Shown here piece after piece: positions 1-35,506 of a DNA stretch of 35,506 bases. The stretch spans positions 21,001 through 56,506 of the forward strand of contig PLPI01000132.1 of assembly GCA_003159495.1 (NCBI GenBank), read 5' to 3'. The first letter of the stretch is position 1. Each line of letters begins with the position of its first letter. The notes under the pieces were generated by a model. It saw nothing but the letters and a program-made list of their open reading frames with translations, did no database searches and was not told the DNA's origin. Origin of the DNA: a candidate division FCPU426 bacterium (GTDB lineage Bacteria > Oederibacteriota > PGYV01 > Palsa-1178). A program made the translations under genes and the position numbers.

Positions 1-1
1 G

Positions 2-1711
2 GAAAATACGCTGGACCCGACGGGAATATTCATTCACAACACAAACTGGGGCTCTTTTACGGCAAAGGCCGCGGGCGGAGGTTTTCCGTGGTGGTGGGAC
101 ACATATGTGCACCCGTTGAACCTTTATTACCGGTGGAAAGGGATATCATCATTTGTAGCCGGCGAGGACCTTGATATGCATTCATACAAACCGGTTACTT
201 TTTCCGCCGCGTGTTCGATTGCGGCTGACGCGGTTGTTTCCCCGGCCCTTACGCAGTGGGGAATGAAAAGCCCGGGCAGCAGCTTCACCGTAAACAGCGA
301 CGGTTCAATAACTCCGGACGCGACAAACCTTGCCGGTTATCTTTACAGCGCAAATAAATCCCAGTACAGAAATCCGCCGGTATTTTATGTAAATTTTGCA
401 AAGGCGGGAAAGTTTATTGTGAATGTAGGAAGTGTTTCCACATGGAACCCAAATACGCTTTCAATAACCCTGGACAACGGGACGCCGGTAAATTTTGGTT
501 CCATAACCACAAACGCCTACTATCAGATATCAGTTCCTGCCGGAACCCATACCATAGAGGCTGATTCAACAGGCAGCGACTGGTTCCAGGTGCTTTCATA
601 TACTTTCACCGGATATACGGGAGCGCTAAGGTGCGCCGCGTTATCCGGGACCGACAGGGTGCTTGGAAATGTGCAGTCGAGATATTACACATACGGCTCA
701 ACGCAGACCCCGGAAATAACAGGCGGCGTGCTGTCAGTTAACAGCCTTAACAGGGACGGAAAATGGATGTGTGATTTCTGGGACACGGACGCAGGCACGG
801 TTTTATCCAGCGCGACAGCCGTGGTCAGCGCGGGCGCATCATCAATCGCCCTGCCCGGAATTTCAAAAGATACAGCCTTTAAATTATATTACACAGGCGG
901 GGCTGCCACGGCCACTCCGGCGGCAACAGCGGTAATTACACAGACGCCAACCCCGGCCGCAACGCAGGACAACCACGGGGACAACAGTTATTATAATTTT
1001 GAGGACGGCTCTTCCATGGGATGGAACGTTGATGAAGGGGATATGATTAATACGACATTTAACGCTTATGCCGGAGAACGTTCCATTGCCGTAAATGTGA
1101 GCGCGGCGGCGGCCACGCAGGCAACATTTTATATTTCAAACAGGGTATTGACGCATGGGTCAAATATTATAACCGCGCATGTTTATATACCGGCGTCGGC
1201 GGCCGGCATTTCCGGCAGGATATATCTGCAGGACAGCAACTGGACATGGTTCGACAGCGGAAAAACATCGCTGACAGCCGGAGCGTGGAACACGCTGTCA
1301 TGGAACATTTCAAGCCTATCTTTCGTTAACACATGCAACGATGTTGGCATAATGCTCGATTTTGCTTCGGCGTTTGACGGCACATATCAGGTGGATTCCA
1401 TAGATTTTAAGCAGACGCTTGGAGAGGCAACCCCGGTGCCAACGGCTGCTTTTGTCCCGTCAAAAGAGGTATTTATTTATCCGTCGCTTGTTAAAAACAA
1501 CGACAAAACAATTTGTTTTAATAATCTTTCCGGAAATAATAAAATAATGATATTCAACCTCAATGCCGAGCTTGTAAAATTAATCGACACAGCCGCCGGT
1601 CAGCAAAATTACTGCTGGCCGGTGCCGTCAAGGCTCGCGCCGGGGTTATACGTTTATATAATAACGGGACAGGAAAAAATGATCCGGGGCAAATTTGCGG
1701 TTGCCAGGTAG
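2..1711 (+). CDS. Secreted carbohydrate-active enzyme, C-terminal part (5'-truncated by window edge)
   Basis: The reading frame is open to the window edge, so the real start lies upstream. The first residues (PWWWDTYVHPLNLYYRWKG) resemble the end of the catalytic barrel of GH5/DUF5060-like glycoside hydrolases; this is from recall and the family is uncertain. A first beta-rich module follows (a 'TIEADSTGSDWFQV' stretch typical of carbohydrate-binding folds), then a Thr/Pro/Ala linker near nt 905-965, then a second galactose-binding-like module beginning 'NFEDGSSMGWNVDEGD'. The last ~85 residues (YPSLVKNN...IFNLNAELVKL...LAPGLYVYII...GKFAVAR) match the FlgD/T9SS-type C-terminal sorting-like Ig domain. 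Inferred role: exported polysaccharide hydrolase. Certain: large modular secreted protein. Uncertain: substrate and GH family. Confidence 0.6.
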   Translation, partial: ENTLDPTGIFIHNTNWGSFTAKAAGGGFPWWWDTYVHPLNLYYRWKGISSFVAGEDLDMHSYKPVTFSAACSIAADAVVSPALTQWGMKSPGSSFTVNSDGSITPDATNLAGYLYSANKSQYRNPPVFYVNFAKAGKFIVNVGSVSTWNPNTLSITLDNGTPVNFGSITTNAYYQISVPAGTHTIEADSTGSDWFQVLSYTFTGYTGALRCAALSGTDRVLGNVQSRYYTYGSTQTPEITGGVLSVNSLNRDGKWMCDFWDTDAGTVLSSATAVVSAGASSIALPGISKDTAFKLYYTGGAATATPAATAVITQTPTPAATQDNHGDNSYYNFEDGSSMGWNVDEGDMINTTFNAYAGERSIAVNVSAAAATQATFYISNRVLTHGSNIITAHVYIPASAAGISGRIYLQDSNWTWFDSGKTSLTAGAWNTLSWNISSLSFVNTCNDVGIMLDFASAFDGTYQVDSIDFKQTLGEATPVPTAAFVPSKEVFIYPSLVKNNDKTICFNNLSGNNKIMIFNLNAELVKLIDTAAGQQNYCWPVPSRLAPGLYVYIITGQEKMIRGKFAVAR

Positions 1712-1733
1712 GGTCGGAAATATTGGAGGGACT

Positions 1734-2408
1734 ATGAATGTTAAAAAGGCGGTTTTTGCGTGGAGCGGCGGAAAGGACAGCGCGTACGCAATGTATGAAA
1801 TAAAAAAATCGGGCGGTTATGACGTCATGGCATTGCTGACAACGGTCACAAGGGACTACGACAGGATAAGCATGCACGGCGTGCGCACCGAACTGCTTGA
1901 GGCGCAGGCTGAAGTATTAAAGGTTCCGCTGAAAAAGGTTTTTATCGGAATAAAAGCCTCGAACATAGAATATGAAAAAAATATGGAAAAGGCGCTTCTT
2001 GAATACAGGGACAAAGGGGTGGAATGCGTGATATTCGGCGATATATTCCTGGAGGATTTGAGACAATACCGGGAAAACAACCTGGCCAAACTTGGCATGA
2101 AAGCAGTATTTCCATTGTGGAAAAAAGATACTGCGAAACTGGCGGAGTCGTTCATATATGAAGGCTTTAAAGCCGTGCTTGCGTGCGTGGACGGAAAAAT
2201 CCTCGATAAAAGTTTTGCGGGAAGGGAATACGACCGCTCGCTTTTAAAGGATCTGCATCCAACTATTGACCCGTGCGGAGAGAACGGCGAGTTCCATTCG
2301 TTTGTATACGCCGGGCCGGTTTTTGACCGGGAAATAGCGGTGAAAAAAGGGGAAGTGGTGTTGCGGGAAGAAAGGTTCTGGTATTGCGATTTAATGAATA
2401 CAATATGA
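1734..2408 (+). CDS. Dph6/DUF71 (MJ0570-type) ATP-pyrophosphatase family protein
   Basis: 224 aa from the ATG at 1734, chosen because GGAGGG lies six bases upstream; the open frame extends 13 codons further without a ribosome binding site. The N-terminal PP-loop SGGKDS (residues 11-16) is the N-type ATP pyrophosphatase signature, and CGENGEFHSF near the C-terminus is the hallmark of the diphthine-ammonia ligase/DUF71 family (PF01902). In archaea and eukaryotes this family amidates diphthine on EF-2; bacteria lack diphthamide, so the bacterial substrate is not established (a B12-related or other amidation has been proposed for some members). It starts 22 bp after the carbohydrate-active gene and ends in an ATGA overlap with a small ORF. 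Family assignment is firm, substrate unknown. Confidence 0.88.
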   Translation: MNVKKAVFAWSGGKDSAYAMYEIKKSGGYDVMALLTTVTRDYDRISMHGVRTELLEAQAEVLKVPLKKVFIGIKASNIEYEKNMEKALLEYRDKGVECVIFGDIFLEDLRQYRENNLAKLGMKAVFPLWKKDTAKLAESFIYEGFKAVLACVDGKILDKSFAGREYDRSLLKDLHPTIDPCGENGEFHSFVYAGPVFDREIAVKKGEVVLREERFWYCDLMNTI

Positions 2409-2593
2409 AATATGACATTGTATTTGGCAATGGGAAAAATTTTGAGGTTAGCGGTCAATTTTTGGCAGGCACAACACAACGGCAGGTAGCGGAATCATAT
2501 TTAAAAATGTCAAAAATAATCGGGACAATGCCTTCAATTTCAGTTAAAACCGACGTCAGCGCAAAGGGCCACAAAGGGCATGGAGTTTTTTGA
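2405..2593 (+). CDS. Small hypothetical protein, translationally coupled
   Basis: 62 aa (MKYDIVFGNGKNFEVSG...GHKGHGVF). The ATG at 2405 overlaps the Dph6-family stop as ATGA, which suggests translational coupling, since no Shine-Dalgarno is visible. A TTG at 2384 would add seven residues. No signal peptide or transmembrane segment; the tail is Lys/Gly/His-rich (KGHKGHG). I do not recognise a family. It might be a real coupled small gene or a decayed fragment, because the DNA after it looks like eroded coding sequence. Confidence 0.4.
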   Translation: MKYDIVFGNGKNFEVSGQFLAGTTQRQVAESYLKMSKIIGTMPSISVKTDVSAKGHKGHGVF

Positions 2594-2935
2594 AATAATA
2601 ATATGGCAACGACATAAAGGATATCATGATAAAAGCGGATCACCTATAATACTGTTACGGCGGAAAAGCCGGTTGACATGTTGAACAGAGGAACGATATT
2701 GCCGTAGACTGCCCAAATTCATTTAAAATGTCAGATACTAATATTCCAACCGATACAGACGCCATGGGCCTTGGCACCAACGCCGACCAGATTAAATGAG
2801 TGTTTTAAAAGTTCTTGTTGATATGTACGGCGGCGGATGTTAAAAATATATTTAAATTTAAGTAAAAATTAAGACGGCAGGTTTGACATTAGGCCGCTGT
2901 GCCTTATTCCGCTAAATATTGTAAAAAAATAATGC
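2594..2935. other. Intergenic 340 bp, possible eroded coding remnant
   Basis: No intact gene. On the + strand, a short open stretch (about 2682-2799) encodes roughly VEQRNDIAVDCPNSF then KMSDTNIPTDTDAMGLGTNA, ending DQIK and a TGA. Its composition is protein-like, but it lacks a ribosome binding site and is cut by an upstream TGA, so it may be the remains of a gene. The last 100 bases are A/T-rich and lead into the promoter of the next operon. No tRNA or clear hairpin was found. Confidence 0.3.
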
Positions 2936-2951
2936 ATGCGCCTTTATATAT

Positions 2952-2957
2952 GGTATA
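2952..2957 (+). promoter_or_regulatory. Putative -10 box of the lipoprotein operon
   Basis: A perfect TATAAT lies in the A/T-rich stretch (approximate position, within TGGTATAATAATT). No good -35 is present at the usual distance. If it is used, transcription would start near 2965, which favours the lipoprotein start at 3014 over the upstream in-frame ATG codons at 2936 and 2966. Confidence 0.4.
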
Positions 2958-3013
2958 ATAATTTTATGATAAAAAGGGAATTCTCGAGCGGCACACAAAT
3001 TAAATTTGTCGTT

Positions 3014-4042
3014 ATGGACAAAATAAGGATTCCGGTATTAATATTCTTTATAATAATTTTGACATTCATATCTTCCGGCTGCCTTTTTATACGCCCCTTC
3101 ACTCCGTCGGCCCGCCTTGTACAACCGGGTAATTTGTATTATGCTTTTTCGTATGACATGAGCCAGTTCACTTCGGAATATTCATCATCGTTTACAACCC
3201 CGGATACCATAAAGTCCCTGCAGGACAATGACCTGGATTTTGGGCTTTGTATGCGCCTTTACAGCACACCATCCGAAATTGGGCTGTTTAGCGTTGGTTA
3301 TGGGACGTATGCCATGGATTATAAATACGCATTTTCAGATCCGGCGCGCGATTGGCTTTTAAGCGCTATTAACATGACCCTTGATATCAGCACCATGGGA
3401 AATTTGCGTTTGGGAGGATCCGCCGGAATGGATTTTAATTTAGTGATAAACAAGGATCTCCCTTTTGATTTTGTAACCGCTGCTTACTACCAATATTTTA
3501 ATATGGATTCCCTGCAGGGGCCGGACGAGATGTCTTATTTTCCTTCCAACGCGCGCCCATATCCCCAGGCCCTGTTTTTTTACGCCGGACTTGAACTTGG
3601 CGCCATAAAATCCTGCCCGGTATCTTTGGGCGCCGGTTATTTGTTTTATCTCGGCAAACCAGGCAATGCCACCCTTGATTTTAATTATAATCCGGTATTT
3701 CTGATGGCGTCCGTCAAATACGGTTTGCTCAGCCTGCCCGACAAAAAGGCGCCGCCCGATGCCGTAACAACGGACGTTAAGCCCGATTTTTATTCATCAA
3801 CCGCATCAAAATTAATGCGGGACGGGGCATATAAAGAAGCCTCACAAACTCTTTTAAACGGACTTGACAGGTATCCTGACGATTACGAACTTAACCTTAT
3901 GATGGGCAACTGCAGTTTAAAACTGAACGATAAAAAGCTTTCCTATTTTTACCTGAAAAAAGCCCTTGAGGCCAGACCTGACGATACAAAGCTTTCATCG
4001 CAGACCTCAAAACTGGAAAAGGAGTTACTGAATGACAAATAG
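3014..4042 (+). CDS. Exported lipoprotein with C-terminal TPR repeats
   Basis: 342 aa from the ATG at 3014. This start places a classical lipoprotein signal (MDKIRIPVLIFFIIILTFISSGC) at the N-terminus with lipobox SSGC; the longer open frame from 2936 would bury it and has no Shine-Dalgarno. The middle ~230 residues are rich in Tyr, Phe and Gly with alternating polarity, suggesting a beta-structured envelope domain. The last ~85 residues contain about two TPR-like helix pairs (AYKEASQTLLNGLDRYPDDYE, then the YLKKALEARPDD motif). First gene of a three-gene unit; it overlaps the next gene by 11 bp. It is a paralogue of that gene: same order of parts and a shared YGLL.LPDK-type junction before the TPRs. 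Inferred role: outer-membrane-associated scaffold. No recognised family. Confidence 0.65.
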   Translation: MDKIRIPVLIFFIIILTFISSGCLFIRPFTPSARLVQPGNLYYAFSYDMSQFTSEYSSSFTTPDTIKSLQDNDLDFGLCMRLYSTPSEIGLFSVGYGTYAMDYKYAFSDPARDWLLSAINMTLDISTMGNLRLGGSAGMDFNLVINKDLPFDFVTAAYYQYFNMDSLQGPDEMSYFPSNARPYPQALFFYAGLELGAIKSCPVSLGAGYLFYLGKPGNATLDFNYNPVFLMASVKYGLLSLPDKKAPPDAVTTDVKPDFYSSTASKLMRDGAYKEASQTLLNGLDRYPDDYELNLMMGNCSLKLNDKKLSYFYLKKALEARPDDTKLSSQTSKLEKELLNDK

Positions 4043-4961
4043 ATTATGGCTTTGCGCTGTTATAATGATCCTGTTTTCGGGGAGTCTTTTTGGGGCTTTT
4101 TTTGACGAAGCACCTTCGGGGGGGCTCGGAGAAAAAGGGCAGTTCTATACGGACCTCGGAGTGTATTCTTCGGCAAATATAGCCAGCGTTCTTCTAGGGA
4201 TGCATACTGATTTTGGCACCGGCCTTGCGGACCTTAGCGCATTTTATGATATATATTCAGCCTCTTCATCCCTTAAATTCGCATTTTTGCAGGATTCCGG
4301 CCTGCCCTCAGCTTTTAATATGCGCGTCACAAAATACATATCGCAGCCCGGCTGGGCTTATTGTCCGGGCTTATCCTTCAACTTTCCGTTTTTTTCCAAC
4401 GTTTCCCATTTTACAATATCAGCCTCATTAAGATATTCCACGGTTGATTTTACGGGAACAAGCGGTGAAGACACATATTACTTGAACCAGGGGCTGTCTG
4501 ATTATTTTTACGCGGGTGTGGAAGCTTTTACTTCTTCCGACATGCCCATGATAATCCACATAGGCATTGCGGCTGCCGCCATTCCGCGCTCCAATACAAC
4601 AGAGATACATTACGCTTTAATTGTTTCGTCGGATTACGGCCTGTTGCATTTAATACCCGATAAAATACCAGCGCAAGCGCGGATAAAAGACTCTGATGCC
4701 GCCGGAAAATTTCAATATCTGGACAAGGCCAGACAGGAATCAAAGGCCGGCAATTTCGGCATAGCATTGCAAACGCTTATGGAAGGATTGCGCGTATATC
4801 CCGGCGACCTTGAACTTACCCTGATGGCCGCGGCGACATTTTCGGATTCAGGCGACATGACAACCGCCGCGCAGTATTATAAAAAAGCTGTTGAAATTTC
4901 ACCTGATAATAAAGAGGCGCTGGACGGATTAAAAAAATCCCAAAAGGGGCCGGACAAATGA
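4032..4961 (+). CDS. Exported TPR protein, paralogue of the preceding lipoprotein
   Basis: 309 aa. The start has a good Shine-Dalgarno (AAAGGAG, about eight bases upstream) inside the end of the previous gene. A cleavable signal peptide is visible (hydrophobic ILFSGSLFGA, then FFDEAPSGG), with no lipobox cysteine. The central region is rich in Ser, Tyr, Phe and Gly, as in outer-membrane or periplasmic beta domains. The C-terminal ~85 residues carry two TPR-like units (NFGIALQTLMEGLRVYPGDLE; AAQYYKKAVEISPDNKEAL). Arrangement and junction match the preceding lipoprotein, so the pair probably arose by tandem duplication, one copy keeping or gaining the lipid anchor. It ends in an ATGA overlap with the next lipoprotein gene. 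Molecular function unknown. Confidence 0.65.
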   Translation: MTNRLWLCAVIMILFSGSLFGAFFDEAPSGGLGEKGQFYTDLGVYSSANIASVLLGMHTDFGTGLADLSAFYDIYSASSSLKFAFLQDSGLPSAFNMRVTKYISQPGWAYCPGLSFNFPFFSNVSHFTISASLRYSTVDFTGTSGEDTYYLNQGLSDYFYAGVEAFTSSDMPMIIHIGIAAAAIPRSNTTEIHYALIVSSDYGLLHLIPDKIPAQARIKDSDAAGKFQYLDKARQESKAGNFGIALQTLMEGLRVYPGDLELTLMAAATFSDSGDMTTAAQYYKKAVEISPDNKEALDGLKKSQKGPDK

Positions 4962-6043
4962 AAAAATTTTTCCTGTTGCTGCTTGTATTCCCTTTGTTAT
5001 TTACAGGATGCGCGTCGATGGACATTTACAAGTTTAGGGATAATTCACGAAAAGTTTTCAAATTCAACATCCAGGACCCTGGCAAGTCCACGGGAGCGGA
5101 AAACAAGATTAACGTAATGGACATCTCCGTGGCTGTTATGCCATTTGTTGACAACAGGGATATAAACACAATGACCCACGCTACCTCCATTCCGCTCTCT
5201 GTTTTGGCCGCCAAAACACTTTCCGTGGATGCGGAGAAATACGGCATATTCAAAAGGACGGTAATGGCCCCGTACTCTATTTTCGACGGCAAATCCTTGA
5301 CCGTTGACGCAGATACTTTCGGTGTCATTACAAAAACATGCGGAACAAAGGCTGTTATGTGGGGCGTAATTGACACGATGGATTTTAAAATGGAGCCTTC
5401 AAATGAATTCGGAAAATATAACCTCATCCTGACTATAACAGGAAATATTAAAATGATGCTGAAGCCCGGGATAACCGCTTATATTCATGATTTTTCCAAA
5501 ACCCAGACATACTCATTTGCCAATTCCGGGATATTCACATATTCTTACGACGATTTTGACAAATTAAGCCCACAAATTTTGGGGTTCATGGACTGGGTTA
5601 TGAAATCAGAGTTGGACAATATAGCCTCAAATTCAGGGGAGATCCTTTCAGGAAAAAATGTTGCCCCGGTTGAACTTCCCTCCGACGTCATCACATATTC
5701 AGGTAACATGGTCTATTCGATGAAAGAGGTCAGTAATATTACCGCGGGATATACCATGCTTGACGAGCTTATGGGGATTGCTGGAGGCATACTTGGCGCA
5801 TATATCGTTGAAGCCACGGCAGGAGGAGGCAGCGGGGGCTTTAACACGGGATTTTTCGCACTTTTCGTTGGGTATCCGGTTGGCATGTTGTCTGGTATGC
5901 TTATAACAAATTTAATTACGAATCAAATGAAAGAGGACGCTCTGGATAAGACCTCGTTTTACGCCCAGGCGCCGCCTTTCCCTGATATTAAAAACAGGAA
6001 GGATATAGTTTTTTCCGCAACTTTGCTTGTTTCAAAATTTTAA
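4958..6043 (+). CDS. Lipoprotein with glycine-zipper C-terminal segment
   Basis: 361 aa. The signal MKKFFLLLLVFPLLFTGCAS carries the lipobox FTGC, so the mature protein should be lipidated at Cys18. Residues ~55-230 have a 'VAVMPFVDNRD' start, reminiscent of periplasmic lipoproteins with TolB/CsgG/LptE-like N-terminal folds; this is a resemblance only. Near residues 265-325, a Gly-rich hydrophobic stretch (GIAGGILGAYIVEATAGGG, GYPVGMLSGMLITN) looks like a glycine zipper that could insert in or oligomerise at a membrane. Coupled by ATGA to the TPR gene upstream, so the three products probably act together at the outer membrane. Family not recognised. Confidence 0.6.
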   Translation: MKKFFLLLLVFPLLFTGCASMDIYKFRDNSRKVFKFNIQDPGKSTGAENKINVMDISVAVMPFVDNRDINTMTHATSIPLSVLAAKTLSVDAEKYGIFKRTVMAPYSIFDGKSLTVDADTFGVITKTCGTKAVMWGVIDTMDFKMEPSNEFGKYNLILTITGNIKMMLKPGITAYIHDFSKTQTYSFANSGIFTYSYDDFDKLSPQILGFMDWVMKSELDNIASNSGEILSGKNVAPVELPSDVITYSGNMVYSMKEVSNITAGYTMLDELMGIAGGILGAYIVEATAGGGSGGFNTGFFALFVGYPVGMLSGMLITNLITNQMKEDALDKTSFYAQAPPFPDIKNRKDIVFSATLLVSKF

Positions 6044-6187
6044 CAGGATAACTTCAATTATATTATAACGGGCCAGAAGAAAGCCCTAATTCTTGGAAAA
6101 TCCGCGGGTGCGAGACAATACCTGCAATTGTTTTTGCATAATTTGGAATATTTTCCGATTGTTTCGGGAATTGAAAGGCGGTGGCTT

Positions 6188-6352
6188 ATGGCAAAGGTTG
6201 TTGTTTACACAAGAAACGGTTGTAAATATTATGATGACGGCTCATGGGTTTATTCCGGAAAATATTATGAATATCATGAGGATTCCTGGATTGATAAGGA
6301 AGGCAAACAGGTTGGCATTGCAAAAGAGTATCCTGAAAACGGCCGGTTTTAA
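6188..6352 (+). CDS. Small Tyr-rich hypothetical protein
   Basis: 54 aa, starting at the ATG at 6188 behind AAAGGCGG; the frame is open for 20 further codons upstream without a ribosome binding site. Eight of 54 residues are Tyr, and one half reads GSWVYSGKYYEYHEDSW. The first residues (KVVVYTRNGC) superficially recall glutaredoxin, but the protein is too short and lacks a second active-site Cys. No export signal. A +1-shifted frame (6093-6359) overlaps it and is taken as a shadow. Function unknown. Confidence 0.4.
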   Translation: MAKVVVYTRNGCKYYDDGSWVYSGKYYEYHEDSWIDKEGKQVGIAKEYPENGRF

Positions 6353-6476
6353 TGGATAAAATTTATTTATATTATTAATATTCTTTATGATATAATCACA
6401 ATACAGACAATCATGGGGCGGAAGACCAATAAAAACACACTTATTTTATTGTTATTTTTCTATCGGGGGAGTTAAT

Positions 6477-7721
6477 TTGAGGCTAAAAAAGGGGAACGGC
6501 GGAATCCGGCGGGACATGAAGGCTCTTAATGAATTCATGGACAAATTTCCGTCAATGATGATGATAACCGACGGCAATGCGCGGGTAAAAAGAATAAACA
6601 ACGCCATGGAAAAATATACAGGCGTAAGCCGCGGCGCCGCCGCCGGGATGATGTGCGGCGACCTTATCTGCTGCGCCAACAGGCTGAAAAGCGGGCCTGA
6701 ATGCGGATGCGGAAAAGAATGCCCGGACTGCGGCGTAAGAAAGGCCATAGAATACACATTTAAAACCGGAAAACCCGTTGAAAATAAAGAGGTTGAATTT
6801 TCATCAAAACATCCGGGCGGAAAGATAAAACGCATCCTTTTAATATCAACCGTCAGGATAACGACAAACCGGGAAAATTCAGTGCTCGCGGCTTTTGACG
6901 ATATCACGGGCAGAAAATCCGTTGAAACAGCCCTCAAAAAAAACAATAAAAAACTTAAAGAGCTTGATTCCATGAAATCCAATTTTATTTCAATGGCCTC
7001 GCACGAACTCCGCACGCCAATCGCGATAATAAAAGGGTATACGGCTGTAATAAGGCAGGAACTGGAAAGGCTCGGCATTGACAGCGTTATAGGAGGATAT
7101 CTTGATGCCATTGAACTCAATTCAAAAAAACTGGAAAATATCACAGAAGATTTGCTTGACAGTTCGCTAATACGCGGGTGCGGGCCGCGCCTGGATAAAG
7201 CGCCGGTTGACGCCGTTAAAGTATTAAGAAAATGCATATCAACCGCCGATGAACAGGCTGGCAGGAAAAACATTTCCATTGTTGAGGAGACTGAAACCGA
7301 TTGCCTTATTGTTGAGGCCGATGAACCGCGCCTTTCAAGGGCAATAGGGAATTTACTTGATAATGCGGTAAAGTTTTCCTCCGAGGGGTCGAAAGTAACG
7401 GCGGGAATCAGCTTTATAAACGAAAAAAAGTTCATGCTGCCCGATAAATCGCCTATAAAGGCCGCAGGCCCGTACGCGTTGATTTTTGTTAAGGACTCGG
7501 GCCCCGGAATTACAGGCAAAGACATGGAACATATTTTTGACAGCTTTTATCAGGGTGACAATTCCATTAAAAGGGAACACCCGGGGATGGGGCTTGGATT
7601 GTCTACGGCCAGGGATATAATCATGGCCCACGGCGGCGGGCTTTGGGTGGAATCAAGGGGAAAAGGGAAAGGGGCGGTGTTTTATATTGTGCTGCCGGCG
7701 GGCGAGAGGGGCAATAAATGA
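6477..7721 (+). CDS. PAS-domain sensor histidine kinase (cytoplasmic)
   Basis: 414 aa, assigned a TTG start at 6477 because GGGGGAG sits seven bases upstream; an ATG at 6516 (MKALNEF) lacks one. Residues ~15-145 form a PAS domain with a cysteine cluster (Cys60, 65, 66, 76, 78, 82, 85). HisKA follows with the phospho-acceptor in SHELRTP (His176), then HATPase_c with the N box (NLLDNAVKFS), the D-box DSGPGI and the G box GMGLGLS. There is no signal peptide or transmembrane helix, so sensing should be intracellular; the Cys-rich PAS insert could bind a metal, Fe-S cluster or haem, or respond to redox (inference). It overlaps the response regulator gene by ATGA, making an obvious cognate pair. 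Confidence 0.9.
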   Translation: MRLKKGNGGIRRDMKALNEFMDKFPSMMMITDGNARVKRINNAMEKYTGVSRGAAAGMMCGDLICCANRLKSGPECGCGKECPDCGVRKAIEYTFKTGKPVENKEVEFSSKHPGGKIKRILLISTVRITTNRENSVLAAFDDITGRKSVETALKKNNKKLKELDSMKSNFISMASHELRTPIAIIKGYTAVIRQELERLGIDSVIGGYLDAIELNSKKLENITEDLLDSSLIRGCGPRLDKAPVDAVKVLRKCISTADEQAGRKNISIVEETETDCLIVEADEPRLSRAIGNLLDNAVKFSSEGSKVTAGISFINEKKFMLPDKSPIKAAGPYALIFVKDSGPGITGKDMEHIFDSFYQGDNSIKREHPGMGLGLSTARDIIMAHGGGLWVESRGKGKGAVFYIVLPAGERGNK

Positions 7722-8089
7722 AAAAGAAAATAATGATAGTCGACGATGCCGAAAGCATGATAGTTCTTACTAAAATAGCCCTTGATGACCCCGGATGGGA
7801 AATTAAGACGGCCATGAGCGGTGAGGAATGCCTTAAAAAGGTCAGGGAAGAAAAACCGGACCTTGTTCTGCTTGACATAATGATGCCAAAGATGTCGGGA
7901 TACGAGGTTTGCAGGGAGATAAAATCAGAGAGCGGCACGGATGACATCCAGATAGCTTATTATACGGCTCTATCGAGGGCCGACATTGAAAATGAAATAA
8001 AAAAAACAGGGGCGGATGATTATGTCCCAAAAGGGCTGCCGCTGGAAGAATTAAAGCAGAAAGTCCGCTTGATACTAAACCGCATGTAA
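7718..8089 (+). CDS. Single-domain (CheY-like) response regulator
   Basis: 123 aa, a receiver domain only. The acidic pair is Asp9/Asp10, the phosphorylation site Asp53 is in LLDIMMPKMSG, the switch Thr is Thr83 and the conserved Lys is Lys105 (VPKGLP). There is no output domain, so it must signal by protein-protein contact or by phosphotransfer to another protein. It overlaps the kinase stop by ATGA, so the two are co-translated and presumably cognate. No DNA-binding gene lies next to it; the target is not visible in this window. Confidence 0.93.
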   Translation: MKKKIMIVDDAESMIVLTKIALDDPGWEIKTAMSGEECLKKVREEKPDLVLLDIMMPKMSGYEVCREIKSESGTDDIQIAYYTALSRADIENEIKKTGADDYVPKGLPLEELKQKVRLILNRM

Positions 8090-8119
8090 AATTTGTCTGC
8101 TTGTGTTTTGCTCCAGCAA

Positions 8120-8141
8120 GGGCGGACTTATATGTCCGCCC
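8120..8141. repeat. REP-like hairpin of repeat copy 1
   Basis: Perfect 8-bp stem, GGGCGGAC/GTCCGCCC, with a 6-base loop TTATAT. The equivalent hairpin in copy 2 has GGGCCGCC/GGCGGCCC with loop TTACAT, so stem changes are compensated on both sides. Confidence 0.75.
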
Positions 8142-8269
8142 GCGCCATGTGCCCTGCTTGCCGGTCAGGCGGAACTTTTTTACGGCCGCCGTCCAGGTTT
8201 TCAGTTGAGGAGGATTACACAGCAAATAAAGTGTAATTAAAGTTTTACCTTTGCTTAACTGACATAGTA

Positions 8270-8446
8270 GGTGATGTCGAAAAACCTGTTGCACTGTTTA
8301 TCCCGTGTATATGGCATTTTTCTCGGATTGCCGCCCGGTATAATAATGACGGACTCTTGCAAGGCCATCAGATGAGCGGCGCAAGGCCGATAAAAATGCC
8401 ATATACACGGGATCTGGCAGCATTGGCGGGGTTTTTCGACAGCACC
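8270..8446. mobile_element. 177-bp MITE-like palindromic insertion with 5-bp target duplication
   Basis: The ends are inverted: GGTGATGTCGAAAAACC at 8270-8286 and its complement at 8430-8446 with few mismatches (first 16 bases differ at one). A second inverted pair of 27 bases, 26 matching, sits at 8300-8326 and 8387-8413. TAGTA directly flanks both ends (8265-8269 and 8447-8451). The homologous repeat at 19045-19049 has a single TATTA and runs through uninterrupted, so it preserves the pre-insertion state. Too short to encode a transposase; presumably moved in trans by an element elsewhere in the genome. Superfamily not assigned. Confidence 0.85.
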
Positions 8447-8517
8447 TAGTAGTTATTGTTGGACGCCTGGCCGTAAAAAAAACACCGCCCACCCGGACAA
8501 TTTATTTTGATATTGGT

Positions 8518-8546
8518 TTGACTTGGGTACAAATTTGCCTTATTAT
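8518..8546 (+). promoter_or_regulatory. Sigma-70-type promoter for the PAP2 gene, overlapped by an inverted repeat
   Basis: TTGACT (8518-8523), a 17-bp spacer and TATTAT (8541-8546) make a convincing promoter about 48 bp before the PAP2 start. GGTACAAATT (8526-8535) and AATTTGCACC (8557-8566) form an inverted repeat with one mismatch that brackets the -10 box, so a repressor or other dimeric regulator could bind there. Confidence 0.6.
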
Positions 8547-8593
8547 ATAAATAATGAATTTGCACCAATAATATTCACCGGGGAAGTGTTTTT

Positions 8594-9367
8594 ATGGAAA
8601 AGTTCAGGGGCGAAGTTAAAAGGACAATTCTGATTATAGCGTCATTACTGTTTATTCCGGCGTTTGCCTGCGCTGACGACACAATCTGGAACAGGGTCTT
8701 CTTTGGGGATTTTACTAATATATACGACAATGCCGTTATAAACCCGGTCGAGACATCCCTTGTCACGGCCGGATTCGCCGGGGCCACATATCTTGTCATG
8801 AAAAACGACGCATGGCTCGCGTCGCTTATTACCAAAAACAGGAGCAAAGCCGCGGATAATTTTTATGATTTTTTCAACAATGCGGGAGACGGGGTTTATG
8901 TGCTTGCCGGCGATGCGGTGCTTTTTGCCGTCGGCGGGGAACGCGAGCGTTATGTCGCCCAGCGTATAGTCGAGGGGATGGCGGTTTCCGGGATCATATC
9001 ATACGCGGGTAAGGTGGTGTTCGGCCGGGAAAGGCCAACAGCCGGCAACGGACCTTACGAGTTCAGTTTTTTTAATTTTGGAGACAATTCATACCCTTCG
9101 GGCCATACCACAGTTGCTTTTATGTGGGCCACAATTGTGGCCGATACTTACGCGAACGACACACATGGAATATCGTACCTGGCCTATCCGGTTGCCGCAC
9201 TGTGCGGGGCGGCGCGTATATATAAAAACATGCACTGGCCAAGCGACGTGCTGGCAGGGGCGCTTATAGGCGTTGTGACCGGCAAGGCGGTCTGTTTGTT
9301 CGATGACAGGGAAAGTTTCTCGTTTGACCCTTCCATAAACGGGCTTAAATTCGCGATGAGTTTTTAA
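8594..9367 (+). CDS. PAP2 (type 2 phosphatidic acid phosphatase) family membrane phosphatase
   Basis: 257 aa. Hydrophobic N-terminus (ILIIASLLFIPAFACA) consistent with a signal peptide or first membrane segment. The three phosphatase motifs are present: KVVFGRERP (K-x6-RP), SYPSGHTT (PSGH) and ARIYKNMHWPSD, corresponding to SR-x5-H-x3-D with Ala in place of the usual Ser. Catalytic His residues are in PSGH and NMHWPSD. These enzymes dephosphorylate lipid phosphates such as phosphatidate, undecaprenyl diphosphate or modified lipid A at the outer face of the inner membrane; the substrate cannot be told from sequence. It has its own promoter and probably reads into the NHL gene 13 bp downstream. 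Confidence 0.85.
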   Translation: MEKFRGEVKRTILIIASLLFIPAFACADDTIWNRVFFGDFTNIYDNAVINPVETSLVTAGFAGATYLVMKNDAWLASLITKNRSKAADNFYDFFNNAGDGVYVLAGDAVLFAVGGERERYVAQRIVEGMAVSGIISYAGKVVFGRERPTAGNGPYEFSFFNFGDNSYPSGHTTVAFMWATIVADTYANDTHGISYLAYPVAALCGAARIYKNMHWPSDVLAGALIGVVTGKAVCLFDDRESFSFDPSINGLKFAMSF

Positions 9368-9380
9368 AGAGGGAGAGACG

Positions 9381-10772
9381 GTGAAAAAAAAGATATTTTT
9401 TATTGTAATTGCCGTACTTGCATTTTTTTCCTTTTGTTTCGCGGAGGATAAAAATGACGGCGGCGACGGCGAAGTAACCACGATATATAACGAACCCACC
9501 ACACTGGTATATCCTTCATTCTGGCACACGCCTTTCGGCATACACAGGGGAACGCCGTTTTATTTGAATGTTTTTCTCGGCGGGCGCACCTATTTTGACG
9601 ACCCGGAGGGGCTGGCATGCACAAAACTCCTTAAGGATTACGGCGCCATAAACAAGGGGCGTGACGACTGGCAGTTGACGGTTTACGGCGTGAATTCCGG
9701 AAGGGGAGAGGTTATCTACAATGTATCCATGCACGCCCTCGCGATATTCGGAAGCAAAGGTTCCGGCGACGGCGAACTTTTAAATCCAAAGGGCATCGCG
9801 TGCAACGAATACGGCGACGTTTATGTCGCCGACACCGGCAACAACAGGGTCGTAAGGTTTTTTAACAATGACAGGCGGGTGAAATTCATCCGCAATATAG
9901 GGGGCGCGGGTTCCGAACCGGGAAAGCTGATGCGGCCGTCATACGTCGCCCTTGATTCCTCCGGGAGGATATACGTTTCCGACACCGGAAACAACAGGAT
10001 AGAAATATTTTCAAGGTCCGGCGGATATCTTTCAGTCATCGGGCAGGACAGGGGGGTTTTTAACCCGCAGGGAATATGCGTCAGCGATGACGGCGAGAGG
10101 TACACCGGGCTAAAGGATAATTTTATTTACCTGATAGACGGAAATAACGACAGGCTCCAGAAATTTGACATGTCTGGCAACCTGGCCGGATCCATAAGGG
10201 TCAACGAGGTTCTCGGTAAAAATGTTTCTCTCACAACGCTGGCGCAGGATTATTACGGGAACCTTTACATCGTGGACAATCTCAATTCCATGATATACAA
10301 ATTTACCCCGGATTTGAAATTTATAACTTCCTACGGCAGTTACGGGACAAAGGATTACGAGTTCGAGCGCCCGACGGGCATCGCCATATATAAGCATTAC
10401 GGCCAGGTTTTTGTATCCGACAAAAATTCGGCGCAGTATTTCTGGCTTGGCAGCGACGCATCCGATTTTTCCGTGTCGCAGATAAAAAACCAGCCTTCGA
10501 CAAGGCTCCAGTTTGATTTTAAGCTGACGGAAAAAAGTTTCATCACACTGCAGATGGCCGACGCGCAGGGCAATACCGTGGAGATATGCACCGGCATCGG
10601 AGCCGAGATGGGGAAAAATTCGGTTGACTGGGATGTCCCGGCAAAATACGCCGCATTGATAAAACCCGGCGGAGTCTACAGCGTTATCCTGAGGATAATG
10701 TCCACCTACTCTTCATATCCACATATTGAAAAAGTGGTAAAATCAAATATCACAATAATGACGGGAAATTAG
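9381..10772 (+). CDS. Exported NHL-repeat beta-propeller protein
   Basis: 463 aa from a GTG at 9381 with AGGGAGAG about five bases upstream. Signal peptide MKKKIFFIVIAVLAFFSFCFAED. From residue ~120, repeated NHL motifs are clear: LLNPKGIACNEYGDVYVADT then GNNRVVRF; KLMRPSYVALDSSGRIYVSD then TGNNRIEIF; later NPQGICVSDDG, GNLYIVDN and RPTGIAIYKH. At least five blades can be counted, enough for a six-bladed propeller. The last ~90 residues (FDFKLTEKSFITLQMADAQG...VDWDVPAKY...GGVYSVILRI) form a FlgD-like Ig domain. Likely a periplasmic or surface binding protein; ligand unknown. Probably co-transcribed with the PAP2 gene. Confidence 0.8.
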   Translation: MKKKIFFIVIAVLAFFSFCFAEDKNDGGDGEVTTIYNEPTTLVYPSFWHTPFGIHRGTPFYLNVFLGGRTYFDDPEGLACTKLLKDYGAINKGRDDWQLTVYGVNSGRGEVIYNVSMHALAIFGSKGSGDGELLNPKGIACNEYGDVYVADTGNNRVVRFFNNDRRVKFIRNIGGAGSEPGKLMRPSYVALDSSGRIYVSDTGNNRIEIFSRSGGYLSVIGQDRGVFNPQGICVSDDGERYTGLKDNFIYLIDGNNDRLQKFDMSGNLAGSIRVNEVLGKNVSLTTLAQDYYGNLYIVDNLNSMIYKFTPDLKFITSYGSYGTKDYEFERPTGIAIYKHYGQVFVSDKNSAQYFWLGSDASDFSVSQIKNQPSTRLQFDFKLTEKSFITLQMADAQGNTVEICTGIGAEMGKNSVDWDVPAKYAALIKPGGVYSVILRIMSTYSSYPHIEKVVKSNITIMTGN

Positions 10773-10879
10773 AATAAAATGCAATAAAAATTAGGGTAAT
10801 ATCGGGTTGTTTTGCTTTGTGAAACCGCCATATATGGTTGAAAATTTCCTAAAATACCCTTAAATATCACATAAAAATC

Positions 10880-10908
10880 TTGACTTTTTAAATTAAAATA
10901 TATATACT
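10880..10908 (+). promoter_or_regulatory. Strong sigma-70-type promoter of the rpsU-rpoD operon
   Basis: TTGACT (10880-10885), exactly 17 bp of A/T-rich spacer, TATACT (10903-10908). It lies about 150 bp upstream of rpsU, leaving a leader of about 145 bases that holds the hairpin at 10924-10978. Confidence 0.75.
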
Positions 10909-10923
10909 TCATGATAGTTATAG

Positions 10924-10978
10924 GTCTGTTAAGCTTCTTTTTTAACGTTTAATACGTTAAAAAAAGCGCTTGACAGAC
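10924..10978 (+). promoter_or_regulatory. Long leader hairpin upstream of rpsU, possible attenuator
   Basis: Two 24-base arms (10924-10947 and 10955-10978) pair with about four mismatches around the 7-base loop TTTAATA; the tip TTTTTTAACG/CGTTAAAAAAA is nearly perfect. A T-rich run (CTTTTTTATTT) follows, as in an intrinsic terminator, and transcription from 10915 would read straight into it. It could attenuate the ribosomal/primase/sigma operon or stabilise its mRNA. Confidence 0.6.
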
Positions 10979-11059
10979 TGCTTTTTTATTTATGGATAAA
11001 TACGTTTAAACCCCGGCGACTGCGGGATATTTTATAAAAGAAAGACGGGTGATTTTTAA

Positions 11060-11251
11060 ATGACTGAAATTCTCATCAAAGAGAACGAGTCTCTGGATGA
11101 TGCGATGAAACGCTTCAAGAAAAAAGTCCAGGACGCGGGAATTTTGCAGGAAATGAAAAAAAGGGAATTCTATGAACCGCCTTCGGTAAAACGCAAACAG
11201 AAGATGTGGGCGGCAAGCAAAAAGAGAAAAAAAATCAAAAGAAGGCCGTAA
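11060..11251 (+). CDS. rpsU: 30S ribosomal protein S21
   Basis: 63 aa: acidic-then-basic S21 pattern with [20 protein letters not shown], then [14 protein letters not shown] and a Lys/Arg tail that contacts 16S rRNA. Length is normal for S21 (58-70). S21 binds the 30S platform near the 3' end of 16S rRNA and aids initiation. First gene of the macromolecular-synthesis operon, one base before yqeY. Confidence 0.96.
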
Positions 11252-11252
11252 A

Positions 11253-11696
11253 ATGACATTACTCGAAAGCATCAACAGCGATCTGAAAGAGGCGATGAAG
11301 GCCAAGCAGCAGGTTAAAATGGACTGCCTGCGCCAGATAAAAACCGAGGTCATGAAAAAAGAAGTGGCCCTTAAGAAAACTTTGTCCGACGCGGAAGTGC
11401 TCTCCGTAATATCGTCGCTGACAAAATCGCATGTTGATTCAATTGAGAGTTTTAAAAAGGGCGGCAGGGAAGACCTTGTTCCCAAGGAAGAGCAGGAGCT
11501 TGCAATATTAAAAGCCTACCTTCCCGAACAGCTGTCCGATGAAGAGCTTAAAAAAATAGTCGGGGAGGCGGTACAAACTGCCGCCGCCTCGACTGCAAAA
11601 GATATTGGAAAAGTCATGGGCGTTGTCATGCCCAAGGTGAAGGGAAAAGCCGACGGCTCAAGAATCAACGCAATATTAAAAGATATCCTGAAATAG
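11253..11696 (+). CDS. yqeY: GatB/YqeY domain protein
   Basis: 147 aa, usual length for YqeY (PF09424). Diagnostic features: start LLESINSDLKEAMKAKQQ, the LRQIKTEV helix, KKGGREDLVPKEEQELAIL, YLPEQLSDEEL and the C-terminal IGKVMGVVMPKVKGKADGS. The domain is shared with the tail of GatB, which binds tRNA; free-standing YqeY has no settled function but is commonly found with rpsU, dnaG and rpoD, as here. Helical and soluble. The start follows the rpsU stop by one base, and a run of G bases over its stop provides the ribosome binding site of the next gene. Confidence 0.93.
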   Translation: MTLLESINSDLKEAMKAKQQVKMDCLRQIKTEVMKKEVALKKTLSDAEVLSVISSLTKSHVDSIESFKKGGREDLVPKEEQELAILKAYLPEQLSDEELKKIVGEAVQTAAASTAKDIGKVMGVVMPKVKGKADGSRINAILKDILK

Positions 11697-11705
11697 GGGG
11701 CTTTT

Positions 11706-12296
11706 ATCAGGCCGCTAAAATTTAAAAGGCTCACGCGGGAATTTTTTTCGGGCTCCACCATCAGGGCCGCAAGGCGGCTCCTCGGCAAATACCTGGTAAG
11801 AAATTATAACGGAAAAATCATTGCGGTAAAAATCGTCGAAACAGAGGCGTATACCGGCGCATCCGATCCCGGAAGCCACGCATACGCCGGGCGCACGCCC
11901 AGAAACGAAGTGATGTTCGGACAGCCGGGGCGCGCGTACGTTTACTTCTGTTACGGAAACCATTTCCTTTTAAATATTGTCACTGAAAAAGAAGGCTCTG
12001 CCGGGGCGGTTTTGATTCGGGCCGCAGAGCCGGTCCTGAATATTAGCGCTATGATGAAGCTGCGCGGATGCCGGGATGTTAAAAACCTCGCCAGCGGGCC
12101 GGGAAAGCTCACGCAGGCGCTCGCGGTGGATAAAAGTTTTAACAGGGCCGATATGATTAACGGCCGGGAATTATACGCGGCATCTTGCGGAAATGAAAAA
12201 TTTACGGTCACAAAAGGCCCCAGGATAGGGATAAAAAAAGGGCTCGATTTGAACCGGCGGTTCTGCGTAAAAAACAGCAGATATTTATCAGCCTGA
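11706..12296 (+). CDS. mpg: 3-methyladenine DNA glycosylase, Mpg/AAG family, probable ATC start
   Basis: 196 aa if it begins at the ATC at 11706. The frame is open from the yqeY stop (11694) and encodes the complete family: FSGSTIRAARRLLGKYLV, the catalytic-Glu segment VKIVETEAYTG, SHAYAGRTPRNEVMFG, GRAYVYFCYGNHFLLN, SGPGKLTQAL and GPRIGI. Before the domain, no ATG, GTG or TTG exists in frame; the first such codon (GTG at 11910) would delete the catalytic Glu. AGGGGG at 11695-11700 sits five bases before the ATC, a good spacing. The enzyme flips out and removes alkylated purines or hypoxanthine (base excision repair). Located inside the yqeY-dnaG operon. Family certain; start codon inferred. 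Confidence 0.85.
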   Translation: MRPLKFKRLTREFFSGSTIRAARRLLGKYLVRNYNGKIIAVKIVETEAYTGASDPGSHAYAGRTPRNEVMFGQPGRAYVYFCYGNHFLLNIVTEKEGSAGAVLIRAAEPVLNISAMMKLRGCRDVKNLASGPGKLTQALAVDKSFNRADMINGRELYAASCGNEKFTVTKGPRIGIKKGLDLNRRFCVKNSRYLSA

Positions 12297-12322
12297 ATTA
12301 CACGCGGCATATGGAGGAAAAG

Positions 12323-13291
12323 ATGAAGTTAAAAGAGCTTTATAAAACGGCTTATGAAATAGGAATGCAGGCCGACCCGCGCGGGGCGGCGGCAGTCAGG
12401 GAATACCTTGCTTTTCAGAAAAAAAATTATGAAAAATTGTCCGTCAATGAAAAAAAATATTTTGACCCCGAAATACTTGAAAACCCGTACTGCGACACCA
12501 GGATAAACCACGATTCCGGCCGGGCCATAAAAACGGTCATTGTGGGAATAGACATGGAAACCCCGGAAGTCCTGCTTGCGGAAAAACTGAATGAAAAAGG
12601 GGCCGGCATTGACGCGATTATTGCGCACCACCCGAACGGGCTGGCCTCGTCCGGTTTTACCGACGTGATGTCCATGCAGGCCGATATTTTCAATATCTTC
12701 GGCGTGACCATTTCCACGGCTGAATCCCTGCTCGGCAAAAGAATGAAGGAAGTCGGCGAGCGCTTCATGCCCGCAAACCACTTCAGGGCCTCGGACGCGG
12801 CTAAACTGCTCGACATTTCCATGATGAACATGCACACGCCCACCGACAACTGTGTGGCCGATTATCTTCAGAAAAGGTTCAACGCCGAAAAACCAAAACG
12901 GGTTTCCGATGTTATGGATATGCTTTATGAGGAGCCGGAATACGCCGCGGCGGCAAAACGCAGTTCTCCGCCGGTTATACTCACCGGCGAAAGCGGCCGC
13001 AGGGTTAATAAAATATTTGTGGACATGACCGGAGGGACGGAGGGGCCGTCGGCAATCTATAAAAGCCTGGCTGACAAAGGCGTTGACACTGTTGTGGGGA
13101 TGCATTTTTCCGCCGACCATAAAAAGGCCATTGAAGAGGCGCAGATGAACGCCGTCATAGCGGGCCATATTTCCTCGGATTCGCTCGGCATAAACATCAT
13201 GCTGGACGCCATGATGAAAAAACTGGGGAATTTCAGGGTTATAGAGGCGTCGGGCTTCACCCGGTTTTCAAGGACAAAGGCAAGAAAATAA
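12323..13291 (+). CDS. NIF3-like dinuclear metal-binding protein
   Basis: 322 aa from the ATG at 12323, placed five bases after GGAGG; an ATG at 12311 is in frame but has none. The central IDAIIAHHPNG corresponds to the metal-binding His pair of the NIF3/DUF34 family (PF01784), with a further NMHTPTDNCVAD segment and C-terminal GMHFSADHKKAIEEAQMNAV and GHISSDSLGIN typical of the family. Homologues bind two metal ions and are annotated as GTP cyclohydrolase I type 2-like, but the physiological reaction is not established. It is about 50 residues longer at the N-terminus than minimal members. Lies between mpg and yaiI with short gaps, so it belongs to the same operon. Confidence 0.8.
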   Translation: MKLKELYKTAYEIGMQADPRGAAAVREYLAFQKKNYEKLSVNEKKYFDPEILENPYCDTRINHDSGRAIKTVIVGIDMETPEVLLAEKLNEKGAGIDAIIAHHPNGLASSGFTDVMSMQADIFNIFGVTISTAESLLGKRMKEVGERFMPANHFRASDAAKLLDISMMNMHTPTDNCVADYLQKRFNAEKPKRVSDVMDMLYEEPEYAAAAKRSSPPVILTGESGRRVNKIFVDMTGGTEGPSAIYKSLADKGVDTVVGMHFSADHKKAIEEAQMNAVIAGHISSDSLGINIMLDAMMKKLGNFRVIEASGFTRFSRTKARK

Positions 13292-13293
13292 TA

Positions 13294-13755
13294 ATGAAAA
13301 TAATCGTGGATGCGGACTCGCAGCCGGCAAAAGAAGAAATAGCCGCGGCCGCGAAAAGGCATTCCATAAAGACGGTTTTTGTAATGTCAAACGCCCATTA
13401 CTCGGAAAAAAACGGCATGGCGGACGAGGTAATACTCGTCGACAACAGGAAACAGGAAGCTGACATCAGGATAATGAACATCGCCGAAAAGGGCGATATA
13501 GCCGTGACGGGCGACACAGGCCTGGGGCTTTTTCTGGCGGCAAAGGGGCTCATTGTTATAAGCCCGCGCGGGAAAGTGCTCGGCGAGGAAGAACTTGTAG
13601 TAAAAAACGCCATGGCTGCCGTTGAGAAAAAAAGGCTCAGGGCCAAAAAGGGCAGGGTAAAGCTCCGCGGCCCTTCAAAATATACGCGGCAGGACGCGCA
13701 GAGGCTGGAAATGACCATTGAAAATGTTATTTTAAAAAGCGGGGAGGCAAAATGA
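13294..13755 (+). CDS. YaiI/YqxD (DUF188) family PIN-like protein
   Basis: 153 aa. Matches the family end to end: IIVDADSQPAKEEI at the N-terminus with the conserved Asp, MSNAHYSEKNGMADEVILVD, the second acidic site GDIAVTGDTGLGLFLAAKG, SPRGKVL and the C-terminal RGPSKYTRQDAQRLE. The fold is related to PIN nucleases and the acidic residues suggest a metal-dependent nuclease, though activity is not settled. Two bases separate it from nif3, and it overlaps dnaG by ATGA. A neighbour of dnaG in several bacteria (YqxD in Bacillus), so this is expected synteny. Confidence 0.9.
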   Translation: MKIIVDADSQPAKEEIAAAAKRHSIKTVFVMSNAHYSEKNGMADEVILVDNRKQEADIRIMNIAEKGDIAVTGDTGLGLFLAAKGLIVISPRGKVLGEEELVVKNAMAAVEKKRLRAKKGRVKLRGPSKYTRQDAQRLEMTIENVILKSGEAK

Positions 13756-15578
13756 TTTCCCCGGATAAAATAGAGCAGGTAAAAAACGCCAGCGACATTG
13801 TAGAGGTAATAGGCGGGTACCTGACCCTGAAAAAGGCCGGCGCCAATTATAAGGCAAACTGCCCTTTTCACCAGGAAAAGACGCCTTCTTTTGTCGTGAG
13901 CCCGGAAAAACAGATATACCGCTGTTTCGGCTGCGGCGAGGGGGGAAATGTATTCACCTTCCTGCAAAGGCTGGAAAATTTTTCTTTTGTGGATTCGGTG
14001 AAATTCCTGGCCAAACGCGCGGGCATCGAGGTAGAGGACGCAAGGTTCAGCGTTAACAGCGGCGAAAAGGATAAATTAATATCGGCCAATAAAGAGGCCC
14101 TTGAATACTACAGGGAGATGTTCTTAAAAAGCGAAAAGGCGAAAGCATACGCGGCCGGCAGGCTCATTGACGATGCCACAGCGGAGGATTTTAAGGTGGG
14201 TTATTCGCCGCATGAAGGCGGCCTTGCCGCGCGCCTGAAAGAGAAGGGTTACACAGAGGACGACATGCTGAAATCGTGGCTGGCGGCTAAGGGCAATTAC
14301 GGCCTTTACGACGTTTTCCGCGACAGGTTTATGTTTCCCATTTTTAATATTTACGGGGATGTAATCGCCTTCGGCGGAAGGGTCTTTGACGACTCCAACC
14401 CGAAATATATAAATTCAAGGGAAACTTCGGTCTATACAAAGGGCAGGAACCTTTACAACCTGAACAACGCCAGGAAACACGCGTCATCGGGTGAGATAAT
14501 AATAGTAGAGGGCTATATGGACTGCATCACGGTTTATGCGGCCGGCATTAAAAACACCGTGGCAACGCTGGGAACCGCGATGACGCAGGACCAGGCAAAA
14601 CTGCTCAAGCGTTACGCGGAGCGCGCGGTCATCATGTACGACATGGATGACGCCGGCCGGCAGGGTGCCATAAGGGCCGGGGACAACCTCTTTGCCGAGG
14701 GGGTCGACGCCTGTGTGGTGAGCTTTGACGGCGTAAAGGACCCGGATGATTATATAAAAAAGAACGGGGTTGCGGCGTTGTCCGAAAGGATAAAGGCCGC
14801 GGCGCCGTTTATGGAATACAGGATAGAATGGATGAAAAAGCAGGGGGACATCAGGAACCCCTATTATAAGGAAAAGGTCATAAAGGAACTGGCGGGGCTG
14901 GTGGAAAAATCATCGTCAGCCGTGGTGGCGGAAAGCGCGATTAAACTCATCACCGATAAACTGCAGATTTCGCGCGAAACGGCTTCGGCGTATTTCAGGG
15001 CGCAGGCGCGGGCTGTAATGCCGGATGAACCGGGGCATAATTTTGAGGACCCCCTGGCCATGAAGAACAAAGGGATTGACAGCGCCGAAAGAACCATTCT
15101 GTTAACCGCGCTCGGATACCTCGGGACAGAGGACCAGGATGTTGTGTTAAGGCACATAGCGGAACTCAGGGAAAACCTGGGGCTTAAATACGGCGATTTC
15201 AGGAACACGATATACAGCGAGGTAATGGAAAAAGTAAAGGGATATTTCAGGGCCGGCGAAAAGGAGATACTGGCTAAAATCGAGATGGATTACGTCGATA
15301 ACACGGAAGTCTCGTCGATGATATCGGAAATGCTGGTCGGGAACCATGACAACAGGCCGAAAAAAGGCCACGTGGCGGACGCGATACAGATAGTTTCCGA
15401 TTGTTTTTTTACGATACTGCAGGACAAGACGAACGAAAAACTGCAGGAAATAAAAGCGCAGATCATAGAGGCGGAATCTTCACGGGATACCGCAAAGCAG
15501 ATGGAACTTATAAAGGAAAAAGCAAGGCTCGACAAAATTTTAGACCAAAGAGGTGGCAATATTGAGCAAGAATCTTAA
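13752..15578 (+). CDS. dnaG: DNA primase DnaG
   Basis: 608 aa. The CHC2 zinc finger is at the N-terminus (Cys37, His40, Cys58, Cys61 in CPFH...CFGCG). The RNA polymerase/Toprim core follows, with EGYMD (Glu253) and [11 protein letters not shown] (Asp297, Asp299) as metal-binding residues. The C-terminal ~200 residues (from [13 protein letters not shown]) are helical and should form the DnaB-binding domain. The enzyme makes RNA primers at the replication fork. The start overlaps yaiI by ATGA, and the end overlaps the rpoD start by 17 or 26 bases depending on the rpoD start used. Normal length; no defect seen. Confidence 0.97.
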
Positions 15579-17046
15579 GAGCCTTCCCGAGGTTCAGGAA
15601 CTTATTAAAAAGGGGAAGGAAAAGGGTTTTTTAACATACGAGGAACTGAACGATTCCCTGCCGCAGGACTTTACGTCGGTCGAGGATATCGATGATATGC
15701 TCAACATCATGGACGAGATGGATATCGAGATCCGCGAGGAGGGCAAGATAGACAAGATACTCTCGGGCAAAAACGCGGAAAAGGCCTCCGAAGAGGTCGA
15801 CTTTCTCGACGCCGAGGGATTCTCATCCGACCCGGTGCAGATGTACCTTCATGAAATGGGAAAGGTCCCTCTGCTCGAGCGCAGGGAGGACGAGGTAAGG
15901 ATCGCAAAAAAAATAGAGACCGCCGAGATCAACATGAAAAACTCCATATTCGACACCAAGGTGGGGTTTGACGAGCTTGAAAAGCTCAACAACGACCTGA
16001 AGAACGGCACGGTAAGGATAATAGACATAATAAAGACAAAGCTCGAGGGCGACATACCGCCGTCCGTTGAGGAGCGCCTGAAGGTGCGTTTTGACAGGTA
16101 CATGCGTTCCGCCGAAAAATCGGAAAAAGAGATGGAAAAGGCGCGCGTAAACCTGGCGAAAAAGACTATCAAGCCCAACGCCAAAGAAAAGAACTTAAAG
16201 ATAATAGACAGGCACAGGAAGAAAAAACGCGATTACCTGCACATGCTCAAACTCAACAACGAGCAGATAAACCTCGTGGCGAAAAAGATCATCAACATGG
16301 TGGCGAAGATAAACAAGGACGAAAAAGAGCTCCTTGCCATTGAGAAACGTTTTATGATGAAAGCCGCGGACATAAAGCACCTGATGAGGAACAAAAACGA
16401 ACTCAAGGAAGTGATGAAAAAACGGAAGATAAAGAACGACGAGCTCAAGGCCTCGGTGGACAAGATAAACGAGATATGCACGCTAATACACAGGGAAGAG
16501 ATAGAGATAGGGATGAACTACGAGGAATTAAAGGGCCTCGCGCACATGATAAGAAAGAACATGTTCGAGGCGAGAAAGACGCGCAAGGAACTGGTAGTGG
16601 CGAATTTAAGGCTCGTTGTTTCCATAGCAAAAAAATATATCAACAAGGGGCTCTCATTCCTTGACCTGATTCAGGAGGGCAACATCGGCCTGATGAGGGC
16701 GGTTGAGAGGTTCGAATACAAAAGGGGATATAAATTTTCAACTTACGCCACATGGTGGATAAGGCAGGCCATAACAAGGGCGATTGCCGACCAGGCCAGG
16801 ACCATCAGGATACCCGTTCATATGATAGAGACGATAAACAAGCTCAACAAGGTTGCCAGGATATTTGTGCAGCAGTTCGGCAGGGAGCCAAAACCCGAGG
16901 AAATAGCGAAAAAGATGGCCATGTCCGCGGACAAGGTGCGATCGGTGCTGAAAATTTCCCAGCACCCGATATCGCTGGAAACTCCCATCGGCGGCGGTCA
17001 ACGTGCTTTTAAAGGAACAGATAGAAAAAGTGCTCCACACGCTTAA
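15553..17046 (+). CDS. rpoD: RNA polymerase sigma factor RpoD, regions 1-3 (frame broken near nt 16990)
   Basis: The frame can open at GTG 15553, but TTG 15562 has a better ribosome binding site (AGAGGTGG, five bases upstream). Region 1.1 is followed by region 1.2 ([20 protein letters not shown], residues ~93-112), then a ~215-residue Lys/Glu-rich helical insert (the non-conserved region), region 2 ([44 protein letters not shown]) and region 3.0-3.1 ([12 protein letters not shown]...ISLETPIG). It should continue into region 3.2, but the frame shifts after ETPIGGG and ends in an unrelated tail ([15 protein letters not shown]). Region 4 resumes in the +1 frame at 16994-17230. Region 3.2 (the sigma finger) is missing. 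As RpoD is essential, an assembly error or a damaged copy is likely. Confidence 0.88.
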
Positions 17047-17230
17047 AGACCGCGAAGCAGAGGTGTTAAGGCTCAGGTTCGGCATAGGCGACGGAGTGCC
17101 TCACACCCTTGAGGAAGTCGGAAAGATATTCAAGGTCACAAGGGAGCGCGTAAGGCAGATTGAGGCCAAGGCGCTGAGAAAATTAAGGCATCCGGCAAGG
17201 GCAAAAAACCTGAAAGGGTTCCTCGATTAA
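17003..17230 (+). CDS. rpoD: RpoD region 4, separated by frameshift/deletion
   Basis: Continuation of rpoD in the +1 frame; sense is visible from about 16994 ([15 protein letters not shown]). Region 4.1 is [13 protein letters not shown], and region 4.2, which contacts the -35 element, is the helix-turn-helix [20 protein letters not shown] then [11 protein letters not shown]. It lacks its own ribosome binding site (first possible codon GTG 17003), so it would not be made separately. The junction with the upstream part misses the ~27 residues expected between ETPIG and [10 protein letters not shown]; adding back a number of bases equal to 2 modulo 3 would restore one frame. Confidence 0.85.
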
Positions 17231-17242
17231 AAGAGGTGGATA

Positions 17243-18349
17243 ATGGAAAAAATTTTAAATATAGCTGTTGTAAAGACTGACGGCATAGGAGACGCGGTGC
17301 TCGCGTCTCCTTTTTTTTTGGGGCTGCGCAGCCATTTTAAAGGAGCGCGCATAACCGCGTACCTTTCACCGGCCGGGGCGCAGGTGCTTGACGGGCTTGG
17401 CTGTTTTGACGAAGTGGTGGCGTTTGACGCGCAGTGGCTCAAATACGAAAAAAAACCTTTTTATAAAAGATGGCTCTCGGCGCTTTCCCTTTTATCCATG
17501 ATAAGGAAAAAAAAATACGACATGGTCATCGGAATGCGCTGGCAGGACAGGCTGACTTCATTAATCACTTCCCTTTCCGGAGCGAAACAAAGATACGGCT
17601 ATGACACCGGCTCCATGGGATTTTATATAAATCACACGGTTAAATATCCGCCGATGGCCTCCCATGTTACGGAAAAAAATATGCTTCTTTTAAAGGAAAT
17701 TACGGGGGCGGATTATCCCGCAAAACCCGCGCTGAAATCCGACGCCGTATCCGAAGAAAATATCCGGGCACTCATCGGCAAGGGAAGGATAAGCAAATAC
17801 ATAGTGATACACCCGGTTTCCGGACATCCATCCAAGGACTGGGGAATAAGCAGGTATAACGAGCTGGCGGAATACCTCTCAAGGGGGATAAAAACCATTG
17901 TTATAGGGGCCAAAAGCGACCCCGGGATAATGGAAATACGCGGCAGGCACGTTGTGAACCTCGCGGGCATGCTCACCATAAAGGAAATGAAGGCAATAAT
18001 AAAAAATGCCTCGCTCGTTATCGGAAATGATTCGGCCGCCGTGCATATAGCATCCGCGTTCGGCGTAAAATCGCTCACCATATTTTCAGGTTCGGCCAGG
18101 TACCCCGAATGGGGGGCCTGGGGCGACAGGTCGTTCATAATAGACCGCCACGTGCGGTGCAGCCCGTGCGGCCTTTTAAAATGCGATAAAAAAATGGAAT
18201 GCATGGACGTGGCCGTTGATTTTGTGGCCCGCGCCGCGCTTGACATTATTGAGGGAAAGCAGAAAAAGAAACTTATAAAATATAAGACAAAAGAGGAAAA
18301 AGGGGCTGAAGATATAGGCGGGTTTAAAAAGGGGGATGAAAATGGATAA
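17243..18349 (+). CDS. Glycosyltransferase family 9 (ADP-heptose:LPS heptosyltransferase-like)
   Basis: 368 aa, starting behind AAGAGGTGG. The N-terminal GDAVLASPFFLGLRSHF motif, HPVSGHPSKDWGISRYNELA in the second Rossmann domain, the NDSAAVHIASAFGVKSL donor-site motif and the C-terminal Cys-rich CSPCGLLKC...CMDV identify GT9. Such enzymes use ADP-heptose to build lipopolysaccharide core; the sugar here is not proven. The gene follows rpoD by 12 bases. Its first codons contain a perfect intrinsic-terminator hairpin (17288-17319), so transcription from the rpoD operon may stop within it. The Lys-rich C-terminal tail (KQKKKLIKYKTKEEKGAED) extends past the fold. Confidence 0.88.
   Translation: MEKILNIAVVKTDGIGDAVLASPFFLGLRSHFKGARITAYLSPAGAQVLDGLGCFDEVVAFDAQWLKYEKKPFYKRWLSALSLLSMIRKKKYDMVIGMRWQDRLTSLITSLSGAKQRYGYDTGSMGFYINHTVKYPPMASHVTEKNMLLLKEITGADYPAKPALKSDAVSEENIRALIGKGRISKYIVIHPVSGHPSKDWGISRYNELAEYLSRGIKTIVIGAKSDPGIMEIRGRHVVNLAGMLTIKEMKAIIKNASLVIGNDSAAVHIASAFGVKSLTIFSGSARYPEWGAWGDRSFIIDRHVRCSPCGLLKCDKKMECMDVAVDFVARAALDIIEGKQKKKLIKYKTKEEKGAEDIGGFKKGDENG
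17288..17319 (+). terminator. Intrinsic terminator inside the GT9 coding sequence
   Basis: Perfect 9-bp GC-rich stem GGAGACGCG/CGCGTCTCC with loop GTGCT, followed directly by nine T. It encodes GDAVLASPFF, part of the conserved GT9 motif. It is the only strong terminator-like structure seen after rpoD. Confidence 0.75.
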
Positions 18350-18833
18350 TGGTTTCTGGTACAGTTACGACGACGTTCCGGCGGGCGGGGATTCAAAGGC
18401 CGCTCTTGAAACATCATCGCTTGAACGCGCGGTTTTAACGGGTAAAGTCACCGCTAAATATGAATATTCCTTTATAGGCATGGGCCGCTATTTGAGCCCC
18501 GACAGAGTGAGGGCGTCATTTGACCTCGGGAAAAAGACGGGGATAAGGTTTACATGCATAGGCGGCGGGGGCGTTTACAGGGTGAAGGTTGTTTCGACGC
18601 ACCCCTCCTTTATTAATAAGGACTCAGACAACCAGTTTGGATATGATTTTACGGCTCCGGCAGGCGGACGGAAATTAGAAGCTCCGTTTGCTTTATTTTC
18701 ACAGCAGCCCGGCTGGGGCAGTGTTGTAAAAATAAATGACGCCTTAAAATTGATAAAGGAAATACAGTTCATGACAACCACAAGGCCGGTTGAAAATGTG
18801 AAACTTGAAATAGAAGCACTGGAAGTTTTTTAA
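18342..18833 (+). CDS. CIA30/carbohydrate-binding-like beta-sandwich protein
   Basis: 163 aa from the ATG at 18342, six bases after AGGGGG; an ATG two codons earlier sits too close to it. It overlaps the GT9 gene by 8 bp. The protein is all-beta in style: YSYDDVPAGGDSKA at the start, then LGKKTGIRFTCIGGGGVYRVK, a FGYDFTAPAGGRKLEAPF strand pair, QQPGWGSVVK and LKLIKEIQFMTT. This pattern resembles the galactose-binding-like fold of CIA30/NDUFAF1 and some carbohydrate-binding modules (recall only). No signal peptide, so it may act in the cytoplasm or be exported by an unknown route. Ligand unknown. Confidence 0.5.
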   Translation: MDNGFWYSYDDVPAGGDSKAALETSSLERAVLTGKVTAKYEYSFIGMGRYLSPDRVRASFDLGKKTGIRFTCIGGGGVYRVKVVSTHPSFINKDSDNQFGYDFTAPAGGRKLEAPFALFSQQPGWGSVVKINDALKLIKEIQFMTTTRPVENVKLEIEALEVF

Positions 18834-18894
18834 AGCAAGGACTTACAAATAGCAGATAGGAAAAAGTAGGGCATGCATAAGGTTTGCAATGTTT

Positions 18895-19095
18895 TGTTCT
18901 CGTAGGGGCCGCCTTACATGGCGGCCCGCGCACGGCTGCCGTTCGGACAGGGCTTTTTTTACGTCTGTCGCCCGAAGTTTTTGCCCGAGGAGGATTACAG
19001 GGTAAGAACAGCGCTATCAAAGTTTTACCTTAGCTTGACTGACATATTAGTTATTGTTGGGCGCCTGGCCGTAAAAAAAGCCCCGTCCGTACGGC
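18895..19095. repeat. Structured intergenic repeat, copy 2 (uninterrupted)
   Basis: Same organisation as 8115-8497: hairpin at 18906-18927, left arm CGGACAGGGCTTTTTTTACG (18944-18963), core with GAGGAGGATTACA and AAAGTTTTACCTT, right arm CGTAAAAAAAGCCCCGTCCG (19070-19089). The two arms pair along about 19 bases with one mismatch, forming a stem around about 106 bases. The outer arms match each other within this copy better than either matches copy 1. TATTA at 19045-19049 marks where copy 1 carries its insertion. No ORF of note; the short frame MSVK(L/Q)R on the - strand lacks a ribosome binding site. Confidence 0.75.
18906..18927. repeat. REP-like hairpin of repeat copy 2
   Basis: Perfect 8-bp stem GGGCCGCC/GGCGGCCC with 6-base loop TTACAT, corresponding to the hairpin at 8120-8141 with compensated stem changes. 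Confidence 0.75.
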
Positions 19096-19197
19096 GCATA
19101 GTTTTTATGAACATAAAAATAGGGCGCACACATGAAATCGAATTATTTAGCAGAATTTAAAAAAATTTTCCCTTAAATAAAACCGCCCCTTTTATTA

Positions 19198-19226
19198 TTG
19201 TAAAATTTATTATTTGGATGTAAACT
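19198..19226 (+). promoter_or_regulatory. Putative promoter of the His-rich exported protein
   Basis: TTGTAA (19198-19203), 17-bp spacer, TAAACT (19221-19226). A moderate match. Transcription would start near 19233, giving a leader of about 65 bases containing the hairpin and short ORF at 19251-19299. Confidence 0.45.
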
Positions 19227-19250
19227 AAAAATGGTGTTGAGGAGTCTAAA

Positions 19251-19279
19251 TTATATGATGAAAAATGAGGATCATATAA
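19251..19279 (+). promoter_or_regulatory. Leader hairpin before the His-rich exported protein
   Basis: TTATATGAT and ATCATATAA are perfect 9-bp inverted arms around an 11-base loop (GAAAAATGAGG). It lies in the leader 20 bases before the start codon at 19300 and overlaps the short ORF at 19255. It may be an RNA hairpin or a dimeric operator. Confidence 0.5.
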
Positions 19280-19299
19280 AAAATCAAAAGGAGGAGTAA
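19255..19299 (+). CDS. Possible 14-aa leader peptide
   Basis: The short frame MMKNEDHIKNQKEE ends with TAA directly before the ATG at 19300. TGAGGAG about eleven bases upstream could serve as its ribosome binding site. Its last codons (AAG GAG GAG) are also the ribosome binding site of the next gene, so translation of one would affect the other. Too short to prove from sequence. Confidence 0.3.
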   Translation: MMKNEDHIKNQKEE

Positions 19300-20010
19300 A
19301 TGAAGAAGAAAATTATTTTTGTTGTTTCGGCATTGTTTTTGCTCTCGGTTTTTTTTCAGGCTGTTTTCGCTGGTTTCCAGGCAAGTCTTTCAATAGGCGG
19401 AGGCAACGGCGGCGCGCAGGTTGCGGTCGCGGGCGGCAACCAGGATTTTTATTCGGGAATCGGAGAATATTACAACGTTCCGGCGTCCGGTATAAGTGTG
19501 GTGACAAGGGAAGGGATAACAGACGAGGAACTGCCGGTGGTATATTTTCTTGCTGACAAGGGAAACGTTCCGGCGGAGAAAATAATAGCCTGGAGGGTCA
19601 GGAAACATATGTCATGGATGGCGATAGCGTCCAGGCTCAATCTTGACGCGTCGGTTTTTTATGTTCCTGTGCAGACAAGGATAACAGGCGGAGTTTACGG
19701 AAGGCTTTACAATATTTTTGACGTTCCGAAAAAAAGATGGCGCAGGATCAGGCTGTCCGACGCGGACATCATCAATTTTTCAAATCTCAGATTCATATCC
19801 GAACATTACGGATACAGGCCCGAGGAAATAATAAGTATGCGCGAAGGCGGAAGGCCTTTTGTGGCCATACATAACGACATAAGGGGCCAAAGGGTTAAAA
19901 CATACGGCAACGATTTTCATAAGTGGCGCGGCCATGAAAATGACCAGCCCGCCGGACATGACGATCACAAGGACAACAAGGATCATAAGGATCACAAAGG
20001 CTGGAACTGA
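19300..20010 (+). CDS. Exported protein with His/Asp/Lys-rich C-terminal tail
   Basis: 236 aa with a strong GGAGGAG ribosome binding site. Signal peptide MKKKIIFVVSALFLLSVFFQ then AVFA, with cleavage after AVFA. Residues ~25-50 are Gly-rich. The middle (YYNVPASGISVVTREG; ITDEELPVVYFLADKGNVPA; WRVRKHMSWMAIASRLNLDA) is helical and resembles no family I can name. The last ~25 residues carry a metal-ligand-like tail (HDDHKDNKDHKDHKGW). Inferred: periplasmic protein that may bind metal ions through the tail. It is a single-gene unit: its own promoter, possible leader peptide, and a strong terminator behind it. Confidence 0.6.
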   Translation: MKKKIIFVVSALFLLSVFFQAVFAGFQASLSIGGGNGGAQVAVAGGNQDFYSGIGEYYNVPASGISVVTREGITDEELPVVYFLADKGNVPAEKIIAWRVRKHMSWMAIASRLNLDASVFYVPVQTRITGGVYGRLYNIFDVPKKRWRRIRLSDADIINFSNLRFISEHYGYRPEEIISMREGGRPFVAIHNDIRGQRVKTYGNDFHKWRGHENDQPAGHDDHKDNKDHKDHKGWN

Positions 20011-20024
20011 CAGGCTTTTATAAA

Positions 20025-20052
20025 AAAGGCCCCGGGAAACCGGGGCCTTTTG
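20025..20052 (+). terminator. Intrinsic terminator
   Basis: AAAGGCCCCGG and CCGGGGCCTTT form a perfect 11-bp stem with loop GAAA, followed by TT. It lies 15 bases after the His-rich gene and ends that unit. Confidence 0.88.
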
Positions 20053-20153
20053 CATTAATAGGCCGGATCATCATAAATCTCTTTTAATAAACCATTTTTT
20101 TTGTTAAAATCCATTGCCGGTCAAATATGTTTATATTATTTAAGGGAGATGTC

Positions 20154-20936
20154 ATGGCGGATATTGATACGGGCAGGCATAAAGACTGGGAAGAAACCCA
20201 GCTTCAGTGGGATGATACTGATTTTCTCGCAAAAAGCGCGAGCGCGCTCATGAAAAAGAAATGGCGCCGCCTCAATAAAAAAGTGGCCGAAATAATAAGC
20301 GCCGAAGTCGTGGGCAGCACGGAATATCCGGATATGCTCGACATAGGAGCCGGCAGGGGGGATTTTTACGGGGTCATACAGGATATGGTCAGGGATTATA
20401 CCGGCATAGAGCCTTCTTCACAGATGCTCAAGGAAGATGTTAAAAAAGAAAATTACACTTTAAAGCGCGGCACCGGAGAGGAACTCGCTGATATGGAACA
20501 ATACGGGGTCTGCCTTATAAAAGAGGTCCTTGACCACACATATGATCCGGAGAAAGTCATAAAAAACAGTTATAACGCCCTCAAAGAGGGCGGAATATTA
20601 ATAGTAACGCTCACAAACAAGAATGCTTTTTATAAGCTCATATTTAAAAAATACTCAAAAGAACTTGAAAAAGCCCATAAGGACCATTTGTATAATTTTT
20701 CCCCCGGGGAAGTGGGCGTACTTTTTGAAAAAGCCGGGTTTAAAAAGGAAAAATTTTATTCAATCAACTACATAAAACTGCCGGTATTCCTGGAAAATAT
20801 CATCGGCAGTCTTCCTGAAAAGTTTGTTTTCTGGATGCTTGATATTTCCGACGCTGTAATGTCGGTCTTGCTGCCGGGAAAGGGCGGCGGGTTCATAGCT
20901 GTGGCGAGGAAGTCCGGCGGAGCGGCGGCTTTATAA
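20154..20936 (+). CDS. Class I SAM-dependent methyltransferase
   Basis: 260 aa. The ATG at 20154 is chosen because GGGAGA stands a few bases upstream; the frame is open to an ATG at 20127. Motif I is MLDIGAGRGDF, followed by the acidic GIEPSS; motif post-II region is VCLIKEVLDHTYDPEKVIKN, then LKEGGILIVTLTNKN. This is the Methyltransf_11/23 layout usual in polysaccharide gene clusters, where sugars or lipid-linked intermediates are methylated. It overlaps the next glycosyltransferase (TAATG), indicating the same unit. Substrate not known. Confidence 0.85.
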   Translation: MADIDTGRHKDWEETQLQWDDTDFLAKSASALMKKKWRRLNKKVAEIISAEVVGSTEYPDMLDIGAGRGDFYGVIQDMVRDYTGIEPSSQMLKEDVKKENYTLKRGTGEELADMEQYGVCLIKEVLDHTYDPEKVIKNSYNALKEGGILIVTLTNKNAFYKLIFKKYSKELEKAHKDHLYNFSPGEVGVLFEKAGFKKEKFYSINYIKLPVFLENIIGSLPEKFVFWMLDISDAVMSVLLPGKGGGFIAVARKSGGAAAL

Positions 20937-22090
20937 TGCGGATCGGCATTGATGCAAGGATAATTTCAAGGAGGGGCGTGGGGCGTTATATAGAAAACCT
21001 TGTTAAAAACCTGCTTTATACCGACAAAAACAACGAGTATTTTATTTATCTCGATAAGCGCTCTATCCTGAATGAATATATCGGAGCAAAAAACGCAAGG
21101 CTTATCCGTCTGAACACCGACAACGCTTTTATTTACGAGCAGATAATTCTTCCTATCCAGGCCTCCATCGACAAAATCGACGTGCTTCACGGGACTGACA
21201 ATACGCTCCCGCTGATATACCCGTTTTACCGGGGGAAAAAAGTGGTCACTATACATGACACCATGTATGTCAGGCCGCTGAAAAAAGCCGTATCACGGCC
21301 CACTTTAAAGCAGAGAGCCGTGGATTTTTACAATAAAATAGCAATTCCGCTGTCGGCAAGGGCAGCCTTCCGCGTAATAACGGTTTCAGAGTATTCAAAA
21401 AATGATATAATTAAATACACGGGGGCGGTGGCTGATAAAGTCAGGGTTATCTACGAGGCTGCCGATAAAAGATACTCCGCGGTGAACGATGAAAAAAAGG
21501 CGGCCGGGTTGAGAAAAAAATATTCCATAACAAAGCCGTTCATACTTTTAAGCGCCGCCTCGGACATAAGAAAAAACACGATACGCGCCCTTGAGGCTTT
21601 CAATATTTTCAACAATATGACTGAATTCAAGTACCAGCTTGTGATGACCTCCATAGGAAAAAACGAGATGGAGACGACAAATATTGCCGAAAAAATCAGG
21701 GAGCTAAACCTCGAAAAATATATTATAATTACCGAATACGCTCCCGAAGAGGACATGGTGCTGTTTTACAGTACGGCGGTGATGTTTTTGTTCCCGTCGA
21801 TATGGGAAGGCTTCGGACTGCAGGTTGTGGAGGCATTTTCATGCGGCCTGCCGGTGGTGACTTCAAACAACACGTCGCTTGCCGAAATTTCCGGCGGCGC
21901 GGCAATGCTTATAGACCCGTTTTCGGTGGAAGATATTGTGCGGGGGCTTCTGGAAGTGGAAAAAAGCGCGGCAAAACGGAAAATGCTGGTGGAAAAAGGG
22001 CTTAAAAGGGCCTCTGAGTTTTCGTGGAAAATAACTGCACAGGAGACATTAAAAATATATGAACAGGCGGCAGGCGGCGGCAACAGTTAA
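20936..22090 (+). CDS. Glycosyltransferase family 4
   Basis: 384 aa. The N-terminal MRIGIDARIISRRGVGRYIENL is the usual acceptor-side start of mannosyl-type GT4 enzymes; DVLHGTDNTLPL and VTIHDTMYV follow, and the C-terminal donor domain has VMFLFPSIWEGFGLQVVEAFSC with the E-x7-E pair (EGFGLQVVE). Retaining, nucleotide-sugar-dependent, cytoplasmic or membrane-peripheral. It overlaps the methyltransferase by one base and the next membrane protein by 32 bases. Likely adds a sugar to a lipid-linked glycan. Confidence 0.9.
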   Translation: MRIGIDARIISRRGVGRYIENLVKNLLYTDKNNEYFIYLDKRSILNEYIGAKNARLIRLNTDNAFIYEQIILPIQASIDKIDVLHGTDNTLPLIYPFYRGKKVVTIHDTMYVRPLKKAVSRPTLKQRAVDFYNKIAIPLSARAAFRVITVSEYSKNDIIKYTGAVADKVRVIYEAADKRYSAVNDEKKAAGLRKKYSITKPFILLSAASDIRKNTIRALEAFNIFNNMTEFKYQLVMTSIGKNEMETTNIAEKIRELNLEKYIIITEYAPEEDMVLFYSTAVMFLFPSIWEGFGLQVVEAFSCGLPVVTSNNTSLAEISGGAAMLIDPFSVEDIVRGLLEVEKSAAKRKMLVEKGLKRASEFSWKITAQETLKIYEQAAGGGNS

Positions 22091-23567
22091 CACAGGTACT
22101 GTTATTATGTACATGGCAATATTCGCGGGGATAGCCTTAAGGTTTGCCTTTCCTGCCTTAAAACCGCTTACACCGCAGGAGGCTTCTTTCGCCAATATTA
22201 TAACCGGCAGGGGGTTCCTGGAGGCTTTTTTTACATCGCTTGCGTCAAACCCGCAGCCGCCGGCCTTCGATTTTTTGACCTGGGCCATAACGTCGCTTTT
22301 CGGCGTCTCGGAGGCTTCACTGAGGTTTTTACCGGCCGTATTCGGGACGGCTTCGATATTTGTTGTGCAGAAAATGACGCGCAGTTTTTATTCGGAAAGG
22401 ATGTCGATATTCGCGGTTTCATTTTTTGCCCTGAATCCGTTTTTTATATTCCTGTCGCGCTCCTGCTCCCCAGCTTCGATGTTCCTTTTTACATCGCTCA
22501 TGATGGTATATTATTTTATGCTCTCGGTGAAATATAACAGTTTTGTGATGGGGCCGTTCATATTCTGGTCTATAGCCGGGCTTTACACACACCATAACAC
22601 CATCATCCTGCTCGTAGTCCTTAATATAGTGTTGTTTTTCAGGTATAAGGACGAGATAAGGATGAACCTTTGGATAAGGTCGCAGATATACACGGCCCTG
22701 GCGTGGCTGCCGCTTTCCATATACCTTGTAAAAGGAATCTCTTCCGGGGTTTATCCGTGGCCAAATCCGGCTTTACTGCCCCTTTTCTTTTACAAGGAAA
22801 TACTTCTCGGGCCGCAGCTCGGCTTTAATCCCGTCACGATTTTATTCCTTCTCGGTGTTTCGCTGTTTTTACTTGTCGGCATAGTCACCCTGCGTAATAT
22901 GAAGGAAAAGCGCATGACAGATATCATGACCATAATAGCGGCGGCACTGCCCGCTGTTCCATGGGCCCTTGAACTTTTTAAAATTGGTCCATACGGGCCC
23001 CAGCTTATGGCCCTTTCCGGGGTATTAATAATAATATTGATAGCCGTCGGCGCCTCGCACCTGTCACAGGACGGGACCGTGCTTTTTTCCGTCATAACGG
23101 TTTTGTTCTATTCCTGGGCCGCGGTGCTCTATTTTTACCAGCCGGACAACACCTCAGACGTGAGAAAAATATATTCAGAGATCAGTTCGCAATACGCGCA
23201 GGGGGACATGGTATTCAACACCGACGCCGAAATTTACGCGCCGCTGGAATTTTATAACACGCATATGAACGGAAAAAAAATACCAGACAGGATTATAGCT
23301 CCGGTCCCGGAATTCAGGGGCAACACGGGCCTGAGGGGGATATGGCGCGGAATCAGGGCATATCTGGCCGAAAAAAAAGGCATTGATGTTTATGCCGGTT
23401 ATGATAAAAACATTACCGGTGAAACAGCCGCCGCGGGTGAAGCCCGGGCCGCCTCCAGGATATGGCTCGTCGGGCCGGACAGCGGGCCGTGGATAAACAA
23501 CGGATTCAAAAAAGTTTCCGTAAAAAGTTTCGGCGGGACAAACCTGACCCTGTTTGAAAAAAAATAA
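22059..23567 (+). CDS. GT39/ArnT-type multi-pass membrane glycosyltransferase
   Basis: 502 aa with about nine or ten hydrophobic segments. The first 50 residues contain TPQEASFANIITGRG, where the family has an acidic catalytic residue soon after the first membrane segment, and NPQPPAFDF, matching the HPPLYY-type loop. The segment LFGVSEASLRFLPAVFGTAS then ALNPFFIFLSRS follows the PMT_2/GT39 pattern. These enzymes move a sugar from a polyprenyl-phosphate donor at the outer face of the inner membrane. The C-terminal ~150 residues (from YSEISSQYAQGDMVFNTD) form a soluble periplasmic domain. Start at 22059 overlaps the GT4 gene; ATG 22107 is an alternative. Family moderately sure; substrate unknown. 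Confidence 0.75.
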   Translation: MNRRQAAATVNTGTVIMYMAIFAGIALRFAFPALKPLTPQEASFANIITGRGFLEAFFTSLASNPQPPAFDFLTWAITSLFGVSEASLRFLPAVFGTASIFVVQKMTRSFYSERMSIFAVSFFALNPFFIFLSRSCSPASMFLFTSLMMVYYFMLSVKYNSFVMGPFIFWSIAGLYTHHNTIILLVVLNIVLFFRYKDEIRMNLWIRSQIYTALAWLPLSIYLVKGISSGVYPWPNPALLPLFFYKEILLGPQLGFNPVTILFLLGVSLFLLVGIVTLRNMKEKRMTDIMTIIAAALPAVPWALELFKIGPYGPQLMALSGVLIIILIAVGASHLSQDGTVLFSVITVLFYSWAAVLYFYQPDNTSDVRKIYSEISSQYAQGDMVFNTDAEIYAPLEFYNTHMNGKKIPDRIIAPVPEFRGNTGLRGIWRGIRAYLAEKKGIDVYAGYDKNITGETAAAGEARAASRIWLVGPDSGPWINNGFKKVSVKSFGGTNLTLFEKK

Positions 23568-23583
23568 CCGCATTAAAAAAACA

Positions 23584-23628
23584 CCCGGTAAAAGTCAAGA
23601 AAAAAAATATTAATATTTTTTTTCCGGG
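23584..23628 (+). terminator. Palindromic hairpin after the membrane glycosyltransferase
   Basis: A perfect 24-bp palindrome (eight A, TATT, then AATA and eight T) at 23600-23623 inside outer CCCGG/CCGGG arms. It ends the upstream unit or acts in both directions. Its arms are A/T-only, so terminator strength is uncertain. Confidence 0.5.
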
Positions 23629-23638
23629 CTTATTCCTG

Positions 23639-23666
23639 TTGACAAAAAACCTTTAAGTATTAAAAT
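23639..23666 (+). promoter_or_regulatory. Promoter of the DtxR-family gene
   Basis: TTGACA (23639-23644), 16-bp spacer, TAAAAT (23661-23666). The block 23630-23666 matches 28313-28349 at 34 of 37 positions. Confidence 0.7.
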
Positions 23667-23671
23667 CATTA

Positions 23672-23691
23672 ATGTTAGATATGTGTAACAT
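23672..23691 (+). promoter_or_regulatory. Candidate operator just after the transcription start
   Basis: ATGTTA and TAACAT, perfect 6-bp inverted arms separated by GATATGTG (20 bp in all). It lies between the -10 box and the DtxR/MntR-like gene, where an autoregulatory site is expected. Confidence 0.5.
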
Positions 23692-23702
23692 AAAAGGGTG
23701 GT

Positions 23703-24131
23703 GTGCCCGTGGAAGAAAAAAACCTGTCGGCGGCAATGGAAGATTATATTAAAACCATATATACCCTTGAAAAAAGCAGCAAAGTGGCCAGGGTCTCCGA
23801 GATTGGGAGGGCCCTTAACGTAAAAAAGGCCAGTGTTGTGGCGGCGGTTTCACTTCTTCAAAAAAACGAGCTTATAAAACATGAGCGGTACGGTTTTATC
23901 ACGCTGACCGAACGCGGCCTTTCTGTCGCGGAAAAAATAGTGAAAAAAAACCAGGCAGTTTATGAATTTCTTACCATCGCGCTTAAAATAGACGGAGGAA
24001 AAGCGGCAACGGAAGCGTGCGGCATGGAACACGCAATGAGCGAGGAAACGGCTGATAAAATAAGGCAGCTTACAAAATCATTAAAGCCCAGGGGCGCCGG
24101 AAAGAAAATTAAAAAAGCCGCAAGAAAATAA
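23703..24131 (+). CDS. DtxR/MntR-family metal-dependent regulator
   Basis: 142 aa, the length of short MntR-type proteins. GTG start at 23703 (or GTG 23709) behind AAAGGGTGG. The helix-turn-helix is at residues ~30-60 (RVSEIGRALNVKKASVVAAV). By recalled alignment, Cys106, Glu109 and His110 (EACGMEHAMS) match the DtxR site 1 triad region, but the His normally near residue 79 is Asn83 and the first-helix position is Asp14, so the metal site is altered or shared between types. No SH3 domain, and the C-terminus is Lys-rich (KKIKKAARK). Likely binds DNA at the operator 23672-23691. Convergent with the next gene, four bases apart. Confidence 0.8.
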   Translation: MPVEEKNLSAAMEDYIKTIYTLEKSSKVARVSEIGRALNVKKASVVAAVSLLQKNELIKHERYGFITLTERGLSVAEKIVKKNQAVYEFLTIALKIDGGKAATEACGMEHAMSEETADKIRQLTKSLKPRGAGKKIKKAARK

Positions 24132-24135
24132 GCAA

Positions 24136-25221
24136 TTACATTTTTCCGTATAAACCATTTATCTTCCCGGCAATTATATCGTTCGTATAATTGGTTTTGA
24201 CCCTTTCAAACCCTTTTTCAGCCAGTTCATCATAAAGGACGCTGTCAGAAGAAATTTTTCTTATGCATTCCCGCAGGCTTTCCGGGCTGCCTTCCTTAAA
24301 TATGAGTCCGCCGCCGCCGATGACATTGGGTATTTCTCCGGAGCTTGAACCGATTACCGCAATTTTTGAGGCAAAGGCCTCAATTAACACCCTGCCGAAC
24401 TGCTCCTTCCATCGAGGCGTGGTAAGGGAAGGAAGTACTAAAGCGTCAATGGAAGCCAGAAATGAGGCTATCTTATCCCTGCCTAAAAATCCGGAAAATT
24501 CAATTTTGGCGCCTGTCATTGAGGCTCTTTCCTTAATCTTTGCCGTATATTCAGAGTTTCCCGAACCGGCAATCATGAGTTTAACATTATCCAGACCCTT
24601 TAATGAATCAATAAGGGTTTCTATTCCTTTTTCCGGCGTTATCCTTCCAACGTAACCAAGGATAAAACCGCTGGGTCCGGATTTTCTTTTCCTAATAATA
24701 AAATCTTCCATATTCAGTCCATACTGCGGTATGACCTCAATGGGACCGGAAAATCCCCGTGATTTGAAAATATTTTTTGCCTCTTCATTTCCGGCTATGA
24801 TGCCGCCGGAATTTTTTATGCAGTAATTGTTAAAATAAGTGAACATCGGATTGTAGGACCTGGACAGATTTTCCCACGTGAAAAAAAGGCTCTTCTTGCC
24901 GAATTTTTTTGCCGCTTTTATAAACTGCCACGCCGCCATGGTGAATGGTTCTTCTTCCACGTGAACTATGTCAGGGTTGAATTTCCTGACTATATCACAG
25001 GCATTCAAATATATCTGAAACATCCTTTTTTTAAAAATATAAACATTTCCTGTGACATAATTAATGGATCCACCTGTATAAGGCGCGAATTTTATTCCAT
25101 TTTCGAACCAGTAGGGAGGCGTGCACAGGCATATATTGTGGCCATATACGGCCGCAAGAATATCCAGTTTTTGCTGGTGGTATTTTAAAATTGAACTGTG
25201 GGATACGAATAATATTTTCAT
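24136..25221 (-). CDS. Glycosyltransferase family 4
   Basis: 361 aa. The ATG at 25221 (MKILFVSHSSILKYHQQK) is preferred, six bases after AAGG; an ATG two codons upstream is adjacent to it. N-terminal GT-B fold with PDIVHVEEEPFTMAAW and acceptor-side motifs; donor domain LGYVGRITPEKGIETLIDSL, then VLPSLTTPRWKEQFGRVLIE then AFASK. The final Glu pair of the family is replaced by EQFGRVLIEA. Codes on the - strand and converges on the DtxR-family gene. Role: addition of a sugar in surface glycan synthesis (inferred from context). Confidence 0.88.
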   Translation of the reverse strand: MKILFVSHSSILKYHQQKLDILAAVYGHNICLCTPPYWFENGIKFAPYTGGSINYVTGNVYIFKKRMFQIYLNACDIVRKFNPDIVHVEEEPFTMAAWQFIKAAKKFGKKSLFFTWENLSRSYNPMFTYFNNYCIKNSGGIIAGNEEAKNIFKSRGFSGPIEVIPQYGLNMEDFIIRKRKSGPSGFILGYVGRITPEKGIETLIDSLKGLDNVKLMIAGSGNSEYTAKIKERASMTGAKIEFSGFLGRDKIASFLASIDALVLPSLTTPRWKEQFGRVLIEAFASKIAVIGSSSGEIPNVIGGGGLIFKEGSPESLRECIRKISSDSVLYDELAEKGFERVKTNYTNDIIAGKINGLYGKM

Positions 25222-25558
25222 AGTCATCCTTTTTATTATCGGCCGTATGTTTTGCACCGGCTTATTTTAACAAAACATGAAAACAGTTTTTATAATGATT
25301 TTACCCTAAACACAGTTTAACTCTTAGACCTTATTTATGGCAGTTCTGGGTTTCTTTTCTTTTAGCGGTTTATCTTCCTGCCGGCCATGTTCAAATATAT
25401 CTTACCAAACAATTCAGCTATTCCACTCTGTTTTTCGACCTTAAATAATTAAATCATTTCTAATTTACATTGTAAACATAAAAAGTCAATTTACAAAGTC
25501 CGCCCCATCCCACTATGATTGGTATTTTTAGGTTACGACAACGCGCCAATCCCAATCC
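25222..25558. other. Intergenic spacer, no gene seen
   Basis: A/T-rich, between two - strand genes. It should hold the promoter of the GT4 gene at 24136-25221 (no convincing -35/-10 pair found). TTTACAT-TGTAAA, a short odd palindrome near 25463, is the only notable structure. No ORF with a ribosome binding site and no RNA gene seen. Confidence 0.4.
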
Positions 25559-27202
25559 TTATTTTTTGGCGCCGTAAGCCGCAGGTTTAGGAATTTTCTT
25601 GAGGACATAATATTCCGGAATGTCCGACATGTTTGAATAAGCCCCGTTTTTCAGGTAATTTTCCGCCTTTTCTTTCAGCCCCGCTGAGGTGGACGCGTCT
25701 ATTTCCCATTCCGAATCTATCAGCCTGAAAACGAGGTAATCCGCGTTAAATCCGGTGACATTGTTTATCAGTGACTTTCCCCCCGAATACGCTATGCTGG
25801 TATACGCAAAATTCATGCATTTGACTGACGAATTCGCCGGGATCCCCGCCAAAAGCTTGTGCAGCCTGCCGCTAAAAAACGGTATCTTTATAAATTTAAG
25901 GTTGCCAAAATTCATCAGCAGCGCCGCCGTCAATAAAAAAATTGTAATTCCCTTCCTCGGGGCCAGTTTTAAGACCAATTTATCTAGATTTATAAGCAAA
26001 CCCACCGTCATAAAACTGAATAGCGGCAAACCGTAATGGTATTCCATGTTCCTGTGCCCGTATTTAAAGCTGGCTGCGGTAACAATCCACGCCATTGCTA
26101 TGGTAAGGATGCCGTCCACACTTAAAAGCGGAATGAAAAGGAATGTTGAAAAAAGCACGAGATATGGCTTTGCGAACAGCCTGCGCGCCAGTTCAAGCGG
26201 CTGGGAAAGCATTCCCTTAAATATGCCAAAAGGCGTGGCACCCCATCCTCCGTAATCTATGACCATGTTATGCCCTATGCCGTACGGCGCAAAAGCCGGG
26301 ATGATGTATTGCACTGTAAGGATGAACCAAAACAGGCTGGCTGCCATGGTAAATATGGCGAGCCACCGTTTTTTTTCGAAAAAGAAAATATAGAGTGAAA
26401 AACCGCCCATATATATCGCAGTATCTTCTTTAAGCGAGAATATGAGCAGCAGCATCGTCCAATAAAGCCATGTTTTATTGTTCCTTAAAGCCCACCAAAA
26501 AAGAAGCACAAAAAGCGGCATGTATATGGTCAGCGTGAAGCCTATGAAATTCTGTATCATATAATTGTTCAGGAACATGAGACAAATGAGATTTATCAGC
26601 CATTTTTCATGGCCTTTTTCTTCAAGGAGTTTTTTAAGGATAAACACGCTCGACCATAGTACGAAAGGCCCCCAAATCATCAGCATAAAAGGCGACCGCC
26701 AGAGCATGTGCAGAGGTACGGTCAAAAAAAGTATGGGCGAAAAATGGTCGCCAAAAAAGTTCATGGACTGGACAGTGTCGTACATCATCCTGCCGTTGAC
26801 AGTATTTTCCAGGATGGCGTCAAATTCCCCCAGGTCCCACGCGCCCAGCCTGAAAGCCATAAAATCGGTGAAGATCACGGCCCAATACATCAGGAGCATT
26901 ACCGACGCCATTACCGGGAAAAAATATTTGTGCTGAAGGATCCGTTTTGCCTCATCCGCGGCCTTAAGCAGGTAATTGTAAGGGTCTTTCCTTGACACAA
27001 TGAATATGCCCAGACACAGGAAAAGATAGTTCGTTGACCTTCTGAAACCGTCCGTGATCTTGAAGCCGAACAAGTGCCGAAAATTCATGAGGGTGGCGAT
27101 ATAATTAAGCAGGAAAATAAAAACTCCTGCCAGTGCAAAAAACCGCAATACAGCAAGAACCTTTTCCACAGCATCATTTTTTTGTGTTTCCACCAAGCCC
27201 AT
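25559..27202 (-). CDS. DUF2079 multi-pass membrane protein
   Basis: 547 aa with about ten to twelve hydrophobic segments and GAGGTC before the ATG. DUF2079 (PF09852) hallmarks: WDLGEFDAILENTVNGRMMY, FFGDHFSPILFLTVPLHML and IFSLKEDTAIYMGGFSLYIF, with the paired Asp/Glu in the first loops resembling GT-C glycosyltransferases. These proteins are thought to transfer sugars from polyprenyl-phosphate donors, but the substrate is not established. A TATAAT at 27231-27236 (reverse strand) could be its -10. It lies within the surface-polysaccharide genes, about 340 bp upstream of the GT4 gene on the same strand. Confidence 0.82.
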   Translation of the reverse strand: MGLVETQKNDAVEKVLAVLRFFALAGVFIFLLNYIATLMNFRHLFGFKITDGFRRSTNYLFLCLGIFIVSRKDPYNYLLKAADEAKRILQHKYFFPVMASVMLLMYWAVIFTDFMAFRLGAWDLGEFDAILENTVNGRMMYDTVQSMNFFGDHFSPILFLTVPLHMLWRSPFMLMIWGPFVLWSSVFILKKLLEEKGHEKWLINLICLMFLNNYMIQNFIGFTLTIYMPLFVLLFWWALRNNKTWLYWTMLLLIFSLKEDTAIYMGGFSLYIFFFEKKRWLAIFTMAASLFWFILTVQYIIPAFAPYGIGHNMVIDYGGWGATPFGIFKGMLSQPLELARRLFAKPYLVLFSTFLFIPLLSVDGILTIAMAWIVTAASFKYGHRNMEYHYGLPLFSFMTVGLLINLDKLVLKLAPRKGITIFLLTAALLMNFGNLKFIKIPFFSGRLHKLLAGIPANSSVKCMNFAYTSIAYSGGKSLINNVTGFNADYLVFRLIDSEWEIDASTSAGLKEKAENYLKNGAYSNMSDIPEYYVLKKIPKPAAYGAKK

Positions 27203-27352
27203 TTTGACCTCTTATTTTTATCTAAATGGAATTATAACAACCATCTGTATGAAGTGCTAAATAAACCGGGATACATGAAAAAAATGCGTATTAATATATT
27301 TGTCAGCTAACCATTTTTTAACAGACACCACCGTCAATGCAAGTATATCTGA
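27203..27352. other. Intergenic spacer
   Basis: 150 bp between two - strand genes; carries the candidate -10 of the DUF2079 gene (27231-27236). No terminator or ORF found. Confidence 0.4.
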
Positions 27353-28114
27353 TTACAGCCTCGCAACCTCAAGGGCGTACTGAAATGCCTTAATAACTGG
27401 ATTGCGCGAAAAATTCCTGTGTATATAATATGCGTTTTTGCTCGTAATCCTTTTCAGACTATGATTTCTCATATAAGCATCAACACGTTTTTCAAACAAT
27501 TCTCCGCCATAGACAGGATATCTTTCAGAAGCTTCGTTTTTTTCATTATATATCGGCTTTTTAAAATCAGCGTTTCTTACCAGGTAACACTGGTCGGAAA
27601 ATCCAAACCCTTTATAAAAAAGTCTGTTTTCCAAAATCGATTCCTGCTTTGCCATATCACCCGTTTTCTGCCAATTGGGATTGGCAACCAATATTTCTCT
27701 GTCTAATTCCATTTGTTTTATCGATTCGCCTATCCATTCCACACTATTGCCTATCATAGTATCGCCTGAAAAATGGAGCAAATAATCTGTCCTGCAATTG
27801 AATATCCCCGTTAATTCCTGTATTGAATAATAATATCCGCCTTTAAAAGACCCTTGGTCCACAGAAAAGAAATCGAGCACTTTTTCCGCCATGTCATCAA
27901 CAAAAACCGCAGAGGTGATAACATTTTTTTTTATAAGGTCTTCAGCCGATCTTTTTACGCGGATTTTATCATTTACGTTGTTTATATAAAGTATTTTTTC
28001 TTCAAAAACGAACCGGCTGCTATCTATCATCCTTTTTAATCTGCCGGTTTTCATCAAAATTTCCCAATCATTCTCCCAACACTTTGTTTCAAATGTTATA
28101 GAAGGAAATCCCAT
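27353..28114 (-). CDS. Hypothetical protein, possible glycosyltransferase-like (family not recognised)
   Basis: 253 aa with GGGGGAT six bases before the ATG at 28114. The protein begins PSITFETKCWENDWEILMKTG, contains an NNVND motif, an FSGDTMIGNSVEW segment resembling a GT-A nucleotide-binding DxD neighbourhood, and VANPNWQKTG plus GFGFSDQCYLVR further on. I associate this pattern loosely with polysaccharide-cluster GT-A proteins but cannot name a family. No signal peptide or membrane segment. Divergent from the GT4 gene at 28459, with about 345 bases of promoters between. Confidence 0.45.
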   Translation of the reverse strand: MGFPSITFETKCWENDWEILMKTGRLKRMIDSSRFVFEEKILYINNVNDKIRVKRSAEDLIKKNVITSAVFVDDMAEKVLDFFSVDQGSFKGGYYYSIQELTGIFNCRTDYLLHFSGDTMIGNSVEWIGESIKQMELDREILVANPNWQKTGDMAKQESILENRLFYKGFGFSDQCYLVRNADFKKPIYNEKNEASERYPVYGGELFEKRVDAYMRNHSLKRITSKNAYYIHRNFSRNPVIKAFQYALEVARL

Positions 28115-28194
28115 ATATTATCCCCCATAGTTCTGTTTTCATTTGTAATCTGGCATTCTTCATATCAAAACCAGCCAAGATGTTTTAATCACTA

Positions 28195-28222
28195 ATTTTA
28201 CTCCAAATGTTTTTTAAATCAA
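28195..28222 (-). promoter_or_regulatory. Promoter of the 27353-28114 gene
   Basis: On the - strand: TTGATT (28222-28217), 16-bp spacer, TAAAAT (28200-28195). It lies about 80 bases upstream of the start codon. Confidence 0.5.
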
Positions 28223-28312
28223 GAAAAATGTATTAGTTCGTGGTTTTAAAACAATAACAATGTTTTAATTGGATATTTATGCTTAACGGTTAAAAGATTA
28301 AAAAAGGCGGAT

Positions 28313-28349
28313 TTATTACTGTTGACAAAAACCCTTTAAGTATTAGAAT
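28313..28349 (+). promoter_or_regulatory. Promoter upstream of the 28459 glycosyltransferase, twin of 23630-23666
   Basis: TTGACA (28322-28327), 16-bp spacer, TAGAAT (28344-28349). The whole 37-base block, including spacer and flank, matches the promoter at 23630-23666 at 34 positions. It lies about 110 bases before the glycosyltransferase start. A hairpin-forming TTGTCC/GGACAA pair follows in the leader. Confidence 0.65.
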
Positions 28350-28458
28350 TAATTCATTATGGCGTCCTTGTCCTTGTGATGGACAATGTATGCCACAAGT
28401 GCAAAGAGGTATTGTTGATGCCTTGAACCGGCAGGCAAAACGCTTCCGGACAGGCTAA

Positions 28459-29649
28459 ATGCCGGGGAGGCCTTTAATTTTACAGATACAAGACAAAAAT
28501 ATAAAGCATACGATCACCGGAATATTTCCGGAAGCTGTAAATATCCACCTTACCAAGGATGTCGGAGAAATAGCTTACTGCATGCACAAGAAATACGGTT
28601 TTAATGCGGTGCTTGCCGTCAAAAAAAACGACCATAGTTATGGTTACCTTGAGAACGAAGTTAAGGGCCTACGGCTTGATATGATGGATAAAGGAGTTTT
28701 TAGCTACCTTTTAAAAAATTCAAAAAAAATAGACATACTTTATCTGTTTCATTATAAAAGAATAAACTTCATATATTTTTTCTTATATAAACTACTGAAC
28801 CCGCGGGGCATAGCCTATTTGAAACTTGATTGTGACATAGCAAATTTTGATGGTTTTTTCAAAAAAACCGGGAGAAACGTTGTGAAATTCGTTTTAGCAT
28901 CGGGGCTTATAAACTTTGCGGCATTTATTACGGACATATTCTCGACCGAGGTCAAGGAAGGTATCGATAAGATATCCTCATTTCATCCTCAAATTGGAAA
29001 GAAACTTGTATATATACCAAATGGAATTGACGCCGGACTCGCCGGTAAAATTTTTGCGGAAGTAAAAAAAGCGGATAAAAAGGAAAACATCATAATAACG
29101 GCCGGAAGAATTGGCACAAAGCAAAAAAACAGCCTGATGCTGCTTAAAGCGCTGGAACTCCTTGATTTGAGGGATTGGAAGGTGTTTTTTGTGGGGAGCG
29201 TCGAGGATGATTTTTGCGGGACAATAGCGGACTTTTTTGAAAAAAACCCTTACTTAAGGGACAGGGTTATATTTAAGGGAATGTTGGAAAAGAAAGAAGA
29301 GCTGTATTCAATATACAACCGGGCAAAAGTTTTTGTGCTAACATCAGAATTTGAGGGATTCCCGCTGGTATTCCCCGAAGCGCTGCATTTTGGAAATTTG
29401 ATAGTCACCACGAGAATCGGACCTGCCGATGACATCACAGATTCCGGCAGAATTGGTTTTGTGATAGGGCAAAATGACCACGAGGCGCTGGCAAAGAAAC
29501 TTTTTGAAATAATAAAAGATCCGGGAATTTACGCATCAAAATATGATTCAATAATTGAATATTCAAAAAATTTTACTTGGGACAACATAGCGTCAATGCT
29601 TTATAATGCTGTAAAAAACACGGGCAGGTCATTTACGGATCCAGGATAA
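28459..29649 (+). CDS. Glycosyltransferase family 4
   Basis: 396 aa. The ATG at 28459 has only a weak ribosome binding site (ACAGG); a GGGGAGG lies inside the first codons, so the start is uncertain. Donor-binding half: NIIITAGRIGTKQKNSLMLL, RVIFKGMLEKKEELYSIYN, then TSEFEGFPLVFPEALHFG with the E-x7-E pair, followed by GRIGFVIGQND. The N-terminal half (KHTITGIFPEAVNIHLTKD) is the acceptor side. Soluble. Starts the A/T-richer run of glycan genes through 33.9 kb. Likely adds one sugar to a lipid-linked glycan. Confidence 0.85.
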   Translation: MPGRPLILQIQDKNIKHTITGIFPEAVNIHLTKDVGEIAYCMHKKYGFNAVLAVKKNDHSYGYLENEVKGLRLDMMDKGVFSYLLKNSKKIDILYLFHYKRINFIYFFLYKLLNPRGIAYLKLDCDIANFDGFFKKTGRNVVKFVLASGLINFAAFITDIFSTEVKEGIDKISSFHPQIGKKLVYIPNGIDAGLAGKIFAEVKKADKKENIIITAGRIGTKQKNSLMLLKALELLDLRDWKVFFVGSVEDDFCGTIADFFEKNPYLRDRVIFKGMLEKKEELYSIYNRAKVFVLTSEFEGFPLVFPEALHFGNLIVTTRIGPADDITDSGRIGFVIGQNDHEALAKKLFEIIKDPGIYASKYDSIIEYSKNFTWDNIASMLYNAVKNTGRSFTDPG

Positions 29650-29725
29650 ATTTTCGGCACAGGTATAAATGGATGCTTTAATGACAAACGGATAATTGGC
29701 TAAAACTTTTTATAAGAGGCGGAAA

Positions 29726-31177
29726 ATGACGCAGGGTTTTGCAAAAAAAGCTGTTTCAAGTTCGGTTTTCCTTATAACAAGGCAATTTGGCATTAATATA
29801 ATAAATTTTGCCGGAAATCTTATACTTGCGCGCATACTTATACCCGCGGATTTCGGGTTGTATGCCATCATACAGTTTGTCCTTTCGTTTCTAACGCTTG
29901 TCGGCGACGGCGGACTTGGCGCCGCGCTGATAAAAAAGAAAGGCGAATTAAAGGAGGATGAACTCGCGGCTGTTTTTACATTCCAACAGGTTTTTATGAC
30001 TGCAATAACCCTGATATTCATTGCCGCAACGTTCTTTCTCAAACCTTTTGTCAGTGATCCATCGGCGCTGTTGCTTTTCAGGATATCTGCGCTGTCATAC
30101 TTCATGCTGTCATTCAGGATAGTCCCCGTCATTACACTTGAAAGGAATCTGCATTTCGGGAAGATAGCAGTACTTGAGATACTTGAAGTCGTAGCTTTTC
30201 AGGCCACTGCCGTAACGCTTGCCTTTATGAAAGCGGGAGCCCTTGCGCTTGTGGCAGGGCTTGTGGCAAAAAACATAGCGATGCTGATGGTACTTTTTTT
30301 CATATCCGACTGGAAGATAAAGTACAAATGGGATCTAAAAACAGTACTTCCTGAGATACCTTTCGGCCTTTCTTTTCAGGGATTCCACTTCATCAATATG
30401 CTAAAGGACAGCTTTGTGCCGATTTTTATTTCATCAACGCTTGGCATGGCTACTGTGGGTTTCATAAACTGGGCCGGAACGCTCGCAAATTATCCACTCG
30501 TGGCGACTGGGATTATATCGCGCATACTTTTTCCGTTTTTTTCAAAAATTCAGGAAGATGAAGAAAAACTTAAAAAAGCAATAGAACTTATACTAAGTAT
30601 GAGTATTTTTCTTGTATTCGGAATTTTGGCGGTTATTTGGGGAATGGCCAAGCCAATTACGCGGATATTATATACGGAAAAATGGATGCCGGCGCTTGTG
30701 CTTTTTAATTATTTCATCCCGGCAAACCTGATTTCAATCATGATTGCTCCGCTTATAAGCGCTTTTAACGCAAAGGGCAAAGCAAACCATAATTTAGTAT
30801 ATGCGGCCGTATGGGCCGTATTAACCTGGGCTCTTTCGTGGGTGCTTGTTCCGAAATTTGGCATGGAAGGATATGGAATGGCGACGTTAATTACAAGTAT
30901 GGTTTCCTTAAAATACATTTATGATGCAAAAAAAGAATTTAATATAAGCATCAAATCGGCTTTACTGCCCGGTTTTATTGCTTTCGTGCTTGTGTCCGCA
31001 CTTTTGAGGTTTACGGCTGTAAAATATCCGGCGGGTTCACTTGCAATATTGCTGGTTGAATGCGCGGCGGGTTATGCGGTTTACATACTGCTTGCCGTTT
31101 TATTTTCAGGCGGGCATTACCTGAAAGGAATAAGACTGATAGCAAAAAAAGCCGTGGAAAAAGAGGCGGAGTCATGA
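29726..31177 (+). CDS. Wzx-like flippase (MOP superfamily polysaccharide exporter)
   Basis: 483 aa from the ATG at 29726, six bases after GAGG; a TTG at 29696 would add ten residues. About twelve to fourteen hydrophobic segments, beginning KKAVSSSVFLITRQFGINII then NFAGNLILARIL, typical of Polysacc_synt/Wzx proteins. These move lipid-linked oligosaccharides across the inner membrane. Conserved positions of the family (LARILIPADFGLYAI; GGLGAALIKKK) are visible. It overlaps the GT2 gene by ATGA. Fits the adjacent glycosyltransferases: they build the unit, this protein flips it. Confidence 0.9.
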   Translation: MTQGFAKKAVSSSVFLITRQFGINIINFAGNLILARILIPADFGLYAIIQFVLSFLTLVGDGGLGAALIKKKGELKEDELAAVFTFQQVFMTAITLIFIAATFFLKPFVSDPSALLLFRISALSYFMLSFRIVPVITLERNLHFGKIAVLEILEVVAFQATAVTLAFMKAGALALVAGLVAKNIAMLMVLFFISDWKIKYKWDLKTVLPEIPFGLSFQGFHFINMLKDSFVPIFISSTLGMATVGFINWAGTLANYPLVATGIISRILFPFFSKIQEDEEKLKKAIELILSMSIFLVFGILAVIWGMAKPITRILYTEKWMPALVLFNYFIPANLISIMIAPLISAFNAKGKANHNLVYAAVWAVLTWALSWVLVPKFGMEGYGMATLITSMVSLKYIYDAKKEFNISIKSALLPGFIAFVLVSALLRFTAVKYPAGSLAILLVECAAGYAVYILLAVLFSGGHYLKGIRLIAKKAVEKEAES

Positions 31178-32064
31178 TTTACTGCGTCGTTCTGAACTGG
31201 AATAATGCTGTTGACACCATAGAATGCCTTGAGTCGCTGAAAAAACTTTCAAATTCAACCTTCGAAGAATTCAGGATATTATGTGTGGATAATTTTTCGT
31301 CGGACGGATCATATGATGTGATAAAAGATTCTGTAAAAGGTGTTGAATATATCAGGACAGGGGCAAACCTTGGATATTCCGGAGGCAATAATGCCGGCAT
31401 AAAATACGCGCTGGAAAACGGCGCTGACCATGTCTGGATACTTAACAACGACACAATTGCAGACAAAGAGGCGTTGAATGAACTCATTAAACCTTTTAAA
31501 AAAGAAGAAAATATAGGCGCTACAGGCTCGCTTATACTGCGTTATGGTGACAGACGCACAATATGGTTTGCAGGAGGCATATACAAGCGGTTCAGCGGAG
31601 GCACAACGCATTTTCTTGAAAATAAAATATATAACAAATCAATGGACGAAGCCATTAAAAAGAAAAAACATGATTTTCTTTCAGGATGCTCTTTTATGGT
31701 ATCAAAAAAAGCCCTTGAAAAAACAGGACTTATTGACGACAGTCTTTATCTGATGTTTGAAGAGATGGATTATTTTATCAGACTCAGGAAAAACGGATTT
31801 AAATGGGAGATTGTTCCTGAATCCGTTATATACCATAAGGTCTCAAAGACGCTCGGACTCAGCCCGGTAAAACTTTACTATTTTTCCAGGAATATGGTTG
31901 CGATATCAAAAAAATATTTTCCTTTATTTTTGCCTTTTGTCCTGCTTTTCTTTTTAAAATGGCCGCTGTTGTCGACGCTCGTCAAAAACAGAAAAAATTC
32001 GAGACAGGTTGTCAAAGCGCTTATTGACGGGATGTGTGGAAAAGGCGGGAAATATGAAGACTAA
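31174..32064 (+). CDS. Glycosyltransferase family 2 (rhamnosyltransferase-like)
   Basis: 296 aa, starting at the ATG at 31174 inside the ATGA overlap; the longer open frame (from 31060) runs inside the flippase gene and is not used. N-terminal MIYCVVLNWNNAVDTIECLE, the VDNFSSDGS acidic site, ANLGYSGGNNAGI, and WILNNDT (DxD-type metal site) identify GT2 of the WbbL/rhamnosyl type. LSGCSFMVSKKALEKTGLID, then MFEEMDYFIRLRKNGFKWEI complete the catalytic half. The C-terminus has a hydrophobic stretch (FLPFVLLFFLKWPLL), likely a membrane anchor. Overlaps the next gene by 11 bp. Confidence 0.92.
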   Translation: MIYCVVLNWNNAVDTIECLESLKKLSNSTFEEFRILCVDNFSSDGSYDVIKDSVKGVEYIRTGANLGYSGGNNAGIKYALENGADHVWILNNDTIADKEALNELIKPFKKEENIGATGSLILRYGDRRTIWFAGGIYKRFSGGTTHFLENKIYNKSMDEAIKKKKHDFLSGCSFMVSKKALEKTGLIDDSLYLMFEEMDYFIRLRKNGFKWEIVPESVIYHKVSKTLGLSPVKLYYFSRNMVAISKKYFPLFLPFVLLFFLKWPLLSTLVKNRKNSRQVVKALIDGMCGKGGKYED

Positions 32065-33157
32065 AAAAACCAGGATACTATTTGTGGCAGGCGGTTTTCC
32101 GCCGGCTATATGCGGCATCGGAGATTATACATATTTGTTGTCGCGTGAGCTGAACAGCGCGGGGTTTGATGTGGAAGTTTTGACGTCCGATTTTTATGGT
32201 ATAAGGGCATGTTCTGCGGGAGTTAAAATAAAGCCTGACATAAAGAGCTGGCATTATTCAAACAGCGGAAAAATAATGGAAAATATAAAAAAAGCAGCGC
32301 CTGAAATAGTGCATTTTCAATATCCAAATATCGAATATAAGAAGAATCTGTCTTTTAACATATTGCCTTTATTAATAAAGAAAGAAATGAAAAAAGTGAA
32401 AGTTGTTGAAACTTTCCATGATCCGTTAAGTACGATAACGATTTTGGGGCAGTTGCGCCACGCTCTTAATATGCGCTATGCGGACGGGCTTATATTCACG
32501 GAAAAGGAAGGTTTTGACACACTTCCGTTTTATTTAAAATGGTTGATAAGAAATAAAAGCACAGCCATAATACCAATAGCTTCAAATATAAAAACGGCAA
32601 AAAAGAATCCATCAATCCGCAAAAGTTTGATAAAAAGATTCAGCATATCAGCAAAGAAACAAATTTGGATTACATTCGGGTTTTTAAACAAAGTAAAAGG
32701 TTACGAAGCGCTTTTTAAAGTTTATGATGCAACAAAGCACGCTTGGATTCATCTCGGCAGTGTGGATTTTAATGAAAAGTACCAAAAAGGATTTTTGAAA
32801 GAGGCTGAAAAATCCGGGGTAAAAATTAATTTTACGGGTTTTTTGCCGGAGAAAAAAATAGCACAGTATCTGGGAGCTGGAGACGCGGTGATTTTTACAT
32901 TTGAAAGCGGCGTAAGCCTCCGGAACGGGTCTTTTCTGGCGGCCAAGTCACAGGGGGTCTATATAGTTGCTTTTCATAAGGATAAAAGCGGATATTACAA
33001 GGATGAAAATGTATATTATGTATCATGCGGGAATATTCTGGGATTGAAAACGGCACTTTTGTTTAAAAAGCATCCGAAGCATATAAAGCCAGATGTCATC
33101 TCATGGAAAAAAATTTCAGAAAGGCATTCGGAATTTTATGGAAAACTTTTGAAATAA
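32054..33157 (+). CDS. Glycosyltransferase family 4-like
   Basis: 367 aa, starting at the ATG at 32054 behind GGCGGG. MKTKKTRILFVAGGFPPAIC and GIGDYTYLLSRELNSAG are the usual acceptor-domain start; EIVHFQYPNIEYKKN and VVETFHDPLS follow. In the donor half TGFLPEKKIAQYLGAGDAVIF matches, but the canonical EGFG-type E-x7-E is not obvious (ESGVSLRNGSFLAA instead), so this is a divergent member, possibly with an altered donor site. Ends the GT run before a gap with its own promoter. Confidence 0.78.
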   Translation: MKTKKTRILFVAGGFPPAICGIGDYTYLLSRELNSAGFDVEVLTSDFYGIRACSAGVKIKPDIKSWHYSNSGKIMENIKKAAPEIVHFQYPNIEYKKNLSFNILPLLIKKEMKKVKVVETFHDPLSTITILGQLRHALNMRYADGLIFTEKEGFDTLPFYLKWLIRNKSTAIIPIASNIKTAKKNPSIRKSLIKRFSISAKKQIWITFGFLNKVKGYEALFKVYDATKHAWIHLGSVDFNEKYQKGFLKEAEKSGVKINFTGFLPEKKIAQYLGAGDAVIFTFESGVSLRNGSFLAAKSQGVYIVAFHKDKSGYYKDENVYYVSCGNILGLKTALLFKKHPKHIKPDVISWKKISERHSEFYGKLLK

Positions 33158-33223
33158 AAAAAACGCGTGAGGTAATATGAGAAAATGCAGCTGTAACATT
33201 CCTCAAATTAACGTATGATTATA

Positions 33224-33252
33224 TTTACAGAAAACAGGTCTGTTGTTATAAT
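33224..33252 (+). promoter_or_regulatory. Promoter of the methyltransferase gene
   Basis: TTTACA (33224-33229), 17-bp spacer, perfect TATAAT (33247-33252), then AAGAGGAG and the ATG at 33274. Confidence 0.65.
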
Positions 33253-33273
33253 GATAAAAAAGAGGAGCGGTAT

Positions 33274-33939
33274 ATGGTAAAAAAAAGTGCTATAATGCAA
33301 AAACCCGAAGGGTATTTTTCGGAAGAAAGGGAGGAAATGGGATCTTTTATACCTGCCGGAGTTGGTACACTGCTTGATGTCGGGTGCGGTGAGGGTGGTT
33401 TTTCAGGAGGACTTATAAAAGAACGCGGTATAACGGCATGGGGAATCGAACCGGATAAAAATTCCGCAAAAAAAGCTGGTAAGAAACTTCGCAGGGTCAT
33501 TAATTCTGATTTTTTTGGAGCACTTAACAGATTGCCCGACAAGCATTTTGATTGTGCGGTTTTCAATGATGTTCTGGAGCATATGTATGATCCTGTTTCA
33601 GCTCTTACACTAATAAAAAAGAAGCTGAAGGAAAATGGCGTTGTTGTTTGTTCAATACCTAATGTACTTCATTTTTCAGTCCTAAAAAGGCTTTTGTTCA
33701 AAAAAGATTGGAAATACGAGCCTTTTGGGGTGCTTGATGAAACGCACATCAGATTTTTTACTAAAAAGTCAATAATCAGGATGTTCGAATCCCTTGATTA
33801 TGAAATAATAACGATTAAGGGAATAAACGCACATATTTCAATAAAAAATATGGCATTTTTAATTGCCACTCTTGGTTATTTTCTGGATTCAAGATATCTT
33901 CAGTATGCTGTTGTTGCCAGGAAAAAAAACAAAAGTTGA
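33274..33939 (+). CDS. Class I SAM-dependent methyltransferase
   Basis: 221 aa with a good AGAGGAG ribosome binding site. Motif I LLDVGCGEGGF, the acidic GIEPDKN in motif II, CAVFNDVLEHMYDPVSALT as post-II, then LKENGVVVCSIPNVLHFS, and a DETHIRFFTKKSIIRMFE segment typical of Methyltransf_23 proteins in glycan clusters. Soluble. Probably methylates a sugar or glycan end. Short gap to the TolC-like gene. Confidence 0.88.
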   Translation: MVKKSAIMQKPEGYFSEEREEMGSFIPAGVGTLLDVGCGEGGFSGGLIKERGITAWGIEPDKNSAKKAGKKLRRVINSDFFGALNRLPDKHFDCAVFNDVLEHMYDPVSALTLIKKKLKENGVVVCSIPNVLHFSVLKRLLFKKDWKYEPFGVLDETHIRFFTKKSIIRMFESLDYEIITIKGINAHISIKNMAFLIATLGYFLDSRYLQYAVVARKKNKS

Positions 33940-34004
33940 GGACCGTTAAAAAAATTTGGCATGCGTTTTATTTATTTTGAACATATTTTGAAATAGAATG
34001 AGGT

Positions 34005-35423
34005 ATGATGAAAAAAAGAACAATAGCAATCCTGTTTTTTATGATTTCCTGTAATGTTTTTGCCGGTCAGGTAACCTTTGACGACGCGGCGGCCCATATG
34101 CTTGAATACAGCCCGGCGATAAAAAGCGGCTTTCAGGGCTACAGTGCCGCGAAATACGCCCTTTCCAGGGATACGGGAAACAGGTATGACCTCCAGCTTA
34201 ACGCGCAATATAACCATTTGACGTCGTATTTTGACGGCTCAATTTCACAGGACCAAGGCAATTTTAATTCAAATATATCAGAAAACCTCCCTACGGGCGG
34301 AAATATATCGGCCGGAGTTTATTCAAATATTTATAATCCGGAACCGGGCAATTCAATATATGACTCCGCACAAGTTAATCTTTACCAGCCTCTTTTGCAC
34401 GGCTTGTTCGGGATGCCGGCGGATAATGGCATCAAGAGCGATGAATATTCACTTCAAATATCAAAACAAAATTTAAGGGGAACAGTAACGGGTTCTGTCG
34501 GGACATTGAAAAAATATTTTGTGCAGATTTTCAAGATGCGGCAGTACCTCGCGGAGAATACGCTTGCCGCAAAGTATGCCGCAGATTCCCTTTCAACTGC
34601 CAAAAAAAACCTGAGCGCGGCCGAACAGTTAGAGGCAAAGGCATTTTTGCTGTCAAAGCAGGCGCAGCAGGCCGGTTATGAAAACAATGTTAAAAGCGCG
34701 TGCGAAGATTTTCTTAACTGCGCTGGTTACGGCGCTCCGGACTGGGATTCGCTCACAGTGGATACTTCTTCAATGACGGAAGATGCGTATATACCGGTAA
34801 CGCTGACTGCCGAGTTGGAAGAGACGCTCGTCGAGGTTCAGCCTGCTGTGGCAAACGCCAGGACGCAGTTTGAAAACACTTGGTTATGGACGGATCAGGC
34901 GAACTGGGCGGTTTTGCCGCAGTTGGATTTGAACGCGTCAATGGCATTTAACGGGTACGGCAACACCTTTGAGGATTCTTTCAGATTTATCACCCGAGGA
35001 ATGGAAAAATATTATTCAGCCGGACTGAACTTTTCTTATGATATCCCGAACAGCGGGAAGGTATTCGACGCAAAATACTGGCAGGCAAAATATGAAAATG
35101 ACAGGCAGAATTATGAGCTGGTGAAAAACGGCATGAGCCGGACAATAAGGGACACCTGGCGGAACCTTCAGCAGGCCGGGAACGCCTATGAGATGAGAAA
35201 AGAGGCCGCTGAAGCATATTTAAAGAGGCTGGATATAGTCAAAGGAGCCTTTAACGCCGGGGCAGTAAAGGTAAGGGAAATGGATTTGTCCATAAGCGAC
35301 GCTGCGGGCGGGCTTGCAGGCGAAGCGGACGCCTATTATAATTATGCGGCGGCTTTAAGCGACTGGAACCGTCTTAGCGGAAAATACGAGTCTTATTTTG
35401 ACGGATATTTGAAGGATAAGTAA
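34005..35423 (+). CDS. TolC-like outer-membrane efflux/export protein
   Basis: 472 aa (ATG 34005; ATG 34008, four bases after GAGG, is equally possible). Signal peptide ending CNVFA-GQ. The OEP layout is visible: TFDDAAAHMLEYSPAIKSG at the N-terminus, alternating coiled-coil helices (for example LAENTLAAKYAADSLSTAKK), beta-strand segments (QLNAQYNHLTSYFDGS; LNFSYDIPNSGKVFDAKYWQ) and C-terminal KRLDIVKGAFNAGAVKVREM. TolC trimers form the outer-membrane channel of efflux or type I export systems; partner membrane fusion and pump genes are not in this window, so whether it serves glycan export or drug efflux is unknown. It is the last gene; only an A/T inverted repeat follows. Confidence 0.85.
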   Translation: MMKKRTIAILFFMISCNVFAGQVTFDDAAAHMLEYSPAIKSGFQGYSAAKYALSRDTGNRYDLQLNAQYNHLTSYFDGSISQDQGNFNSNISENLPTGGNISAGVYSNIYNPEPGNSIYDSAQVNLYQPLLHGLFGMPADNGIKSDEYSLQISKQNLRGTVTGSVGTLKKYFVQIFKMRQYLAENTLAAKYAADSLSTAKKNLSAAEQLEAKAFLLSKQAQQAGYENNVKSACEDFLNCAGYGAPDWDSLTVDTSSMTEDAYIPVTLTAELEETLVEVQPAVANARTQFENTWLWTDQANWAVLPQLDLNASMAFNGYGNTFEDSFRFITRGMEKYYSAGLNFSYDIPNSGKVFDAKYWQAKYENDRQNYELVKNGMSRTIRDTWRNLQQAGNAYEMRKEAAEAYLKRLDIVKGAFNAGAVKVREMDLSISDAAGGLAGEADAYYNYAAALSDWNRLSGKYESYFDGYLKDK

Positions 35424-35437
35424 AAATTTCAAATTCA

Positions 35438-35506
35438 AAACCAAAAATTACAATTATAAGCTTTTAAATTTGGAAATTGGCAGTTTTAAATTGTACTTTT
35501 TGGTTT
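35438..35506. repeat. A/T-rich inverted repeat at the window end
   Basis: Arms 35438-35455 and 35489-35506 (AAACCAAAAATTACAATT and its complement) match at 17 of 18 positions around a 33-base loop. It may be a terminator-like or MITE-type element, cut by the window edge. Confidence 0.5.

Follow-up and report, generated by a model that had tools for sequence, protein, structure and literature searches.

The window, that is, the whole stretch of 35,506 nucleotides analysed in this work, includes two intergenic spacers (8115-8497 and 18902-19095) whose stem bases differ between the spacers but remain paired within each of them. This raises the question of whether selection acts on their structure or whether they derive from a mobile element, the two possibilities put forward in an earlier note. 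The spacers do align, in two blocks (E = 8.8e-11 and 1.1e-9), and each harbors the 8-bp hairpin and the longer outer arms with a T/A core described in that note. However, the pair does not represent a two-copy repeat. The spacer 8115-8497 is made up of three repeats, i.e., a GTAG-type REP hairpin, a copy of an element hereinafter referred to as family A, and a family B MITE embedded within family A; the spacer 18902-19095 contains a REP and a family A copy in the same arrangement and lacks the insertion (Table 1). Thus, the first spacer holds one copy of the repeat, as proposed, with a 177-bp MITE that had been overlooked, and the 8-bp hairpin, rather than being part of the aligned repeat, is a separate dispersed one, found at many sites without the rest. 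The flanking genes code for a two-component kinase and a receiver, PAP2, NHL, a glycosyltransferase, and a CIA30 protein, and none of those around the two spacers offers an explanation for the repeats. According to these data, both spacers are mosaics organised around family A, a hairpin element that is non-coding and specific to this lineage.

Table 1. Coordinates (window numbering) of the repeats and of their parts in the two spacers.
Feature	Position	Strand	Details
GTAG-type REP hairpin	8116..8144	+	stem GGGCGGAC/GTCCGCCC; degenerate tag, GCAA
Arms of the 8-bp hairpin, first spacer	8120-8127/8134-8141		
Family A copy 1, interrupted	8160..8496	+	left part 8160-8269, right part 8447/8452-8496
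Family A copy 1, left arm with T6 tract	8160..8181	+	pairs with 8475-8496
Family A copy 1, part of the core	8239..8269	+	AAAGTTTTACC...ACTGACATAGTA
Left TAGTA target duplication	8265..8269		
Family B MITE within family A copy 1	8270..8446	+	177 bp; conserved centre 8315-8398
Family B 17-bp inverted repeats	8270-8286 and 8430-8446		GGTGMTGTCGAAAAACC
Right TAGTA target duplication	8447..8451		
Family A copy 1, right part	8452..8496	+	TTATTGTTGGACG core, inner helix, A-tract, right arm
GTAG-type REP hairpin, GTAG tag intact	18902..18928	+	GTAGGGGCCGCC..GGCGGCCCG
Family A copy 2, uninterrupted	18938..19095	+	158.9 bits
Family A copy 2, T/A-cored outer arms	18938-18963/19070-19095		
Family A copy 2, conserved core	19019..19063	+	

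When family B was excised in silico from copy 1, ...ACTGACATAGTAGTTATTGTTGGACG... remained, which matches the family A consensus; in the same way, the consensus ...CTGACATAGTAGTTATTGTTGGACG... was recovered when the flanks of the insertion were fused with a single TAGTA between them. The left half of this copy was also retrieved by the covariance model (C96:29152, 68.6 bits).

Family B resembles the bacterial MITEs, of which RUP, NEMIS, ERIC, and Nezha are listed in PMC3733652, in its length of 177 bp, its 17-bp inverted repeats, its 5-bp duplication, the lack of any ORF, and the ability to form a hairpin. Its terminal inverted repeat, GGTRCTGTCGRAAAACC, was found in at least 57 plus at least 62 places, versus 1 plus 0 in the control, and the 5-bp target duplication emerged at the inverted-repeat ends with z = 11.3 (for example, TAGGG, AAATA, ATGGG, and TTGTG). 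On the basis of these clear ends and of the 5-bp target duplication, family B is a MITE of the DDE type; since it possesses terminal repeats and target duplications, the alternative of a mobile element holds for this inserted sequence only, and for family A either alternative may apply. No copy bearing an ORF was present among the matches listed, and family B was absent among the other genomes searched. Nitrospira was considered as a carrier of family B and rejected, as the matches to a 20-base motif sit in another inverted-repeat element and could be due to chance; the element in question (TGTCCGACAT..ATGTCGGACA, loci L121-L123, L127, and L129) has the 20-mer CAGATGAGCGGCGCAAGGCC in common with family B. 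An IMG/VR match to the same motif was likewise discarded, being unrelated sequence without a family B element, and four other matches lie in unrelated sequence as well.

A third group, family C (loci L173-L183, e.g., G000:C52:11903-12009), combines the ends of family B, arms like those of family A (GCGGGCGGGACTTTTTTAAG), and a centre, CGCCCGATATTATAAGGGTTTTAGCGGCGC, related to that of family B. In four loci (L096, L087, L106, and L098) an extra hairpin, TTCGACAGGCTCAGGATGCTGAGTTTATCGAAG, is inserted in the family B loops, and a hairpin related to it adjoins some family A copies. Two-base N gaps were observed inside the hairpins of some family B copies (e.g., L188-L192), apparently assembly breaks at palindromes.

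Family A is a non-coding hairpin element of about 158 bp, present at about 28 sites in the genome. A BLAST search with the second spacer retrieved more than 25 copies, a list independent of the covariance model; the latter, built on 25 copies and hence trained on the family A copies themselves, yielded 26 strong full copies (E < 1e-30), plus the split copy, a deletion variant, and fragments. The weaker matches of the model include family C. The further copies anticipated in the earlier note were, therefore, found in the genome itself, and none in its relatives, as 0 of the 44 members of the phylum searched carry family A. The exact core pattern had no match in the GTDB-220 genomes or in IMG/VR; the search of Rfam 15 gave no match above the gathering score and nothing credible at relaxed thresholds, and no matches came from the plasmid and phage searches. 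At the end of contig C96 and the start of C71 (L013 and L014), one family A copy with its left flank is followed by two different right flanks, one of which runs into a REP; this suggests that the population varies at this site or that a repeat affected the assembly.

Concerning the structure, one family A copy folds with z = -7.75 relative to dinucleotide shuffles, and RNAalifold predicted 26 pairs in two helices, the second of which is short (CGTCCRA/TTGGACG). Thirteen of the 26 pairs changed on both sides and 93.8% of the cells are paired, values that none of 500 shuffles reached for either measure; doubly changed cells amounted to 38, compared with 8.5 in the shuffles, and slid controls gave at most 6 doubly changed pairs versus the 13 of the alignment. 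Hence, the covariation proposed from two sequences goes beyond both kinds of control. The resulting design consists of GC-rich covarying outer arms, an invariant T6/A6 stem tract, and a conserved loop core. As for the two core motifs thought to be conserved, AAGTTTTACC is so throughout the family, while GAGGAGGATTACA falls in the variable part. The usual outer arms are GCCGTGCG...CGCACGGC; in some copies the arm is swapped wholesale and yet paired (e.g., ACATGACAG...CTGTCATGT in L056 and GCCTTAGC...GCTAAGGC in L010).

Within-copy compensation by itself does not demonstrate selection, as the same pattern arises when the template is switched between the arms of a hairpin (PMC8794818). By parsimony on the copy tree, the terminal branches carry about 2.1 changes per column overall, but 0 in the 12 columns of T6/A6, 0.57 per column in the inner helix, and 0.45 in core1; these parts have changed little on terminal branches, so individual copies are constrained. 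Such constraint speaks against family A as a fossil family. The complementarity of the arms may be kept by selection for a hairpin, by template-switch correction between the arms, or by both.

The orientation of copies and genes was counted over 41 large stretches (about 745 kb) of an assembly in 145 contigs. For family A it was assigned from the better-scoring strand together with the core patterns; the iterative HMM mixed the strands because family A is palindromic. GC skew was positive on the + strand of family A in every one of the 21 pieces of family A-bearing contigs, and every copy whose orientation could be tested is on the leading, G-rich strand; the one seemingly lagging copy is a single site (L059/L085) matched on both strands. 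The other repeats gave 37 leading versus 1 lagging for family B and 28 versus 3 for the GTAG REPs, and the called genes (hexamer-based calls) 595 versus 67, about 90% being on the G-rich strand. Over these 41 stretches, about 90% of leading-strand genes represents an unusually strong strand bias in its own right.

Under a gene-like bias alone, the orientation of 26 out of 26 family A copies would have p about 0.065, and that of families A, B, and C pooled (68 out of 69 leading) p about 0.006. Moreover, at nine family A sites at least one of the two adjacent genes is on the lagging strand, and these copies are still leading; so are all six A, B, or C copies with a lagging downstream neighbour. 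Replication predicts direction better than genes do, a point that 145 contigs do not cleanly prove; replication and transcription can be separated only in part, because 90% of the genes are on the leading strand. The same confounding applies to the likeness with the replication-oriented transposons Tn7/TnsE and IS200/IS605 (reviewed in PMC5371812), which, like family A, are fixed in direction with respect to fork movement; family A differs from them in having no transposase gene.

The REPs near family A are short imperfect palindromes with GTAG at one end, the tag of the copy at 8116 being degenerate. They are dispersed (31 tagged copies in about 745 kb) and lie outside called genes in 21 of 22 cases. 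A REP was found within 90 bp upstream of 9 out of 25 family A copies and downstream of 6 out of 25, with about 0.2 expected per side; in all, 13 distinct family A copies have a nearby GTAG REP, two of them on both sides, and all are co-oriented. The flanking hairpins thus resemble the GTAG REP super-family and the BIME mosaics (PMC3733652, PMC2817692), being GTAG-tagged imperfect palindromes, intergenic, dispersed, and with compensated stems, and the position of family A beside them in a mosaic is itself a BIME-like trait. In contrast, family A is about 158 bp long, has a conserved core, and bears no GTAG tag, and the REPs on either side of it share one direction and are not inverted. Nor does it correspond to a REPIN, in which two inverted REPs form one hairpin: its arms have no GTAG tag, and the neighbouring REPs are co-oriented.

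In PMC3733652, GTAG REPs are presented as miniature elements with a link to Y1 transposases. The genome has five Y1 transposase genes (loci L115-L119), and the scan of these five loci revealed no family A, family B, or GTAG-REP motif; unlike the described systems, no RAYT gene flanked by GTAG repeats was found there, and no mobiliser of family A was identified. Two of these Y1 genes (L115 and L118, in G000:C26 and C134) are located between 34- and 39-bp inverted repeats of their own and resemble the TIRtrons of PMC3733652.

The explanation that we favour, tentatively, is that family A is a REP-associated mosaic repeat which would have spread in a replication-polar manner and whose hairpin would be maintained at the DNA or RNA level. 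The spread along the chromosome may have followed a REP/IS200-like mechanism, replication-polar and probably based on a single-strand hairpin; with such a mechanism the target would not be duplicated and all copies would face the same way with respect to the fork. The hairpin, in DNA or RNA, is presumably maintained at present, as individual old copies retain the tracts, the helix, and the core. Family B inserted later in the core of copy 1, giving the 5-bp target duplication.

In most accounts, the interspersed repeats of bacteria are either short palindromes or the decayed ends of transposons. Family A is a previously unlisted, lineage-specific variant of them, with an unusual combination of covarying arms, a core conserved in each copy, no detectable duplication, same-direction REPs, and a fixed replication direction. 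If this direction reflects the fork and not the genes, the family would allow one to test, in nature, how non-coding hairpins spread at forks and whether some of them acquire a use. It also calls for caution, since "compensatory changes" in bacterial spacers may have sources other than selection on RNA, namely mobile elements or template switching.

Somewhat unlikely, in our opinion, is that family A is a structured RNA (a 3'/5' UTR element or a small RNA) whose transcription runs in the direction of the genes, most of which are on the leading strand, so that covariation and core conservation would reflect an RNA function. The covariation, the fold z-score, and the core conserved in individual copies agree with this, as does the location of 16 out of 25 copies between co-directional genes, given that REPs are often transcribed (PMC3733652). 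However, Rfam gave no match, and the gene context is variable, with 6 divergent copies, 1 convergent, and 1 between two lagging genes; a 5'-leader or riboswitch was rejected, some copies being upstream of a lagging-strand gene. Furthermore, the helix 1 mismatches on the + strand are A-C in 25 cases and G-T in 4 (counts that are phylogenetically non-independent), the opposite of what selection on a plus-strand RNA predicts. Such an excess is not expected from a plus-strand RNA or from a simple DNA hairpin; it is only a hint of wobble tolerated on the bottom strand, as many mismatches are common by descent.

We regard as unlikely that family A is an old DDE-transposase MITE with eroded target duplications and only by chance in the company of REPs, even though it has inverted terminal arms, no ORF, and dispersed intergenic copies, and families B and C are such MITEs in the same genome. 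The scan that detects the 5-bp duplication of family B found nothing above noise for family A, whose ends, unlike those of bacterial MITEs, covary rather than stay fixed; in L056 and L010 the outermost arms are replaced and still paired, whereas a transposase needs conserved ends. The constraint on the core in terminal branches would also be unexpected for dead copies. In a further reading, which we hold to be quite unlikely, family A would be a host-maintained, replication-polar element, kept in one direction at about 28 sites and acting on the lagging-strand template or as a bottom-strand RNA, perhaps for fork or chromosome-organisation signalling, and not a mobile-element leftover.

It is improbable that the arm covariation is purely mutational, with quasi-palindrome template switching homogenising the arms and no selection on structure. 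The multi-base paired arm replacements in L056, L018, and L026 are the footprint described in PMC8794818, but template switching leaves unexplained the zero changes in T6/A6, the few changes in the core, and the dispersal. Finally, that the copies are attC-like integron recombination sites is highly improbable: they do have a hairpin with covarying arms, a uniform orientation, and a near-invariant GTTGGAC fitting the attC core GTTRRRY, but the second core box is absent (the partner is GTCCRAAG or similar, not RYYYAAC), the arms reach about 25 bp past the box, the copies lie 1-25 kb apart with no cassette spacing, and an integron integrase is missing: the tyrosine recombinases, four in number, score at most 88 bits versus the 265-bit cut-off of TIGR02249, and two of them look like XerC and XerD.

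A divergent family A-like element, "D" (L218 8201-8366, in G000:C107), lies about 70 bp downstream of a gene resembling xerD, and the adjacent recombinase was rejected as an integron integrase because of its resemblance to XerD. The arms of this element are different and yet paired, and co-oriented GTAG REPs are present on both sides of it.
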